Made by a program: the position numbers and the translations under genes. The notes beneath the pieces were generated by a model. The model worked only from the letters and a program-made list of their open reading frames with translations. It made no database searches and was not told the origin of the DNA. This document shows, piece by piece, positions 1 to 64,000 of a stretch of 64,000 bases of DNA; the first letter of the stretch is position 1; each line of letters begins with the position of its first letter. The stretch lies in assembly GCF_018228765.1 (NCBI RefSeq), contig NZ_CP073695.1, positions 1,178,001 to 1,242,000 of the forward strand, in the 5' to 3' direction. This stretch comes from Halorubrum ruber (GTDB lineage Archaea > Halobacteriota > Halobacteria > Halobacteriales > Haloferacaceae).

Positions 1-165
1 GAGACCCTATCGCTCCGGCAGTCCCCCGGCGTAAATCTCGGAGAGGGGTACCTTGTGCGGCGGCGTAGCGAGTGCGGCGAGTCGGGCGACGTCGACCGGG
101 TCCCCGACCGCTGCCCGAACTGCGGGGCCGGCGGGAACGCTCTGTACGCCTACCTGGAGGAGTAA
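1..165 (+). CDS. Partial small zinc-ribbon protein (DUF7130-like C-terminus)
   Basis: The reading frame is open from the first base of the window and stops with TAA at 163-165, so the N-terminus lies outside the window. The visible 54 residues end in a zinc-ribbon pattern: a CGE motif, then a CPNCGA motif after an acidic loop, and a short YAYLEE tail. This resembles small rubredoxin-like haloarchaeal proteins of the DUF7130 type, which have no established function. Only one complete Cys pair plus one further Cys is seen, so metal binding is inferred. It lies 4 bp upstream of the next small zinc-finger gene and is probably co-transcribed with it. Confidence 0.6.
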   Translation, partial: ETLSLRQSPGVNLGEGYLVRRRSECGESGDVDRVPDRCPNCGAGGNALYAYLEE

Positions 166-169
166 CCGC

Positions 170-364
170 ATGTCCGACGACCACCCGCCGCGCGACTCCC
201 CGGAGTGGGACAATCCGGACCTGTGCCCGTTCTGCGGTGCCACGCTGTCGGACGGCGGAATCGGATTCATCGACCATGTGTCGGACGCCCCCGAGTGCGC
301 GGAGCGGTTCGAGGCCTGGCGAGCGGCGATCCGAGACGACATCGGCGGAGAGTGGGGCGGGTAG
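170..364 (+). CDS. Small zinc-finger protein, DUF7501-like (64 aa)
   Basis: ATG at 170 follows the previous stop by 4 bp. The 64-residue acidic protein has a CPFCG motif at about residues 19-23, then a GFIDH motif and a second Cys in PECAERF, giving a C-x2-C...H...C arrangement typical of single zinc-finger microproteins of haloarchaea. The pattern matches what I know as DUF7501. No reaction is known for the family; a role in protein or nucleic-acid binding is only a guess. The start is fixed by the short overlap-like spacing to the upstream gene. Confidence 0.7.
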   Translation: MSDDHPPRDSPEWDNPDLCPFCGATLSDGGIGFIDHVSDAPECAERFEAWRAAIRDDIGGEWGG

Positions 365-516
365 CCGAGGTTCGTCCGTCGGCCCCGTCTCCCGATCCCC
401 GCCGGTCTCCGAGGAGTCGACGGCGTTCCGCGCTCGGCGAAGACTGTCATCGCCCGGCTCCGGCCCCGGTCGGAGCCCCGGGTCCGCTCACGCCTCCTGC
501 GGAGCCCCGGGTCCTC

Positions 517-1422
517 TCACTCCCCGTCGGACCGCCGCGCGACCTCGTGTCGACCGAAGCCGTACCGCAGGCGGTTCGCGAGTCGGCGCGAGAAGCGTCC
601 CTCGTTGCGCGAGTCGAACCGCTCCGCGAGCGCCTGATAAATAATGGGGACGGGCACCTCCTGTTCGAGCGCCTCTCGGACCGTCCACGTGCCCGTCGAG
701 CCGCCCGCGACGTGATCGGCCACGTCGCCCAGATCCGACCCCTCCTCGCGGAACGCCTCCTCGCAGAGCTCCAGCAGCCACGACCGGATCACGGCGCCGT
801 TGTTCCACGTCCGAGCCACGGACTCCATGTCGAGGTCGTAGCGGCCGTCCGTGAGCAGCTCGAACCCCTCGCCGTACGCCTGCATCAGCGCGTACTCCAC
901 GCCGTTGTGGACCATCTTCACGTAGTGGCCGGAGCCCGACTCGCCCATGCGGTCGTGGCCGTCCGGGCCGGTCGCCACCGCGTCGAACACCGGCACGAGC
1001 GCCTCGTAGGCCCACTCCGGGCCGCCGACCATCAGCGAGAAGCCCGCCTCCGCGCTCGCGGGCCCGCCGGAGGTGCCGCAGTCGAGGTACGCGGCGTCCG
1101 TCTCCTCGGCGCGGCGCACCGAATCCTCGAAGTGCGAGTTGCCGCCGTCGACGACGACGTCGTCGTCGTCGAGGTGCGGCTCCAGGTCAGCGAGCGTGGC
1201 GTCGACGGCGTCGCCCGCGGGCACCATCAGCCAGATCCGCTTTTCGCCCCCCAACCGGTCACAGAGGTCGCCCACCGAGTCGGCCGGCTCCGCGCCCGCC
1301 TCCGCCGCCTCCGCGGTCGCCTCCGCGGAGAGGTCGAACGCGACCACGTCGTGGCCCGCCGAAAGCGACCGGTTCGCGACGATCTGTCCCATCCGCCCGA
1401 GTCCGATGACCCCGAGTTCCAT
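517..1422 (-). CDS. gnd: 6-phosphogluconate dehydrogenase, decarboxylating (short YqeC/GndA type)
   Basis: This 301-residue protein should oxidise and decarboxylate 6-phosphogluconate to ribulose 5-phosphate in the cytoplasm. Haloarchaea use this branch to make pentoses. The N-terminus GVIGLGRMGQIVA is the Rossmann dinucleotide loop. Residues around 170 contain KMVHNGVEYALMQAYGEG, the 6PGDH substrate and catalytic segment with Lys and Asn. The length of about 300 residues is that of the short GndA class, not the 470-residue bacterial or eukaryotic class. The start ATG is the only one placing the GxGxxG motif at the extreme N-terminus. It lies 52 bp downstream of threonine synthase on the same strand. 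Confidence 0.93.
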   Translation of the reverse strand: MELGVIGLGRMGQIVANRSLSAGHDVVAFDLSAEATAEAAEAGAEPADSVGDLCDRLGGEKRIWLMVPAGDAVDATLADLEPHLDDDDVVVDGGNSHFEDSVRRAEETDAAYLDCGTSGGPASAEAGFSLMVGGPEWAYEALVPVFDAVATGPDGHDRMGESGSGHYVKMVHNGVEYALMQAYGEGFELLTDGRYDLDMESVARTWNNGAVIRSWLLELCEEAFREEGSDLGDVADHVAGGSTGTWTVREALEQEVPVPIIYQALAERFDSRNEGRFSRRLANRLRYGFGRHEVARRSDGE

Positions 1423-1474
1423 GCGCGAGGGGTGGCGACCGGCCGCCGTAGTGGTTCCGGTTCCGCGCCCCCCG

Positions 1475-2713
1475 CTACTCGTCGGCTCGCGCCTCCGCCT
1501 CGACCTCCCGCTCGCCGAGGTGTGCGCGGAGCGCGTCCACGTCCTTGTTTCCCGCGCCGGTGTTCAGCAGGACGACCGTGTCGTCGGGGCCGAACTCGCC
1601 GGATTCCGCGAGCGCGAACGCTCCCGAGACGGCGGCCGCGCAGGTGGCGCCCACCTCTAGCCCCTCCTCGCGGGCGACCTCAATGGCGGCGTCGAGGATC
1701 TCTCGGTCCGTCGTCGCCACCGCCCCGCCGTCGGACTGGCGGACCGCCTCCAAGATGAGGTGGCTCGCGCCCGGGTCCGGGATCGCGATCCCGTTACACG
1801 CCGTGTCGACCTCGTCGTCTGCGAGCGGCTCGTGGCGGTCGGCGCCCGACTCGTAGGCGCGGACGACCGGGGCGCAGCCCGCGGCCTGCGCCGCGTACAT
1901 CGGGACGAGTTCGTCGGTCCACCCCAGCTCCCTCGCCTCGCGGGCGGCCTTGTGCATCCCGACGAGCCCGACGCCGCCGCCGGTCGGGTAGACGACGCCG
2001 TCGGGCGCCTCCCAGTCGAGCTGCGCTAAGAGCTCCAGCGCCATCGTCTTCTTCCCCTCGTGGCGGTACGGCGTGACGAACGTCTTCGTCGAGTACCACT
2101 CGGGATGTTCCTCCATCGCCTCGGCGTACGCCTTCCCGGCGTCGCCGATCTGCGAGTTCCCGTCGACGGGGTCGGCCACGGTCAGGTCCGCGCCGTGAAC
2201 CTCCGTCATCGCTTTCTGGGTGAATCCCGCCCGCGAGGGGAGGAACACGTGCGCGTCGAGGTCCGCGCGGGCCGCGTACGCCGCGGCCGCCTGCCCCGCG
2301 TTGCCGGCACTGTTCAGCGCGACCTCGCTCGCGCCGTGTTCGCGCGCGGCCGTCATCGCGGCCGCCTGCCCGCGGTCCTTGAACGTCCCCGTGGGATTTG
2401 CGCCCTCGTCTTTCAGGAGAACGCGGCCGACGCCCATCGCGTCCGCCAGCGCCGGGCACTCGACGAGCGGCGTCGCGCCCTCCCCGAGCGACACCGCCGT
2501 CTCAGCCGGGAACGGGAGCAGCTCGTCGTACCGCCACATCGACCCGTCGGGGCGCGCGTCGAGCGTCTCCGGGGTCAGACCGATCCGGTCGTAGTCGTAC
2601 TCTGGGTCGAGGATACCGCCGCAGTCGGGACAGCGGTGCGTCGCCGCCTCCGCGTCGAACGTCTCCCCGCAGTCGACGCAGGTCAGGCCGACGAACGCCT
2701 CTGTCGTCTCCAT
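1475..2713 (-). CDS. thrC: Threonine synthase
   Basis: The 412-residue PLP enzyme converts O-phosphohomoserine to threonine. It begins with a zinc-ribbon (CVDCGETF ... HRCPDCGG, residues about 11-32), common in archaeal threonine synthases. The PLP lysine lies in the motif NPTGTFKDRGQ (residues about 107-117). A glycine-rich phosphate loop PTGGGVGLVG follows near residue 245, and a GAGNKD motif near the C-terminus. The acidic tail is a haloarchaeal trait. It could be transcribed with gnd, which lies 52 bp downstream. Confidence 0.94.
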   Translation of the reverse strand: METTEAFVGLTCVDCGETFDAEAATHRCPDCGGILDPEYDYDRIGLTPETLDARPDGSMWRYDELLPFPAETAVSLGEGATPLVECPALADAMGVGRVLLKDEGANPTGTFKDRGQAAAMTAAREHGASEVALNSAGNAGQAAAAYAARADLDAHVFLPSRAGFTQKAMTEVHGADLTVADPVDGNSQIGDAGKAYAEAMEEHPEWYSTKTFVTPYRHEGKKTMALELLAQLDWEAPDGVVYPTGGGVGLVGMHKAAREARELGWTDELVPMYAAQAAGCAPVVRAYESGADRHEPLADDEVDTACNGIAIPDPGASHLILEAVRQSDGGAVATTDREILDAAIEVAREEGLEVGATCAAAVSGAFALAESGEFGPDDTVVLLNTGAGNKDVDALRAHLGEREVEAEARADE

Positions 2714-2935
2714 GGGACCGCGGTCGCGTGCCGGGGACTTCGGTGCTGCGGTCGCGGCGATCGCCCCGGGCCGCCCACGAGGGGGCTGCCGTTCGTCCGC
2801 ACCCCTCCGGGGTACTTAGGTTCGAAACGTATGAAGCGGTGCGCCGAGGGGCGCCGGGGTCGTGCGTACAATGGAGATGCGCGCATCAGCGACGGCCTGG
2901 ACGGCCGGTTCGCGGGGAGCACCGGGGTGGAAGCG

Positions 2936-3775
2936 ATGAGCCGAACGAGGCTTCGGTTGGACCTCCCGGCAGGGTCGTGGCTCGGCGACGTCTCGCGGGG
3001 CGTCCCCTCGGCGACTATCCGGGTCGCGGAGACGATCGCGCTCGACGACGACGCTCGGCGACCGGCCGACGATGACGGCTCGGAGGCGCTCGACGACGAC
3101 GGCTCGGACGTGGCGGCGACCGTCTTGATCGGCGGCGCCGACAGGGACCGCGTCGAGGACGCGCTCCGCGGCCACGACCGCGTCGCGCGCGCGACGACGG
3201 TCGAGCGCCGCGGCGACGGCCGCACGCTTCGGGTCGTCTGCCGCGCCCCCGTGTACCTCCCGGCGGCGCGGGCGGTCGGTCTCCCGATGGCGTCGACGGT
3301 CGAGGTCGTCGACGGCCGGGCGACGGTGACGGTCGTCGGCGACCGGGACCGAGTCGAGGCGTTCGGGCGCCGGCTCGCGGGCGAGGGGGTGACGGTCGGC
3401 GTCGCCGCGACCGGGGTCGACGGCCCGGACCGGACGCTCACGGAGGCGCAGCGCGACCTCGTGTTCGATGCGGTCCGGTCGGGGTACTACGACACCCCGC
3501 GCCGGTGTACGCTCACGGAGTTAGCCGAGGCGAACGGGATCGCGAAGTCGACCTGTAGCGAGACGCTCCACCGCGCGGAGGGTCGCGTGATGCGGCGGTT
3601 CGTCGACGGGACGGGCCGGTTCGACTCGGCGTCGGACCGCGTCGGTACGGCGGCCGCCGGGACTGCGTTCTCCGAGACGGCAGCGTTCGACGAGCGCGAC
3701 GCCGACGGTCCGGACGCGGACGACCTCGACGCGGACGGCGACGAGCCGGTGCGGTCCGCGGCGACCGAGCCCTGA
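2936..3775 (+). CDS. HTH-10 (bacterio-opsin activator type) transcription regulator
   Basis: This 279-residue protein carries the C-terminal HTH-10 domain of haloarchaeal regulators at about residues 166-225. It opens with a LTEAQRDLVFDAVRSGYYD segment and continues with TLTELAEANGIAKSTCSETL, the typical helix-turn-helix. The N-terminal 150 residues form the variable input region seen in this family and contain no PAS or GAF motifs that I can recognise. The ATG at 2936 was preferred because longer versions run into non-coding-like sequence. The tail after residue 230 is acidic and low in complexity. It lies divergent from thrC with about 220 bp between, and the target genes are unknown. Confidence 0.85.
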   Translation: MSRTRLRLDLPAGSWLGDVSRGVPSATIRVAETIALDDDARRPADDDGSEALDDDGSDVAATVLIGGADRDRVEDALRGHDRVARATTVERRGDGRTLRVVCRAPVYLPAARAVGLPMASTVEVVDGRATVTVVGDRDRVEAFGRRLAGEGVTVGVAATGVDGPDRTLTEAQRDLVFDAVRSGYYDTPRRCTLTELAEANGIAKSTCSETLHRAEGRVMRRFVDGTGRFDSASDRVGTAAAGTAFSETAAFDERDADGPDADDLDADGDEPVRSAATEP

Positions 3776-3805
3776 CACCGCCGCGGCGGGCGGCGGTTCG
3801 AAGGC

Positions 3806-5236
3806 CTACTCCCCGTCGAGCGCCTGCCACGAGAGCCGCGGGTTCCGCGCGGCGCCGACCTGGTCGATCCGGCCCGCGGCGGTCCGGTTCGGGGCCGCGT
3901 CGAGCGCCTCGTCGGTGTCGGCGTACGCGAGGTTGAACGCCTCCGCGAGGTCGTCGAGCGAGGACTGCCCCTCGATCTCGGTCGGCTCGGTCAGCATCGC
4001 CTCCGGCACCATCTCCGGCCACTTCGTCGTCGGCGGGTGGACGCCGAAGTCGAGCATGCGCTTCGCGACGTCGGCGGCGTCGCGGTCGCCCGCGGTCGCG
4101 GCGAACTCGTGGTGGAACGGACCGAACGGCACGTCGAGGTCGATCCGCTCGGCGAGGTAGTTCGCGTTGAGGACGGCCTTCGCGGCCGCGTCCGCGAGCC
4201 CCTCGTCGCCGAGGCGGGCGATGTACGCGTACGCCTTGATCGACACGAGCCAGTTGCCGGCGAACCCGTGGACTTTCCCGATCGTGTGATCGGGCTCGAA
4301 GCGCTCGTATCCCGATCCCTCGTCGGCCTCCCGGACCCGGGGTGTCGGGAGGAACGGTGCCAGTTCGTCGACGACGCCGACCGGGCCGGCGCCGGGACCG
4401 CCGCCGCCGTGAGGCGTCGCGAACGTCTTGTGGACGTTGTAGTGCATCACGTCGAACCCCATGTCGCCGGGGCGGCCGCGGCCGAGCAGCGCGTTGAGGT
4501 TCGCGCCGTCGTAGTAGAGCAGGCCGCCGGCGTCGTGGACGATGTCAGCGATCTCGGTGATGTCGCGCTCGAAGAGGCCGACCGTGTTCGGGTTCGTGAG
4601 CATGAGGGCGGCGGTGTCGTCGCCGACGGCCGCCTCCAAGGCTTCGAGGTCGACCCGACCGTCCTCGCCGGAGGGGAGTTCGACCACGTCGTAGCCCGCG
4701 GTCGCGGCGGTCGCGAAGTTGGTCCCGTGGGCCGACGCCGGGATCACGACCTCCGAGCGGTCGTTGCCGTGGTGTTCGTGGTACGCCTTCGCGACGAGGA
4801 TCCCCGTGAGCTCGCCGGCGGCGCCCGCGGGCGGCTGGAGCGTGACGGCGTCCATGCCCCCAATCTCCGCGAGGACCTCCTGGAGACGGTGCTGGAGCTC
4901 CAGGTTCCCCTGCGCCGAGCGCTCGGAGCGGTCCGGGTGGATCGCCGCGTTCGTGTCCGCCGCCACGTCCTCGGTGAACTTGGGGTTGTACTTCATCGTG
5001 CAGCTCCCCAGCGGGTACGGCCCCGAGTCGATCGCCCAGTTCATCTGCGAGAGCCGGGTGTAGTGGCGCGCCGTCTCCGGCTCCGAGGGGTTCGGCAGCG
5101 TCAGCTCCTCGCGGGTGAGGTCGTCGGGCAGCGGGGACTCCTCCCGTACGTCGACGGTCTCTTGGCCCTTCTCCGAGAGCAGCGGCTCGCGGACGTTCTC
5201 CCCCTCTCGCTCGTAGTTCGCTTGGTCGTGGATCAT
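3806..5236 (-). CDS. gcvPB: Glycine dehydrogenase (decarboxylating) subunit 2
   Basis: This is the PLP-bearing half of the two-subunit P-protein of the glycine cleavage system (476 aa). With GcvPA it decarboxylates glycine and passes the aminomethyl group to the lipoyl arm of GcvH. The PLP lysine is in the motif MHYNVHKTFATPHGGGGP near residue 265. An N-terminal LGSCTMKYNP motif, conserved in P-protein, lies near residue 78. It follows gcvPA with a 1-bp gap, so the two are probably translated together. Length and motif order match archaeal GcvPB. Confidence 0.95.
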   Translation of the reverse strand: MIHDQANYEREGENVREPLLSEKGQETVDVREESPLPDDLTREELTLPNPSEPETARHYTRLSQMNWAIDSGPYPLGSCTMKYNPKFTEDVAADTNAAIHPDRSERSAQGNLELQHRLQEVLAEIGGMDAVTLQPPAGAAGELTGILVAKAYHEHHGNDRSEVVIPASAHGTNFATAATAGYDVVELPSGEDGRVDLEALEAAVGDDTAALMLTNPNTVGLFERDITEIADIVHDAGGLLYYDGANLNALLGRGRPGDMGFDVMHYNVHKTFATPHGGGGPGAGPVGVVDELAPFLPTPRVREADEGSGYERFEPDHTIGKVHGFAGNWLVSIKAYAYIARLGDEGLADAAAKAVLNANYLAERIDLDVPFGPFHHEFAATAGDRDAADVAKRMLDFGVHPPTTKWPEMVPEAMLTEPTEIEGQSSLDDLAEAFNLAYADTDEALDAAPNRTAAGRIDQVGAARNPRLSWQALDGE

Positions 5237-5237
5237 C

Positions 5238-6566
5238 TCAGAGCACCTCCTCGAAGGCGGCGACGAGCCCGTCCGTCTCTCCCGCGTTGAGATCGGTGAC
5301 GCACACCTGAAGCAGGTGGTCGTCGATCGCGTGGACCGCGAACCCCTCGCCTTCGAGGTCGGCCGCGATCGCCTCGGCCGGCTGGTCGACGCGCACCGCG
5401 AACTCGCGGAAGTGGTGGCGGTCGTGGACGGGTGCGGCCGCGCCGGACAGCTCGTCGATCCGCGACGCCAGCGCCTCGGCCTCCCGGACGGAGTCGTTCG
5501 CGAGGTCGACGAGGCCGTCGGGCCCGAGCGTCGCCGCGTGGATCGCCGCGCGCAGCGCGACCCACGCCTGGTTCGTACAGATGTTCGAGGTGGCGCGCTC
5601 CTTGCGGATGTGCTGTTCGCGGGTTTGGAGCGTCAGCGTGTACGCGCGGTCGCCGTTCGCGTCTTCACTCGCGCCGACGAGCCGGCCGGGCACCTGCCGC
5701 AGGAACTCGTCGCTGCAGGCGAAGATCCCTAACCCCATCCCGTAGGCGGTCGGCAGGCCGAGCGAGCCGGCCTCGCCCACGACGACGTCGGCCCCCACTG
5801 CGGCCGGCGATTCGAGCACCGACAGCGCGACGACGTCCGACCCGAGGACGAACAGCGCGTCCGTCTCGTCGGCGAGGTCGCCGATCGCCGCGAGCCGCTC
5901 CTCGATACACCCCCGCACCGTCGGGCTCTCGGCGTACACCATGGCGACGTCGTCGCCGGCGCGGTCGGCGAGCGCGTCGACGTCGGCGGTCCCGTCGGCC
6001 ATCGGGTACGTCTCGACGGCCAGGTCGGCACCGTCGCAGTAGTTCTCTAACACCGCCCGCTTCCCCTCGCGGAGCTGCTCCGGGACGAGGACGGTGTCGC
6101 CCGAGGTCGACCGGACGCGGTCGGCGAGCGTCGCGGCCTCGCCGAGCGCTGTCGCGGCGTCGTACATCGAGCAGTTCGCCACGTCGAGCCCCGTCAGCTC
6201 GACCAGCATCGACTGGTACTCGAAGAGCGCCTGGAGGAACCCCTGCGACACCTCCGGCTGGTACTGGGTGTAGCTCGTGAGGAACTCCGCGCGGTCCGCG
6301 AGGTGGTCGACGACGCTCGGCACGTAGTGGCCGTAGTGGCCCCGGCCGAGGAACTCCGTGAGGTCGTCGTTGCGCGCGAAGATCCGGGCGCACTCGTCGC
6401 GGATCCCGCGTTCGGTGCGCGCGTCGATGCCGAAGTCGCCGTCGAAGGAGACCGCCTCGGGGATGTCGAACAGCGCCTCCTCGTCGTCGACGCCGATCTC
6501 TGCCAGCATCGCCGCGGTCTCGTCGTCGGTGTGGGGCGCGTACGGCGTGCCGTTCGCCCGGCTCAT
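5238..6566 (-). CDS. gcvPA: Glycine dehydrogenase (decarboxylating) subunit 1
   Basis: This 442-residue subunit pairs with GcvPB to form the glycine decarboxylase. It shows family landmarks: [18 protein letters not shown] near residue 75, [19 protein letters not shown] near residue 98, and a [14 protein letters not shown] segment near 132. It starts at ATG 6566 with the usual [13 protein letters not shown] opening shortly after. There is a 168-bp gap to gcvH upstream in which I find no gene. The order gcvH-gcvPA-gcvPB on one strand indicates an operon. Confidence 0.95.
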
Positions 6567-6734
6567 CTGGTCGCTCCTCCGCGTCCGCGGGCCGTCGCCT
6601 CGCGGTCGTTCGCTCCTCGGTTCGCGGCTCGTCGGTCGAAACGTGGCGTTGTCATGTTCGGGTCCGGTAGAGGGTTGTCGTCGGGAGCGCGCCCGGCGTT
6701 GGGAGCACGCCCGCGTCGGGTCGACTCGTCGCAG

Positions 6735-7118
6735 TCACGCGATCTGGCCGTCGTACTCGTCGGCGTCGAGGAGCCCTTCGGCGTCGCCGCCGTCGGCGGG
6801 CTCGACCTCGAGCATCCAGCCGTCGCCGTACGGGTCCTCGTTAACGAGCTCCGGGCGGTCGAAGAGGTCCTCGTTGACCGCGACGACCTCGCCCGAGACG
6901 GGCGCGTACAGGTCCGAGACGGCCTTGATCGACTCGACGACACCGAACGACTCGCCGGCCGCGATCTCGTCGCCGACCTCGGGGAGCTCGACGAACACCA
7001 CGTCGCCGAGCTCGTCCTGCGCGAAGTCGGAGACGCCGATCCGAACGGTGTCGCCGCCGGTCGTCGCCCACTCGTGCGATTCCAGGTACCGTCTGTCGTC
7101 GGGAACGTCGAAGCTCAT
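6735..7118 (-). CDS. gcvH: Glycine cleavage system H protein
   Basis: This 127-residue lipoyl carrier shuttles the aminomethyl group between the P- and T-proteins. The lipoylation site lies in the motif [20 protein letters not shown], with the modified Lys in ESIKA near residue 63. The N-terminus [13 protein letters not shown] is the conserved GcvH opening. It is the first gene of the gcvH-gcvPA-gcvPB run. The usual neighbour gcvT is not present upstream; the flap endonuclease gene is there instead, on the same strand. Confidence 0.95.
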
Positions 7119-7246
7119 TGGTCAGGGTCGCCGCGGTCCGCTCGGGATCCGGCCCGCGACACGTGTGATTGACCCTTCTGACGACGAGGAAATAAAAGGT
7201 GTGTTCGCGGCGGTCGCGGCTGGGGACGACCGTTCGGCGCGCCCCG

Positions 7247-8224
7247 TCAGGTCCACCGGTCGAGCCCGGTCTGGACCTGCGACTCCGCGATGCGCTCGAA
7301 CCCGCGCTCGACCTCGTCGGCGTCGACGCCCCACTCGTCGACGACGTACGCGCGGGCGGCCTCGACGTCCGGGTTCACGTCGGCGTCGACCGCGACGTCC
7401 TCGGCCGGCGGGTCCATGAACAGCTCCCGGATCGCCTCGGCGTTCGGGATCTCGGCGTCGCGGGCCTCCAGAACGCCCCACAGGTCGCCGTGTTCTTTCA
7501 CCGCCGTTACCGCCGTCTTCGGCCCGATCCCGCGAACGCCCTCGTTGAAGTCGGTGCCGCAGAGCATCGCGACGTCGACGAGCCCCTGACGGTCGAGGTC
7601 GAGGTCTTCGAGGGTCGCCGCGAGGTCCATCAGCTCCGGGTCGCCCTTGCTCGTCAGCTGGCGGAGCGTCGTCGGCGCGCCGAACAGCAGGGTGTCGTAG
7701 TCCTCGCTGCCCGCGTGGTCGACGGCGCCGGTCGCGGCCATGTGCGCGCACTGCGCCTCCCCTTCCGCGGGCGCCTCGACGATCGGCACGTCGAGCAGTT
7801 CGAGCAGCTCGCGGGTCGTCTCCTGAATCGTGTCGGTGAGCCGCTGTGTGCGGGCCTCTAAGCGCGCGGCCTCGACCGCGTCGCCGCGCTCCTCGGCCGC
7901 TGCTCGCCGCTCCTCGGCCTGCTCGCGCTTCTCGCGGCGCTCGGCCACCTCGTCTGCCTTCAGGTCGGTGACGGCGCCGTCGAACACCATCACCGGGATC
8001 AGGTCGTGCTCGAAGAACTTCGGGAGCCCTTGGACGACCCCGATCAGGTTCGCGACCTCGGTGCCGTCGGCGGTGGTGTACTTCTCGTCGCTCGTCCACT
8101 TGACCGTCGTCGTGAGGTAGCGGTACAGCCAGTTGTGCGCGTCGACGGCGACGACGCTCCCCTCTATCTCCTCGAAGGGGACGTCGCGGATCGACGCGAG
8201 GTCGCGCAGGTCGGCGTTTCCCAT
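7247..8224 (-). CDS. fen: Flap endonuclease 1
   Basis: FEN1 (325 aa) removes 5' flaps during Okazaki fragment maturation and base excision repair. The N-terminal domain carries [13 protein letters not shown] (metal-binding Asp near residue 27). The internal domain has [14 protein letters not shown] and [11 protein letters not shown], giving the acidic catalytic cluster, and [20 protein letters not shown] is the helix-hairpin-helix segment. The C-terminus ends QTGLDRWT, which fits a PCNA-interacting peptide (Q-x2-L-x2-W). The MGNADLRDL start is the archaeal form. It is 128 bp upstream of gcvH. Confidence 0.95.
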
Positions 8225-8326
8225 TGTCGGAGTCTGGGGCGCGCCGCTCTTAAACGCTCACGGGTCCGGTGGCGGGCGGCGGTCGCTCTCGGCAGTCCCC
8301 CGCGATTCCCTGCCGACTTCTGGGCA

Positions 8327-8334
8327 GTTTATGT
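8327..8334 (+). promoter_or_regulatory. Putative TATA box for the J-domain/ferredoxin gene
   Basis: GTTTATGT lies about 30 bases before the ATG at 8364, the spacing expected for a near-leaderless haloarchaeal transcript. It is an AT-rich island in otherwise GC-rich sequence. No BRE was defined, and the call rests on position and composition only. Confidence 0.45.
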
Positions 8335-8363
8335 GCGTCACGCGCGTACGTGTCCCCGTCTGA

Positions 8364-9020
8364 ATGGTCTCCCCGTTCGATGTGTTGGAAGTCGACGAGG
8401 ACGCCGACGACGAGGCGATCGAACGGGCCTACCGCGAGCGCGTGAAGCGCGCGCACCCCGACCAGGGCGGTTCGATCGAGGAGTTCCAGCTCGTCCGCCG
8501 CGCCTACCGAGAGCTGGAAGCGCGCGACGACAACGGCGACGGGAGCGACGACGGAGTCGACCCCGCGGACGTCGACCTCTCGGAGGGGGACGACGCGCGC
8601 GAGCCGCAGTCGACCCGCGTGGAGTTCCTCGACTACGAGGCCGTCGTCGACTACGGCTGGTCGCTCGACGACGACGAGCTGTTCCGGAAGGCCTCCCACG
8701 CCGACCTCGGTCCCGACGCCCACGGTCGCCTGCTCGTCCACCCCGACGAGAGCCTGCTGGAGGCCGCCGAGCGCAGTGGTTTCGCGTGGCCCTTCTCCTG
8801 TCGCGGCGGCGCCTGCGCGAACTGCGCGGTGTACCTCGCCGAGGGCGAGCTCTCCCAGCCGACCGACCACATCATGCCCGAGGACCTCGCCGAGCGAGGG
8901 TTCCGCCTCTCCTGTAACGGCTACCCGCTGACCGACGAGCTGTCGGTCGTGTTCAACGTGAAACAGCGGCCTGAGCTCGACGACCTCATCCTCCCGCCCG
9001 GGCCGTTTACCCGACGGTGA
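8364..9020 (+). CDS. J-domain and [2Fe-2S] ferredoxin fusion protein
   Basis: This 218-residue protein joins two domains. Residues about 3-55 form a DnaJ-type J domain (SPFDVLEVDEDADDEAIERA ... HPDQGG with the HPD motif and a FQLVRRAYREL helix). An acidic linker follows. From about residue 90 there is a plant-type [2Fe-2S] ferredoxin with the cluster motif FSCRGGACANCAVYLAEGEL and the last cysteine in RLSCNGYP. The J domain would engage an Hsp70 and the ferredoxin would carry electrons. Haloarchaea are known to have ferredoxins with such N-terminal extensions. Whether this one serves in electron transfer, cluster delivery or both is not shown. It is monocistronic and divergent from fen. Confidence 0.88.
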   Translation: MVSPFDVLEVDEDADDEAIERAYRERVKRAHPDQGGSIEEFQLVRRAYRELEARDDNGDGSDDGVDPADVDLSEGDDAREPQSTRVEFLDYEAVVDYGWSLDDDELFRKASHADLGPDAHGRLLVHPDESLLEAAERSGFAWPFSCRGGACANCAVYLAEGELSQPTDHIMPEDLAERGFRLSCNGYPLTDELSVVFNVKQRPELDDLILPPGPFTRR

Positions 9021-9107
9021 GCGGCGAACCATCACGCTGATCGGGTCGAAACAGAGCGTCCGCGAAAAGATTCTTCGAACGACTTCACACCGGAAGCGGC
9101 GGCCGGC

Positions 9108-9156
9108 CGCCGATCAGGACGCCTCGGCGTCGATCGCCGATCAGAACGCCTCGGCG
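9108..9156. repeat. 22-bp direct repeat duplicating the gene end
   Basis: Bases 9108-9129 and 9135-9156 are identical except for one base. The second copy contains the stop codon and last codons (AEAF) of the DHH-domain gene, so the first copy is a duplicated gene end just beyond the stop. It is probably a small tandem duplication without function. Confidence 0.8.
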
Positions 9157-11330
9157 ACGGCGGCGACGACGGCGTCCTCGACGGCGTCGCGCTCGCCCGA
9201 GAGGAACTCGATTTTCCCCTCGCGGACGCCTGCGGTGGCGACGTCCGCGTTCGGCGCGAGCTCGGCCGCGCGCTCGGCCACGTCGCGGACGGAGACGTCC
9301 GCGGTCGTGCGCACGTACAGCTCGTCGGTGCCGACGCCGACCGTCGCGAACGGCTCGCCGTCCGCGCGGCGCCGGTGGAGGTCGTCGAGCAGGAGCGGCG
9401 TCGGCGGGAAGTCGTACCGGTGGGTGTAGCCGTCGGTGTCGAGCAGCGCGAACTCGACGCCGTCGACCGCCTCGGTCACGACGTTCGCGTCCGCCGTCTC
9501 GATCTCGGTCTCTAACTTCTCGCGGAACTGCTCGGAGACGTGCGCCGCGAGGTTGCCGCCGTCCGAGAACAACAGATCCGCGATCAGCTCCCGTTTGTCC
9601 TGATACGACTGGTAGTACGCCTCGAGCGCGACCGCCTCGCGGAGCTCAGCGACGCGCTCGGCGTCGTAGCCCGCGTCGCGCGCGAGGTCGACGTACCGCT
9701 CGGGGGCGTCCGCCCAGTAGCTCACGGCCGGCAGGTGCCGGAGGTCCGCGCGGACCTCGTCGTTGATCGCGGACGCCAGCGAGGCGACGAGCGCACCGGT
9801 CGAGAGCGTCTCGTCGCCGCCGACGTCGGCCAGCTCCGGCGAGACGAGCGTGTCGACCGCGTCCCGGGTCTCCGGGTCGGCGACCGCGGCGTCGACGACG
9901 ACCGCGTCGACCCCGTACACCGACAGCAGGTCGATGCCGTCGGCGGACTCGGTCGTCGAACCGGTTCCGACGAGCAGGAACAGGGGGAGCTTCTCGTCGT
10001 GGCGGTCGCGGTCTTGGAGCATCCGCGTCGCGTCGTTGGTGGCCGCGTCCATCCCGTACACCGGCTCGTCGAGCGGGCGGCGGGTGAAGTAGTGGTACTC
10101 GGCGTCGCTCTTCGCGTGCTCGTCGCGGATCAGCGGGAGGACGGCGCGCTCGACCGCGGCGCCCGCGACGTAGCCGTCGGCGGTCGCCGGGTGGCGGACG
10201 ACGATCGGCCGGGATTCGAGAATCGCGCGGCGGACCGCCTCGGCCGCGTCGAGCAGGCCGTCCGCGAGCTCGGCGACCGTCTCGTCGCCGCCGAGCGGCT
10301 GGAGCCCCTCGGGACGGGCCTCGTCGGTGAGCGCCTCGGCGATGCGGCGACGGACCGTCTCGGCCGCCTCGCCGTCGAGGAGGACCAGCGCCTCGGACTC
10401 CACCTGGACGTCGCCGCGGTGGCTCTCGACCTCGCCGTCGACCCGCACCGCGTCGCCGACCTCGACGTCGGGGTGCGCCCGGACGCCCGGCTCGACGAAC
10501 GCGGCCACGTCGACCGCGCCCGTCTCGTCGCTGACCTCGAACACCGTCGGGCCGCCGGTCTGGCGGACGCCGACGACCTCGCCCTCGATCCGGACCGACT
10601 CGCCGACCGCGTCTCCGAGCGTCTCGATGGACGCGCGCTCGGGTTCCGCGTCGGACTCGTCACCCTCGGTCGCTTCGGGCTCCTCGGACGCCCCGACTTC
10701 CTCGTCGTCTCCGGGCGCGGCCGCTTCGCTCTCGGCGGGCTCGGACGCTTCGCCGTCGTTCCGAGCCGCTTCGGGCTCGTCGGTCTCCTCGACGTCGGCG
10801 GGCTCCGCGTCGCCCGCGGCGGTCTCGTCCGCCGATTCCTCGGATTCCCCGTCGTCGTCGGTGTCCCGATGAGTCGATGCCTCGGGCTCGGCGGACGTCC
10901 CGCTCGCCGTCTCCTCGGGCTCGTCGGCGTCGTCCCCGCCCGGTTCCTCGTCGGGGAGGTGCTCGCCGTCGGACTCCTGGACGAGGACGCCGCGGAACTC
11001 GCGGCCGGCCTGTCGGATCGACCAGCCGAGGTCGACGTTACCGTTGTCGCGGACGCCCTTCACCTGGACGAACACGTCGTCGCCCGGCTCCCAGTCGAGG
11101 CTGTCGAGGCGGCGGTCGAGCTCGGAGCGGTGGAGCAGTCCGGTGACCCCCGGCGCGAGGTCGACGAACACGCCGAACTCGGCGTACCCGTCGACGACGC
11201 CTCGGTAGAACCGGCTCGGAACAAGATCGTCGGGTGAGTCGCCGCGGAAGTCGAACACGACGTCCTCCTGGTGCGAGTCGCAGACGCGACCGCCCCCGAC
11301 GTCGGTGCCACAGATGATACAGGATCCCAT
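9141..11330 (-). CDS. DHH-family phosphoesterase with zinc-ribbon, S1 and OB domains (RecJ-like)
   Basis: The 729-residue protein begins with a zinc-ribbon-like SCIICGTDVGGGRVCDSH (residues 3-20). An S1-type RNA-binding domain follows (FYRGVVDGYAEFGVFVDLAP, about 40-110), then a long acidic linker (about 120-235), an OB fold (RIEGEVVGVRQTGGPTVFEV, about 245-330) and a DHH-type region (about 360-600, with PIVVRHPATADGYVAGAAVE and VVDAAVADPETRD). A C-terminal DHHA1-like domain ends the protein. This architecture belongs to the haloarchaeal RecJ-like group thought to act on nucleic acids. The classic DHH triad reads HPATADG here, so catalytic activity is uncertain. Confidence 0.82.
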   Translation of the reverse strand: MGSCIICGTDVGGGRVCDSHQEDVVFDFRGDSPDDLVPSRFYRGVVDGYAEFGVFVDLAPGVTGLLHRSELDRRLDSLDWEPGDDVFVQVKGVRDNGNVDLGWSIRQAGREFRGVLVQESDGEHLPDEEPGGDDADEPEETASGTSAEPEASTHRDTDDDGESEESADETAAGDAEPADVEETDEPEAARNDGEASEPAESEAAAPGDDEEVGASEEPEATEGDESDAEPERASIETLGDAVGESVRIEGEVVGVRQTGGPTVFEVSDETGAVDVAAFVEPGVRAHPDVEVGDAVRVDGEVESHRGDVQVESEALVLLDGEAAETVRRRIAEALTDEARPEGLQPLGGDETVAELADGLLDAAEAVRRAILESRPIVVRHPATADGYVAGAAVERAVLPLIRDEHAKSDAEYHYFTRRPLDEPVYGMDAATNDATRMLQDRDRHDEKLPLFLLVGTGSTTESADGIDLLSVYGVDAVVVDAAVADPETRDAVDTLVSPELADVGGDETLSTGALVASLASAINDEVRADLRHLPAVSYWADAPERYVDLARDAGYDAERVAELREAVALEAYYQSYQDKRELIADLLFSDGGNLAAHVSEQFREKLETEIETADANVVTEAVDGVEFALLDTDGYTHRYDFPPTPLLLDDLHRRRADGEPFATVGVGTDELYVRTTADVSVRDVAERAAELAPNADVATAGVREGKIEFLSGERDAVEDAVVAAVAEAF

Positions 11331-11438
11331 TTGAGTACACCGAGAGTCTCGGGCCTAAAACGGTTGTCGAAAGCCCGCTAGCCGATTCGACGAGAACGCG
11401 GCGAGCGCTCGGCCATCGCGCCACGAGCGCCCCGCGCG

Positions 11439-12047
11439 TCACGCGCCGAGAAGCGTCCGCGCCGCGGCCACGACGCGGTAACCCACGCCGTAGCCGAGCG
11501 CGGCCGGGGGGAGCGCGGCCGCGACCGTCCGGACCGGTCCCAGCCCGTGAACCGTGCGGAGGCCGACGAACAGAAGGATTGCCGCGTACGCGCCGCAGAC
11601 GACCCTGAGTTCGGGGATCGCTGGTCCGGCCAGCGCCATGGGCGAGCTCGCGTACGCGACGGCCTGGACCGTCTCGCTCACCCCGCCGCGGTCGCGAAGC
11701 CCCAACCCGCCGTCGAACTCGACGCTCGCTAGCACGACCGAGACGGTCGCGACCGCGGCGGTCAGGTGAAGACCGACCGGTGCCGCCAGCGCGACCACGA
11801 CGAGGAACACCACGGCCTCGGACAGCAGCCGCGAGGAAGGGACGACCACGGGCATCGCCGCGGGGTCCGACGCGATCCAGCCGAGCGTGAACGCCGCGGC
11901 GACCGCGACCGCGAACGTCAGCGCGGGCGCCTGATCGCCGGGCGTGACCCCGTTGGCGAACGCTCGCTGCGGGCGGACGAGGACCTCGGCCCACGTGCGC
12001 GCGATGCCGCGGAGGCCGCGGGGGCGTCCGCCCGCCGAATCCTTCAT
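11439..12047 (-). CDS. Yip1-family integral membrane protein
   Basis: This is a protein of 202 residues from the ATG at 12047; a GTG four codons upstream is possible. The N-terminal segment TWAEVLVRPQRAFANGVTPG is typical of Yip1-domain proteins of haloarchaea. It is followed by five hydrophobic stretches (for example ALTFAVAVAAAFTLGW and VVFLVVVALAAPVGLHLTAA) that should span the membrane. The family is common in archaea but its role there is unknown. It is downstream of no obvious operon partner and convergent with nothing nearby. Confidence 0.8.
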   Translation of the reverse strand: MKDSAGGRPRGLRGIARTWAEVLVRPQRAFANGVTPGDQAPALTFAVAVAAAFTLGWIASDPAAMPVVVPSSRLLSEAVVFLVVVALAAPVGLHLTAAVATVSVVLASVEFDGGLGLRDRGGVSETVQAVAYASSPMALAGPAIPELRVVCGAYAAILLFVGLRTVHGLGPVRTVAAALPPAALGYGVGYRVVAAARTLLGA

Positions 12048-12151
12048 CCGAGACGTCACGGTCGGAGTTCGGCCGCGCGGAATAACCCGTTTCCGGTTCG
12101 GTGCGCGGGGGCCCGAACTCGGTCCGGTCGCTCGACCCCGCCTTCCAAACT

Positions 12152-12165
12152 TATCAGCGCTGATA
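12152..12165. promoter_or_regulatory. 14-bp perfect palindrome, possible operator
   Basis: The sequence TATCAGCGCTGATA is a perfect inverted repeat that ends 15 bp before the TATA-like box of the pilin-like gene at 12212. Its size and position suit a dimeric regulator binding just upstream of the basal promoter. No regulator can be named. Confidence 0.45.
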
Positions 12166-12180
12166 CGCGGCGCGCAAACG

Positions 12181-12188
12181 CTTATATC
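12181..12188 (+). promoter_or_regulatory. TATA box for the pilin-like gene
   Basis: CTTATATC lies 24-31 bases before the ATG at 12212, which fits a leaderless transcript beginning at or near the start codon. It is the only AT-rich run between 12166 and the gene. Confidence 0.6.
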
Positions 12189-12211
12189 GGTCCCGTCTGA
12201 GTGACGGTCGA

Positions 12212-12679
12212 ATGGTTGAGTTCCGGAACGACGAGCGAGGGTTCACCCCGCTGGCGGGGACGGGGCTGCTCGTCGGGGTCGTCGTGTTGCTGCTCGCGCT
12301 CGTCGGCGCGGCGGTGTTCGGGCTCATCGACGGCGTCGCTCCGCCGGACGCCGAGTTCGAGGGGCAACAGGAGGGCGGCGACCTCGTCGTCGTCGCGCTC
12401 GGCCCCGAGCCGGTCCCGGCGGAGGAGCTGTACGTCCGCGGCGAGGACCCGGACGGGAACGTCCAGTTCGGCGCGTGGCCGGGCGACGGCATCGTCAGAC
12501 CGGGCGATCAGGTCGTCGTGCCCAACGCCACCGGCAACGAGAACTTCGAGGTCGTCTGGGAGCCGGTGGCGTTCGACACCCGCGAGACGCTCGGCAGCTA
12601 CGACGGCGAGGACTCCGCGATCCAGGAGTGGAGCGAGGAGAGCGGCGGCGGCACCCCGGGCGGCGCCGTCGGCGTCTGA
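12212..12679 (+). CDS. Type IV pilin-like secreted protein (155 aa)
   Basis: The N-terminus reads a short charged stretch (VEFRNDERG) followed by FTPLAGTGLLVGVVVLLLAL, a hydrophobic helix of about 25 residues. This is the layout of haloarchaeal type IV pilins processed by the prepilin peptidase after a charged leader, but the core deviates from the usual [16 protein letters not shown]. The remainder looks like a beta-rich outer domain (LVVVALGPEPVPAEELYVRG) and the C-terminus is Gly-rich. No signal peptidase I site is needed. Alternative: a single-pass membrane protein with the bulk outside. It is monocistronic with a clear TATA box. Confidence 0.72.
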   Translation: MVEFRNDERGFTPLAGTGLLVGVVVLLLALVGAAVFGLIDGVAPPDAEFEGQQEGGDLVVVALGPEPVPAEELYVRGEDPDGNVQFGAWPGDGIVRPGDQVVVPNATGNENFEVVWEPVAFDTRETLGSYDGEDSAIQEWSEESGGGTPGGAVGV

Positions 12680-12746
12680 AGCCGGTCCGGGCGATAATCG
12701 GGGGAACCGAACACGAACGCTCGCGAGCGTTCGCTCGGCCGCGACG

Positions 12747-13880
12747 CTACTCGACCGCCACCCACTCCCCGCGCTCGTCGGCGCGCTCGATCGCCGCGAG
12801 CGCGCGTTGGACCTCGTACCCGTCTTCGAACGACGGCTCGAACGACCCGCCCTCGGCGACCGCCGAGAGGAACTCGTAGTCCTCGTGGACGAACGTGTGC
12901 TCCCACCCGATCACGTGGCCGGGGGGCCACCAGCGGTCGACGTACGGGTCCGACTCCTCGGTCACCAACACCGTCTCGTAGCCGCGGTTCCCCTCCCGGA
13001 GCACCTCCAGTTCGTTCAGCCGCTCCAGAGAGAACTTCAGGCTCCCCTTCGATCCGTGAACCGCGATCGTGTGGTCGTTCTTGTGCCCCTCGGCGACGCG
13101 GCTGGCTTCGAAGCTCCCGGTCGCGCCCGACTCGTAGGCGACTTGCGCGCTGTACGCGTCGTCGACCGTCACGTCGCGGTACTCCTCGATCTGCCCCTCA
13201 TCGTCGTAGACGGGGCGCTCGTCGACGAACGTCGTCAGCTGTCCCGAGACGCGGTCGATCCCGCCCACCCGGTCGCCGACGAGGAAGTTCGCGAGGTCGA
13301 CCGTGTGCGCGCCGAGGTCCCCGAGCGCGCCCGAGCCGGCCATCTCGGCGTCCATCCGCCACGCCCACGGCGCCTCGGGGTCGACGAGCCAGTCCTGGAG
13401 GTACCGTCCGCGCACCTGTCGGATCTCGCCGAGCTCCCCGTCATCGATCAGCTCCTTCGCGTAGCGGATCGCGGGGACGAAGCGGTAGTTGAACGCGGTC
13501 CCGGCCGTGACGCCCGTCGCGGCCGCCGCGTCGCGCATCGCCGCCGCCTCCTCTAACGTCGGCGCGAGCGGCTTCTCGCAGAGGACAGGGACCCCCGCTT
13601 CGAGGGCCGCGATCGACGGCTCCGCGTGGACGTGGTTCGGCCCGAGGTTGTAGAAGACGTCCACCTCATCGAGCGCGGCCTCCCAGTCGGTCGCGGTGTG
13701 CGAGAAGCCGAACCGCTCGGCCGCGTCGGCCAGCGCTTCCTCGTCGCGCCCGACGAGCGTGTGGCGCTCGATCTCGGGCGCGTCCGGGAAGAACATCGGG
13801 AGCCGCGCCATCGCGTTCGCGTGCGCCTTGCCCATGAATCGATACCCCAGAACGCCGATCTTCAGTGGTTCGTCTGTCAT
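12747..13880 (-). CDS. Gfo/Idh/MocA-family oxidoreductase
   Basis: This 377-residue NAD(P)-dependent dehydrogenase has the N-terminal loop KIGVLGYRFMGKAHANAM (residues 6-23) and the family motif CEKPLAPTLEEA near residue 97, whose Lys is catalytic. A GTAFNYRFVPAIRYAKELI segment and a GDLGAHTVDLANFL segment follow, with the Asp-x3-His pair of the substrate site. The family oxidises sugars and cyclitols. The exact substrate cannot be told from sequence. It follows the TIM-barrel isomerase gene by 28 bp, suggesting a sugar or inositol catabolic operon. Confidence 0.88.
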   Translation of the reverse strand: MTDEPLKIGVLGYRFMGKAHANAMARLPMFFPDAPEIERHTLVGRDEEALADAAERFGFSHTATDWEAALDEVDVFYNLGPNHVHAEPSIAALEAGVPVLCEKPLAPTLEEAAAMRDAAAATGVTAGTAFNYRFVPAIRYAKELIDDGELGEIRQVRGRYLQDWLVDPEAPWAWRMDAEMAGSGALGDLGAHTVDLANFLVGDRVGGIDRVSGQLTTFVDERPVYDDEGQIEEYRDVTVDDAYSAQVAYESGATGSFEASRVAEGHKNDHTIAVHGSKGSLKFSLERLNELEVLREGNRGYETVLVTEESDPYVDRWWPPGHVIGWEHTFVHEDYEFLSAVAEGGSFEPSFEDGYEVQRALAAIERADERGEWVAVE

Positions 13881-13908
13881 TGTGGTGAACTCCGCGGTCG
13901 CCGCCGCC

Positions 13909-14880
13909 TCACTCCGCCCAGTACGCGTCGCCCGGTTCTGTCTCGAAGACCGCGCGGTCCAGCACGTCGACCGCCTTCTCTAACCCCTCCCGCGAGGAGG
14001 TGAGCGAGTCCTCGTGTTCGATCGACAGGGCGCCCTCGTAGCCGACCATCCGGAGCGTCGAGACGACGTCCTTCCAGTGCCCCTCGTCGTGGCCGTAGCC
14101 GATCGAGCGGAACAGCCACGAGCGGTCGGCCTCCTCGGCGTAGCCCGTCGTGTCGAGGACGCCCTTCACGCGGGCCTTCGCGTCGTACACCTTCGTGTCC
14201 TTCGCGTGGACGTGGTGGATCGCGTCGCGCTCGCCGAGGAACCGGATCGCCTCCGTCACGTCGATCCCCTGCCAGTAGAGGTGCGAGGGGTCGAAGTTGG
14301 CCCCAATCCGGTCGTTCGTCGCCTCGCGGAGCGCGGCCATCCCGGTCGGCTCGTACACCAGCATGTTCGGGTGCATCTCGATCGCCACGTCGACGCCGTG
14401 GTGATCTGCGTGTTTCGCCACGTCCTGCCAGTAAGGAATCGCCACCTCGTCCCACTGGTAGTCGAGCGCGTCGGCGTGTTCGGTCGGCCACGGCGCCGTG
14501 ACCCAGTTCGGCGTCGAGTCGCCGGGCGCGCCCGCGGGGAGCCCGGAGAAGCAGGTCACGGCGTCGACGCCGAGCAGGTCGGCCAGCTCTATCGCCTCGC
14601 GCAGTTCCCGGTCGGCCGCCGCGGCCCGCTCCTCGTCGGGATGAAGCGGGTTGTTGTGCGTCGCCAGCGCGGAGATCCGGAGCCCGCGGTCGTCGAGCAG
14701 GGCGAGCAGCTCGTTGCGCGCGCCAGCGTCGTCGAGGAGTCGCTCGCGGTCGACGTGGTCCTCGCCGGGCCAGCCGCCGACGCCGAGTTCGACGGCGTCG
14801 ACGCCGATCCCGTCGAGGTACGCGGCCGCGTCGTCGAGCGGTTCGTCGCCCAAGGGAACAGTTAACACGCCGATGTCCAT
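13909..14880 (-). CDS. Sugar phosphate isomerase/epimerase family protein
   Basis: The protein has 323 residues from the ATG at 14880. A GxxxVELGVGGWPGEDHVDR start and later EMHPNMLVYEPTGM, NFDPSHLYWQGIDV and HHVHAKDTKVYD motifs show the xylose-isomerase-like TIM barrel with metal ligands Glu, Asp-x-His, His and Glu. Related enzymes interconvert keto sugars or act on inosose. The partner oxidoreductase immediately downstream supports a two-step sugar or cyclitol conversion. An ATG nine codons upstream is less likely because it precedes the conserved first beta strand by unrelated sequence. Confidence 0.88.
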   Translation of the reverse strand: MDIGVLTVPLGDEPLDDAAAYLDGIGVDAVELGVGGWPGEDHVDRERLLDDAGARNELLALLDDRGLRISALATHNNPLHPDEERAAAADRELREAIELADLLGVDAVTCFSGLPAGAPGDSTPNWVTAPWPTEHADALDYQWDEVAIPYWQDVAKHADHHGVDVAIEMHPNMLVYEPTGMAALREATNDRIGANFDPSHLYWQGIDVTEAIRFLGERDAIHHVHAKDTKVYDAKARVKGVLDTTGYAEEADRSWLFRSIGYGHDEGHWKDVVSTLRMVGYEGALSIEHEDSLTSSREGLEKAVDVLDRAVFETEPGDAYWAE

Positions 14881-15058
14881 GCGCGGGGCTACACCGACGC
14901 GCCGCATAAGCCTTCAGGAAGCGTCGGCGTGGACGCCGGTCGAATCGATCCGGGGATCCGAGACGCTCGTCCGCGGCCGCGCGTTCCCGCCGCGATCCGG
15001 GCCGCTCCGCGCCGCGAACCGCATGAGGTTTTAACGGGTGGAACGCGTACGACGTGGT

Positions 15059-15997
15059 ATGGGAATCCTCTCGCGCGCCTCCTACGTCATCCGCTCGAAG
15101 GTGAACGCCCTCCTGAACCGAGCGGAGGACCCGACTGAGTCGCTCGACTACTCGTACGAACAGATGCGCGACGAGCTCCAGGACGTCAAACAGGGGATCG
15201 CGGACCTGACGACCCAGAAGAAGCGCCTGGAGATCCAGAAGCGCAAGCTCGAAGAGAACGTCGAGAAGCACAACCGCCAGGCCCGCGAGGCGGTCCAGCA
15301 GGACCGCGACGACCTCGCGCGGAAGGCCTTGGAAAAGAAGAAGTCGAAGATGAGCCAGATCGAGGAGTTAGAGGGCCAGATCGCCGAGCTGAACAACACG
15401 CAGGAGCAGCTCGTCGAGAAGAAGAACAAGCTGCAGAACCGCATCGAGGAGTTCCGCACCAAGAAGGAGACGATGAAGGCCCGCTACGAGGCGGCCGAGG
15501 CGTCCTCCCGCGTCTCCGAGGCGATGACGGGCGTCGGCGACGAGATGGAGGACGTGAGCCGCTCGATCGAGCGCGCAGAGGAGCGGACCGAGGAGATGGA
15601 GGCGCGCTCCGAGGCGATGGACGAGCTGGAGGACTCCGGCGCGTTCGAGGACGCGCTCTCCGACAAGGACAACATCGACCGCGAGTTAGAGAGCCTCTCG
15701 ACGGACAGCGAGGTCGACGCCGAGTTAGAGACGCTGAAAGGGGAACTCGGCAAAGGCGAGTCGGCCGACGACGGCGACGCCGCCGTCAGCGACGAGGAGG
15801 TCGACGCCGAACTGGAGGACATCGAGTCGGAGATCGACTCGGACGACCTCGAATCGGACCTCGACAGCGAGGCGCGAAGCGCCTCTGGCAGCCGGACGCA
15901 GTCCGGCGACGGCGAGAGCAACGACGCCGACCTTGACCAGGAGCTCGACGTCGAGCTAGAGGAGTCGGAGTCCGACGCGGACGAGAAACGGAACTGA
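15059..15997 (+). CDS. PspA/IM30 (Vipp1)-family membrane-associated protein
   Basis: This 312-residue protein opens with GILSRASYVIRSKVNALLNR, the amphipathic helix that PspA/IM30 proteins use to contact membranes. A long alpha-helical coiled coil follows to about residue 190. The C-terminal 110 residues are an acidic, low-complexity tail (repeats of D, E and S), which is a haloarchaeal extension absent from bacterial PspA. It probably protects membranes under stress. The ATG at 15059 sits directly before the conserved helix. It lies divergent from the isomerase gene at 14880. Confidence 0.9.
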   Translation: MGILSRASYVIRSKVNALLNRAEDPTESLDYSYEQMRDELQDVKQGIADLTTQKKRLEIQKRKLEENVEKHNRQAREAVQQDRDDLARKALEKKKSKMSQIEELEGQIAELNNTQEQLVEKKNKLQNRIEEFRTKKETMKARYEAAEASSRVSEAMTGVGDEMEDVSRSIERAEERTEEMEARSEAMDELEDSGAFEDALSDKDNIDRELESLSTDSEVDAELETLKGELGKGESADDGDAAVSDEEVDAELEDIESEIDSDDLESDLDSEARSASGSRTQSGDGESNDADLDQELDVELEESESDADEKRN

Positions 15998-16076
15998 TCG
16001 GATCGAGCGTAGTCGGGTCCGGTCCCCGCGGTCCTCGCCCCTCGCCGACCCCGCCTTCGATCGCCTCACGATCACC

Positions 16077-17123
16077 TCACTCCGACGCCGGATGCGCGCC
16101 GGTCCCCGCGCGGTCCTGCTCTCCGAGTCGAATCCGACCGTCCGCGAGGTCGACGCCCTCGTACGGGTCCTCGGCGAGCAGCAGTGAGCCGTCGACGTCG
16201 GCGTAGTCCAGTAGCGGCGCGAGCTGCGCGGCCGCCGCGATGGAGGCGTTCGACTCGATCATGCAGCCGCACATCACTTCGAGGCCGTGCGCCCGCGCGG
16301 CGGCGATCAGCCGCCGGGCCTCGGAGATGCTCCCGGTCTTCATCAGCTTCAGGTTCGCGATGTCACAGCGGTCGGCGACCGCGGGCACGTCCGCGGCCGT
16401 CACGCATGACTCGTCGGCGGCGATCGGTAGTGCGGACCGCTCGTAGACGTAGCGGAGTCCTTCGGGGTTCTCGGCGGGCACGGGCTGCTCGACGAACTCC
16501 ACGTCGCGGTCCGCGAGCCACGCGCTCTTCGCCACGGCCTCCTTCGGCGTCCACGCCTCGTTGGCGTCGACGCGGAGCCGCGCGTCGGGCGCGGCGTCGC
16601 GGACCGCGTCGATCAGCTCCCGGTCGCGGTCGGTGCCGAGCTTGATCTTCAACACGTCGTAGCCGGCCTCGACGGCGTCGGCCGCCTTCTCGCGCACGCG
16701 GTCGGTCTCGTCGAGGCCGATCGTGAACGAGGTCTTCGGCGCGTCGCTCGGGTCGAGCCCCCACAGGCGGTAGAGGGGGACGCCGAGCCGCTTCGCCGCG
16801 AGGTCGTGGACGGCGATCGAGACGGCGCAGCGGGCGGCGGGGTTGCCGTTCACGACCCCCTTCAGTTCGGCCTCGATCTCGCGTATCGCGTGAGGGTCGC
16901 CGACGCGCTCGACGGCGTCGAGGAGGGCCGGCAGCACCGCCGCGACGGTGTCGGCGGTCTCGCCGTAGTGGGCCGACGGCGCTGCGCCGCCGATCCCAGT
17001 CATCCCCGCGTCGTCGGTGACGCGGACGATCACGTTCTCGGCCGCCGTCTGCGTGCCCCGCGAGATGGTGAATGGGTTCTCCAGGGGGAGCGAGACCCGC
17101 TCGAACTCGGTGTCGAGGCTCAT
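16077..17123 (-). CDS. dgcA: Enolase-superfamily epimerase, N-acetyl-D-glutamate racemase type (DgcA-like)
   Basis: The 348-residue protein belongs to the muconate cycloisomerase/dipeptide epimerase group. It shows the KIKLGTDRDRELIDAV strand with the KxK catalytic lysine, metal ligands in RVDANEAW and FVEQPV, and ADESC followed by NLKLMKTGSISEARRL with the second catalytic Lys. It overlaps the upstream DUF1611/DgcN-type gene by 4 bp (ATGA). That pairing is the signature of the D-glutamate pathway described in marine bacteria and haloarchaea, in which DgcA turns N-acetyl-D-glutamate into the L form. L-Ala-D/L-Glu epimerase is the alternative annotation. Confidence 0.82.
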   Translation of the reverse strand: MSLDTEFERVSLPLENPFTISRGTQTAAENVIVRVTDDAGMTGIGGAAPSAHYGETADTVAAVLPALLDAVERVGDPHAIREIEAELKGVVNGNPAARCAVSIAVHDLAAKRLGVPLYRLWGLDPSDAPKTSFTIGLDETDRVREKAADAVEAGYDVLKIKLGTDRDRELIDAVRDAAPDARLRVDANEAWTPKEAVAKSAWLADRDVEFVEQPVPAENPEGLRYVYERSALPIAADESCVTAADVPAVADRCDIANLKLMKTGSISEARRLIAAARAHGLEVMCGCMIESNASIAAAAQLAPLLDYADVDGSLLLAEDPYEGVDLADGRIRLGEQDRAGTGAHPASE

Positions 17124-18178
17124 TCGCCGCCCAGCCCCGCGTCGACGATCCCGTCCACGATGCGGGCCGCTCCGTCCCGGACCGGGTCGGCGGCCGGGAC
17201 GCCGACCTCATCGCCGAAGTCGGTCACGGCGTCTGCGGCGGCCGCGTCGTCGGCCACGTCCTTCGTGTTGAGCGCGCCGGCGACGACGCTCGTCTCGTGG
17301 ACCGGCGCCGCCAGGTCCTCGTAGAGGTCGACGTAGTCGGCGAGCGGCGGGAGATCGAACGACTCGTAGCCGTGGACGGCCTCGCGGCCCGCGGCGTGAC
17401 AGAGGACGAGGCCGTCCGCCATCGACCCGTGGAGGATGCCGCAGGTGACCGCGGAGTAGGCGGGGTGGACGATGCTCCCCTGCCCCTCGACGACGAGCAG
17501 GTCGTGGTCGTCGCCGGCCTCGACGAGCATCTCCTCGACCGCGCCGGCCGCGAAGTCGGAGACGACGCGGTCGATCGGGTTACCCCACCCCGCGATCATG
17601 ATCCCCGTCTGTCCCGTCGGGACGAACGCGGCGTCGATGCCGCGCTCGCGGGCGGCGGCGACGATCTCCAGCGAGGCGGTCATCTTCCCGACCGAGCAGT
17701 CGGTGCCGACCGTGAGCACCACGTCGGCGTCGACGTCGCCCGAGGCCCCCGACGCGACCGTGAGGTCGTCGTCCGGCTTCCGGACGTCGACGAGGTCGAC
17801 GCCGTGTTCGTCGGCCAGCGCGGCCAGCTCCTCGTCCTCGTTTAAGAAGTAGTGGAGGCCGCTCACCACGTCGCAGCCGGCCTCGATCGCGGCCTCGACG
17901 TCCGCGCGCCACGACTCGTCGAAGCCGCCGCCGATGGGCGCGATCCCGATATATAAGGCGTCGAGTTCGCCGTCGGCGGCCGCGTGCGCGTCCCCGAACG
18001 AGTCGACGATCGGCGCGTCCGAAACCTCCGCTACGTGGTCACTCACTCGGTCGCCGGCGCGGTCGCGGTCGAGGACAGCCCGGACGTCCTGGTCGCCGTA
18101 GCGCAGCACGCCGAGCGCGGTCTTCGCGCGGTCGGGGAACTTCTCGTGGGCGAGGACGGCGATCCGCTCGTGGTCCAT
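17120..18178 (-). CDS. dgcN: DUF1611 P-loop protein, D-glutamate N-acetyltransferase type (DgcN-like)
   Basis: This protein of 352 residues from ATG 18178 carries a Rossmann-like N-terminal domain and a P-loop near residue 170, VGTDCSVGKMTAS, followed by TGQTGIMIAGWG and VVEGQGSIVHPAYS. These are DUF1611 hallmarks. In the known pathway DgcN acetylates D-glutamate and DgcA racemises the product, so D-glutamate can feed into L-glutamate metabolism. The 4-bp overlap with dgcA supports a shared function. The start codon is 77 bp from the end of the TnpB element, so the native promoter may be displaced or altered. Confidence 0.82.
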   Translation of the reverse strand: MDHERIAVLAHEKFPDRAKTALGVLRYGDQDVRAVLDRDRAGDRVSDHVAEVSDAPIVDSFGDAHAAADGELDALYIGIAPIGGGFDESWRADVEAAIEAGCDVVSGLHYFLNEDEELAALADEHGVDLVDVRKPDDDLTVASGASGDVDADVVLTVGTDCSVGKMTASLEIVAAARERGIDAAFVPTGQTGIMIAGWGNPIDRVVSDFAAGAVEEMLVEAGDDHDLLVVEGQGSIVHPAYSAVTCGILHGSMADGLVLCHAAGREAVHGYESFDLPPLADYVDLYEDLAAPVHETSVVAGALNTKDVADDAAAADAVTDFGDEVGVPAADPVRDGAARIVDGIVDAGLGGE

Positions 18179-18257
18179 GGTGGGTCGCTCGCCCCGGGAG
18201 TTCTTAAATGAGTCGAGGGTCGGCCGAGACCCGAACGATCGCGGCGGCATTTTTGAC

Positions 18258-18420
18258 ATCCTCCTCCGGCTAAAGCCGGAGGAATCCCGAGCGTTGGGAT
18301 ATTAGGGTTTGCAGTCTCCCTGTTCTCTCGTGTTGAACGACCCGCTCTCGCGGTCGAATAGGAAGACTCCGGGCTGTGCCAACCAGCCGTTACTCATATC
18401 CCCCGTCGGGGGACTCTGAG
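18258..18420 (-). ncRNA. Predicted right-end (omega) RNA of the TnpB element
   Basis: TnpB nucleases use an RNA made from the 3' end of tnpB and the element's right end. Here that region contains two hairpins on the minus strand: 18284-18300 (ATCCC paired with GGGAT) and the strong stem at 18262-18283. The guide would be the host sequence immediately beyond the element, below about 18258, inside the dgcN upstream region. The 5' border given here is arbitrary. The call is by analogy with characterised TnpB systems. Confidence 0.45.
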
Positions 18421-19558
18421 TTATCTTTCGCCGGATGTTCACCGCACCGTTCACGTCTGCGTTCATCGTCGTCTCGCACGACGAACAGACATACAGACCG
18501 CGTTTCACGCGGTTGCTATCCCGGATCTGTCCGCAACACGAACACGTCTTGCTCGTGTTCTCCTCGTCTACGCGGTCAACGAGGATGCCGTGTTCTTCGG
18601 CCTTGTATTCGAGAAGACGAGCGAATCGGTCGAACTCCCACCCGTGGAGTTTCTTGTTCCCCGACGCACCCCAGTTCCGCGAGTCGCCGTTCTCGTCTTC
18701 GCGGATGTCGCTGAGATCGCCAACCGCTATCTTCCCGATACCTTCTTCGACACACCGCTCAACGATGTGTTTCGACAGGGTGTGGAGGAAGTGGTCTTTG
18801 CGTCGGGAAAGTTTCTGGCGAGCCTTCCGCGCACGCTTTGACGGGCCGTTCTCGCCTTCGGTCTGGTACTCCTCGCGGGTGAAGTAGTGCTTGTCCTCCT
18901 TCAGCACGTTCCCCGGATACAACTCCGCAGAGCTGTCCTCGTAGTCGATGGCGAGGTAGTTACTGATCCCGAGGTCGATTCCCGCCGTCTTGTCTCCCGG
19001 TGCGTCTTCGGCGGGAATTTCTTTTTTACAAACGAGATGGAGTTCCCACTTGTCTCCGTTCCAGACGGCACGCACCTGCTGGATGTTCTCAACTTCTACG
19101 TCGGGTCGGGTTTCGTACTCCGCGAGGATGAAGTCAGACCGACTCTCTTTCAGGTTGAAACCTTTCGAAAGACGGAGTTGGCCGTGCTTCGTGTCGTGCT
19201 TGATGGCTCGTTTCTTCCACGTGACGGTGGAGCGTGGGTGTCGGTCGCCACGTTTCCGGTAGCCCGGTGGGTTGTTGCCGTTGTCGGAATTGTACCAACC
19301 GGTGAACGCCTCAGCAAGTTCTTCGAGAACTCGCTGACTTGACTGCGAATGGAGGTCATTGTAGCGTTCGTGGTTTTTCAACTCCGATTTCAGTTTGGCT
19401 TCCCCGGGTATCTCACCGGTTTCGTCCCATCGTTGTTGGATGTGGTAGCGTCCGACGTTCCACAGTTTCGAGACGGAGAACCCGCACTGGTCAAGGTCGT
19501 CACGGACCTGTTGGTGGTTCGTGATACGTGCGACGTAGGTGCGGGTCGTCTCCAGCAT
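18302..19558 (-). CDS. tnpB: RNA-guided endonuclease TnpB
   Basis: The 418-residue protein has a complete RuvC-like nuclease: Asp in TAGIDLGISNYLAI (about residue 195), Glu in the VGDLSDIRED segment (about 280) and Asp in MNADVNGAVNIRR (about 365). A four-cysteine zinc finger (CSCCGQ ... YVCSSC) lies between the last two motifs. No frameshift or stop is seen, so it may be active. The N-terminal TRTYVARITNHQQV is typical of haloarchaeal copies. An AT-rich TTTTATAAC box about 40 bp upstream of the ATG could be its promoter. Confidence 0.93.
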   Translation of the reverse strand: MLETTRTYVARITNHQQVRDDLDQCGFSVSKLWNVGRYHIQQRWDETGEIPGEAKLKSELKNHERYNDLHSQSSQRVLEELAEAFTGWYNSDNGNNPPGYRKRGDRHPRSTVTWKKRAIKHDTKHGQLRLSKGFNLKESRSDFILAEYETRPDVEVENIQQVRAVWNGDKWELHLVCKKEIPAEDAPGDKTAGIDLGISNYLAIDYEDSSAELYPGNVLKEDKHYFTREEYQTEGENGPSKRARKARQKLSRRKDHFLHTLSKHIVERCVEEGIGKIAVGDLSDIREDENGDSRNWGASGNKKLHGWEFDRFARLLEYKAEEHGILVDRVDEENTSKTCSCCGQIRDSNRVKRGLYVCSSCETTMNADVNGAVNIRRKITQSPPTGDMSNGWLAQPGVFLFDRESGSFNTREQGDCKP

Positions 19559-19705
19559 CGTGCTACGTCCATAATACGTTATGAAAGTATGAGTTATAAA
19601 ACTAACGACTGGACATGGAATATCCGGTTGGAACGTTGTCGGTGGATTATCGGTTAGAGTGTTGGATTCATCCCGCGCCTAAAGGCGCGGGTATTCTCCT
19701 TGCTC

Positions 19706-20111
19706 TTTATAAACGAACTGCGGTGGCGCGTGCCTGCGAGGCCGCCTCGCGGCCGAGCAGCACGCGCGAGGGAGTCAGTCGCCGGAGCGAAGCGGAGGCG
19801 ACTGACGAGGCTGGGGAGGTGTGAGGCGCGGTGCCGTGCGGTGCGGGGCGGGACTCAAAGGGGCAGCCGGGAGGCGGGCGCAGGCGAAGTAAGCACCGCA
19901 GGGAGCGGAGCGACCGAGGAGCGCAGCGAGCGTGCGCCCGCCTCCCGGCTGGGGCTTTGGACGTGTTCGCTGTCGATCCGCAGCCTTTCATTTATAAAAG
20001 AGTGGCTGGGGCTTTGGACGTGTTCGCCGTTGATTCCCCGTCAACTACTTATAAATAAGCGGCCCAAGCGCGAGTGACACGTCCCGCCGTTCCGACGGTT
20101 CTATTTATAAA
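19706..20111 (+). repeat. Intergenic structured repeat cluster, copy A
   Basis: This 400-bp stretch has no credible gene. It opens with TTTATAAA (19706), then a GC-rich core with a stem at 19776-19804 (CAGTCGCC paired with GGCGACTG around a GGAGCGAAGCGGA loop). A conserved GGGGCGGGACTCAAAGGGG block leads into a perfect 19-bp inverted repeat (19864-19882 with 19933-19951). From 19948 there are three units of about 57 bp, each with a TTTATAAA-like box (19991, 20048, 20104). The same architecture recurs at 42165-42524 (reversed) and 57668-58208, with different stem sequences. Confidence 0.85.
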
Positions 20112-20117
20112 CGCGTA

Positions 20118-20435
20118 TCAAGCGCTGCCGTCGACGAACTGGTCGGCGCCCTCGTAGAACCAGTAGCCGTTCTCGCGCATCGCGCGGCCGAGTTCTTGGT
20201 GGAACTCGACGAAGTCCGCGAACTCCTCCTGCTCGACGTGCTCGAAGATCTCCTCGACGGAGACGACCGTCTCGAAGTCGATCCGGATCGGATGGTCGCC
20301 GTACTGCTCGACGTACTCCTCAGCCGTGAGCGGGAAGTCCTCCTCCTCGTCGATCTTCTTCGCGAGCACGGCGTGGCCGTACTGCCGCATGCCCTCGCTC
20401 CCCTGCTCGCCGTCGGGGTCGTGTGGCCAGTCCAT
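20118..20435 (-). CDS. DUF5785-family conserved haloarchaeal protein (105 aa)
   Basis: The small acidic protein starts MDWPHDPDGEQGSEGMRQYG and contains VLAKKIDEEEDFPL and EEYVEQYGDHPIRID. The pattern matches the haloarchaeal family I know as DUF5785, which has no assigned function. There is no signal peptide, metal motif or membrane segment. The start at 20435 was chosen because the conserved block begins exactly there; a start 26 codons upstream would add unrelated Arg-rich sequence. Its 3' end abuts the last TTTATAAA box of repeat copy A. Confidence 0.72.
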   Translation of the reverse strand: MDWPHDPDGEQGSEGMRQYGHAVLAKKIDEEEDFPLTAEEYVEQYGDHPIRIDFETVVSVEEIFEHVEQEEFADFVEFHQELGRAMRENGYWFYEGADQFVDGSA

Positions 20436-20567
20436 GTCTGGGGATTCGCCGGATCGGGGATAGTGGTTTCGGATGCGGCGGTGGCGGCCGACCGCGTGCT
20501 GCGACCTGCTCAATCACACGCCGACCGCCGCACAAGACACTTCACACCGGTCCGCGTGGCCCCCGGT

Positions 20568-21035
20568 ATGCGCCGCAGAGCCCTCCTCGCGTCCGCGGCC
20601 GCCGTCTCGACAGCCTCGCTCGCCGGCTGTCCGACGCCGCCGTGGACCGATGACCCAACGAAAATCGACGGCGCCGAACTGACGTTCCGCCGCGAGTACG
20701 ACGGCGACCTCGACGTCACGGACTCCGGCGGGAACGACGTCGCCGAGGTGCGCCGCCGCCTCGACGAGGATCCGCCGCGAATAGTCGTGGCGGGATCGCT
20801 CCTCGACGGCCCCCGGCGCTGCTATCGGGTCACGCTGTTCGAGGCGGCGCTCGACGATGGAACGCTCCGCCTCCGGCTCCGCTCCGAGGACGACCCCGAC
20901 TCGGACGTCGACCGGTGTTCGGACATCGCCGAACCACACCCGTACTCGGTCGCCGTCGTGTTCGCCCACGCCCCCGTACCGGACCGCGTCGTCGTCCGCC
21001 ACGGCGAGGAGACGGTGCTCGAAGAGAGCGTATAA
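20568..21035 (+). CDS. Putative lipoprotein, unknown function (155 aa)
   Basis: The N-terminus MRRRALLASAAAVSTASLAG followed by Cys is a signal peptide with a lipobox (SLAGC, Cys at residue 20). The twin-arginine export motif is partial (RRRALL). The mature part is small and beta-rich, with two further cysteines (RRCYRV and DRCSDIAEPH) that could form a disulfide outside the cell. I do not recognise a family. It lies 132 bp from the DUF5785 gene, divergent from it, and its stop is 14 bp from the convergent fdhA stop. Confidence 0.75.
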   Translation: MRRRALLASAAAVSTASLAGCPTPPWTDDPTKIDGAELTFRREYDGDLDVTDSGGNDVAEVRRRLDEDPPRIVVAGSLLDGPRRCYRVTLFEAALDDGTLRLRLRSEDDPDSDVDRCSDIAEPHPYSVAVVFAHAPVPDRVVVRHGEETVLEESV

Positions 21036-21049
21036 AAAGCCGACGGCGC

Positions 21050-23194
21050 TCAGTCGTCTGCCGAAGCCGGCGAGTCGTCGCCCGCGGCCTCGATGCCGAC
21101 CTCGATCTCGGCGGCCGCGGCCTTGTACTCGGGAATCTTGGCGCGCTCGTCGAGCACGTCGTTGGTGAGGCGGTTCGCGGAGGCGGCCGCGAAGTGCGGC
21201 GTGGTCCAGACGACGCCCTCCTTGATGTCCTCGGTGACGTCGGCGCGGACGGTGATCTCGCCGCGGCGGGACTTCAGCACGACGTCGTCGCCGTCCTCGA
21301 TGCCGTACCGCTCGGCGTCGTTCGGGTGGACGTCGACGAAGTTCTCCGGGTGCTGCTTCGAGAGCGTGGGCGAGCGGCGGCTCATCGTCCCGGTGTTGTA
21401 GTGTTCTTCGAGCCGCGCGGTGGTCAACACGAGCGGGTACTCCTCGTCCGGGACCTCCTTCGGCTCCTGGTGGACGACGCCCTCGATGCGGCCGAGGCCG
21501 TCCTCGGTCTCGAACTCGTCCTCGTAGAGGAAGGGGTCGCCCTCGTCGCCCTCCTCGTAGCAGGGCCAGTGGAGCCCCGTCTCGCCGAGCGCGTCGTAGG
21601 TCATCCCGTGCATGATCGGGCACACCTCGCGCAGCTCCTCGAACACGTCCTCCGGCCCCTCAAAGTCGAACTCGTCGCCGTCGAACAGCCGCGTCCCGAC
21701 CTCACAGAGGATGTCGAGGTCGTGGCGCGTGTTCTCGTGGACCTTGTGGACGCCGCGCATGCGCTGGACGCGCCGGTCGGTGTTGGTGACGGTGCCGTCG
21801 CGCTCGGCCCACGTCGTCGCCGGGAGGACCACGTCCGCGAGCTCGGCGGTCTCGGTCATGAAGATGTCTTGGACCACCATGAAGTCGAGTTCCTCGCGGA
21901 ACCGCTTCTCGGTCTCGTTGCCGTCCGGCTCGCTCATGATCGGGTTCTCGCCCATGACGTAGAGGCCGTGGACGGTGTCGCCGATCGCGTGGGAGATCTC
22001 GACGTTCGTCAGCCCGGGCTCCGAGGGGATATCGAACCCCCACACGTCCTCGACGCTCTCGCGCGCCTCGTCGTCGTCGACGAGCTGGTACCCCGGGAGG
22101 ACGTTCGGCATCGCGCCCACGTCGCAGGTGCCCTGGACGTTGTTCTGCCCGCGCAGGGGGTTGACACCCGTGCCCGGCCGGCCGAGGTTCCCCGTGATCA
22201 GCGCGAGGTTGATCTCGTTTTGTACGTTGTCGACGCCGCACGTGTGCTGGCTCATCCCCATGCCGGTGAAGATGGCGGCGTCGTTGGCCATCGCGTACTT
22301 CTCGGCGGCGAGCTCGATGTCCTCCAGCGGAACGCCGCACTCCTCGGCGGCCGCCTCCTTGTCGAAGTCCGCGAGCGTCTCCTTCAGGTGGTCGATCCCC
22401 TTCGTGCGCTCCTCGACGAACGCCTCGTCGATCCAGCCCGCGTCCGGCTCGTCCTCGTGCCGCTCTAAGATCGTCTTGAGAACGATGTTAAGCAGCGGGA
22501 TGTCCGTGCCGGGCTTCAGCTGGAGGTGCATGTGCCGGTCGGTGTCGTCGATCTCGAACGACCGGGTGGTCTTGTTCGCGTGCGGGTCGACCTGGATGAC
22601 GGTCGCGCCCTCTAAGACGGCCTGTCGGAAGTACTGGCTGTTGGCGATCGGGTGCTGCTCGCCCGGGTTCGCGCCCTGGATCCACAGCACGTCTGCGGAG
22701 TCCTCTAAGTCGGCCATGCTGTTCGTCATCGCGCCCATCCCGAGGCTGGTGCGCAGCGCCCAGACGGTGGAAGCGTGACACATCCGCGTGCAGTTGTCGA
22801 CCTGATTCGTGCCGTACCGGCGCGCCAACTTCTGGATCAGGTAGTTCTCCTCGTTGAACGTCTTCGAGGAGCCGAAGAATCCCATCCCGTCCGGGCCGTG
22901 CTCCTCGCGGATCCCCTCCATCTCGTCGACGACCCGACCGAGCGCCTCGTCCCACGTCGCCTCGCGGAACTCGCCGTCCTCCTTGATCAACGGCTCGGTC
23001 AGCCGGTCCTCGTGGTCGACGACCTGCGTCGCCGCGCCGCCCTTGATACAGACGCTCCCCTCGTTCACCGGCGCGTCGCCCCACGGCATGAACCGCATCT
23101 CGCCGGGCTCGTCGCCCTCGAGGACGCGGATCCCGCAGCCGACGCCGCAGTACGGGCAGATCGTTTTCGTCGCGTCGTCCGGCTCACTGGACAT
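21050..23194 (-). CDS. fdhA: Formate dehydrogenase catalytic subunit (Mo/W bis-MGD oxidoreductase)
   Basis: This 714-residue protein should oxidise formate to CO2. The N-terminal [4Fe-4S] motif is CPYCGVGCGIRVLEG with the fourth Cys in GSVCIKGG (residues about 14-60). The metal-ligand region reads NCTRMCHASTVWALRTSLG near residue 140, matching the Cys (Sec in some bacteria) of formate dehydrogenases. Later motifs include GANPGEQHPIA and the C-terminal molydopterin-binding NTGTMSRRSPTL and TPHFAAASANRLT. No electron-transfer subunit or FdhD gene is adjacent. The ATG at 23194 was preferred over one three codons upstream. Nitrate reductase is less likely by the MCHAS motif. Confidence 0.86.
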   Translation of the reverse strand: MSSEPDDATKTICPYCGVGCGIRVLEGDEPGEMRFMPWGDAPVNEGSVCIKGGAATQVVDHEDRLTEPLIKEDGEFREATWDEALGRVVDEMEGIREEHGPDGMGFFGSSKTFNEENYLIQKLARRYGTNQVDNCTRMCHASTVWALRTSLGMGAMTNSMADLEDSADVLWIQGANPGEQHPIANSQYFRQAVLEGATVIQVDPHANKTTRSFEIDDTDRHMHLQLKPGTDIPLLNIVLKTILERHEDEPDAGWIDEAFVEERTKGIDHLKETLADFDKEAAAEECGVPLEDIELAAEKYAMANDAAIFTGMGMSQHTCGVDNVQNEINLALITGNLGRPGTGVNPLRGQNNVQGTCDVGAMPNVLPGYQLVDDDEARESVEDVWGFDIPSEPGLTNVEISHAIGDTVHGLYVMGENPIMSEPDGNETEKRFREELDFMVVQDIFMTETAELADVVLPATTWAERDGTVTNTDRRVQRMRGVHKVHENTRHDLDILCEVGTRLFDGDEFDFEGPEDVFEELREVCPIMHGMTYDALGETGLHWPCYEEGDEGDPFLYEDEFETEDGLGRIEGVVHQEPKEVPDEEYPLVLTTARLEEHYNTGTMSRRSPTLSKQHPENFVDVHPNDAERYGIEDGDDVVLKSRRGEITVRADVTEDIKEGVVWTTPHFAAASANRLTNDVLDERAKIPEYKAAAAEIEVGIEAAGDDSPASADD

Positions 23195-23562
23195 CGGTCT
23201 CACCGCCCCCGTGTGTACTCATACCGCATGATCTATCGTCACCGTCTATCAGTGTACCGGTGGTTTCCCGGGGCCCCGTTGAAACCCTCAGCAAGTGATG
23301 TATTCCGCCCCGGTTGCGGTCAATACAGTTTGCTCACCGAACGAATTCAAATACGGCCGAGAAGACGAGATGTCGCTACCTATCAAGCGGGCAATGAAGA
23401 GATTTCGAACACGGACGGCGAATCGATTACGGTTCAAATCGACTGCTCGCACGCCGCTATAGATCACTCACCTGATATTTCGGGATGGAAATCTGCCGAA
23501 ACCTTTCGTTATCGGGACAGGAATCGAAGTGATTAATTTCCTATGCCAGTGTACTATCTCAG
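23195..23562. other. Intergenic region between fdhA and a divergent membrane-protein gene
   Basis: These 368 bp have clearly lower G+C than the neighbours. They must hold the promoters of fdhA (leftward) and the 23563 gene (rightward). I see AT-rich runs but no long open frame with coding character, no convincing repeat and no RNA gene. Confidence 0.6.
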
Positions 23563-24291
23563 ATGGAGGAGCTATTGTTTCTGGGTGTCTTCGCCTGTTT
23601 AGCGGGCATCGCAGTTATCTTCCATACCGCTGTCCGGCAGAGGAACGCTCCCGCAGTAATCAACGCGGGTGTGTCGTTTCTGCTGGTGTTCATTCCGGTT
23701 CTCGTCGATGCCCTTGCCAACTGGTTTTACGGAATCCGAGTGGGACTTACCCCGGAACTTCCACTGTGGATCGCCGTCACCGGTCTGTTTCACTCCTACG
23801 GTATGCTCGGCCCATACGACGAGATCTCTTGGTGGGACCACCTCACCCATACGCTGTCGGCGGCGCTCGTGGCAGCGTTGCTGTACGCTGTAGTGATAGT
23901 CGCCGTCGAGTATACACTAGTTCCGGCCGGTACTAGTCTGATATGGGCCACGGTGGTGTTGGTTACGCTCCTGTCAGGGGTGTTCTGGGAGCTGATCGAA
24001 CTTCTCGCGCGGGATTTCGGACGGAAGTTTGACCTCCCACCTGTACTCGATCACTATGGCCGACAGGATACGATCTTGGACCTGTTCTTCGACGTTGTCG
24101 GCGCGGTGCTCGTCCTCGTTGCCGACCTGCGGCTGTTCGTCCCGATGGCGGAGGTCTCCCCCCAGACGACGGTAGCGGCCCTGGTCGTCGTCCTCGGTGG
24201 ATTGGTGGTCGGATCACTCGTTATGTCGTTAATTGTCGTCGTCAAGCAAGCTGATTCTAAAACGCAGACAGACTCTGGTAGATCCGACTGA
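23563..24291 (+). CDS. Polytopic membrane protein, unknown function (242 aa)
   Basis: The protein has about seven hydrophobic segments, for example LLFLGVFACLAGIAVIF, VSFLLVFIPVLVDALANW, LVAALLYAVVIVAVEYTL and LVVVLGGLVVGSLVMSLIVV. The central motif ISWWDHLTHTLSAALVAALL and the later VFWELIELLARDF recall YjdF/DUF2238-type membrane proteins with a W-D-x2-H motif, but I am not certain. The gene has lower G+C and less biased codons than its neighbours, which suggests recent acquisition. It stands alone between two AT-rich intergenic regions. Confidence 0.7.
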   Translation: MEELLFLGVFACLAGIAVIFHTAVRQRNAPAVINAGVSFLLVFIPVLVDALANWFYGIRVGLTPELPLWIAVTGLFHSYGMLGPYDEISWWDHLTHTLSAALVAALLYAVVIVAVEYTLVPAGTSLIWATVVLVTLLSGVFWELIELLARDFGRKFDLPPVLDHYGRQDTILDLFFDVVGAVLVLVADLRLFVPMAEVSPQTTVAALVVVLGGLVVGSLVMSLIVVVKQADSKTQTDSGRSD

Positions 24292-24438
24292 TTCGGTGTC
24301 CAATTGGAACCTCGATCTTCCGTAGTTTCTCTGCCATAACCGTAGCAAGCAGTAGGTACGCTTCAGCGAACCGCTGTTCAGGCGATTATGTATGTGAAGA
24401 ATGAGATTTCAACGGGGCCTTTCACGAGCGTCGAAGCG

Positions 24439-24544
24439 TGCGAAGTGGGAAGACGGTGCGAAGCGAGTGGGAGGACCGTGCGAAGCGAGTGGGAGGACCG
24501 TGCGAAGCGAGTGGGAAGACGGTGCGAAGCGAGTGGGAGGTCCG
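24439..24544. repeat. 22-bp tandem repeat, about five units
   Basis: Four near-identical units of TGCGAAGCGAGTGGGAGGAC plus two bases follow one shortened unit. Variation is limited to GGACCG, AGACGG and GGTCCG at the unit end. It is not a CRISPR array because there are no variable spacers between units. Confidence 0.9.
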
Positions 24545-24602
24545 CGAACCTTCGGGCCCTCGCGGTCGGCGTCGAGGCGGCACGGCTCTCCGCGCACAGA
24601 TC

Positions 24603-24674
24603 TGTTAACATCGGCGAACGTCTGATTGTTAAGGGTAAATATAATGGAAAAACATTTACTATGGTTTGTTAACA
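24603..24674. promoter_or_regulatory. Paired TGTTAACA palindromes upstream of formaldehyde dehydrogenase
   Basis: The 8-bp palindrome TGTTAACA occurs at 24603-24610 and 24667-24674, with a half-matching TGTTAAGG between them. The second site lies 20 bp before the ATG at 24694. AT-rich sequence with a TAAATATAATGG run lies between. The pair could bind a regulator across the promoter. Confidence 0.45.
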
Positions 24675-24693
24675 CGATACAATCGGAATCAAC

Positions 24694-25863
24694 ATGAGAG
24701 CTGTTGTCTATCAAGGCCCGTACGACGTGGCCGTCGAAGACGTAGAGGAACCGGAGATAGAACACCCGAACGACGTCGTCGTCGACATCACGACGTCCTG
24801 TATCTGCGGGTCGGACCTCCACATGTACGAGGGCCGAACCGCGGCCGAGGAGGGGATCGTCTTCGGCCACGAGAACATGGGGATCGTCAGCGAGGTGGGC
24901 GAGGCGGTCTCGACGCTGGAGGAGGGCGACCGCGTCGTCATGCCGTTCAACGTCTCCTGCGGCTTCTGTCAGAACTGCGAGGAGGGGTACACCGGCTTCT
25001 GTACCAACGTCAACCCCGGCTTCGCGGGCGGCGCGTACGGCTACGTCGCCATGGGCCCGTATCCGGGCGGACAGGCGGAGAAGCTGCGCGTCCCGTACGC
25101 CGACCACAACGCGCTGAAGCTGCCGGAGGGCCGCGAACACGAGGACGCGTTCTCGCTGCTCGCGGACATCTTCCCGACGGGGTGGCACGGCACCGAACTC
25201 GCCAACCTCCAGCCCGGGGAGTCGGTCGCCATCTTCGGTGCCGGGCCGGTCGGGCTGATGGCCGCCTACAGCGCGAAGATCAAGGGCGCGGCCGAGATCT
25301 ACATCGTCGACCAGGTGCCGAGCCGACTGGAGCTGGCCGAGGAGTACTGCGACGCCCACGCCATCGACTTCTCCGAGGGCGATCCGGTCGACCAGATCAT
25401 CGAGGAGCACGGCGGGATGGTCGACAAGGGCGTCGACGCGGTCGGCTACCAGGCGACCGACCCGGACGACGTCGACACCGAGACGGAGGACTACTCCTAC
25501 CAGCCGGCCAAGGAGAACCCGGCGGTCGTGATCAACAACCTCATCCGCGTGGTCCGGCCGACCGGCGAGCTGGGAATTCCCGGCCTCTACGTCCCCGAGG
25601 ACCCCGGCGCGCCCGACGACATGGCCGCGCAGGGACGCCTCGGCATCGACTTCGGGAAGTTCTTCGAGAAGGGGCTCAAGTGTGGCACCGGGCAGTGTAA
25701 CGTGAAGGAGTACAACCGCTACCTGCGCGACATGATCATCGAGGGCCGAGCCGATCCGAGCTGGGTCGTCTCCCACCGGGTCAACCTCGACGAGGCGCCC
25801 GAGATGTACGAGGCGTTCGACGCCCGCGAGGAGGGCGTCACGAAGGTCCTGCTGGAGCCCTAA
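24694..25863 (+). CDS. Zinc-dependent formaldehyde/alcohol dehydrogenase (glutathione-independent type)
   Basis: This 389-residue medium-chain dehydrogenase has a catalytic zinc site built from Cys in SCICGSDLHMYEG (about residue 38) and the FGHENMG Glu-His pair near residue 60. A structural zinc site follows in CGFCQNCEEGYTGFC. The NAD-binding loop is FGAGPVGLMAAYSAK near residue 180. The long insertion after DAVGYQATDP and the length match glutathione-independent formaldehyde dehydrogenases, which oxidise formaldehyde to formate with bound NAD. Ordinary alcohol substrates are possible. A formate dehydrogenase lies 1.5 kb upstream on the other strand, so a C1 oxidation route is plausible. 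Confidence 0.82.
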   Translation: MRAVVYQGPYDVAVEDVEEPEIEHPNDVVVDITTSCICGSDLHMYEGRTAAEEGIVFGHENMGIVSEVGEAVSTLEEGDRVVMPFNVSCGFCQNCEEGYTGFCTNVNPGFAGGAYGYVAMGPYPGGQAEKLRVPYADHNALKLPEGREHEDAFSLLADIFPTGWHGTELANLQPGESVAIFGAGPVGLMAAYSAKIKGAAEIYIVDQVPSRLELAEEYCDAHAIDFSEGDPVDQIIEEHGGMVDKGVDAVGYQATDPDDVDTETEDYSYQPAKENPAVVINNLIRVVRPTGELGIPGLYVPEDPGAPDDMAAQGRLGIDFGKFFEKGLKCGTGQCNVKEYNRYLRDMIIEGRADPSWVVSHRVNLDEAPEMYEAFDAREEGVTKVLLEP

Positions 25864-25911
25864 CTCCCGAACTACCCCTCCCGGCGTTCCGATTTTTTCG
25901 CTCCTGACGCG

Positions 25912-26079
25912 TCAGGCCCGGAGCCACGCCTTCGGGTGTTCCGCCCGGAGATGCGACTGGTACCGCGAAATCAGCTCCGGATACCCGTCGGCGACGCAGT
26001 GCCACTCGCAGAGGTCGCACCCCCGCTCGACCGCCTCGTCGCCGCCCTGAACGTGTCCGCCGCGTCTGTACGTGACCAT
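25912..26079 (-). CDS. Small zinc-finger protein (55 aa)
   Basis: The ATG at 26079 gives a 55-residue protein with a C-x2-C-x2-H...H pattern: RGCDLCEWHCVADGYPELI then YQSHLRAEHPKAW. This resembles a single C2H2-like finger found in many haloarchaeal small proteins. Function is unknown. A longer reading frame starting at 26142 is possible but its extra N-terminus is Arg-rich and unlike coding sequence. Convergent with the dehydrogenase gene at 25863. Confidence 0.6.
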   Translation of the reverse strand: MVTYRRGGHVQGGDEAVERGCDLCEWHCVADGYPELISRYQSHLRAEHPKAWLRA

Positions 26080-26293
26080 GATGAGATTCCCGCCGCGGCC
26101 GGTCCGCGTCGATAGGTAGCGTACGACACGGACGGGGTTCACTCTGTCGGCGGTCGAGACGCGCGGCGGCGACCGCGGGAATCCCGCCCCGTCGTACCCT
26201 CCTTGTCGCTCCCTCCTCGTCGTACCCCCCTCACCGCTCCCGCCCGCCGCTCCCGCCGAAACCGGTATGTCGATCCCTCTCGTGGGTGCTCGT

Positions 26294-26446
26294 ATGTGTA
26301 AGTACTGTAACTGGGCGTTCCACGACGAGTGGGGCCAGCTGCTGAAGTACGACGACGTCTACCAGTCGGCGGTCGGGGGCGAGACGGAGTCCACCCACGG
26401 GTTCCACGAGGAGTGGGACGACCTCCAGGCGGAACTCGGGATCTGA
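26294..26446 (+). CDS. Small zinc-finger-like protein (50 aa)
   Basis: This short gene reads MCKYCNWAFHDEWGQLLKYD, then an acidic middle and THGFHEEWDDLQAELGI before TGA at 26444. A C-x2-C pair at the N-terminus with His at residue 10 and a His near 35-38 suggests a mini zinc-binding fold. The length and acidic C-terminus are typical of haloarchaeal microproteins. No start other than ATG 26294 fits. Its stop is 10 bp from the convergent CobW gene stop. Function is unknown. Confidence 0.65.
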   Translation: MCKYCNWAFHDEWGQLLKYDDVYQSAVGGETESTHGFHEEWDDLQAELGI

Positions 26447-26456
26447 CTCGTCGGCC

Positions 26457-27626
26457 TCATAGCGGGAACGCGTCCGCCGCTGTCTCCTCGACGGTCGCCG
26501 TCTTCTCGTCGGCGCCGGCCGTCGCCAAGGCGTCGAGTTCGCCGCGAATCTTCCCCTCGTCCATCTCGCTGCCGATGAACACGAGCCGCGTCCGGCGGTC
26601 GTCGTCGGGCCCCCACTCGCCGATCGGGCCCGCCTGTACCGAGGGGCCGGCCTGGCTCACGCCGATCACCTCGTCGGTGCCCGCGACGTTCGCGACGCCC
26701 TTCGCCCGCACGATGGCGCCGTCCCAGTCGTCGAGCCAGTCCGCGAACGGCTCCGGGTCGAGCGCGTCGGCGGAGCGGTAGACGAACGAGTCGACCCCGT
26801 GGGCCGCGGCGGCCCCCTCGGCGTGGTCGTGGTCGTGCGCGTGGCCGCTTCCTCCTTCTCCGCCCTCGCCCGTTGCGTCGCCCTCACCCGCCGCGCTGCC
26901 CTCGCTCGCGGCGATCTCGCGTTTCCACCCCGGCGACCGCTTTGCCGTCTCGAAGTCGAACCGCCCGGTGTCGAGCACGTCGCCGGGGTCGACCTCGGAG
27001 TAGCTCGTCCGGATCCGCTTCGCGCGCGGCCCCAACCGGTCGGCGACCGACTCGATCTCGTCGAGCACGTCGTCGGGGACCATGTCCGTCTTGTTCAACA
27101 CGAGCACGTCGCAGAACTCGATCCCCTCGACGAGCACGTCCGCGAGGGGCCGGTCGGCCGCCGGCTCGCCGTCGCCCGGGAGGCTCTCGCCGGCGTCGAA
27201 CTCCTTCCAGAACCCGTAGGTGTCGAGGACGGTCACCATCGTGTCCAGCCGGAAACGCTCGGTCGGGTCGACCTCGCTGTCCTCGGTCCCCTCGGTGAAC
27301 GCCCGGGCGACCGGGATCGGCTCGGAGATGCCCGACGACTCGACGAGGAGGTAGTCGAACTCGCGGGACTCGGCGAGCGCCGCGGCCTCAGAGAGGAGGT
27401 CGTCCTGGAGCCGGCAGCAGATACAGCCGTTCGAGAGGTCGACGACGCCCTCCTCGTCGTTCTCGCGGGCGACGAGTTCGGCGTCGACGTTCACCTCGCC
27501 CATGTCGTTTAAGATGACCGCGATGCGCCTGTCGCCGGGGTTCGCGAGCAGGTGATTCACCAATGTCGTCTTCCCGGCGCCGAGGTAGCCGCTGAGGACC
27601 GTGACCGGGATCCGGTCGTCTGTCAT
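26457..27626 (-). CDS. CobW/COG0523-family GTPase with His-rich loop (metallochaperone)
   Basis: This 389-residue P-loop GTPase has Walker [18 protein letters not shown] (residues about 10-26), the family metal motif [11 protein letters not shown] (about 72), switch-like ESSGISEP and the G4 motif LNKTDM. A histidine-rich stretch ([11 protein letters not shown], about residue 265) precedes the C-terminal CobW_C domain. Family members deliver metals such as Zn or Co to client enzymes. The client is unknown; nearby zinc dehydrogenases and zinc-finger proteins are candidates by position only. The ATG at 27626 is used; a GTG three codons upstream is possible. Confidence 0.9.
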
Positions 27627-27716
27627 GTGTGTCACCAGTGCCCACGTCTGTATGAAACGATCGATCGGAACGATCGAGACGAACGTTCATCCGTGCCACC
27701 GCCGTACCGCGAGGCG

Positions 27717-28316
27717 ATGGACCTGAGCGAGTCGACCGTCCGGGAGCGAGCCCGGGCGTACACAGAGACCGAACCGCTGTACGACGTGGAGCGCCAGCAC
27801 GTCGAGACGGTCCCAGAGACGTTCGCCGGCGACGAGTACGGGCGCCGGGACGCGCAGTGGATCGTCCGGTGGTATTTCCGGCGGTACCTCGGGGAGTACC
27901 CGGACCGCGAGCGGCGCGAGCGGGAGGAGGCGTTCCGCGACAACGAGTTCGACGACGTGATCGACGCCCTCGACGCCGCCGTCGACGCGGTGGGCGTAAA
28001 AAACGACGACTCAGCGAACGTCGACGACGCCCTCGACGCGCTCACCGCGCTCGACGGCGTCGACGTCGCGGTCGCGTCCGGATTTCTCCAGTTCCTCGCC
28101 CCGTCGCGGTTCGTCGCGATAGACCGCCGAACCTGGGAGGTCTTGGCCGCGGCCGGCGAGCTTGACGACGCCTACCCGGACCCGCCGTCGGCCGCCGACT
28201 ACCGGCGGTTCGACGACGCCTGTCGAGCCGTGATGGACCGGACCGGCGTCGACGCGTGGACGCTGTACCGGGCGCTGTGGCGGTCGTTCGAGGAGGTTCC
28301 GGGAGAGGACTCGTAG
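27717..28316 (+). CDS. Conserved hypothetical protein with HhH-like helical core (199 aa)
   Basis: A highly acidic, probably all-alpha protein. The segment LTALDGVDVAVASGFLQFLA with FVAIDRRTWEVLAAAGELDD resembles the helix-hairpin-helix glycosylase-like pattern of many small archaeal hypothetical proteins (L-x-GV-x3-AS...F...P...ID-R). No catalytic Asp, Lys or Fe-S cysteines of endonuclease III are seen. The ATG at 27717 was chosen because upstream sequence overlaps the CobW promoter. It lies 6 bp from the convergent YqeC gene stop. Function is unknown. Confidence 0.7.
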   Translation: MDLSESTVRERARAYTETEPLYDVERQHVETVPETFAGDEYGRRDAQWIVRWYFRRYLGEYPDRERREREEAFRDNEFDDVIDALDAAVDAVGVKNDDSANVDDALDALTALDGVDVAVASGFLQFLAPSRFVAIDRRTWEVLAAAGELDDAYPDPPSAADYRRFDDACRAVMDRTGVDAWTLYRALWRSFEEVPGEDS

Positions 28317-28321
28317 GGGAT

Positions 28322-29053
28322 CTACTCGACGACCTCGACGACCGGATCGTCCGCGATCAGGCGCGTGAGGATGACGCGCGGCACGTTCGCGCGGAAGAGA
28401 ATCTCACCGGCGATCGCTCGGGCCGCGTCCGCGTCGGCCTCGTCGTCGACCTTATTTACGACCGGAATCGCGGTCGCGTCGCCCGGCACGCCCTTCAGCC
28501 CGCCCGCGGGGCTCGCCAGGACCGTCGCGACGTCCGCGGGGCGGAGCTCGTCGCCGATCTCGCGGCCCGTGATCGCGGCGACCTCCTCCGGCCGGTGGAC
28601 GAGCTCCTCGGTGAGGGGTTCGCCGACGACGTGCGCGCTCGCGATCGGGACGACGACGTCCGCGTTTGCCGGGATCTGCGGCTCATGGTCGCCCGGCGCC
28701 TTGAAATCCCGGAGGCGCGCCCCGTCCGCCTTCACGAGCGTCGCGCCGGGCGCGGCGTCGGCGATCTCGGCGACGGTGTCGACGTCGTACCCGAGGTACC
28801 GGTCCGACCGCTCGCGCTCCGGAACCAGCCCGAGCGGCCAGTCGCCCTCGTCCGCCTCGTCGAGCGCGGCCACCGGGTCACCGGTCACGCGGACCGCGGC
28901 GACCCGGTCGTCGAAGATCGGTATCCGGACGCTCGCGGTCACGACCGACCGGTCGAGCCGGTCGGCGAGCGCGAACAGCGTCGACTTCTTGCCGCCCGCG
29001 CCGACGACGCAGACGGTCGCGTCGCGGGCGTCGAGCGCGGTCGTGAGGTCCAT
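28322..29053 (-). CDS. yqeC: YqeC-like selenium cofactor/molybdenum hydroxylase maturation protein
   Basis: This 243-residue protein begins with ATVCVVGAGGKKSTLFALA (residues about 11-29), the modified P-loop of the YqeC family. VVTASVRIP corresponds to the TTTT segment, and later VKADGARLRDFKAP and HEPQIPANADVVVPI match the family. In bacteria YqeC is linked to selenium-dependent molybdenum hydroxylases. Its job in haloarchaea is not established. It is divergent from an AOR-family gene starting 119 bp away, which supports a link to pterin-bound metal enzymes. Confidence 0.75.
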   Translation of the reverse strand: MDLTTALDARDATVCVVGAGGKKSTLFALADRLDRSVVTASVRIPIFDDRVAAVRVTGDPVAALDEADEGDWPLGLVPERERSDRYLGYDVDTVAEIADAAPGATLVKADGARLRDFKAPGDHEPQIPANADVVVPIASAHVVGEPLTEELVHRPEEVAAITGREIGDELRPADVATVLASPAGGLKGVPGDATAIPVVNKVDDEADADAARAIAGEILFRANVPRVILTRLIADDPVVEVVE

Positions 29054-29171
29054 GGCCACCGGTTCGGTCGCCGGCGGCCTCACTCTAACGGTCCGTAGAG
29101 CGCGAGGCCGCCGAGCGACCCGATCACGGTGCCGGACAGATTGATACGTCTCCGCGTCGCATCCCCGCTGA

Positions 29172-31055
29172 ATGCGACGTCCCCGAACCCACGTCCTCCG
29201 CGTCGACCTCTCGACGGGCGAGACCGCCCGCGAGCGCGTCCCCCGCGACTGGCGACGCGACTACGTCGGCGGGAAGGGGCTCGGGGCGCGCTACCTCTAC
29301 GAGGAGCTGTCGCCGGGAACGGACCCGACGGGGCCCGAGAACCTCCTCGCGCTCCTCGTCGGGCCGCTCGCGGGCTACCTCCCCGGCGAGACGCGCTACG
29401 CCGCGGTGACGAAGTCCCCGCTCACCGGCGGTTTCCTCGACTCGTACGCGGGCGGCGAGTTCGCCGACCGGCTCGCGGGGTCGCTCGACGACTGCCTCGG
29501 CCTGCTCGTGACCGGCGCGGCCGACCGCCCGGTCCGGATCGAGGTCGAGGGGGGCCGCGCCCGGATCGAGGCGAGCGACGCGTGGGGCGACGACGCCGCC
29601 GAGACGGCCGACCGGTTCCCGGACGCCGGCGTCGCCTGCGTCGGCCCGGCGGGCGAGCGCGAGGCGGCCTACGCGACGGTCGCGAGCGACGGCGGCGCCC
29701 ACCACGCCGGCCGCGGCGGCGCCGGCGCCGTGATGGGATCGAAGCGGCTGAAGGCGGTCGTCGCCCGCGACCCGCCGCCGGCGGTCCCGGACGACCTCGC
29801 CGCGCTCCGCGACCGCGACGCGGCGGCCTACGGTCGGGACCCGACCGGCGAGTGGCAGGCCGCCGGCGAGACGGTCGAGACGGTCGACTACGCGGACGAA
29901 GTCGGGATCCTCGCCGCGGAGGGGTGGACGGAGATCGGCTTCGACGGCGCCGACGACATCGGCGTCGAGGCCGCGCTGGAGCGCGCGACCGGGCGCGAGG
30001 GCGAGGATCAGACCGTCCCCGGCGGCTTCCGGATCGACACGCCCGACGGCGAGGTGGTCCCGCGCGGCGCGGCGCCGATCACGCTCGGGGCCGGGCTCGG
30101 GATCGACGACTTCGACCGCGTCGTCGAGCTCTGCGGCGTCTGCGACCGACTCGGCCTCGACGTGATCGGCGCCGGCAACGCGGTCGCGTGGGCGGTCCGC
30201 GCCGGGGAGGCGGGGATCGTTGACTGTCCGGTCTCGTTCGGGGACGCCGACGGCGCAGAGCGACTCTTGGAAGCGATCGCGGCCCGCGAGACCCCGCCGG
30301 ACCTCGACGTCGACCCGGACCTGCCGGACGCGCTCGCCGACGGGGTCGACGCCGCGGTCGACCGGTTCGGCGGCGCGGACCTCGTGCCGACGGTGAAGTC
30401 GATGGCGCTGCCCGGCTTCGACCCGCGGGCGGCTGTCGGCGTCGCGCTCGCGTACGCGACGAGCGACCGCGGCGCGTGCCACCGCCGCGCGCGGCCGCAG
30501 GACACCGAGCCCCTCGCCCGCCCGGACCGGTCTCCCGCCGACCGGGTGCGCGACGTGGTCGGCGAGCAGAACGCGCGCTCCGTGCTGTGGAGTCTGGTCG
30601 TCGACGACTTCGTCGGCGAGGCGGCTTGGACCGACCTCGGCGCGGAGTGGCTCGCGGCGGTCGACCATCCTGCGGTCGCCGGCGTCGACCGCGGCGGCAC
30701 CGAGGACGAGACCGGCACCGCCACGCCGGGCGATCCGGTCGACGCGCTCGCGACGACCGGCGAGCGGATCTGGACACTCACGCGGCTGTTCAACGCACGC
30801 GAGGGGTTCGACCGCGCGGACGACGCGCTCCCCGAGCCGCTTCGCACGTCCGCGGCCGACGGCACGCCCGGCGTCGACGCCGACGCGTTCGACCGCCTGC
30901 TCGACCGGTACTACGCGGCGCGCGGGTGGGGCGACCGCGGGCTCCCGACGCCGGAGAGCCTCGGCCGGCTCGGCCTCGCGGACGTCGTCGACGACGCGAC
31001 CCCGCTGGACGGGCGCGCCATCGACCCCGCCGCGCCGGCCGAGTCCGACGGCTGA
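29172..31055 (+). CDS. Aldehyde ferredoxin oxidoreductase-family protein without visible Fe-S cysteine motif
   Basis: This 627-residue protein follows the AOR fold: YVGGKGLGARYLYEEL (about residue 31), ETRYAAVTKSPLTGGFLDSY with AGGEFADRL (about 75-100), and RGGAGAVMGSKRLKAVV near 185. RLGLDVIGAGN lies near 330, and a final NAREGFDRADDALPEPL near 540. These are pterin-binding and AOR hallmarks. However the CxxCxxxC cluster motif expected between residues 250 and 300 is absent (the region reads TVPGGFRIDTPDGEVVPRG), and no Cys replaces the C-terminal cluster ligand. It may be a cluster-free paralogue with altered chemistry. Frame and length are intact. Confidence 0.8.
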   Translation: MRRPRTHVLRVDLSTGETARERVPRDWRRDYVGGKGLGARYLYEELSPGTDPTGPENLLALLVGPLAGYLPGETRYAAVTKSPLTGGFLDSYAGGEFADRLAGSLDDCLGLLVTGAADRPVRIEVEGGRARIEASDAWGDDAAETADRFPDAGVACVGPAGEREAAYATVASDGGAHHAGRGGAGAVMGSKRLKAVVARDPPPAVPDDLAALRDRDAAAYGRDPTGEWQAAGETVETVDYADEVGILAAEGWTEIGFDGADDIGVEAALERATGREGEDQTVPGGFRIDTPDGEVVPRGAAPITLGAGLGIDDFDRVVELCGVCDRLGLDVIGAGNAVAWAVRAGEAGIVDCPVSFGDADGAERLLEAIAARETPPDLDVDPDLPDALADGVDAAVDRFGGADLVPTVKSMALPGFDPRAAVGVALAYATSDRGACHRRARPQDTEPLARPDRSPADRVRDVVGEQNARSVLWSLVVDDFVGEAAWTDLGAEWLAAVDHPAVAGVDRGGTEDETGTATPGDPVDALATTGERIWTLTRLFNAREGFDRADDALPEPLRTSAADGTPGVDADAFDRLLDRYYAARGWGDRGLPTPESLGRLGLADVVDDATPLDGRAIDPAAPAESDG

Positions 31056-31104
31056 CCGCAGACCGCAGCGACGGAGAGCTGCCCGGAGTCCGCCTCCGAG
31101 CGCC

Positions 31105-31440
31105 TCAGCGGCGCAGTCCGCCCTCTGACTTGATCCGCATGATGTGGCGCACGTTGAGGTATATCTCCTCGGGCGACGTCTCCTCCCCCTCGTCGTACAG
31201 GTCCGAGACGCGGTAGAGGACCGCCGAGAGCTGCTTGCTCTCCGAGCTGTCGCCTCGCACGTCCTCGGCCACGTCGCGGAGGAACTCCCGGACCTCGTCG
31301 TCCACCGGGAACTCCGCGTCCGACGCGTCCTCCGGGACGACGGGGTCGACGCCCGCGGCCGCGAGGGGGTCCTCGCGCTCGTCGCCGTCGGCGCTCTCCG
31401 CGCGCCCGGACTCGCCGGCCTCGTCGTCCGCGTCGGTCAT
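31105..31440 (-). CDS. Conserved haloarchaeal hypothetical protein downstream of mrp (111 aa)
   Basis: The first 45 residues are an acidic, disordered-looking stretch; residues about 48-110 form a compact helical region (VDDEVREFLRDVAEDVRGDS, LSAVLYRVSDLYDEGEETSP, NVRHIMRIKSEGGLRR). Its start overlaps the mrp stop by 4 bp, so it is translated with mrp. I do not recognise the family. The shared transcript hints at a role with Mrp-mediated Fe-S assembly, which is speculative. Confidence 0.7.
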   Translation of the reverse strand: MTDADDEAGESGRAESADGDEREDPLAAAGVDPVVPEDASDAEFPVDDEVREFLRDVAEDVRGDSSESKQLSAVLYRVSDLYDEGEETSPEEIYLNVRHIMRIKSEGGLRR

Positions 31441-32480
31441 CGCCCCTCGCTCACCCCCCGGCGGCGGACGACGCCGGCGTTGTTCGCGACGTTCTCGACG
31501 AGCACCTTGAACGCGTCCGCGGTCTCGCCGTCCTCTAAGACGACGGGCTCGCCGTCGTCGCCGCCGGTGCGCACCTCGGGGTCGAGCGGGATCCCGCCGA
31601 GGAACGGGAGGTCGTGCTCCTGCGCGAGCGCCTTCCCTCCCCCGGAGCCGAATATCTCGTGGAAGCCGCCGCAGTCGGGACAGCGGAAGCCGGCCATGTT
31701 CTCGGCGATGCCGAGGACGTTCGTGTCGTGTTTGCCGAACATGCGGAGCCCTTTCACCGCGTCGTCGAGCGCGACCTCCTGCGGGGTCGTGACGATGACG
31801 GCGCCCGTCAGCGGGAGCGTCTGGAGGATGGTGAGCTGCGTGTCGCCGGTCCCCGGCGGGAGGTCCATCACGAGGTAGTCGAGCTCCCCCCACTCCACGT
31901 CCTCGACCAGCTGCGTGATGATCTTATGGACCATCGGGCCGCGCCAGATGACCGGGTCGTCCTCGCCGGTGAGGAAGTCCATGCTCATCAGCTTCACGCC
32001 GAACCGCTCGGGAGGCACGATCGTCTCGCCGTCGGTCTCGGGGCGCTCCTCGGCCGACACCATCCGCGGCACGTTCGGCCCGTACACGTCGGCGTCGAAC
32101 AGGCCGACGCGCGCGCCGAGCTGGGAGAGCCCGGCGGCGAGGTTCACCGCCACGGTCGACTTCCCGACGCCTCCCTTGCCGGAGGCGACCGCGATCACGT
32201 TCTGGACACCGGGGAGGACCTGTTCGTCCGTCGAGAGATCGTCCGGAATCGACGCCGACAGCTCCACGTCGAGGCCGGTGTCCGCGAGCGCCTCGCGCAC
32301 GTCGTCCGCGACGGCCGACTCGTTCGGCGAGAAGGGGGCGCCGAGCGCGAGCGACACCCGGACCGTCCCCGTGCCCTCGTCGACCTCGATGTCGTTCACC
32401 AAGCCGAGCGAGACGATGTCGTCGCCGAGGTCGGGGTCCCGCACGTCCGCGAGCCGCTCCCGCACGTCCGATTCGTTCAT
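31437..32480 (-). CDS. mrp: Mrp/NBP35-family Fe-S cluster carrier ATPase
   Basis: This 347-residue protein has an N-terminal MIP18/DUF59 domain (ESDVRERLADVRDPDLGDDI, residues 3-80), then a deviant Walker A IAVASGKGGVGKSTVAVNLA (about 97-116), Walker B LVMDLPPGTGD and the switch PQEVALDD. A C-terminal CPDCGG motif lies after MAGFR, the likely bridging Fe-S site. Such proteins hold and transfer [4Fe-4S] clusters in the cytoplasm. The next gene downstream overlaps it by 4 bp. Confidence 0.94.
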   Translation of the reverse strand: MNESDVRERLADVRDPDLGDDIVSLGLVNDIEVDEGTGTVRVSLALGAPFSPNESAVADDVREALADTGLDVELSASIPDDLSTDEQVLPGVQNVIAVASGKGGVGKSTVAVNLAAGLSQLGARVGLFDADVYGPNVPRMVSAEERPETDGETIVPPERFGVKLMSMDFLTGEDDPVIWRGPMVHKIITQLVEDVEWGELDYLVMDLPPGTGDTQLTILQTLPLTGAVIVTTPQEVALDDAVKGLRMFGKHDTNVLGIAENMAGFRCPDCGGFHEIFGSGGGKALAQEHDLPFLGGIPLDPEVRTGGDDGEPVVLEDGETADAFKVLVENVANNAGVVRRRGVSEGR

Positions 32481-32561
32481 GTCCGAGGGGAGGGCCGTGG
32501 GTCGAATAAGGGTTCTGTACCCGGGCGCCCCACCGTTCCCGACGCGTCCGCGGTCCCCCGA

Positions 32562-33365
32562 TCAGTCGATTCGGGTTCCGGCGCCCTCGCCGCGCAGGAA
32601 CGGCGCCAGCCCGTCCGCGCCGAACACGTACGCCGGCGCGTCGAGCGCGAGCAGCTCGCGTACCTTCGCGGCCATGCCGCCGGAGACATCGGTGGCGTCG
32701 CTCGCGCCGAGCGCGTCCGCGACCGCGTCGAAGTCGTCGATCTCGGCGATCACGTCCCCCTCGCCGTCGAAGACGCCGGGGACCGTCGAGCAGACGCCCA
32801 CGCGTCGCGCGCCGACCCCCGCGGCGAGTTCGACGACCAGCTCGTCGCCCGAGACGACCGTCACCCCGTCGCCCGCCGTCGCCACGCCGTCGCCGTGGAG
32901 GACCGGGACGAACCCCTCCCCGAGCAGCGTCGCCGTCGACCCGAGCGGGAGGTCGAGCCCGCCGTCCGCTCCTTCGGGCCGCGCAGCGAGCGACAGCGGG
33001 TGGACGGGCACCGCGGGCACGCCCCGCTCGCGCAGCCGCTCCAGCACCTGCGCGTTCAGCCGCTTCATCGCGCCGTGGACCGCGGCCACCGCGTCCGCGT
33101 CGCGCGTCCCGTCGGTCGTCGAGACCCCGTGTTCGCTGGCGTGGTGGTGCCCGAAGCTCCCGCCGCCGTGGACGACGACGAGCCGGTCGACCTCGCCCGC
33201 CGCGAGCGCGTCGGCGACCGCGTCGCAGGCCGCGTCGAGCGCCGCGTCGTCGAGCGTCTCGGGGCTGTCCTTCTCGGTGATCAGGCTCCCGCCGAGCTTG
33301 AGGACGACGGGGGGTGTGGCGTCGTCAGCGGGGTCGGCGTCGAGATCGGCCTCGCCGCCCGTCAC
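32562..33365 (-). CDS. ipk: Isopentenyl phosphate kinase
   Basis: This 267-residue amino acid kinase-fold enzyme phosphorylates isopentenyl phosphate to the diphosphate in the archaeal mevalonate pathway. The N-terminal VVLKLGGSLITEKDSPETL, VVHGGGSFGHHHASEHG with the catalytic His, and LHGDGVATAGDGVTVVSGDE match IPK. The GTG start at 33365 overlaps the mevalonate kinase stop (GTGA), so the two are translationally coupled. The C-terminus DVSGGMAAKVRELL is the conserved nucleotide-site helix. Confidence 0.94.
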   Translation of the reverse strand: MTGGEADLDADPADDATPPVVLKLGGSLITEKDSPETLDDAALDAACDAVADALAAGEVDRLVVVHGGGSFGHHHASEHGVSTTDGTRDADAVAAVHGAMKRLNAQVLERLRERGVPAVPVHPLSLAARPEGADGGLDLPLGSTATLLGEGFVPVLHGDGVATAGDGVTVVSGDELVVELAAGVGARRVGVCSTVPGVFDGEGDVIAEIDDFDAVADALGASDATDVSGGMAAKVRELLALDAPAYVFGADGLAPFLRGEGAGTRID

Positions 33366-34378
33366 GGCTCCACCACCCGGACGCCCTCGGTCGCCAGCTC
33401 GGCGCGGAACGCCTCCTCGCAGCCCTGCGTGAAGGACAGCGCGGTCTCCGTCGCGTCGCTCTCGTCGAGCGCGACGATGCAGCCGCCGCCGCCCGCGCCC
33501 GTGAGCTTCGCACCGTGCGCGCCAGCGTCCCGCGCGGCCCACACCATCGCGTCGAGCGACCGGCCGGAGACGCCGAGCGCGGTGAGCAGCCCGTGGTTGA
33601 AGTCCATCAGCTCGCCCAGCTCTGCGAGCAGCTCCGGCTCCGGTGGCTCCGCCGGGTCCGCGTCCGCGAGGAGGTCCTCGCCCGTTCGGACGAGGTCGCC
33701 GATCGATTCGACCGTGTCCGCGGCGAACCCGTGTTCCTCGCGCAGGGCGCGGACGCCCGCGACTAACTCGCCGGTGTCGCCCGCGCCGCCGTCGAAGCCG
33801 ACGACGAACGGCAGGTTCGGGGCGTCGATCGGTTCGCAGTCGTCGCCTTCGACGCGCACCGCGCCGCCCATCGTCGAACAGAAGGTGTCGGCCCTGGAGG
33901 CCTGTCCGTCCTGGACCTCGTACTCGGCTTGGTACGCCCGGTCGGCCAGCTCCCGGCGGTCCAGCGGCTCGCCGAGCGCGCGCGTCGCGGCGTCGATGCC
34001 GGCGACGACCACGGCCGCGGACGAGCCCAGCCCCGCGCCCAGCGGGATGTCGCTCTCGACGGTGATGTCGAAGCCCGCGTCGGGCGCGTCGGCGGCGTCC
34101 CTCGCCTGCTCGACGGCCGCGTCGACGTACCCCATCGCGGCCTCGACGAGCGGGGTCGGCACGTCGACGTCGGGGCGGTCGCCGGTGCCGCCGGCGTACT
34201 CCACCGTGAACCCGTCTAAGGAGAGGTCCTCGGCCTCGACGCGCACGTGGTCGTCCTCGCGCGGCTCGGCGGTCACCGTCGCGCGTCGCTCGATGGCCGC
34301 CGGCACGGCCGGCTCGCCGTAGACGACGGCGTGTTCGCCGAAGAGGTACACCTTCCCCGGCGCCTCGCAAACGGTCAT
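33362..34378 (-). CDS. mvk: Mevalonate kinase
   Basis: A GHMP kinase of 338 residues that phosphorylates mevalonate at the start of the isoprenoid route for archaeal lipids. EAPGKVYLFGEHAVVYG (residues 4-20) is GHMP motif 1, IPLGAGLGSSAAVVVAG (about 115) is the ATP-binding motif 2, and KLTGAGGGGCIVAL near 300 is motif 3. ATG 34378 is the last start before motif 1 and fits family length. It is followed directly by ipk with a 4-bp overlap. Confidence 0.95.
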   Translation of the reverse strand: MTVCEAPGKVYLFGEHAVVYGEPAVPAAIERRATVTAEPREDDHVRVEAEDLSLDGFTVEYAGGTGDRPDVDVPTPLVEAAMGYVDAAVEQARDAADAPDAGFDITVESDIPLGAGLGSSAAVVVAGIDAATRALGEPLDRRELADRAYQAEYEVQDGQASRADTFCSTMGGAVRVEGDDCEPIDAPNLPFVVGFDGGAGDTGELVAGVRALREEHGFAADTVESIGDLVRTGEDLLADADPAEPPEPELLAELGELMDFNHGLLTALGVSGRSLDAMVWAARDAGAHGAKLTGAGGGGCIVALDESDATETALSFTQGCEEAFRAELATEGVRVVEP

Positions 34379-34500
34379 ACGAACTCCCTCTCCCCGCGCG
34401 CTTACAGGCGTTGCGCTTGTGGGCGGGGCGAGCAGCGGGAACCGGAACGACGACCCCTCCGCCCGCCAGCTTTTCACCGGCGGCCGCCGTCGTGCGCGCC

Positions 34501-35106
34501 ATGACCGCGCTCCCGTCGCTTCTGCGACAGTCGTTCACGAACTTCGTCGAGGGGTTGGCCGTCGCGATTCCGCGGCTGCTCTCGGGGGCGATCTTCCTCG
34601 CGTTAGCGTACGTGACCGTGCGGATCGTCCTCGCGCTGGTCCGGTCGTCGATCGAGCGGCTGTACGTCGGCGACCGCGAACTCGTGGGGGACCTCATCGT
34701 CACGCTCGTGGCCATCTTCCTCTGGTTCGGCGTCGCGCTCACCTTCCTCAAGGTGCTTGGGATGGGCGACATCGCGGCGAGCCTCGGCACCGCCGTCGGC
34801 TTCATCGCGCTGGGCGTCTCCTACGCGCTCTCCGAGATGATCGAAGACACTGTGGCGGGCGTCTACCTCCTCCGCGACCCCGACTTCAACGTCGGCGACC
34901 GTGTCGAGGCGAAGGGCGTCACCGGCACCGTCGCCGCGATCGAACTCCGGAAGACGCGGATCGACGCGGACAACGGCGACCGGATCGTGATGGCGAACCG
35001 CGAGATAGAGCCGCGCTGGACCCACGACGTGCCGGAGGAGACGGACGCTCCGGGGACCGAGCCGGGAGACGCGCCGGCCGACGGCGGGTCGTCGACGGCC
35101 GACTGA
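34501..35106 (+). CDS. MscS-family mechanosensitive channel-like protein (201 aa)
   Basis: The protein has three or four membrane helices (IPRLLSGAIFLALAYVTVRI, VTLVAIFLWFGVALTFLKVL, AASLGTAVGFIALGVSYAL). The last belongs to the MscS pore helix rich in Ala and Gly, followed by the beta domain DFNVGDRVEAKGVTGTVAAI and the IELRKTRIDADNGDRIVMAN signature. The C-terminal vestibule of long MscS proteins is missing, so this is a minimal form. It would release solutes on osmotic downshift. It lies between mvk and rps2, divergent from mvk. Confidence 0.85.
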   Translation: MTALPSLLRQSFTNFVEGLAVAIPRLLSGAIFLALAYVTVRIVLALVRSSIERLYVGDRELVGDLIVTLVAIFLWFGVALTFLKVLGMGDIAASLGTAVGFIALGVSYALSEMIEDTVAGVYLLRDPDFNVGDRVEAKGVTGTVAAIELRKTRIDADNGDRIVMANREIEPRWTHDVPEETDAPGTEPGDAPADGGSSTAD

Positions 35107-35192
35107 GCGCGGGCGGCGACGGTCGGCGGCCACCCCCGGGGCCCTGCGGTCTCCCAACACTTATCTATCAGCTCCGAAATGATTGTCGCGTT

Positions 35193-35543
35193 ATGTCAAC
35201 ACCAGCTACCGATACCGACGACGGGCGCGTTCAGGGCGACACGACGCTGGCGGCGCTGTCGCACGCGTCTGCGCTCTTCGCCTCCTTCCTCGGTCCGATC
35301 CTGTTCTTGGTCCTCGCGGACGACGACGACGAACTCGTCAAGCAGAACGCGAAGAACTCGCTGAACTTCCAGATCGTGATCTTCGCCGCGCTCATGATCG
35401 CGGGCGTCCTGAGCTTCGTGTTCATCGGGCTCCTGCTGTTCCCGATCATCGGGATCGTCGACCTGGTCTTGGTCCTCATCGCGACCGTGAAGGCGAACGA
35501 CGGACAGGTCTACTCGTACCCGTACACGCCGGACCTCGTCTGA
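35193..35543 (+). CDS. DUF4870-family membrane protein (116 aa)
   Basis: TTLAALSHASALFASFLGPI and LVKQNAKNSLNFQIVIFAAL are the DUF4870 signatures, with about three transmembrane helices and a C-terminal DGQVYSYPYTPDLV tail. The family (related to Tic20-like membrane proteins) has no settled role. A TTATCTATC stretch about 30 bp upstream could be its TATA box. The ATG at 35193 is set by the acidic leader before the first helix. Confidence 0.85.
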   Translation: MSTPATDTDDGRVQGDTTLAALSHASALFASFLGPILFLVLADDDDELVKQNAKNSLNFQIVIFAALMIAGVLSFVFIGLLLFPIIGIVDLVLVLIATVKANDGQVYSYPYTPDLV

Positions 35544-35628
35544 GGACGTCGCTTTTCGCCGAGAGACAGCGGCGGCTCGCGGGCGGTGAACGGACGAAAC
35601 GGAACCGAGAACTCGAAAAACGACCGCG

Positions 35629-36456
35629 TTAGAGTTCGTCCTCGAAGTCCTCGAGGGCGAACACCGTGTCGGCGCCGCGGCGGTCGAGCGTCTCGTTGGC
35701 GAGGAGCCAGTAGACGACCGACAGCGCGCGTCGACCCTTGTTGTTCGTCGGGATGACGAGGTCGACGTTCGACAGCTGGTTGTTGGAGTCGCACATCGCG
35801 ATCACCGGGATGCCGACGGTGATGGCCTCCTTGACGGCCTGCGCGTCGCCGATCGGGTCGGTTACCACGACGACGTCCGGCTCGATGTAGCCGGCGTAGT
35901 CGGGGTTCGTCAGCGTGCCCGGGATGAAGCGCCCGGTGCGGGCCCGGGCGCCGATGGCGTCCGCGAACTTCTCGGCCGGGAACCGGCCGTACTGCCGCGA
36001 GGACGTGACCAGGATCTGCTCGGGGTTGTAGTTCGCGAGGAAGTCCGCGGCCGTGCGGATCCGCTCGTCGGTAAGGCTCACGTCGAGGACGTACAGCCCG
36101 TCGTCGCGGACGCGGTGGATGAACCGCTCCATGTCCTTCGTCTTCTGCTGGGTCCCGATGTGGACACCGGCGGAGAGGTAGTCCTCGACGGGGATCAGCA
36201 GGTCGACGTCGTCGTCGGGCATGACGTCATCGTCGAACGGGGAGCCCTCCTCCTCGTCGGCCTCGCTCTCGGCGTCGGCGGATGCTTCGGGTTCGGCGTC
36301 GGCGGACGCCCCAGTTTCGGCGTCGGCGGACGCCCCCTCGGCTCCCGCGTCGGCGGTCGGTTCCTCGGTCGTGTCGGCCTCCTCCTCGACCCCCGCGTCG
36401 ACCGCCTCGGTCTCCGCGTCGTCGTCGAGTTCGACCGCGTCGTTGTCTTCGCTCAT
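35629..36456 (-). CDS. rps2: 30S ribosomal protein uS2 with acidic N-terminal extension
   Basis: This is a protein of 275 residues. From about residue 85 it is a normal archaeal S2 ([20 protein letters not shown], then [20 protein letters not shown] and [20 protein letters not shown]). The first 80 residues are an unusual acidic, Ala-rich segment with near-repeats of GASADAE. It is the last gene of the run from rps13. The extension may help solubility in high salt or be a low-complexity expansion. Confidence 0.95.
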
Positions 36457-36472
36457 GCGTGGTGTCGGTCCG

Positions 36473-37674
36473 TCATACCGCGTCGTCCGCGATGCGGACC
36501 AGTTCGTTCAGCTTGGCGGTGCGCTCGCCGCCGACCGTGCCGGTCTTGATGTAGCCGGCGTCGGTCGCCACGGCGAGGTGTGCGATGGTGGTGTCCTCGG
36601 TCTCGCCCGAGCGGTGGGAGATGACCGTCTCGTAGCCGTTGCGGGCGGCGAGCTCGACGGCGTCGAACGCGTCCGACAGCGTCCCGATCTGGTTCGGCTT
36701 GATCAGGATGCTGTTGGCCGCGCCCGCGTCGATCCCGTCTTGGAGCCGCTCGACGTTGGTGACGAACAGGTCGTCGCCGCAGATCAGCGTCCGGTCGCCC
36801 ACCCGGTCGGTCAGCTCCGCGAACGCCGCGTAGTCGTTCTCGTCGAGCGGGTCCTCGACGTACGCGAGGTCGTACTCGTCGACGAGGCCGGCGACGTACT
36901 CGATCTGCTCGTCGGCCGACTTCGTCTCGTCGCCGTACACGTACGCCTCTCGGTCGTCGTCGTACAGCTCGGCGGCGGCCATGTCGAGCCCGAAGCGGAT
37001 CTCGAAGCCCACCTCGTCCTCGACGCGGTCGACCGCCTCGTCGACGACCTCGAACGCGTCGGCGTCCGAGATCGGGGGCGCCCACGCGCCCTCGTCGCCC
37101 TTCGCCGCGGGCACGCCGCGCTCGTCGAGCACGTCCGCGACCGCCGCGTGGACCGCGGCGTTCGCGAAGACGGCCTCCGAGACGCTGGGCGCGCCCACCG
37201 GCGCCGCGAGGAACTCCTGAATGTGGGTCGCCTCCTTGGCGTGCTCCCCCCGCCGACGACGTTGCCGAGCGGAATGGGGAAGCTCTCGCCGCGGAACGCG
37301 CCGCCGAGGTGCTGGTACAGCGGCGCGCCCAGCACGTCGGCGGCCGCCTTCGCCGCCGCCATCGAGATGGCGACCGCGCTGTTGGCGCCGATGGCGGAGA
37401 AGTCGTCCGTGCCGTCGGCGGCGCGCAGCGCGTTGTCGACCGCGCGCTGGTCGCCCGCGTAGATGCCCTCGAGGCGCGGAACCGCGTGTTCGCGGGCCTT
37501 CGCGATCGACTCGCTTGCGGGCAGTTCGATCGCCTCGTACTCGCCCGTCGAGGCCCCGCTGGGGGCCGCCCCGCGGCCGAAGCCGCCGGACTCGGTGAGC
37601 ACGTCGGCCTCGACCGTCGGGTTCCCCCGCGAGTCGAGCACGCGACGCAGCGAGACGCTCGTGATCCGCGTCAT
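36473..37674 (-). pseudogene. eno: Enolase with a single-base frameshift
   Basis: The start [20 protein letters not shown] and the following frame read as enolase through PLGNVVGGG, then go out of frame. The expected continuation [19 protein letters not shown] is found in the next frame and runs to the normal C-terminus, with catalytic motifs in [21 protein letters not shown] and [16 protein letters not shown]. The shift lies in a run of six C (plus strand 37246-37251); one more C would restore one frame of about 401 residues. A sequencing or assembly error in a homopolymer is the likeliest cause, since enolase is central to glycolysis. Confidence 0.92.
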
Positions 37675-37850
37675 CAGCTCTCCCTCCGGACCGTGAACGG
37701 GAGCGCGCCCGCGTCGTACTCCTCCGCGGCGACGAGGATCGGCTCCGTCTGGTCCGTGTCGATCAGCACGGGCGCCCCGTAGGACACCTGCAGCGCTCGC
37801 GCGCCGAGGATGCGTGCCTTCTCGTATCGATTGTATCGCTGTTCTGACAT
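37674..37850 (-). CDS. rpoK: DNA-directed RNA polymerase subunit K (Rpb6-like)
   Basis: A 58-residue subunit of archaeal RNA polymerase, homologous to Rpb6/omega. It reads [20 protein letters not shown], then [10 protein letters not shown], which is the conserved RPB6 helix and turn, and ends TVRRES. Its stop shares one base with the enolase start (TGATG), so it is coupled to eno and follows rpoN by 2 bp. Confidence 0.95.
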
Positions 37851-37852
37851 GA

Positions 37853-38047
37853 TTACTGGTACGGCGAGACGACGTCGACGAGGTCGCGGTGGCTCACCAG
37901 CATGCGCCGACAGCAGTGCCGGTCGACCCCGAGGTCGTCGAGGACTTCGCCGGGGTCCTCGTCGCCCTCGCGAGCCCGCTCTTTGAACTCTTCCCAGTGC
38001 TCACCCACGACGTTGCCGCACGTGAAACACCGGACGGGGATCATCAT
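37853..38047 (-). CDS. rpoN: DNA-directed RNA polymerase subunit N (Rpb10-like)
   Basis: This 64-residue zinc protein has the Rpb10 signature [20 protein letters not shown] at the start and the atypical pair [11 protein letters not shown] near residue 45, giving four Cys ligands. It joins RpoD in the polymerase assembly platform. Two adjacent ATG codons exist and either could be used. It lies between rps9 and rpoK. Confidence 0.96.
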
Positions 38048-38059
38048 GACTGGATCACC

Positions 38060-38458
38060 TCAGCGGTAGGACTTCTGGTAGCGAGCGCGCGCGCCGGGTC
38101 CGCCCCACTTCTTGGGTTCGGACTGGCGCACGTCGTTGACCAGCAGGGTGCGGTCGAAGTTCATGTACGCGTCGCGCAGCTCGGCGTCGCCGAGGTGCTG
38201 GACGAGGCCGCGGGCGATGGCGGTCCGCGTCGCGTCCGCCTGGCCGCTGAAGCCGCCGCCCTCGACGTCGATGTCGATGTCGACGCCGTCGCGGAGCTCC
38301 TCGCCCGCGATGCGGAACGGCTCTAACATCTTGAGCCGCGCCTGCTCCGGTTCGACCAGCTCGACTGGCTGGGAGTTGATGCGCACGCGGCCCTCGCCCT
38401 CGCGCACGGTGGCGCGGGCGACGGCCGTCTTCTTCTTGCCTGAGGTGTTCGTTACCAT
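38060..38458 (-). CDS. rps9: 30S ribosomal protein uS9
   Basis: A 132-residue protein with the S9 opening [20 protein letters not shown] and the conserved [19 protein letters not shown], and the basic C-terminal tail [11 protein letters not shown] that reaches the P-site tRNA. Its start overlaps the end of rpl13 by 7 bp. It is part of the rps13-rps2 ribosomal run. Confidence 0.96.
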
Positions 38459-38901
38459 GTGACGTTGGCTCCCAGAGACTCGGAGATCTCCCCGAGCGTG
38501 GTGAATTTGATGTTCGAGAGGCGGTCGAGCGAGGTGCCGTCGAGGACGACGCTCTCGACGTCCTCGTCGCGCTCGTAGGGGTTCCCGACGTACACGCGCA
38601 CGTTCGAGAACGCCTCGCGGCCGTCCTCCGACTTGTACGGCAGCATGCCGCGGATGGCGCGCTTGAAGATCCGGTCCGGACGCTTGGGGTAGTAGGGCCC
38701 GCTGTCCGAGCCGAGCTCCGCGCGCTTGTGGTACGTCTCCATCGTCGCCTCCTCGTTGCCGGTGATGACGGCGCGCTCGGCGTTGACGACGGCGACGGTC
38801 TCCCCGGCGAGGACGCGCTGCGCGACCTCAGAGGAGACGCGACCGAGGATGCAGTCGCGGGCGTCGACGACGACGTCCGCGTCTATCTTTGCGAGACTCA
38901 T
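38452..38901 (-). CDS. rpl13: 50S ribosomal protein uL13
   Basis: A 149-residue protein with the archaeal L13 pattern [40 protein letters not shown] and [20 protein letters not shown]. It overlaps rpl18e by 4 bp at its start and rps9 by 7 bp at its end, showing tight coupling. Confidence 0.96.
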
Positions 38902-39251
38902 CGGATCACCCGCACGTTGCTTCCTTCGGGGTTCTGTTCGACGTACTGTTCCAGCGTCACCGCCTCGCCGGCCTGGTCGATCTTCGTCCGGGCGGTCCCG
39001 GAGAAGTCGACGGCGGCGACGGTGACGTTCGTTTCGAGCACACCGCTGCCCAGCACCTTGCCGGGGACGACGACCGTCTCGTCTTCCTGCGCGTATCGTT
39101 CGATACGGCCCAGGTTGACCTCAGCGTGCGTGCGCCGTGGCTTCTCTAATCGGTCGGCGACGTCCTGCCACACGTTGGCACCGGAGTCGCGCGAGACCGA
39201 CTTCAGATCGGCAATGAGGTTCTGTAGTTTCGGATTCGTCTTGCTACTCAT
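38898..39251 (-). CDS. rpl18e: 50S ribosomal protein eL18
   Basis: A 117-residue archaeal and eukaryotic-type L18e with [20 protein letters not shown], then [20 protein letters not shown] and [20 protein letters not shown]. It starts 39 bp after the tRNA-Leu gene, which lies between it and rpoD on the same strand. It overlaps rpl13 by 4 bp. Confidence 0.96.
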
Positions 39252-39290
39252 AGCTGTCCCTCCTGAGTGGAGAGTTCGTGGAAAACGGAG

Positions 39291-39375
39291 TGCAGGGAGC
39301 AGGATTTGAACCTGCGGACCTCTACAGGACAGCGCCCTGAACGCTGCGCCGTTGGCCTGACTTGGCTATCCCTGC
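39291..39375 (-). tRNA. tRNA-Leu (CAG)
   Basis: On the minus strand an 85-nt type II tRNA folds with acceptor GCAGGGA/TCCCTGC and discriminator A. The anticodon stem CAGCG/CGCTG encloses the loop TTCAGGG, so the anticodon is CAG. A long variable arm (TCCTGTAGAGGTCC) and the T-loop GTTCAAATC are present. No intron or encoded CCA is seen. It sits inside the ribosomal operon between rpoD and rpl18e and may be cut from the shared transcript. Confidence 0.95.
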
Positions 39376-39524
39376 GTGCACTCCACCGTATTCCGGCTCC
39401 CTTCAAACCACTTTCGGTCCCGGCGTCCCCGCGGTCGGTCGCGGGCGCTCCGTCGGTCGGAGCGGCGCCGCGGCTGTCTGCGGGGGCGACGGTCAGGGGG
39501 TTGGTTCGAAGGGCCGTCATTTCC

Positions 39525-40277
39525 TTATACTGCGACTTTCGTCTGTAGTTCGTCCGCGCGCTCCTCGATGGTGTCGATGGCGCGGAGCAGCAGTTCCTCG
39601 ACGTCGAACGAGCCGTCCGTCTCGATGTGGAAGACGAAGGCTCCGGGGACGTCCTCGACCGCGACCTCCTTCCCGGGGAACCGTTCCGAGAGGTCGTTGT
39701 CGAACTCGTCGGTGAGCTCGATCTCTCCGTCGGGCGTCTCGATGACGCCGCGGAGGATGTTCGGCTCGTCGTCGTCGAACTCGCCGCGGTCGCCCTCGAC
39801 CGAGACGCGCTGGAGGTGGCGGTAGCCGACGGAGACGCCGCCCTGGTGTTTGGCGTGCTCCTTGCCGGTGTCGAGGACCGCGTCGGCCTCGAACTCCAAC
39901 CGCTGTCCCTCCTTCAGCTCGATGATCGGGACGTTGTCGTCGGCGACCTCGACGAGCGGGTCGCTGCTCTCGATGTCGCCGGAGTACGCCGTCGCCGGGC
40001 CTTCGACGTCGAGCGCGAGAGTGACCTCGTCGCCGAGTTCGAAGTCGTCGAGCGGCGTCGTCAGGGGCACGAGCCCCAGACGTAGGCCGATCATCTCGTC
40101 GAACATGACCGAGGAGTTCTCGACGAACCGGACGGTGTCGATCGAGAACGTCGGGACGTCGGCGATCATCGCGCGGCGGATGCCGTTGGCGAACGCCGGC
40201 GTGAGCCCGCGGATCAGCACCCGCGCGCTGCGATCGTCCCGTTCGACGTACTGGACGTCGAATTCGTCTTCGGTCAT
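39525..40277 (-). CDS. rpoD: DNA-directed RNA polymerase subunit D (Rpb3-like)
   Basis: A protein of 250 residues with the alpha-like opening [20 protein letters not shown] and the dimerisation motif [20 protein letters not shown], then [20 protein letters not shown]. The C-terminal half has [19 protein letters not shown], the second dimerisation helix. The [4Fe-4S] cysteines found in some archaeal RpoD proteins are absent. It begins 2 bp after the rps11 stop (start 40277, rps11 ends 40279). Confidence 0.96.
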
Positions 40278-40278
40278 G

Positions 40279-40671
40279 TCAGACTCGCTTGTTCTTCGGC
40301 GCCTTCGTCCCGTCGTGCGGGATCGGCGTGACGTCCTCGATGCGCCCGATCTCGACGCCCGCACGCGAAAGCGCGCGAATCGTCGCCTGCGCACCGGGGC
40401 CGGTGGACTTGTTGAGGTTGCCGCCGGGGCCGCGCACGCGAACGTGTACGCCCTCCAGGCCGGCGTCCTTGACGCGCTCGGCGACGACCTCCGCCATCTG
40501 CATGGCGGCGTACGGCGACGCCTCGTCGCGGTTCTGCTTCACCACGGTGCCGCCGGACGACTTGGCGATCGTCTCGGCGCCCGTCTCGTCGGTGACCGTG
40601 ATGAGCGTGTTGTTGAACGACGCGTACACGTGGGCGATGCCCCACTTTCCTCCGTCTTCGGATTCACTCAT
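40279..40671 (-). CDS. rps11: 30S ribosomal protein uS11
   Basis: A 130-residue protein with [20 protein letters not shown], then [20 protein letters not shown] and the conserved [20 protein letters not shown] end. It belongs to the alpha-like operon rps13-rps4-rps11-rpoD. The start follows the acidic [11 protein letters not shown] leader common in halophiles. Confidence 0.97.
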
Positions 40672-40677
40672 GGTTGG

Positions 40678-41205
40678 TTACTCCTGTGACTCCGCGCGCT
40701 CGGGGTGGAGATCGTCCGCGAGCGGGCTCGTCTCGTCGAAGGCGATGGCGCCCTCGTCGTCGACGTCTACCTTCACCGACGGGCGCGTGACGCGGGCGCC
40801 GTCGACGGTGATGTGGCCGTGGACGATGAACTGGCGGGCCTGCTGGGTCGAGGAGGCGAAGCCCTGTCGGTAGACGACCGTCTGGAGGCGACGCTCCAGT
40901 AAGTCGGTCACGTCGAGCGACAGGACCGCCGAGATGTCGTCGTTGTCGCCGAGGATGCCGATGCGGCGGAGTCGGGTAACGAACTCCGCGCCGGCGTCCT
41001 GGGCGGCCTCGACGTCACCCTGCGCCTCGCCGAGCAGGCGTCGGGCCTCCCGACGCATGTTGCGCAGCTCGGACTGGGCGCGCCAGAACTCCTCTTTGTT
41101 CTTCAGGCCGTACCGCGAGAGGAGGTCGGACTCCTCGGCGATGCGCTCGCCCTGGTACGGGTGGTTCGGCGTCTCGTAGCCCTTAGTGTTCTTGCCGGTG
41201 CTCAT
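40678..41205 (-). CDS. rps4: 30S ribosomal protein uS4
   Basis: A 175-residue archaeal S4. It contains [20 protein letters not shown], then the S4 RNA-binding domain in [20 protein letters not shown] and [20 protein letters not shown]. Its start overlaps the rps13 stop by 4 bp. Confidence 0.97.
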
Positions 41206-41723
41206 TCCTCGTCACCCGCTTCTTCGTCGGCCATCTCCTCGCGGATCTCCTCGACGTTGACCCCGATGGTCCCCTCCGAGCGACCCGTGGACTTGGTGCG
41301 CTGGCCGCGGACCTTCTGCCCGCGCTTGTGGCGCACGCCCTTGTACGATTCGATGATCTTCATGCGGTTGATGTCGTGACGGCGCTTCTCGTCGACGTCC
41401 GTGCCGACGAGGTGCGTCGTCTCTCCGCTGAAGAAGTCGTTCTGTCGGTTCGTCATCCACGACGGGACGTGGTCTTCGAGGTTCTCGGCGATGTCGACCA
41501 CCGCGTCGATGTCATCCTCGTCGAGGAGCCCGAACGTGGCGTTTCGGTCCACGTCGGCCTTCTCGGCGACCAGCCGCGCCGTGCGCGTGCCGATGCCGTC
41601 GAGTTCGGACAGGCTTCGCTCGACCGTCTTCGTCCCGTCGAGGTCCGCGCCCCCGATCCGAACGAAGTACTGGAGGTCTTCCTCCTCCTCCGGCGAGTCG
41701 TCCTGTGATTCTTCCGTGCTCAT
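41202..41723 (-). CDS. rps13: 30S ribosomal protein uS13
   Basis: A 173-residue archaeal S13, first gene of the operon. After an acidic leader ([15 protein letters not shown]) come [20 protein letters not shown], the H2TH-like [17 protein letters not shown], and the basic tail [20 protein letters not shown]. The ATG at 41723 was selected because upstream codons lead into the tRNA-Ser leader. Confidence 0.96.
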
Positions 41724-41779
41724 GTGTTGGTTGTGGTGAGCCCTACCGGCGCGAATCCGGCGGTACTCTTCCGTTCGAG

Positions 41780-41865
41780 CGTTGCGGCGGGGATTCGAAC
41801 CCCGGAGGCAGTGACGCCACAGAGTTAGCAACCCTGCGCCTTGGGCCAGGCTTGGCTACCGCAAC
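41780..41865 (-). tRNA. tRNA-Ser (GCU)
   Basis: On the minus strand an 86-nt type II tRNA folds with acceptor GTTGCGG/CCGCAAC and discriminator G. The anticodon loop TTGCTAA within CAGGG/CTCTG gives GCU. The T-arm CGGGGTTCGAATCCCCG and a long variable arm are clear. No intron is seen. It lies 56 bp upstream of rps13 and may share its promoter region. Confidence 0.95.
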
Positions 41866-42164
41866 CCGCGTTGTATCATCGCCCTCTCGGACTCGGGACC
41901 CGACGCCCCTGCAGTTCGTGCGTTCGTATGCTCCCGCTTTCGGTACTTAAACATCACGAAACGGCCGGGTCGCTGTGGGCGACTCGCACGGTCGTCGCCT
42001 CGGGAGTATCGGGGGACGGGAGATCTCGTTGGGCGCGTGAGTTCCGTCGAGACGGAGTTGTTGAAGCCCTGTTTTTCAGATATTTCTCGTCTGAAATGGC
42101 CGATCGGTGAGTTGCGCTTCTTTATCCGTTGCGGGAGCAGACGCGTCGGATTGCTGCGGAGCTG

Positions 42165-42524
42165 TTTATAAACAACTCGCGACTTCGCGGTAAAGACCTC
42201 TAAAGACTCAGTCTCTCGTTTATAAATGACTGCCAACAGGCCCACGGTCGACACCTCCAAAGCCCCAGTCGTGAGGCCGCAGTACGCTCGCTGCGCGCTT
42301 CAGTCGCTCACTCCGTTCGCTCCTTCCAGTGCTTACGTCGCCTACTGCGGCCTCGCGACTGCCCCTTTGAGTCCCACCCCGCACCGCACCGCACCGCACC
42401 TCACGCCTCCCCAGCCTCGCCGCTCACGCCCTCCGGGCGTTCGCGGCGTCCCTCGCGGGCTGGCTCGCGGCCTCCGCTTCGCTCCGGCCGCTCGCAGGCG
42501 CGCCACCGCAGATCCATTTATAAA
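42165..42524 (-). repeat. Intergenic structured repeat cluster, copy C (reverse orientation)
   Basis: Read on the minus strand this has the same order as copies A and B. A TTTATAAA box (42517-42524) is followed by a GC-rich core with nested hairpins (a CGCCGC/GCGGCG outer stem, with ACGCCC/GGGCGT inside). The GGGACTCAAAGGGGCAG block leads into a 19-bp stem (42266-42284 with 42343-42361, one T-G pair). Two tandem units end in TTTATAAA (42219, 42165). No gene is credible here; the region 41866-42618 is otherwise empty apart from promoters. Confidence 0.83.
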
Positions 42525-42618
42525 TAATCGCTGCCGTCGAGGCACGCCGTCCGTTTCTGCGAGGCGAACTGTTTCCGTGAGGCGTACTGTTTAGTGGGTC
42601 CCGCGGGAGGGTCCGCGT

Positions 42619-43659
42619 ATGCAAGCCGTTCAGTTCGCCGACCACGGCGACCGCGACGTGATCGAGTACGGCGAGTTCCCCGACCCCGAGCCCGACCGCG
42701 GCGAGGTGCTCGTCGATGTGAAGGCCGGCGCGCTCAACCACCTCGACATCTGGACCCGACGCGGGATGCCCGGCATCGACCTGGAGATGCCGCACATTCC
42801 GGGCAGCGACGCGGCGGGCATCGTCGAGGCCGTCGGCGAGGGCGTGACGCGGTTCGAGCCGGGCGACCACGTCGCCGTGAGCGCGGGCGTCTCCTGCGGA
42901 AACTGCGAATTCTGCCGGAACGGCGAGGAGTCGCTGTGCGTCTCCTTCCACATCATCGGCGAGCACGTCCGCGGCGTCCACGCCGAGAAAGCGGCGGTTC
43001 CCGCCGAGAACCTCGTCCCGGTCCCGTCCGGCGTCGACTGGGAGGTCGCGGGCTCCGCGTCGCTCGTCTTCCAGACCGCGTGGCGCATGCTCCAGACGCG
43101 CGCCGACATCGAGGCCGGCGAGAAGGTGCTCGTCCTCGGCGCCTCCGGCGGCGTCGGCCACGCCGCGGTCCAGATCGCCGACCACGCCGGCTGTGAGGTG
43201 TTCGCGACCGCCTCCACCGAAGCGAAGCTCTCGCACGCCGAGGACTGCGGCGCCGATCACGTCATCGATTACGAGGCGAACGACTTCGCGGAGGAGATCG
43301 ACGCGCTCACCGGCAAGCGCGGCGTCGACGTCGTCGTCGACCACGTCGGCGAGGCCACCTACCCGAACTCCCTGAAGTCGATGGCGAAGGGCGGCCGGCT
43401 CGTCACCTGCGGCGCGACCACCGGACCGAACCCGGGCGCCGGGCTCAACCGCATCTTCTGGAACCAGCTCTCGATCCTCGGCTCGACGATGGCGACGCCG
43501 GGAGAGGTCGACGAGGTATTGGACTTGGTCTGGGACGGCACCTTCGAACCGCGCGTCCGCGAGGTCCTCCCGATGAGCGAGGCCGCACGCGCACACGAGA
43601 TGATCGAGAACCGTGAGGGCTTTGGCAAAGTGGTGGTTAAACCCGACAGTGAGCTCTGA
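42619..43659 (+). CDS. Zinc-binding medium-chain alcohol dehydrogenase/quinone reductase family protein
   Basis: A 346-residue MDR protein. The catalytic Cys position reads Asn (KAGALNHLDIWTRRG) as in quinone reductase-like and some zinc MDR groups. HIPGSDAAGIVEAVGEGV and the structural zinc site SCGNCEFCRNGEESLC (about residues 94-109) are intact. The NAD(P) loop is VLGASGGVGHAAVQIA. The substrate is not predictable. It overlaps the next membrane-protein gene by 11 bp. Repeat copy C ends about 95 bp upstream. Confidence 0.86.
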   Translation: MQAVQFADHGDRDVIEYGEFPDPEPDRGEVLVDVKAGALNHLDIWTRRGMPGIDLEMPHIPGSDAAGIVEAVGEGVTRFEPGDHVAVSAGVSCGNCEFCRNGEESLCVSFHIIGEHVRGVHAEKAAVPAENLVPVPSGVDWEVAGSASLVFQTAWRMLQTRADIEAGEKVLVLGASGGVGHAAVQIADHAGCEVFATASTEAKLSHAEDCGADHVIDYEANDFAEEIDALTGKRGVDVVVDHVGEATYPNSLKSMAKGGRLVTCGATTGPNPGAGLNRIFWNQLSILGSTMATPGEVDEVLDLVWDGTFEPRVREVLPMSEAARAHEMIENREGFGKVVVKPDSEL

Positions 43660-44059
43660 GACCGACGCGGCCGCCGACGATGCGTCCGCCCGCGACGCGG
43701 ACGTCGCCGCGAACACCACCGGCGACGGCACCACCGACGGCGGCTACGTCCACGTCCCTGACACCGACGACGGTGCCGACGCGACCGACAGCGGCGGCGA
43801 CGGCTCGGGAGGCCCGACGGTCGACGCCGACGAACCCGCCGCCGACGGCTTCGGTCGAAAGGGGTGGGCGCTGACGGCGGCGATATTCGTCTGCGCGCTC
43901 GTCATCCCGGGGATCATCTACGTCTACCCGTACGCCGCGGGCTGGTTCGGACTCCCCTTCTTTGCGACGTATCTCGCGCTCCCGCTCGTCCCCGCGCTCC
44001 TCCTCGGCCTCGTCGCTGTCTGGTCGATGACGGCCGCGACGGCCGACGACGAGCCCTGA
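43649..44059 (+). CDS. Two-helix membrane protein with acidic N-terminus (136 aa)
   Basis: From the GTG at 43649 the first 70 residues are acidic and low in complexity. Two transmembrane helices follow (ALTAAIFVCALVIPGIIYVY and LALPLVPALLLGLVAVWSM) with a short loop AAGWFGLPFFATY between, a layout reminiscent of DUF3311-type proteins, though I cannot confirm it. The start overlaps the dehydrogenase gene by 11 bp, so translation may be coupled. Function is unknown. Confidence 0.68.
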   Translation: MSSETDAAADDASARDADVAANTTGDGTTDGGYVHVPDTDDGADATDSGGDGSGGPTVDADEPAADGFGRKGWALTAAIFVCALVIPGIIYVYPYAAGWFGLPFFATYLALPLVPALLLGLVAVWSMTAATADDEP

Positions 44060-44143
44060 CCGCGGCCGGCGTCGCCTCCGTCAGATCGCCGCGTCGCGCC
44101 GGCGAACGACAACCGTTTTGAACGACACCCGCGCAGTGGTGAT

Positions 44144-44722
44144 ATGTTGATCACCGTCTCCGGCCCGCCCGGCAGCGGGAAGAGCACCAACGCCGTCCAG
44201 CTGGCGGACGCGCTCGGTCTCGGGCACGTCTCCGGCGGCGACATCTTCCGCGAGATGGCGGCCGAACGCGACATGACGCCCGTCGAGTTCAACGAGTTCG
44301 CCGAGGAGGACCCGCAGATCGACCGCGACCTCGACCGCCGGCTCCGCGAGATCGCCGTCGAGCGCGACGACGTCGTCCTTGAATCGCGGCTCGCGGGGTG
44401 GCTCGCGGCCGACCACGCGGACTTCCGGTTCTGGTTCGACGCGCCGCTGTCGGTCCGCGCGGAGCGGATCGCGGAGCGCGAATCGAAGGACGTCGACCGC
44501 GCGCGAACGGAGACGGAGCGCCGCGAGGCCTCCGAGCGCAAGCGGTACGAGGAGTACTACAACATCGACATCGAGGACCTGTCGATCTACGACGCCGCGT
44601 ACAACACTGCCCGCTGGGGCCCCGAGAAGTTCCTCGACGTCCTCGTCGCCACCGTCGAGGCGTACGACCCCGAGGACGACGAGGGGAAAGCGCCCGTCGA
44701 GGGCGTCGTCTACGACTTCTGA
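44144..44722 (+). CDS. cmk: Cytidylate kinase
   Basis: The 192-residue archaeal-type enzyme phosphorylates CMP to CDP. Walker A is [20 protein letters not shown] at the N-terminus, followed by [37 protein letters not shown] and RIAEREsk with the LID-like arginines. The [20 protein letters not shown] block is diagnostic of archaeal Cmk. It lies 22 bp ahead of cbf5, as in many haloarchaea. Confidence 0.94.
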
Positions 44723-44743
44723 ATCCACCGACCACCGACCCGC

Positions 44744-45724
44744 ATGACAGACGCTCCCGACGCTGACGCCGACGCTTCCGCCGACGGTGAGGACCCCCTC
44801 AGAGCCCCGCCCGGTGAGCGTTCGGTGCCGGAGCTCCTCCGGTTCGGCGTCGTCAACCTCGACAAACCCGCCGGCCCCTCCTCGCATCAGGTGTCCGCGT
44901 GGGTGCGCGACGCGGTCGACGAGACGCTCGCGGCGCTCGACCCCGAGGGCCCACCCACCGGCGGCGTCGCCCACTCGGGCACGCTCGACCCGAAGGTCAC
45001 CGGCTGCCTTCCCACCCTGACCGGCGACGCGACGCGCATGGCGCAGGTGTTTCTGGAGGGAACCAAGGAGTACGTCGCGGTGCTGGAGCTCCACGGTTCG
45101 GCTCCGGCCGACTTCCGGGAGGTCGTCGCCGAGTTCGAGAGCGAGATCTACCAGAAGCCGCCGCGGAAGAGCGCCGTGAGCCGCCGGCTCCGCACGCGGA
45201 CGATCCACGACCTCGACGTGCTGGAGGTCGACGGCCGGCAGGCCCTCCTCCGGATCCGATGCGAGTCGGGGACGTACGTCCGGAAGCTGTGTCACGACGT
45301 CGGGCTCGCGACGGGGGTCGGCGCGCACATGGGCCACCTCCGCCGGACCGCCACCGACCCGTTCGACGACCGCGACCTCCACACGCTCCAAGACCTCGTG
45401 GACGCCCTCGCGTGGGCCGAGGACGGCGACGACGCGCTCCTCCGCGAGGTGGTCCGGCCGGCCGAGGACGCCCTGACGCACCTCCCCGCGGTGACGATCG
45501 CGCGGTCCGCCGCGCGCAGCGTCGCGACCGGCGCGCCCGTCTACGCGCCCGGCGTGATCGACGTCGACGAGGACGCCATTCAGCCGGACCGCGACGGCGA
45601 CGACGAGCCGCCGCTCGTCGCGTGTTTCACGCCGGACGGCACCGCGGTCTGTCTCGGGCGCGTCGTCGGCGATCCGGACGCCGACAGCGGGGTCGTCGTC
45701 GACTTAGAGCGCGTTCTTTTATGA
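44744..45724 (+). CDS. cbf5: rRNA/tRNA pseudouridine synthase Cbf5 (TruB family)
   Basis: The 326-residue catalytic subunit of the H/ACA guide RNA particle. LDKPAGPSSHQVSAWVRD and VAHSGTLDPKVTGCLPTLTG contain the TruB catalytic motif with the Asp nucleophile. EIYQKPPRKSAVSRRLRTRT and RIRCESGTYVRKLCHDVG are conserved. A C-terminal PUA domain starts near residue 250 (HLPAVTIARSAARSVATGAP). An acidic N-terminal extension of about 25 residues is haloarchaeal. It follows cmk closely. Confidence 0.95.
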   Translation: MTDAPDADADASADGEDPLRAPPGERSVPELLRFGVVNLDKPAGPSSHQVSAWVRDAVDETLAALDPEGPPTGGVAHSGTLDPKVTGCLPTLTGDATRMAQVFLEGTKEYVAVLELHGSAPADFREVVAEFESEIYQKPPRKSAVSRRLRTRTIHDLDVLEVDGRQALLRIRCESGTYVRKLCHDVGLATGVGAHMGHLRRTATDPFDDRDLHTLQDLVDALAWAEDGDDALLREVVRPAEDALTHLPAVTIARSAARSVATGAPVYAPGVIDVDEDAIQPDRDGDDEPPLVACFTPDGTAVCLGRVVGDPDADSGVVVDLERVLL

Positions 45725-45746
45725 TTCCGCCAGCCCGGGTTCGGGT

Positions 45747-46961
45747 ATGGACGAGTCGGACGAAGGCGGGGCCGCGGACGAGGACGGACGAATAGCACTC
45801 GGGAGCGCGAGCGCGACGCCGGGGACGCTCGATCGCGGTCGGCTCCCCGTCGCGGAGCTCCCGACCGGAGGCGCGGAGCGGCTCCCGGTCGTCGTCGCGA
45901 ACGGCGCCAGCGACGGACCCACGCTGTGGCTCACGGGCGGCGTCCACGGCGACGAGGCGACGGGCGTCGCGGTCGTTCAGGACGCTGTCGCGGCCTTCGG
46001 CGACTGCCTCGACGACCTCGCGGGCGCGGTCGTCGCGGTGCCCGCGGTCTCCCCCGCCGGACTGCGGCGGAACGCGCGGGAGACGTACTACGCCGACGAG
46101 GACCCGAACCGTCACTTCCCGGACGCCGACGCGGAGTCGGCACGCCCGCCGAAGCTTCAAGAGCGGATCGACGCCCGCCTGTACGCGGCGATCACGGGTG
46201 CGGCCCCAGACGACGCGGGCGAGCCCGCGGACGATTCGAGGGAGTTCGCCGTCGAGACCGTCGGAACGAACGCGGCCGCGGACGCGCTGATCGACTGCCA
46301 CACCGCTGGCGTCGGCAGCGAGCCGTTCGCCATCCGCGACCGCGTCCTCTTCGGCGACCGCCGGAGCGAGTCAGAGGCGGCCGCGCTCTCCGACGACCTC
46401 GGCCGGCTCGTCGACGCGTTCGGCCTCCCGGTCGTTCGGGAGTACCCGGCGGCCGAGTACGTCGAGGAGAACCTCCAGCGCTCGACCGCGGGCGCCGTGC
46501 TCAACGAGGCTGGAATCCCGGCGTTCACGGCGGAGTTAGGCGCGCACAGCGTCGTCGACGACGCCCTCCTCAAGCCGGGCGTCGCGGGCGTCTTCGGCGT
46601 CGCAGTCGAGCTCGGGCTGCTGGCCCCCGGAGACGTGCCCGAGTCGGTCGCCGAGCTCGGCGTCGGCGTCGATCCCGCGCCCGTCGACTTCCCCGTGCGG
46701 CGTTTCCGCGGGCCGACGACCGACGATTCCGGCGTCGTCCGGCACCGCGTCGCGGCCGGCGACGCGTTCGCCGAGGGCGACGTCCTCGCTCGCGTGGTCG
46801 ACGCCGCGGGCGAGGAGCGCGTGACGGTCCGCGCCGACAGCGACGGGTACGTCCTCGGTCGGTGCGAGGGGTTAGCCGTCTACGAGGGCGACCCGATCGG
46901 CAGCCTCGCGGTGCGGGACGACGGCGACCTCGTGGTCCCGCGGGACGCCGACGAGGAGTGA
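45747..46961 (+). CDS. Succinylglutamate desuccinylase/aspartoacylase-family amidohydrolase
   Basis: A 404-residue M14-like zinc hydrolase. LWLTGGVHGDEATGVAVVQ has the zinc-binding His-x2-Glu, NPDRH-like sequence appears in YYADEDPNRHFPD, and LIDCHTAGVGSEPF has the third ligand. ELGAHSVVDD contains the likely catalytic Glu. Family members remove acyl groups from N-acyl amino acids or related compounds. A C-terminal barrel-sandwich-like segment (RHRVAAGDAFAEGDVLARVV) follows. The substrate is unknown. The start ATG follows cbf5 by 22 bp. Confidence 0.85.
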   Translation: MDESDEGGAADEDGRIALGSASATPGTLDRGRLPVAELPTGGAERLPVVVANGASDGPTLWLTGGVHGDEATGVAVVQDAVAAFGDCLDDLAGAVVAVPAVSPAGLRRNARETYYADEDPNRHFPDADAESARPPKLQERIDARLYAAITGAAPDDAGEPADDSREFAVETVGTNAAADALIDCHTAGVGSEPFAIRDRVLFGDRRSESEAAALSDDLGRLVDAFGLPVVREYPAAEYVEENLQRSTAGAVLNEAGIPAFTAELGAHSVVDDALLKPGVAGVFGVAVELGLLAPGDVPESVAELGVGVDPAPVDFPVRRFRGPTTDDSGVVRHRVAAGDAFAEGDVLARVVDAAGEERVTVRADSDGYVLGRCEGLAVYEGDPIGSLAVRDDGDLVVPRDADEE

Positions 46962-47007
46962 AGCGAAGTCCTTAATTACCGGACCGTCGTTTTTCAGCGT
47001 GTAGTCA

Positions 47008-47078
47008 GGGACCGTGGGGTAGTGGTATCCTATGCGGATGGGGTCCGTATGACCTGAGTTCGACTCTCAGCGGTCCCA
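47008..47078 (+). tRNA. tRNA-Pro (GGG)
   Basis: A 71-nt tRNA with acceptor GGGACCG/CGGTCCC and discriminator A. The anticodon stem TGCGG/CCGTA encloses ATGGGGT, giving anticodon GGG. The T-loop GTTCGAC is normal. A TTAATTA run about 35 bp upstream could be its promoter. Downstream the G+C falls and only gene fragments follow, typical of an integration hot spot. Confidence 0.95.
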
Positions 47079-47133
47079 TACGAATTCTTACTGGCTCTCA
47101 TTGTCGGCAGTCTTAGTGCCGTCTAGCGTTTAA

Positions 47134-47439
47134 AAACGCATCCGTGGATGTGGTATAAACCGAAAAATTGGCGGTTCTGACGAGGCGAGCGGCTTCGCGA
47201 ACTTCCGCGAGACGGCGACGAAGACGAACTCGCTGATCGACCGGCTGAAAGCGATCGAGTTACCCGATGTCGACGACGTGGCTGACGACTTGGCGAACTA
47301 CCTGGAGACGAAGGAGCGCGCCGAGGAGCTCGACGCGAAGATCGAACAGACGGACGCACTGATCGACGAGATTGTGTATGAGTTATACGGACTGACCGAC
47401 GAGGAGATCGAGATCGTTGAGGAGGCGGTCAGTAACTGA
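47134..47439 (+). pseudogene. Remnant of an Eco57I-type restriction-modification methylase (C-terminus)
   Basis: The open frame before TGA 47437-47439 has no start codon and an upstream stop at 47131. It ends like Eco57I/BREX-type methylases: ATKTNSLIDRLKAIELPDVD, a coiled segment, then IDEIVYELYGLTDEEIEIVE. Such C-termini belong to proteins of about 1,000 residues, so only the last tenth remains. The rest is not found nearby. It suggests that a defence locus once sat next to tRNA-Pro. Confidence 0.75.
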
Positions 47440-48349
47440 AGATCAGGGCGTTCCGCGCTAGTCAGGTGCTGAAGGCACACTCGCTCTGGCGCGTCGAACA
47501 CACAGACGACATAAGCTTGTGGGATGAGAGCGGCCCTAATTATCAACTCTTGACAGGTCGCCGGCGGGAACTACGTCAGATCCGGACGCGCGCCCGTCAA
47601 GGCGACGAGCGTAAGGGGAGTCTAGACCCGGTGGTGCCAGCGGAACCACCGCCTATCAACCCCCTTTTTGTTCCGGTGAGAGACCGCTTCTGTCTCCCGG
47701 TTTGTTCGTTCGAAATTCAGTTTCACTCCGGTCTACCTATGCTTATGTGTCCGGAGGCCCCTTCTTGCTGACGTACCGGATTCAGCGTCAGACGCGCCGA
47801 ACCGACGTTACATACCGAATCGGACATGTAGATGCCGGGCGGGTCCGAACATCCGAACCTACAAGGGTTCGCCTCGCCAGCACGCAAACAGTGTCTTCCC
47901 GCCACACGAGACGTGGTGAGGGGGATCACGAGCAGTTCATAGCCGCGAAGCTAGCGCCCTACGGTGGCGCTCAATCAAATGACCCGGAGGTGAGTAGAAT
48001 CACCCTAAGTACGACAGCGATGATCGCCATCTGCTGTACCACCCTCATCCTGTTTGGTCACGGGGAAGGTGGTGTGCTGATGACGATCGTCGTGATGGAC
48101 CACGTCGAGTAGGTCTCGACGAGTCACCCTCTTTTTATCAGTCGGGTTCTCTGAGTTGTGGAGATTCCTACTGCCGCGTTTCTCCAACGAACTGTCCCGT
48201 CGCGTGGGTATTGAAACTTTCCCCATCAGACGGAGAAGTGAAATGCTAAAATTGGCGTTTTCAGCCCCTATCGGCTCTGTAAATGCTAATTTAGTCTAAG
48301 TTGACATAGGAGACATGACTATCGAGATTCTCTAACAAGTCGCATCTAG
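47440..48349. other. Gene-poor, lower-GC stretch downstream of tRNA-Pro
   Basis: Apart from one weak small frame (47891-48112), I see no coherent gene here. A hairpin at 47629-47651 (CGGTGGT with ACCACCG) followed by a C5T5 run could be a terminator or an element end. Codon use of the frames present is not haloarchaeal. No copy of the tRNA-Pro 3' end was found, so element borders are unclear. Confidence 0.55.
47891..48112 (+). CDS. Doubtful small membrane protein (73 aa)
   Basis: From a GTG at 47891 the frame gives a polar N-terminus (RRGEGDHEQFIAAKLAPYGG) and one hydrophobic helix (ITLSTTAMIAICCTTLILFG). The composition is compatible with a small membrane protein, but there is no recognised family, no clear promoter and the region is decayed. 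It may be spurious. Confidence 0.25.
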   Translation: MSSRHTRRGEGDHEQFIAAKLAPYGGAQSNDPEVSRITLSTTAMIAICCTTLILFGHGEGGVLMTIVVMDHVE

Positions 48350-48535
48350 TCAGTAATCAGAACCCGGCTCACTCTCCGCGTAGCTCGGTCGCGGACTCGG
48401 CATCGAGAGATCAAAGTTCGGATCGACCTCGCCGGCGAGGTAGAGCGTCCCCCACGTTGAGACCGCCCAGTAGGTCTCGACGCGATCGAATCCGATATCG
48501 CGGTCCTTGAGCTCCACAAGCTCGATGTCGATCAA
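48350..48535 (-). CDS. Short conserved-looking fragment next to the pilin gene (about 61 aa)
   Basis: The frame has no ATG; a TTG at 48535 is possible, and the frame stays open further upstream toward the pilin stop. The peptide IDIELVELKDRDIGFDRVET, then YWAVSTWGTLYLAGEVDPNF, has the composition of a real protein and may be the C-terminal remnant of a larger one. I do not recognise the family. The downstream end is a TAG or TAA-type stop at 48350. Confidence 0.4.
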   Translation of the reverse strand: MIDIELVELKDRDIGFDRVETYWAVSTWGTLYLAGEVDPNFDLSMPSPRPSYAESEPGSDY

Positions 48536-48624
48536 CGCAATCGAACGTTTTAGCGCCGACGCTCTTGGATACCGGTGTCCAACAGAAATAGAGATCCGAC
48601 AGATGTGATAACCGGGCTACGCGA

Positions 48625-49038
48625 TTAGCTGAAGTCCCACGTCCGCTCGAAGATCGCGTTTCCGCTCGGGTCGTGAATTATTCGAACGACAGCCTCGCCG
48701 CCGTCAAACTCGGAATCACTGGATATTTGCCTTCGTTCACCGGTCTGCCAAGGGCCACCCCCAATGGACTCATTGACCCGCTCACCATCAACGGAAAGCG
48801 CGAGATCATCTCCATCAATCGACTGTCCACCTGTTTTGGTGATGTTGATCGTGTCCGTGGTATTATCGTCGATCGTGAAAGTCGCCTGCGGCGCGGTGTC
48901 GCCGAGCTGATCGCCGAGTCCGAGGACGAACGTCCCGATGACGGCCGCTAGGATGACTGTAATCGCGACCATCAGAATGACCCCGATAACGGGGCTCACC
49001 GCACGGTCGTCCGAGTTGGATTGGTTCTGTGGTTTCAT
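48625..49038 (-). CDS. Type IV pilin (archaeal, DUF1628-type N-terminus)
   Basis: The protein has 137 residues from ATG 49038. After a short polar leader ([11 protein letters not shown]) comes [20 protein letters not shown], the classic haloarchaeal pilin core cut by the prepilin peptidase before the hydrophobic helix. The mature domain is beta-rich ([20 protein letters not shown]). It would be exported and assembled into adhesion pili. A GTG seven codons upstream is less likely. It stands alone in a low-GC region next to a fragment, so it may belong to the accessory stretch. Confidence 0.88.
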
Positions 49039-49347
49039 TGTTTGAACCCAGCGGTTCACCGAGAAACGGGAGTGAGAGCCTCGTGTGCCATGGTCGAAGT
49101 GGCTCTCAGGTCCGTTCCGATCGGTTGCTGGTTACTTACGAAAACGAAGACTATGCTTATGTACCTGATGGCATGAATATCAGCGCCGAAAATTGAGCGC
49201 GTAGCCCCCGCCTACTCAGGACATGGTCGTGAAACTACTGACCCGAACGCCGATTCGGGGCGGGTAGCGCGGGGATCCGGGTCGCGCGAGCGCCGATCCG
49301 GACACCGCTCCGCAACCACTAAACGCGGCTCGCTCCTTGCTCCGGTA
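49039..49347. other. Intergenic region between pilin and rfcL
   Basis: This 309-bp gap must contain the divergent promoters of the pilin gene (leftward) and rfcL (rightward). An AT-richer run lies near 49135-49190. I see no open frame with coding character, repeat or RNA gene. Confidence 0.55.
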
Positions 49348-50853
49348 ATGGCCGACTGGACGGAGAAGTACCGCCCGAGCACGCTCTCGGAGGTGCGCGG
49401 CAACGACAAAGCCCGCGACGCGTTCGCGGAGTGGGCCCGCTCGTGGGACGACCACCGCGAGGCGGTCGTCCTCCACGGCAGCCCGGGCGTCGGGAAGACG
49501 AGCGCGGCGCACGCGCTCGCAAACGACATGGGGTGGGAGACCGTCGAGCTCAACGCCTCCGACCAGCGCACCGCCGACGTCATCGAGCGCTTCGCGGGGC
49601 GGGCCGCGCGCAACGCCACCCTCGGCGGGAGCGCGGCGGGCGGCGGCGCGGCCGGCGGCGACACCGCCTCGCGCCAGCTCGTCATCTTAGACGAGGCCGA
49701 CAACATCCACGGCAACTACGACCGCGGCGGCGCCTCGGCGATCACGAAGCTGGTGAAGGAGTCCGGCCAGCCCATCGTGCTCATCGCCAACGACTTCTAC
49801 GACATGTCGCGCGGGCTCCGGAACGCCACGCAGGAGATCGAGTTCCGCGACGTCTCCGCCCGCTCCATCGTCCCGGTCCTCCGCGACGTCTGCCGCAAGG
49901 AGGGGATCGAGTTCGAGTCGGACGCGCTCCAGCGGATCGCGGAGGGCAACCGCGGCGACCTCCGCGGCGCGATCAACGACCTCCAGGCCGCGACGCAGGG
50001 CCGCGACTCGATCACGGTCGAGGACGTCGTCACCGGTGACCGCGACAAGGCGCTCGGGCTGTTCCCGTTCCTCGACGCGGTCCTCAAGGAGGAGTCCGCC
50101 GAGGAGGCGCTCCAGTCCGCGTACGCCGTCGACGAGACGCCGGACGACCTCTCGCGCTGGATCGAGAACAACCTCCTCGACGTGTACGAGCCGGCGGAGG
50201 CGGTCCGCGCGTACGATTTCCTCGCGAACGCGGACGTCTGGCTCGGCCGCGTGCGCGCCACGCAGAACTACTCCTACTGGCGCTACGCGACCGACAACGC
50301 GGCCGCGGGCGTCGCGGCCGCCCGCGACGGCGAGAAGGGCGGGTGGACGCGGTACGGCCGCCCGCAGTTCTGGTCGTCGTCTGACGCGACCGCGGACGAG
50401 GTCGTCGGCAAGATCGCGGCCGCGAGCGGCTGTAGCGTCGCGACCGCTCGCCGCGAGGTGTTGCCGTTCCTCCAAGCGGTCACCCACCACTGTAAGCCCC
50501 GCGAGCTGACCGTCGCGATGGCGGCGGCGTACGACCTCGACGAGGCGGGCGTCGCCTTCGTCACCGGCTCCGGCGAGTCGACGAACAAGGTCGCCTCTAT
50601 CGTCGAGGACGCGCAGGCTCGCCGCGACGAGCTGATCGAGGAGCACGCCGACGGCGCTTTCGCGTTCGACGGCGCGGCTCGGGAGGACGAGGAAGACGAC
50701 GCGGCCGCAACTGACGAGACGGACCGAGACGGCTCCGAAGCGACTGCTACCGGGAACGACCGAGATGGCTCGGCGGAGGCCGCCGACGCGGAGACCGACG
50801 CGTCGGACGGAGAAGACGACGACGATCAGGCCGGGCTGACCGACTTTATGTGA
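49348..50853 (+). CDS. rfcL: Replication factor C large subunit
   Basis: This 501-residue clamp loader subunit opens PCNA at primer ends. DWTEKYRPSTLSEVRGNDKA (residues 2-21), Walker A LHGSPGVGKTSAAHALANDM (about 44-63), Walker B VILDEADNIHG and the sensor 1 segment IVLIANDFYD are all present. The C-terminal half has the AAA+ collar. An acidic disordered tail precedes the final QAGLTDFM, a PCNA-interacting peptide. Its stop is 19 bp from the convergent histidine kinase gene. Confidence 0.95.
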   Translation: MADWTEKYRPSTLSEVRGNDKARDAFAEWARSWDDHREAVVLHGSPGVGKTSAAHALANDMGWETVELNASDQRTADVIERFAGRAARNATLGGSAAGGGAAGGDTASRQLVILDEADNIHGNYDRGGASAITKLVKESGQPIVLIANDFYDMSRGLRNATQEIEFRDVSARSIVPVLRDVCRKEGIEFESDALQRIAEGNRGDLRGAINDLQAATQGRDSITVEDVVTGDRDKALGLFPFLDAVLKEESAEEALQSAYAVDETPDDLSRWIENNLLDVYEPAEAVRAYDFLANADVWLGRVRATQNYSYWRYATDNAAAGVAAARDGEKGGWTRYGRPQFWSSSDATADEVVGKIAAASGCSVATARREVLPFLQAVTHHCKPRELTVAMAAAYDLDEAGVAFVTGSGESTNKVASIVEDAQARRDELIEEHADGAFAFDGAAREDEEDDAAATDETDRDGSEATATGNDRDGSAEAADAETDASDGEDDDDQAGLTDFM

Positions 50854-50871
50854 ATTACACGCGGTCGCGCA

Positions 50872-52017
50872 TCACCGATCTCCGCCGCCGCGGACCGGAG
50901 CCGAGCTCGGGTTGGCGTCGCGTTCGCTCGCCTCCGGGACCTCGATCGACTCGCCGACGACGAACTCGAACCGGGCGCCGCCCTGGCGGCTCTCCGTCAC
51001 CGACACCGTCCAGTCGTGCGCCTCCGAGATCCGTTCGACGATCGCCAGTCCGAAGCCGGTGCCGTCCGGCGCCGTCGTGTGTCCCGGCTCGAAGACGGCC
51101 TCCCGCTGGTCGGGGTCGATCCCCGGGCCGTCGTCCGCGACGTAGAATCCCTCGTCCGTCCCCCCGACCCGGACGCGCACCGCGGCGTCGTCGGGGTCCG
51201 TCTGGGCGCCGTCCGCGTCCGACCCCGTACGCGGCGCGAACGTGCCGGGCGCGACGCCGTCTCCGGGCGCCGATTCGTCGTCGGAACCGGAACCCGGCGG
51301 GCCGTCTCCCTCGGGCGTGCCGTGTACGATCGCGTTCCGGAAGAGGTTCTCGAGGACCTGCCGGAGCCGGTCCGCGTCGCACCGGACCGTCGGGAGCGGT
51401 CCGTCGACGACGAGCGCGGCGTCGGCCGGCTCGCCGACCGTCCCCCACGCGCTCTCGACCACCGATCGCAGGGCGGTCGGCTCGGCGGCCTCGACCGTCT
51501 TCCCCTCGCGGGCCAGCGTCAGGAGCTCGCCGATGAGGTCGTCCATTCGGTCGAGCGCGTCGAGGGCGCGGTCCAACCGCTCGCTCGACGCGTCGCCGTC
51601 GAGCTCGTCGGCCAGCTCGACGTTTCCGACCGCGACGGAGAGGGGGTTCCGGAGGTCGTGGCTCACCACGCTCGCGAACTCCTCGAGCCGCTCCCGCTGT
51701 CGTTCCAGCCGCTTCCGCCGCTCGACCCGTTCGTCCGCGAGGAAGAGGTACCCCACCACGTCGCCGCCGTCCGTCGTCCGCCCGCGCTCGTGGACCCACT
51801 GCGGCTCCCCGTCGGCAGCGACCCGATACACGACGTCGACGGGGTCAGCGTCGAGCGCCTCTCGGAGCCGGTCGCGGTCCTCGCCGGCCACGCAGTCGAG
51901 CCAGCCGCCGTCCGGCCGCTCCGGCGCGTCGAGCCGCGTCTCTCCCGACGCCTCGATCACGACCCGAGCGGGGTCACCCTCGGGGCGGCGGTAGGCGATC
52001 CCGGGACGCCGTTCCAT
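50872..52017 (-). CDS. Cytoplasmic PAS-type sensor histidine kinase
   Basis: A protein of 381 residues from ATG 52017. The N-terminal 110 residues form a PAS-like sensor (WLDCVAGEDRDRLREALDAD, VVYRVAADGEPQWVHERGRT). A HisKA domain follows with the phosphorylated His in FASVVSHDLRNPLSVAVGNV (about residue 137), then the ATPase domain with N box NLFRNAIVHG, G1 DDGPGI and G2 GTGFGLAIV. A Gly/Asp-rich insertion splits the ATPase domain near residue 240. No membrane helix and no linked response regulator were found. Confidence 0.9.
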   Translation of the reverse strand: MERRPGIAYRRPEGDPARVVIEASGETRLDAPERPDGGWLDCVAGEDRDRLREALDADPVDVVYRVAADGEPQWVHERGRTTDGGDVVGYLFLADERVERRKRLERQRERLEEFASVVSHDLRNPLSVAVGNVELADELDGDASSERLDRALDALDRMDDLIGELLTLAREGKTVEAAEPTALRSVVESAWGTVGEPADAALVVDGPLPTVRCDADRLRQVLENLFRNAIVHGTPEGDGPPGSGSDDESAPGDGVAPGTFAPRTGSDADGAQTDPDDAAVRVRVGGTDEGFYVADDGPGIDPDQREAVFEPGHTTAPDGTGFGLAIVERISEAHDWTVSVTESRQGGARFEFVVGESIEVPEASERDANPSSAPVRGGGDR

Positions 52018-52174
52018 CGCTCGCGACACGTGTCAAGGAGGTTACCCTGTCGGCATAAACCTTACTCGCCTATCACTTGTCAGACGCTGAGATCAAGTCA
52101 GATTCTCGCGGAATAATCAAACGCGGGGCGGGGCCGCCGAGAGACCTTTGTCCCGTCCGCCGATCGATCGCCGT

Positions 52175-53254
52175 ATGCGCGCAGCGATCCTCCGGGAGTA
52201 CGGCGAGCCGCTCGCGGTCCGCGAGCTGCCCGAGCCCGAACCGGCCCCCGACGGCGCCGTCGTCCGCGTCGACGCCTGCGGCGTCTGCCGCAGCGACTGG
52301 CACGCGTGGGCCGGCCACGGCGAGTGGGCGGACGACCGCGTCCCGCGCGGCCAGGTCCTCGGCCACGAGCCGGCCGGGGAGGTCGTCGCGGTCGGGAGCG
52401 AGGTCGACCGGTTCCGTCCGGGCGACCGCGTGGTCGTCCCGTTCTCGCTCGGCGACGGCACCTGCCCGCACTGCCGCCGCGGGGCCGGCAACGTCTGCGA
52501 GGACGGGCGCGCGCTCGGATTCGAGGCCGCCGCCCCGGGCGCGTTCGCGGAGCGCGTGGCGGTGCCGGCCGCCGACTACAACCTCGTCGAGCGCCCGGAG
52601 TGGCTCGGCGCAACCGCCGCCGCGGCGCTCGGCTGTCGGTACATGACCGCGTATCACGCGCTCGCCGAGCGGACGACCGTCGGCGGCGGCGACGCGGTCG
52701 CCGTCCACGGCTGCGGCGGCGTGGGGCTCTCTGCTGTCCAGATCGCGGCGGCGCTCGGCGCCCGCGTTATCGCTGTCGACGTCGACGACGAGGCGCTCGC
52801 GCTCGCGACGGAGTTCGGCGCGGTCGAGACCGTGAACCCGGAGTCGATGTCGGACGGGGCAGGCTCCGTACCCGAACGGATCCGCGCGCTCACTGACGGC
52901 GGCGCCGACGTCTCGCTCGACGCGCTGGGGATCGCGGAGACCTGCCGCAACTCCGTCCGGTCGCTGCGTCCTCGCGGGACGCACGTCCAGGTCGGGCTCA
53001 CGACGGACGCCGAGCGCGGCGAGGTGTCGCTGCCGACCGACTGGATGACCCGGTGGGAGATTTCCTTCCTCGGCTCGCGCGGGATGCCGCCGACGAGCTA
53101 CCCGGACCTGTTCGCGCTGATCGAGGCGACCGGGATCGACCCCGGCGACTTGGTCGCCCGCGAACTGTCGCTGTCGGAGGTCTCCGACCGGCTCGCGGCC
53201 ATGGACGAGTACGACGTGCGGGGCGTCGAGGTCGTCACCGAGTTCGGGGGGTGA
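52175..53254 (+). CDS. Zinc-dependent alcohol dehydrogenase
   Basis: A 359-residue zinc MDR with a full catalytic site: Cys in VDACGVCRSDWHAWAGHGEW (about residue 37) and the LGHEPAGEVVAVGSEV Glu-His. The structural zinc site is TCPHCRRGAGNVC (about 92-104). The NAD loop is VHGCGGVGLSAVQIAAALGA. The substrate is likely an alcohol or polyol but cannot be specified. ATG 52175 was chosen as it immediately precedes the first conserved strand. It is convergent with the ABC transporter operon. Confidence 0.9.
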   Translation: MRAAILREYGEPLAVRELPEPEPAPDGAVVRVDACGVCRSDWHAWAGHGEWADDRVPRGQVLGHEPAGEVVAVGSEVDRFRPGDRVVVPFSLGDGTCPHCRRGAGNVCEDGRALGFEAAAPGAFAERVAVPAADYNLVERPEWLGATAAAALGCRYMTAYHALAERTTVGGGDAVAVHGCGGVGLSAVQIAAALGARVIAVDVDDEALALATEFGAVETVNPESMSDGAGSVPERIRALTDGGADVSLDALGIAETCRNSVRSLRPRGTHVQVGLTTDAERGEVSLPTDWMTRWEISFLGSRGMPPTSYPDLFALIEATGIDPGDLVARELSLSEVSDRLAAMDEYDVRGVEVVTEFGG

Positions 53255-53257
53255 CCG

Positions 53258-54184
53258 TCACCGGTCTCGGTTCGCGCCGAGTCCCGGGATCGCGACCCGG
53301 GCGTCCACGCGCTCCATGAACTTCGACGCCGTGAGCACTAACGCGAGGTACATCGCCCCGAGTATGAGGAAGACGGCCGTGTACCGGAACGTGTCGGTCG
53401 CGACCTGGTTGGCCCGGTAGTACAGCTCCGGGACGGTGATGAAGCCCGCGAGCGACGAGTACTTGATCAGGTAGACGAACTCGTTCGTCCACGAGGGGAT
53501 CGCGTAGCGGAGCGCCTGCGGGAGCACCACGTAGTAGATCGACTCCAGCTTCGAGAGCCCGATCGCCCGTCCGGCCGTGATCTGCCCCTCGTCGACGCTC
53601 TCGACCGCGCCCCGGATGTACTCGGCCTGGTAGGCAGCTCCGTTGAGCGTGAACCCTAAGATTGCGACCCACACCACGTCGCGCGGGAACACGCCGGACA
53701 GCACCGCGGGCACCGACGCCGCGAGGTTCAGGCCGTAGTAGAGCACGAACAGCTGCGCGAGGAGAGGGGTCCCGCGCAACAGCTCGGTGTATCCCAGCGA
53801 GAGCCACGCCGAGGCGCGGCCGTACACCCGCGCGACCGCCAGCGGCACGGCGATGAAGAAGCCGCAGACGAGGCTCACGCCGGTGATGACGACCGTGAGC
53901 CACGTCCCCTGCGCGAGGACGGGCGAGAGCTCGACCACGAACGCGGCGTCGGCCGCCACCGCGGCGAGCCCCGGCACCGCGGCGAACGCGCTCTCGACGG
54001 CGTCCGGCGCGACGAACGGCTCGCCGACCGGGGCGATGGCGCCGCCGAGCCATCTGTTGACCCAGCTGACGACGAGCCAGCCCCAGAACAGCGCGCCGGC
54101 GGCGACGAGAAGGACCCTCCCCGCGGACGGGTCCGCGTCGGCCACGCGCTCGCCCACCGTCCGCGGTCGCGTCGCCCCCGCCAT
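53258..54184 (-). CDS. Polar amino acid ABC transporter permease 2
   Basis: A permease of 308 residues with the HisM/GlnP-type transmembrane domain. QGTWLTVVITGVSLVCGFFI, YTELLRGTPLLAQLFVLYYG and the coupling helix region AGRAIGLSKLESIYYVVLPQ then ALRYAIPSWTNEFVYLIKYS are diagnostic. Its start shares one base with the stop of the ATPase gene (TGATG). It ends the four-gene operon SBP-permease-ATPase-permease. It should import amino acids across the cytoplasmic membrane. Confidence 0.92.
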   Translation of the reverse strand: MAGATRPRTVGERVADADPSAGRVLLVAAGALFWGWLVVSWVNRWLGGAIAPVGEPFVAPDAVESAFAAVPGLAAVAADAAFVVELSPVLAQGTWLTVVITGVSLVCGFFIAVPLAVARVYGRASAWLSLGYTELLRGTPLLAQLFVLYYGLNLAASVPAVLSGVFPRDVVWVAILGFTLNGAAYQAEYIRGAVESVDEGQITAGRAIGLSKLESIYYVVLPQALRYAIPSWTNEFVYLIKYSSLAGFITVPELYYRANQVATDTFRYTAVFLILGAMYLALVLTASKFMERVDARVAIPGLGANRDR

Positions 54185-54930
54185 CAGTCGTGGCTCGCGA
54201 TGCGTTCGAGGAAGCGGCCGGTCCGCTCTTTCTCGGGCCGTTCGAACAGCTGCTCGGGCGGCCCGCGCTCGACGACCCGGCCGTCGTCTAAGAACACGAC
54301 CTCGTCGGCGACCGCCCGGGCGAAGCTCATCTCGTGGGTGACGACGAGCATCGTCATCCCCTCGTCGACCAGGGCGCGCATCACCTCCAACACCTCGCCG
54401 ATGAGCTCGGGGTCGAGCGCGCTCGTCGGCTCGTCGAACAGCATGAGCTTCGGCTCCATCGCCAGCGCGCGGGCGATCCCCACGCGCTGCTGTTGGCCGC
54501 CGGACAGCTCGGCCGGATACGAGTCGAGCTGGTCGGCGAGGCCGACGCGCTCCAGCTGGTTCGCGGCGCGCTCGCGGGCCTCGTCCTCGGAGAGGTCGAG
54601 GACGCGACGGGGCCCGAGCGCGACGTTTCCGACCGCGCTCAGGTGCGCGAACAGGTTGAAGCTCTGGAACACCATGCCGACCTCCCGGCGGAGCTCGTCG
54701 ACGTCCGTGTCGGGCGAGAGCACCTCCACGCCGTCGAGGGTGATCGAGCCCTCCTGAGCCTCCGCGAGCCGGTTGACGCAGCGGAGCATGGTCGACTTCC
54801 CGGATCCGGACGGCCCGATCAGGACGGTCACGTCGCCGCGGTCCATCTCGAAGGAGACCTCGTCGAGCACCTGCTCGTCGCCGTACCACTTCGAGACGTC
54901 GCTCACCCGGAGGAAGTCGCCGTCAGTCAC
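54184..54930 (-). CDS. Polar amino acid ABC transporter ATP-binding protein
   Basis: A 248-residue GlnQ-type ATPase. Walker A is VLIGPSGSGKSTMLRCVNRL, the Q-loop lies in VGMVFQSFNLFAHLS, the ABC signature is AELSGGQQQRVGIARALAM, Walker B is LMLFDEPTSALDPE, and the switch His is in LVVTHEMSFARAVA. The GTG start at 54930 overlaps the stop of the upstream permease gene by 4 bp, showing coupled translation. Confidence 0.96.
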   Translation of the reverse strand: MTDGDFLRVSDVSKWYGDEQVLDEVSFEMDRGDVTVLIGPSGSGKSTMLRCVNRLAEAQEGSITLDGVEVLSPDTDVDELRREVGMVFQSFNLFAHLSAVGNVALGPRRVLDLSEDEARERAANQLERVGLADQLDSYPAELSGGQQQRVGIARALAMEPKLMLFDEPTSALDPELIGEVLEVMRALVDEGMTMLVVTHEMSFARAVADEVVFLDDGRVVERGPPEQLFERPEKERTGRFLERIASHD

Positions 54931-55757
54931 GCCGACTCCCCCTCCGGGATCGCGTAGCGGGTACCGAGGTAATCGAGCGCGCGGTTCGTCGTGAACGTGA
55001 GGACGAAGTAGATTCCACTGATGAACAGGATGACTTCGAGGACCGCCGTCGTCTCTTGGGTGAACAGGTCGTACCCGCGGGTCAGAAGCTCCGCGAGCCC
55101 GATCGCGAAGACGATGCTCGTGTCCTTCAACACGATGGTGAACTCGTTTTGGAACCCCGGGATCGACCGCCGAAGCGCCTGCGGCACGACGACGTAGCGG
55201 ATCGCCTCGAACCGCGAGAGCCCCACCGACCGCCCCGCCTCCAGCTGGCCGTCGTCGACGCTCGACAGGGACGCTCGGAATATCTGCGACTGGTACGCCG
55301 CGCTCCGCAGCCCCAATCCCAAGATACTCGCCGAGACCGCCGGTGAGATCGACCCGACGCCGAGGTTCACCTGCGGGACGCCGATCACGAAGTACATCAC
55401 GAGGAGGATGACGACGATCGGCGTCCCGCGGAGGACGACGCCGGCGGTACTCACGAGTCGCTTCGGGAGCCCCTCGCCGTACACTTCCACCGCGCCGGCG
55501 GGGAAGCCGGCGAGGAACCCGAGCAGGATCGACGCGACGGTGAGCCCGACCGTCAGCAGGACGCCGCCGGCCAGGTAGTCGACGTTCCGGACGACGAACC
55601 ACCAGTCGGCGGGATCGCCGACCAGCCACCAGTCGATCGATTCGCTCACGGACCCGATGGCGGCGGCCGTCAGCGGCGTCTCACCGGAGGCAGTACTCGG
55701 CGCGAGAGCGCCGAGGCTATCGGACGCGGCGAGCGCGAGGGGCCCCGCGACCGACAT
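54927..55757 (-). CDS. Polar amino acid ABC transporter permease 1
   Basis: A 276-residue HisM-type permease. GGVLLTVGLTVASILLGFLA, VLRGTPIVVILLVMYFVIGV and the coupling region AGRSVGLSRFEAIRYVVVPQ with ALRRSIPGFQNEFTIVLKDT define it. A long N-terminus of about 55 residues includes a hydrophobic patch (GPLALAASDSLGAL) before the first core helix. It follows the solute-binding protein gene with a 1-bp gap and pairs with permease 2. Confidence 0.92.
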   Translation of the reverse strand: MSVAGPLALAASDSLGALAPSTASGETPLTAAAIGSVSESIDWWLVGDPADWWFVVRNVDYLAGGVLLTVGLTVASILLGFLAGFPAGAVEVYGEGLPKRLVSTAGVVLRGTPIVVILLVMYFVIGVPQVNLGVGSISPAVSASILGLGLRSAAYQSQIFRASLSSVDDGQLEAGRSVGLSRFEAIRYVVVPQALRRSIPGFQNEFTIVLKDTSIVFAIGLAELLTRGYDLFTQETTAVLEVILFISGIYFVLTFTTNRALDYLGTRYAIPEGESA

Positions 55758-55758
55758 C

Positions 55759-56562
55759 CTACTCCTGCCCGAACCAGGTGTCTCTGAGCTCTCCGAACGT
55801 CCCGTCGTCTTGGACGGTCTGGAGCCCGCTGTTGAGCGCAGACTGGAGCTCCGACTCGTTCTGACGGATCCCGAAGCCGTACTGCTCGCCGGTCTCCTCG
55901 ACGAACGCGACCGTCACGTCACGGCTCGCGGTGAACGTGTCCGCGACGGGGGTGTCGACGACGACCGCGTCGATGTTCCCGTTCGAGAGGTCCTCGACCG
56001 CGAGGACGTAGCTGTCGTACGTCGAGAAGTTGTCATCCGGGATGACATCCTCGCTGACGAGGTTCGACTCGACCTCGGCGGCGCCGGTGGTCCCGGACTG
56101 CGCGCCTACCCGGGTCCCCTCGAAGTCCGCCCACCCGGACGGCTGGAAGTCGCCGCCCTCGCGGACGAGGACGGCCTGGTTGGCCTCCCAGTAGGGGTCG
56201 GAGAAGGCGATCGTCTCTTGGCGGTCTTCGCTGATCGTCAGCGCGGCGGCGATCACGTCGATCTCCTCGTTCTGCGTGAGCGCGGGGATGAGTCCGTCGA
56301 AGTCGAAGGTGGCCCACTCGCCGAGCTCGTAGTCGGTCTCCGCGACGACGGCTTCGAGCAGGTCGACGTCGAACCCGACTAGCTCGCCGTCCTCCCGCTG
56401 CTCGAACGGCGGGAATCCGGGCGCGGTTCCGGGCGTGATCGTCATGCTGCCCCCGCTCTCGCCGAGACAGCCGGCGAGGCCGGTGGCTCCAACGGCGGCC
56501 GTTCCGCCGGTCAGTTTCAGGTAGGTCCGACGACTCACATCGGCGTGCGTGCGGCGTGTCAT
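55759..56562 (-). CDS. Amino acid ABC transporter substrate-binding lipoprotein
   Basis: A protein of 267 residues. The N-terminus has a twin-arginine motif SRRTYLKLTG and a lipobox GLAGC near residue 36, so it is exported folded and anchored by lipid. The mature part shows type 2 periplasmic-binding folds: FPPFEQREDGELVGFDVDLL, ALTISEDRQETIAFSDPYWE and QYGFGIRQNESELQSALNSG with a final LRDTWFGQE. It captures amino acids outside the membrane for the permeases encoded just downstream. First gene of the operon. Confidence 0.94.
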   Translation of the reverse strand: MTRRTHADVSRRTYLKLTGGTAAVGATGLAGCLGESGGSMTITPGTAPGFPPFEQREDGELVGFDVDLLEAVVAETDYELGEWATFDFDGLIPALTQNEEIDVIAAALTISEDRQETIAFSDPYWEANQAVLVREGGDFQPSGWADFEGTRVGAQSGTTGAAEVESNLVSEDVIPDDNFSTYDSYVLAVEDLSNGNIDAVVVDTPVADTFTASRDVTVAFVEETGEQYGFGIRQNESELQSALNSGLQTVQDDGTFGELRDTWFGQE

Positions 56563-56684
56563 ACCCGTGCGAGTACGGCGAGCGATTTCAACCTTTCCTC
56601 CCTCGGGCAGGGTCACCCCGTCTCTGGGGGTCCGACACCGCCTTTGCCAGGGTGGCTAACAAAAATTCGGCCGTGCGGCGCCGG

Positions 56685-57581
56685 TCAGTCGCCGCCGATG
56701 GGGACGGAACCGTCGCGCATCGACTCTGTCCCGCGGAGGGTCCACGCCGCGCCCGCGGCGAGCGCGACCGCGACGCCCAGCGCGGCGAGGTTGATCCCCT
56801 GCCACGTGGCGGTGTACAACACGAGATCGCGACCGAGAAGCAGCGTCCCGACGAGCGCGGCCATCGACCCGGCGGCGAGCGCGCGGACGGTGGCGGCGGT
56901 GCCGGCGTCGAGCCCGTCGTACCGGTTCCGGGTCGCCTCCGTCGCGTACGCGACCGTCGCGACGAGCCCGAGGTGCCCGGCGAGCCCGGTGATATAGAAG
57001 GCGGCCTGCGCGGGCGGCGCGTAGGTGAGGAACGGCACCGCCCGCGAGAAGACCGCGCTGGCGACGATGCCAGCGACCGCGACCCCTGCGGCCGCGCGGA
57101 GCAGCCGCACGTTCCCCCGGCCGCCGCCCCAGATGGTCGCCAGCCCGAGCAGGGTGAAAATCGCCAGCGCCACGATCAGGTGTGCGGCGTGCGTCGACAC
57201 CGTGTACCCGCCGGGGACGAGTCCACTGAGGGTAACGGTGATCGCGCCGACGGTGATCTGAAGCGGGAGGATCGCGACCGCCAGCGTCGCCGCCAGTTTC
57301 GTCCGACGCTCGAAGCCGGAGCCGAACCACGTCCACCCGGCGACCCCGATGATGAGGAAGCCGGTGACCATCGCCCACACGCGGTGGAACCACTCGATGA
57401 AGTCCGGGTTGATCGTGAGTGCCGGGATCAGCTGGTCGGAACACAGCGGCCACTGGGCCTGACACGCGAGCCCGGAACCGGTCGCCGCGGTGTAGACGCC
57501 GAGCGAGAAGAGGACGAGCGTCATCCCCGTCGTCGCCGCCGCGTATCGCCTGAACGTTAGCCACGCGGGCCGAAGACTCAT
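56685..57581 (-). CDS. ctaA: Heme A synthase (CtaA/COX15 family)
   Basis: A protein of 298 residues with about eight membrane helices. The conserved GVYTAATGSGLACQAQWPLC with a cysteine pair, IEWFHRVWAMVTGFLIIG with a heme-ligand His, and TVSTHAAHLIVALAIFTLLG with further His match the family. It converts heme O to heme A for terminal oxidases. ATG 57581 sits directly before the first helix. The oxidase genes are not in the window. Repeat copy B begins 87 bp upstream. Confidence 0.92.
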   Translation of the reverse strand: MSLRPAWLTFRRYAAATTGMTLVLFSLGVYTAATGSGLACQAQWPLCSDQLIPALTINPDFIEWFHRVWAMVTGFLIIGVAGWTWFGSGFERRTKLAATLAVAILPLQITVGAITVTLSGLVPGGYTVSTHAAHLIVALAIFTLLGLATIWGGGRGNVRLLRAAAGVAVAGIVASAVFSRAVPFLTYAPPAQAAFYITGLAGHLGLVATVAYATEATRNRYDGLDAGTAATVRALAAGSMAALVGTLLLGRDLVLYTATWQGINLAALGVAVALAAGAAWTLRGTESMRDGSVPIGGD

Positions 57582-57667
57582 TGGCCGATTTCGGGCGCGC
57601 GCGCACTTAGACCGTTCGGCCGCTCCCCGCGCACGGGAAGCGATCGACCGACCGTCGGCAGAGTTTC

Positions 57668-58208
57668 TTATAAATACGGTGCGGTTGGCGCGCGCCTCCG
57701 AGCGGCCGCCATCGGCGGCCGCGAGGAGAGAGAGACCAAAGGTCTCTCTGACAGCCGGCGGCGCAGCCGCCGGCGAGAGCGCGTGCGAGGGAGTCAGTCG
57801 CCGGAGCGAAGCGACGGCGACTGACGAGGTTGGGGAGGCGTGAGGCGCGGTTGCTGTGCGTTCCCGCGAGCGAAGTGAGCGGGAGCACGGAAGTCGCAGC
57901 CCGCGCAGCGAAGCGAGCAGGAACGTCTTCCGGAGGGGCGGGACTCGAAGGGGCAGGCGCGAGGACGAAGGTGGCCGAAGTAAGCACCACAGGGAGCGAG
58001 TGAAACGAGCGACTGAGGAGCGCAACGAGGCCCCCGAGTCCTCGCGCCTGGGGCTTCGGCGGTGATCGCCGCCGATCAGCTATCACTCATTTATAAGGCA
58101 GCGACTGGGATTCACGGTATTCGCCGTCGATCTGCGAGCATCTATTTATAAGTGATCTGCTGAGACTTCAGCGGTACTCTCTATTGATTCCCGACAACAA
58201 TTTATAAA
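57668..58208 (+). repeat. Intergenic structured repeat cluster, copy B
   Basis: This 540-bp copy follows the same plan as copies A and C. A TTATAAA box (57668) is followed by a core with extra perfect hairpins (57729-57749; 57774 centred GCCGGCGGC/GCCGCCGGC at 57754-57774) and a GTCAGTCGCC/GGCGACTGAC stem near 57793-57825. The GGGGCGGGACTCGAAGGGGC block (57935-57954) leads into a perfect 13-bp stem (57954-57966 with 58038-58050). Three units of 55-57 bp end in TTTATAAG, TTTATAAG and TTTATAAA (58090, 58145, 58201). No credible gene lies in 57582-58243. Confidence 0.85.
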
Positions 58209-58243
58209 CGACTAGTCGGGTACCGAACCCCTTACCGTCGATT

Positions 58244-58699
58244 TCAGCCGGACAAATTGCGCTTCGCCGTCCGCGCACGCTCGGACATCTCCTCGTTGCC
58301 GTCGACGTCCGCGAGCGTCTCGACGGCCTCGAGGTTCCGCACTGCGTCGTCAAGGAACGAGAGCACGTCGCCGGTGTACGCGTACACCATGTAGTCGTCG
58401 GTCATCACGTCGACGATGGCCTGCGGGCCGAGCCCCTCGGCGCGCAGTTCGAGGACGTAGCGCATGAACTTCTCCTCGGGATGGCCGCAGTAGGGGTTCG
58501 AGTCGCAGTCGCAGTCGAGGAAGTCCTCGGCGAAGTCGAGGACGCGGTCGCGGGTCGTCTCGTCGAGCTTCGAGAGGCCGTCGCCGGTGAACAGCAGGTC
58601 GAGGGTGGCGCCGGCGAACGCTCCCTTCGGGATGTTCGCCTCCAGCTGGGAGGCGAGCTGCCGGTGATTTTTCACGTAGATCTTGTCGGTGAAGGCCAC
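58244..58699 (-). CDS. DUF5814-like conserved haloarchaeal protein (151 aa)
   Basis: An acidic, mostly helical protein with FTDKIYVKNHRQLASQLEAN, then LDFAEDFLDCDCDSNPYCGH, a four-Cys/His cluster likely to bind metal, and AIVDVMTDDYMVYAYTGDVL. I associate this sequence with the domain called DUF5814, which occurs with DEAD-box helicases in haloarchaea; here it stands alone. Function is unknown. It ends 36 bp from the last box of repeat copy B. Confidence 0.7.
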   Translation of the reverse strand: MAFTDKIYVKNHRQLASQLEANIPKGAFAGATLDLLFTGDGLSKLDETTRDRVLDFAEDFLDCDCDSNPYCGHPEEKFMRYVLELRAEGLGPQAIVDVMTDDYMVYAYTGDVLSFLDDAVRNLEAVETLADVDGNEEMSERARTAKRNLSG

Positions 58700-58858
58700 G
58701 GTTACGCTTCGATACGCCCGCGGCCCTCAAAAACGACGCGGTGGACGGAGACGCGAGCAGCGGCCCGCCCGGGCGCTTCGTCCCGGACGCCATTCCATGC
58801 CACGCCCGTCCGGGAGTCGTAACCGTTATTTACCGAAGCGGGGTACTTTGCGACGCGT

Positions 58859-58932
58859 GTCCGGGTTAGGGTAGTGGACTATCCTTCAGCCTTGTGGAGG
58901 CTGAGACGCGGGTTCGATTCTCGCACCCGGAC
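58859..58932 (+). tRNA. tRNA-His (GUG)
   Basis: The gene folds with acceptor TCCGGGT/ACCCGGA plus the extra G(-1) opposite C73, a tRNA-His hallmark. The anticodon loop TTGTGGA inside TCAGCC/GGCTGA gives GUG. The T-arm CGGGTTCGATTCTCG is normal. A TTATTTACC run about 30 bp upstream could be its promoter. Its 3' end is duplicated downstream. Confidence 0.95.
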
Positions 58933-59053
58933 CTTCTCGCGGCGAGCAACTCCGCGAGCCGCGAGGCTCCGCAGAGAATCGAAGCAAGGAGCGGCACGAG
59001 CGAACGCGAGCGGAGCGACTGAGGTTCGATTCTCGCACCCGGACCTTCTCGCG
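58911..59053. repeat. 31-bp direct repeat of the tRNA-His 3' end (att-like)
   Basis: Bases 58911-58941 (within and just beyond the tRNA) recur exactly at 59023-59053. The 81 bp between them are GC-rich and hold no gene. This is the arrangement left by an element that integrates at a tRNA 3' end, here reduced to a scar. A simple local duplication is the alternative. Confidence 0.7.
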
Positions 59054-59072
59054 AAACGTGACGACGAACCGA

Positions 59073-59807
59073 TTAGAACTCGATCCGCTCGCCGTCCTCC
59101 GGGACCAGCACGTCCGCCGTCTCCGCCCGGAGCTCCTCGCGCGAGAGCAGGCAGTGGTTGATCGCCTCCATGTGGACCACGGCGACGGCGGCGTCGGTCG
59201 CCCCGCGTACGGCGGTCACGTCGTCGACGCCCATCGTGATCGGCTCGCCCTCGTTGAACCGCGCCGCACCGCCGTTGAGGACGACCGCGTCGGGGTCGAA
59301 CTCGTCGAGCGTCTCCGCGACCGGTTCGTACCAGACCGTGTCGCTGGCGAGGTACAGCGTCTCCTCGCCCTCGAAGACGAACCCGGAGACGGGACCCATC
59401 CGCTCGGCCAGTTCGCCGTGTCCGTGACGGCCGGGCATCCGGTGGAGCGTGACGCCGTCGAACGACGCCGAATCCTCGACCGGTCGCACGTCGGTGAACC
59501 CGTCGTCGACGAACGCGTCCGCCTCAGCGGGCTGGCAGAACAGGGGCACGTCCGCGTCGAGCTCCGCCGCCGCCGCGTCGTCGAAGTGGTCCGGGTGGCG
59601 GTGGGTGACTATCACCGCGTCGTGCGTGAGGTCGACGTCCGGCATCGGGGCGAGCGGATTGTTCCGGTCGTTCGGGGTGTTATCGATCGGCGGCAGCGCG
59701 CCCTGCGGCGCGAACAGGGGATCGACGAGGAAGGCCGTCTCGTCCACGGTCGCGAGGACCGTGGCGTTGCGAACGAGGGTAACGTCAACGCCTGCGTCGG
59801 TCGACAT
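59073..59807 (-). CDS. MBL-fold metallo-hydrolase
   Basis: A 244-residue metallo-beta-lactamase fold protein. The metal motif THRHPDHFDDAAAAELDAD (HxHxDH variant reading HRHPDHFD) lies near residue 72, MPGRHGHGELA near 120, and further ligands in YLASDTVWYEPV and VVHMEAINHCLL. Such UlaG-like proteins act as hydrolases with diverse substrates. The start ATG at 59807 precedes VTLVRNATVLATVDE, the first strand. It follows the histidine kinase gene by 7 bp on the same strand. Confidence 0.85.
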   Translation of the reverse strand: MSTDAGVDVTLVRNATVLATVDETAFLVDPLFAPQGALPPIDNTPNDRNNPLAPMPDVDLTHDAVIVTHRHPDHFDDAAAAELDADVPLFCQPAEADAFVDDGFTDVRPVEDSASFDGVTLHRMPGRHGHGELAERMGPVSGFVFEGEETLYLASDTVWYEPVAETLDEFDPDAVVLNGGAARFNEGEPITMGVDDVTAVRGATDAAVAVVHMEAINHCLLSREELRAETADVLVPEDGERIEF

Positions 59808-59814
59808 GCGCGTC

Positions 59815-61503
59815 CTATGGCGGGCCGGGAGTTGTGGCTTGCGGCGGATCGCCGTCGATCCTCGGGAGGTCGACGACGAAGACGGCGCCGCGCGGCTCGT
59901 TGTCCTTGACCCGGACGTCGCCGCCGAACTGCGCCGTCAGGATCGAGACGAGGTAGAGGCCGATCCCCGACCCGGAGCTGTCGATCCCCTTCTGACCCTT
60001 CCCGAAGAGGTTCGGTCGGACCTCGTCCGGGATACCGGGGCCGTCGTCGGCGACGCGGACCCGAACGCGGTCCGCCGTGGCCTCCATCCCGACGGTGACC
60101 GTCGGCGTCTCGGTGTCGTTGTGCTGGACGGCGTTGTTCAACAGGTTCCGAAACACGGAGGTCAGCAGCTCGTTGGCGCGGACCGTGACCGGCGGGAGGT
60201 CGCCGTCGACGACGAAGGTCGCCTCGGGGAACGAGTCGCGCGCCGCCCGGATCTCGCCGTCGAGCAGTTCGCCGAGATCGACCGGCTTCGTCTCCGGCGC
60301 GACGTCCGCCGCGAGCGAGTCGACGAAGTCGCGGGCGATCTCGGTGAGCTCGATGACGTGTCTCGACTTCCGCAACACGCGTTCGAGCGCGTCCCGACCG
60401 TCGTCGTCGACGTGGTCCTCGAGCGTCTCGGCCCAGCCGTGGATCACCGCCATGTCGTTTCGGATGTCGTGGCGCACCACGCGGTTCAGGGCCTCGAGCT
60501 GTTCGGTCCGCTCCTCTAAGCTGATTCTGTACCTCTCCCGGTCGGTCACGTCGTCGATCGCGAGCAGCTCGCCGCCCATCGCCCCGCCGGAGGTGAACGC
60601 GTTCCGAGTGACCCGATAGAACCGCTGTGCTTCCCCCTCGCCGACGCGGACGAGCCCGTTCTCGTCCACGTCTGCCGCGAGGTTCGGCAGGACCGACTCC
60701 AGGGGGTCGCCGACCGCGTCGCCCAGCTCCGGAAACAGGTCCCGGGCGGCCCGGTTGAAATCGCGGACGTGGCCGGCCCGGTCGACGAAGACCGCGGCGG
60801 CGTCGCTCTCGGCGGCGAACTGGATCGTCTCGAACCGGCGGAAGTAGACGAACAGCGTTCCGAGCGCGAACAGCGCGACGCCCGGCGGCTCGTACATCAG
60901 CGGGAGCAGTCGCGGGGACGCGGCGCCGAAGACGGTGGCGACCGTCGGGATCCCGGTGAGGGCGACGAGCCCGATCAGCGGCCGGCTGTCGGTCCCGGTG
61001 TAGTAGAACTGCTCTAAGAGCATGAAGAAGCCGACGGCGATGACCGCGTACGACAGACCGAGCACCGCCCAGTAGAGGGGTCCATGTTGGATCGCCAGGT
61101 GCGGGAACGGCTCCGTCCGCCACGCCGTCGTGAAGTAGAGGCCGTGGAGCGGGTTCGTGACCTTCAGGAGGGCCGTCGCGGCGAAGACGCCGATCGCGGC
61201 CCGCCGATACGGGGCGCGTCGCGGCGACCGCCCCGTGTAGGCGGCACAGAAGTAGAGCCACGTCCCCACCGCCAGCAGCGCGAACACGAACCCGACGATG
61301 TAGAACCCGACCTTCGCCGCCGAGCCGGGCGCGACGAGGTACCCGACGTAGCCGCCGGCCCAGAGGGTCACCGCGATCAGGAGCGCGACGAACCCCTGCC
61401 GCGTCTCGGCGTCTCGTATCCGCAGAGCCCGCGGCACGGCCGCGACGCACGCGACCGCGGCGGCCGCGAACACGGCCACGTGTGCGAGGAATATCGGGCT
61501 CAT
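59815..61503 (-). CDS. Membrane sensor histidine kinase with N-terminal 7TM domain
   Basis: A 562-residue protein. Residues 1-215 contain seven hydrophobic helices of the histidine kinase 7TM sensor type (with FYIVGFVFALLAVGTWLYFC and LGLSYAVIAVGFFMLLEQFY). A PAS domain follows (about 230-330), then a HisKA-like segment with His in NRVVRHDIRNDMAVIHGWAE (about 350). The ATPase domain has N box NLLNNAVQHN, G1 DDGPGI and G2 GSGIGLYLVSIL. It senses an unknown external or membrane signal. No response regulator gene is adjacent. Confidence 0.93.
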   Translation of the reverse strand: MSPIFLAHVAVFAAAAVACVAAVPRALRIRDAETRQGFVALLIAVTLWAGGYVGYLVAPGSAAKVGFYIVGFVFALLAVGTWLYFCAAYTGRSPRRAPYRRAAIGVFAATALLKVTNPLHGLYFTTAWRTEPFPHLAIQHGPLYWAVLGLSYAVIAVGFFMLLEQFYYTGTDSRPLIGLVALTGIPTVATVFGAASPRLLPLMYEPPGVALFALGTLFVYFRRFETIQFAAESDAAAVFVDRAGHVRDFNRAARDLFPELGDAVGDPLESVLPNLAADVDENGLVRVGEGEAQRFYRVTRNAFTSGGAMGGELLAIDDVTDRERYRISLEERTEQLEALNRVVRHDIRNDMAVIHGWAETLEDHVDDDGRDALERVLRKSRHVIELTEIARDFVDSLAADVAPETKPVDLGELLDGEIRAARDSFPEATFVVDGDLPPVTVRANELLTSVFRNLLNNAVQHNDTETPTVTVGMEATADRVRVRVADDGPGIPDEVRPNLFGKGQKGIDSSGSGIGLYLVSILTAQFGGDVRVKDNEPRGAVFVVDLPRIDGDPPQATTPGPP

Positions 61504-61509
61504 GCGTCG

Positions 61510-61856
61510 AACGTGCTGTCTTCGGGAGGTCGTCGGATAACGGTTCGGAGATCCGACCGGCCCACCCGAAGGTCCGCAGGAGCCCGAGCACCCACCGCGC
61601 CACCTCGGAGCGGACGAAGAAGGCGCCCTCGGGGCGCGAGAGCCGCCGCCCGGACCACAGCGCCGCGTCCACCGTCATGACCAGTTCGGGGCGAGGCCCC
61701 CATCGCGACGATCGTCAGGCCGACCGTGAGCTCGCTCACGCCGAACCGCCGGGCGATCCGCACCGTCGAGTCGACGAGCGCGCGGGCGCCGATCCACGGG
61801 CCGAGGACGGTGACCGCGATGACCGCGAGCTGGGCGATCGGCGCTCCCGAAAGCAC
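61510..61856 (-). pseudogene. Decayed Na+/Ca2+ antiporter (CaxA-like), internally deleted
   Basis: Reading from a GTG at 61856, APIAQLAVIAVTVLGPWIGA then RALVDSTVRIARRFGVSELT and VGLTIVAMGAS match the first repeat of sodium/calcium exchangers. The expected continuation PELVMTVDAAL is present but in another frame, so 2 bp are missing before it. It then jumps to a C-terminal-like SGRRLSRPEGAFFVRSEVAR segment, so about 200 or more codons of the middle are gone. The remnant overlaps the upstream edge of the histidine kinase gene. Confidence 0.72.
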
Positions 61857-61935
61857 GTACGTAGCCGCTCTCGAACGGCGGTGGAAAACCGATCCGCCGA
61901 ACCGGCGCGGTCCGACCCGCGGCGTATCGCCCGCG

Positions 61936-61944
61936 TATTTATAT
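61936..61944 (+). promoter_or_regulatory. TATA box for the lipoprotein gene
   Basis: TATTTATAT lies 27-35 bases before the ATG at 61971, the expected place for a leaderless transcript. It also lies just upstream of the decayed antiporter start on the other strand. Confidence 0.6.
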
Positions 61945-61970
61945 GTCGCTCGCGAGTCACACCGACCGTC

Positions 61971-62636
61971 ATGAACAGACGTGAGGCGACGGCGACTCGA
62001 CGCGGGCTGCTCCGGAAGAGCGCCGGGCTCGGCGCCGTCGGGGTCGCCGCCCTCGCCGGGTGTTCGGGGTCCGACGGCGACGAGCCGGCCTTCGAGGAGA
62101 GGTTCGAGGACGGGCTCGGCGACTGGGAAACGGGCGCCGCGATCGGTCCTGAGGTCGACATCGACGACTTCGACTGGGAGGTCGATGTCTCCGAGACGGA
62201 GGCGGTCGCGGGCGAGCGCTCGCTCCGGATCTGGAACCAGGGCGACTACGACGACGGGGTGACGTGGGCGGTCCACCCGGTCCCGATCGAGTCCGGCGAG
62301 TCGTATCAGATCGAGGTGAGCGGGCAGTTCTGGAGCGAGTCGGAGTCGTTCAACACGATCCGGCACGCGCTGATGCGGCTGGCCCCCGAGCTGCCGGAGA
62401 CGGAAGAGGACTTCCCGCAGCCCGGGCTCAACACGACCGACCTCGGCGAGACGCCGTACGGCGGGCTCCGCGACGCGCTGTGGCTCGCGGACGGCTGGCG
62501 CGAGTACGCCTTCGAGTGGACGACCCCGGAGCTGTCGACGGACACGCTGTACCTCGCCGTCGGCACGGCCGTGATCTGGGAGGCAGACGCGACGCACTAC
62601 GTCGACGACCTCTCGGTGACCGTCGAACCGCGATGA
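61971..62636 (+). CDS. Secreted lipoprotein, unknown function (221 aa)
   Basis: The N-terminus has a twin-arginine-like TRRGLLRKS, a hydrophobic stretch AGLGAVGVAALAGC with a lipobox Cys at about residue 31, then a polar acidic mature domain. The mature part looks like a beta-sandwich carbohydrate-binding-like module (FEERFEDGLGDWETGAAIGP ... ERSLRIWNQGDYDDGVTWAV ... THYVDDLSVTVEPR), a pattern common to family-16-type binding modules, though I cannot assign it. Its stop overlaps the start of the next gene by 4 bp, so the two are coupled. Confidence 0.78.
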   Translation: MNRREATATRRGLLRKSAGLGAVGVAALAGCSGSDGDEPAFEERFEDGLGDWETGAAIGPEVDIDDFDWEVDVSETEAVAGERSLRIWNQGDYDDGVTWAVHPVPIESGESYQIEVSGQFWSESESFNTIRHALMRLAPELPETEEDFPQPGLNTTDLGETPYGGLRDALWLADGWREYAFEWTTPELSTDTLYLAVGTAVIWEADATHYVDDLSVTVEPR

Positions 62637-63718
62637 GCGGGAACTCGGAGACGGCGTCGAGCGCTTCCGATGCCCCTGACGGCCCCGACGCCGAGAGCGA
62701 CACCGACACCGCCGACACGATGCGCGAGCGCGCCGGCGAGAACCGCGTCAAGCTCTGGCTGCTGTTGCGCGCGAACCGACTCGTCGTCGCGGGGGTCCTG
62801 ACGGTCGCCGTCTTCGTCGCGTTCGTCGCCGTCGCAGTCGGCCTCTCGCCGTCCCTCGCGGAGAAGGTCGGGTCGAGCGACCCGATCGAGACGCTGTTCG
62901 CCTCGATGATCACGGCGATCGTCACCGGGGCGACGCTCGTCGTCACGATCGGACAGCTCGTGCTCACGCAGGAGAACGGCCCGCTCGGCGACCAGCAGGA
63001 GCGCATGGACGACACGCTCGCGGTCCGGGGCGACATCGCGGAACTCACTGACGGGCCGACGCCGACCGACCCGGCCGCGTTCCTCGACGCGATCCTCGGC
63101 GCCGCGGCGGAGCGCGCCCGTGACCTCCGCGACGCGGTGGACGATGAGGGAGACGACGCCGACGGGTCGAGCCGGGACGCGCTCCGAGCGGAGGTCGACG
63201 ACCTCGTGACGGGACTCACCGAGAACGCCGACGCGGTTCGCGGCCAGCTCGACGGCGCCGAGTTCGGTTCCTTCGACGTCGTGTTCGCCGCGCTCAACTT
63301 CGACTACGGGCCGAAGATCGGCCGGATCGAGCGCATCACGACCGATCACGACGAGACGCTCACGGACGACGAGCGGAACCGCCTCGGGGAGCTGAAAGAG
63401 ACGCTGTCGCTGTTCGGCCCCGCCCGCGAGCACGTCAAGACGCTGTACTTCCAGTGGGCGCTGATCGACCTCTCGCGCCTGATCTTGTACGCCGCGGTGC
63501 CGGCGCTGGTGGTCGCTGGCGTCACCCTCACCGCCGTCGACGCCGGCACGTTCCCGGGGAGCACCCTCGGCGTCGACCACGTGACGCTCGTCGTCGGCGG
63601 CGCGTTCGCCGTCTCGCTGCTCCCGTTCTCGCTTTTCGTCTCCTATCTGCTCCGCGTGCTCACCCTCGCGAAGCGCACGCTCGCCATCGGGCCGCTGGTG
63701 TTGCGCGACTCGGAGTGA
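62633..63718 (+). CDS. Four-helix membrane protein, conserved in haloarchaea (361 aa)
   Basis: After an acidic leader and a basic patch (ENRVKLWLLLRANRLV), there are two helices (VVAGVLTVAVFVAFVAVAVG and LFASMITAIVTGATLVVTIG). A soluble, helical domain follows (residues about 120-265), and two more helices near the C-terminus (LILYAAVPALVVAGVTLTAV and LVVGGAFAVSLLPFSLFVSY). No motif of a known transporter is seen. It is translationally coupled to the lipoprotein gene upstream (ATGA overlap), suggesting a membrane complex. Confidence 0.8.
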   Translation: MSGNSETASSASDAPDGPDAESDTDTADTMRERAGENRVKLWLLLRANRLVVAGVLTVAVFVAFVAVAVGLSPSLAEKVGSSDPIETLFASMITAIVTGATLVVTIGQLVLTQENGPLGDQQERMDDTLAVRGDIAELTDGPTPTDPAAFLDAILGAAAERARDLRDAVDDEGDDADGSSRDALRAEVDDLVTGLTENADAVRGQLDGAEFGSFDVVFAALNFDYGPKIGRIERITTDHDETLTDDERNRLGELKETLSLFGPAREHVKTLYFQWALIDLSRLILYAAVPALVVAGVTLTAVDAGTFPGSTLGVDHVTLVVGGAFAVSLLPFSLFVSYLLRVLTLAKRTLAIGPLVLRDSE

Positions 63719-63853
63719 GCTCGCTGTCGCTCTCGAACGTGCGGGACGCTCGGACGCGTCGGAACGTCGTCCGAGACACTACCGGGCGGGAATCTACTGA
63801 TAGGCTCGGTGGACGTGGAACCGGCCGTGTGAGCGACGAGTGACCGCCGAAAA

Positions 63854-63862
63854 GATATAAAC
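63854..63862 (+). promoter_or_regulatory. TATA box for the DUF433 gene
   Basis: GATATAAAC lies 24-32 bases before the ATG at 63886. Together with the short spacing it supports a near-leaderless transcript. Confidence 0.55.
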
Positions 63863-63885
63863 GAGAACGCGACCAATGACGACGT

Positions 63886-64000
63886 ATGAGTATCTCCCGC
63901 GACGAGGACGTCCTCGGGGGCGAACCCCGAATCGAGGGGACGAGAGTCGGCGTCCGGCACGTCGCGGCCAGGGTCGTCGATAACGACCGGTCACCCGCAC
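63886..64000 (+). CDS. Partial DUF433-family antitoxin-like protein
   Basis: The visible 38 residues read ISRDEDVLGGEPRIEGTRVG then VRHVAARVVDNDRSPA, the start of a DUF433 domain with the GGxPxIxGTR signature. DUF433 proteins are small DNA-binding proteins, often paired with PIN-type or DUF5615-type toxins. The gene runs off the end of the window, so a toxin partner cannot be seen. The start is fixed by the TATA box and the immediate motif. Confidence 0.82.
   Translation, partial: MSISRDEDVLGGEPRIEGTRVGVRHVAARVVDNDRSPA

Follow-up and report, generated by a model that had tools for sequence, protein, structure and literature searches.

Which role is left to a protein of the aldehyde ferredoxin oxidoreductase (AOR) family once every cysteine that could hold its [4Fe-4S] cluster has gone? 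The question is raised by a gene of Halorubrum ruber, found in a 64,000-nucleotide stretch of contig NZ_CP073695.1 (positions 1,178,001 to 1,242,000) that is called the window here. The cofactor and [4Fe-4S] ligands of AOR/WOR enzymes have been described as highly conserved, and 92 WOR clades were distinguished in a 2026 classification (PMC13328260). A large haloarchaeal clade from which the whole cluster has been removed breaks this rule of ligand conservation, and points to a fold that has been recruited for something else.

A cluster-less protein with the AOR fold

The 627-residue protein, referred to below as the Cys-less AOR, is covered almost end to end by AFOR_N (198 bits, E 1.7e-58) and AFOR_C (228 bits, E 2.3e-67), and sequence comparison recovered solved AORs with a best value of 2.8e-73. 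Only AFOR domains were found; the FdhD-NarQ domain (PF02634) that marks the FdhD family was not among them. An AlphaFold2 model computed from a 33-row alignment reached a pLDDT of 88.8 and a pTM of 0.91, its least certain internal parts being residues 275-283, where the ligand loop has been replaced (pLDDT <50), and the loop at 506-517. In a Foldseek search the significant PDB matches of this model were AOR-family structures only, headed by 9mqx, 1b25, 9g7j and 1aor (TM 0.84-0.86) and followed by 8c0z, WOR5 and BamB. The protein thus has both domains and the predicted fold by which the AOR/WOR family is recognized. No obvious Tat signal was seen on inspection of its sequence (start MRRPRTHVLRVDL), and two canonical paralogues with CxxCxxxC are encoded in the same 3.02-Mb genome.

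Table 1 Features of the Cys-less AOR gene and its neighbourhood in the window.
Feature	Position	Strand	Remarks
Formate dehydrogenase alpha subunit FdhA	21065..23179	-	TIGR01591, 724 bits (cut-off 666)
Zn-dependent dehydrogenase, nearest glutathione-independent formaldehyde dehydrogenase	24694..25863	+	TIGR02819, below cut-off
CobW-family metallochaperone GTPase	26457..27635	-	Conserved neighbour, one lineage
199-aa conserved protein	27717..28316	+	Near FdhA and Cys-less AOR in 18/94 loci
YqeC	28322..29053	-	PF19842; TIGR03172, 168 bits (cut-off 73)
Cys-less AOR-family protein, 627 aa	29172..31055	+	Exact ORF bounds; AFOR_N and AFOR_C; AlphaFold model
Segment in place of the CxxCxxxC ligand loop, about residues 272-297	29985..30062	+	pLDDT <50 at 275-283, partly disordered
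R298-G299-A300, in place of the E311-Y312-E313 active-site motif	30063..30071	+	R298 and G299 invariant, 85/85
H437 (= H448), kept second-shell residue	30480..30482	+	85/85
W473...D478, in place of D489xxGLC494 (second pterin motif and fourth cluster ligand)	30588..30605	+	W and D invariant, 85/85

Ligand and active-site positions are numbered as in P. furiosus AOR, where C288, C291, C295 and C494 are the ligands; residues of the window protein follow in brackets. The window protein holds six cysteines (C108, C156, C321, C324, C352 and C436), none of them in the stretch aligning with CxxCxxxC (about residues 270-297). No cysteine follows C436, so that none can serve as the C494 ligand, a position taken by D478. 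Both losses had been read from the single sequence in the preliminary description, and both recur throughout the haloarchaeal orthologues: in an alignment of 85 non-identical Cys-less haloarchaeal sequences with 47 canonical homologues, C288, C291 and C295 fall in gaps in 85/85 and C494 is replaced by Asp in 85/85. The four ligand cysteines characteristic of the family are accordingly present in 47/47 canonical homologues and in 0/85 Cys-less orthologues, and no set of four cysteines in equivalent positions came to light. Agreement among 85 orthologues rules out a frameshift, a sequencing error or a mis-called ORF as the cause of the loss. C321 and C324 were considered as substitute ligands and rejected; both lie in the region of the first DxxGLD motif, C324 being family-wide and C321 unconserved among the other Cys-less orthologues. 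The segment that replaces the ligand loop varies in length within Halorubrum.

Changes extend well beyond the cluster. In all 85 Cys-less sequences E311 is replaced by Arg (R298), Y312 by Gly (G299), D489 by Trp (W473), R182 by His and N93 by Tyr. The catalytic base E313 is likewise gone throughout (Ala in 77, Ser in 4, Gly in 4). Retained are T243, H448, R186 and D343 (each 85/85) and R76 (82/85), as well as G95 and the glycines of the phosphate and pterin loops in the window protein; the Y427 position holds Tyr in 73 of the 85 and Phe in 12, including the window protein. From the second-shell set of aldehyde oxidisers (T243/E313/Y427/H448), T243 and H448 are therefore kept and E313 is lost. 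The aligned residues show that the cluster site has been rebuilt in concert with the catalytic acid and with one of the pterin motifs, the rest of the pocket being left standing.

The earlier reading that the fold and pterin motifs are intact consequently needs to be divided: the fold and R76, G95, R186, T243, D343 and H448 stand, while N93, R182 and the second DxxGLC motif do not, and the same division applies to the pockets of the homologues. In the putative W/Mo-bis-pyranopterin and Mg2+ environment, R76, G95, R186 and D343 persist beside the alterations N93Y, R182H and D489W; Mg contacts in the AOR family are made by the main chain (PMC12096430). Because residues of the second pterin site are altered, the protein may bind one pterin or none. 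With the cluster gone, electrons can no longer take their normal route, in line with the previous suggestion that the usual transfer to ferredoxin is implausible, and loss of E313, which had gone unnoticed together with that of Y312, removes the proposed proton acceptor of the reaction mechanism (PMC12096430), making ordinary aldehyde oxidation unlikely. The Cys-less AOR is a member of the AOR family by fold and descent that departs from it in cluster and catalytic residues, and it probably has a new role.

A single haloarchaeal clade

Orthologues with 49-91% identity to the window protein occur across haloarchaea, in at least 12 family-level groups. The Cys-less sequences form a single clade (SH-aLRT 100) on a stem of 1.44 substitutions per site, and the long branches in the tree leave its exact sister group unsure. 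By identity, the closest canonical relative found is a haloarchaeal AOR paralogue (loci L172-L175; 41-44%). This paralogue resembles the Cys-less proteins around position 494, where both have a motif of haloarchaeal type (SMVxCxF versus SLVxDDF), but retains CxxCxxxC, GPEYE and C494, and, unlike the Cys-less AOR, is found in genomes without YqeC. A phylum-level search gave no Cys-less match beyond the order; the remaining matches showed just 33-39% identity, and each of the eleven inspected had at least CxxC and the C494 cysteine. A long-branch AOR-family protein from Chloroflexi (L077) reads CWGCPVKAG, a ligand motif without the third cysteine, possibly an independent partial ligand loss judging by this motif.

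Association with formate dehydrogenase, YqeC and MobA

In the window, the genes for YqeC and the Cys-less AOR are divergently transcribed with about 118 bp between them, and the FdhA gene marks the far end of the same cluster. The Zn-dependent dehydrogenase is a conserved neighbour in Halorubrum and its relatives. No Pfam or NCBIfam match was found for the 199-residue protein, possibly a further formate dehydrogenase (FDH) accessory. Direct-repeat DNA, reading VGRRCEASGR..., lies within this cluster at 24388-24672, just upstream of the Zn-dehydrogenase gene.

Across 94 Cys-less AOR loci, an FdhA-family gene is nearby in 56, YqeC in 43 (21 within 300 bp), a MobA-like gene in 23 (16 within 300 bp), and a TorD-like chaperone and an FlpD/ferredoxin protein in 35; 74/94 loci carry at least one of FDH, YqeC, MobA and TorD. 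Several families share the trio YqeC>-MobA<-AOR> (L119, L131, L132, L136, L146, L159 and others). The neighbouring FDHs differ in architecture. Some have a cytosolic FdhA, some a Tat-signal FdhA accompanied by TorD, and in others FdhA is joined by a NuoF-like subunit or by a ferredoxin subunit plus a membrane protein. FdhA genes lie at a median of 4.6 kb from the Cys-less AOR gene, mostly in separate transcription units. In one locus (L061) MoeA and an ABC transporter, which may be a putative tungstate carrier, also adjoin. A DUF7124 protein, long and acidic in its N-terminal region, is encoded in 38/94 loci (L056:7863-8810 and 37 more; 35 within 300 bp, median distance 0 bp), where its gene immediately follows that of the Cys-less AOR in Tat-formate-dehydrogenase clusters. 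In L128 and L129, a canonical AOR and a ThiS/SAMP-like protein are found near the Cys-less AOR, recalling the 'WorX' neighbours of Class I WORs (PMC13328260).

Presence across genomes follows the same pattern. The Cys-less AOR was counted in 205 of 392 genomes, six genomes holding only the 41-44% canonical paralogue being left out of this count. YqeC is encoded in 203 of the 205, both exceptions being incomplete assemblies (77% and 85%), and in 226 of 230 FdhA genomes. One of three FdhA types is present in at least 193/205, namely the cytosolic type in 161 and Tat-FdhA, scanned for in 80 genomes only, in a further 32; among 31 control genomes without the Cys-less AOR, Tat-FdhA was found in none. 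In some of the 12 remaining genomes (e.g. G002, G182) a NuoF-linked FDH adjoins the Cys-less AOR. NasA, the haloarchaeal nitrate reductase and another molybdopterin oxidoreductase, served as a control and showed no link to the Cys-less AOR (odds ratio 1.5, p 0.054; Fisher p-values here overstate significance, as the genomes are phylogenetically non-independent and were counted without kinship correction); on this control a general association with molybdopterin enzymes was rejected. As would be expected of a maturation factor, the Cys-less AOR co-occurs and clusters with its candidate client enzyme and with Moco genes. Its absence from 36 of 197 genomes with the two cytosolic-type FdhA classes shows that it is not strictly required.

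Haloarchaea without FdhD

YqeC is named as a marker of selenium-dependent molybdenum hydroxylases. It has been linked to the maturation of these enzymes in a role that is unsettled, and a yqeC deletion in C. difficile had no obvious phenotype (PMC11448449). In other organisms the sulfuration of the cofactor and its delivery to FDHs is carried out by FdhD, which is missing from some organisms that have FDHs (PMC10609526). The FdhD domain PF02634 was detected in 0/59 haloarchaeal genomes from 17 family-level groups, including G000, whereas the positive controls Methanocaldococcus, Methanosarcina, Sulfolobus and E. coli all matched; at least 28 of the 59 FdhD-less genomes encode FdhA. The module of YqeC, Cys-less AOR and FdhA in FdhD-less organisms provides a concrete genetic system in which to approach both the absence of FdhD and the function of YqeC.

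A possible cofactor carrier in formate dehydrogenase maturation

The near-obligate pairing with YqeC, the linkage to MobA, the specificity for FDH and the presence of these FDHs in different compartments together point to cofactor maturation. An accessory, or helper, role of the Cys-less AOR is well supported by inference from these associations. The previous alternative of a new reaction or a structural role accordingly shifts: the gene is tied, by its distribution as well as by its location, to YqeC, MobA and formate dehydrogenases, which had not been seen at the time and which favours cofactor handling or maturation over a new reaction. We regard as the best explanation, with slightly more belief than doubt, that an AOR has been converted into a cytoplasmic protein that carries Mo/W-pterin, or serves as its scaffold, in FDH maturation.

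The AOR cofactor is a Mo/W-bis-pyranopterin without nucleotide and, in chemical terms, the precursor of bis-MGD, an intermediate that a dead AOR would be naturally suited to hold. On this view, an AOR paralogue of the canonical haloarchaeal kind would have lost both its [4Fe-4S] cluster and the catalytic acid to become a cytoplasmic FDH accessory protein, whose remaining pocket may still hold a Mo/W-pyranopterin, either as bis-MPT or as an intermediate with one pterin. Acting as a carrier, or as a scaffold for assembly, it could pass the precursor to MobA for GMP addition and on to apo-FdhA, with the handover perhaps taking place during insertion of the sulfido ligand with YqeC, and would thereby cover part of the job done by FdhD elsewhere. 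Its proposed place in the pathway, the handling of the cofactor ahead of insertion into FdhA, would resemble that of FdhD, but the two families are unrelated. Against the carrier explanation stand the changed parts of the canonical pterin and Mg environment (N93Y, R182H and D489W), the genomes that have cytosolic-type FdhA and lack the gene (36/197), the unsettled function of YqeC, and the fact that no Moco chaperone known to us has an AOR fold. The fuller proposal, that YqeC and the dead, cluster-less AOR form an FdhD-free haloarchaeal pathway which binds, sulfurates or loads the Mo/W-pterin and delivers it to FdhA, is put forward more tentatively, as a possibility that we would not yet bet on. 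If true, a metallo-enzyme fold has been re-used as a cofactor chaperone.

Four other explanations were weighed. The protein could act in C1 (formaldehyde/formate) metabolism as a W/Mo enzyme without a cluster of its own, passing electrons to a flavin, a quinone or a partner Fe-S protein, or catalyzing a non-redox reaction. BamB and YdhV are precedents for changed chemistry in an AOR fold (PMC12096430), T243, H448 and mostly Y427 are kept, and a formaldehyde-dehydrogenase-like Zn enzyme is nearby in 20/94 loci and a formate-tetrahydrofolate ligase in L051, L088, L106, L107 and others. These C1 neighbours are limited to few lineages, however, while YqeC and FdhA accompany the protein almost everywhere, and such an enzyme would have to work without the cluster, the proposed proton-relay acid E313 and Y312, so that we consider it unlikely. 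A structural or regulatory subunit of the FDH complex would account for the strong genomic association with FdhA, but the FDHs found with this one protein may be cytosolic, Tat-exported or NuoF-linked, a range more in keeping with a maturation factor that they share than with a subunit; together with the distance of the FdhA genes, their mostly separate transcription and the lack of an obvious Tat signal, this renders the subunit explanation improbable.

We give equally little credence to a Mo/W sensor, store or metal-selectivity factor, which would keep W and Mo apart between AOR and FDH instead of inserting the cofactor. Descent from a presumed W-enzyme speaks for it, as do the MoeA and transporter genes of L061 and the canonical AOR and ThiS/SAMP-like genes of L128-L129, but it leaves unexplained why the distribution is specific to FDH and YqeC without a link to NasA. 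Loss of cluster and catalytic residues would also be seen in a decaying pseudo-enzyme without function. This reading is essentially refuted by the dN/dS of 0.15-0.27 among close pairs of Cys-less AORs, which indicates purifying selection; the new residues invariant in 85/85 sequences and the retention of the gene in so many family-level groups likewise leave it hardly any probability.

Relation to known AOR-fold systems

A search of open-access papers for Cys-less AORs or haloarchaeal FDH maturation found no description of the clade, which may already be numbered among the 92 WOR clades of PMC13328260. The characterized AOR/WOR enzymes (P. furiosus AOR 1aor, FOR 1b25, the bifurcating WOR 9mqx and Haloferax WOR83 9q1t) have 27-31% structural identity to the Cys-less AOR and share with it AFOR_N and AFOR_C, the fold, T243, H448, R76 and the phosphate-loop glycines. 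Their cysteine ligands, E313, Y312 and D489 are missing from the Cys-less AOR, which has the invariant residues R298, W473, D478 and H177 instead. Like the Cys-less AOR, the class II benzoyl-CoA reductase BamB and YdhV have an AOR fold without the usual set of second-shell residues; in both, an additional Cys coordinates the metal, and BamB retains its Fe4S4 cluster (PMC12096430), whereas the Cys-less AOR has given up the cluster ligands altogether.
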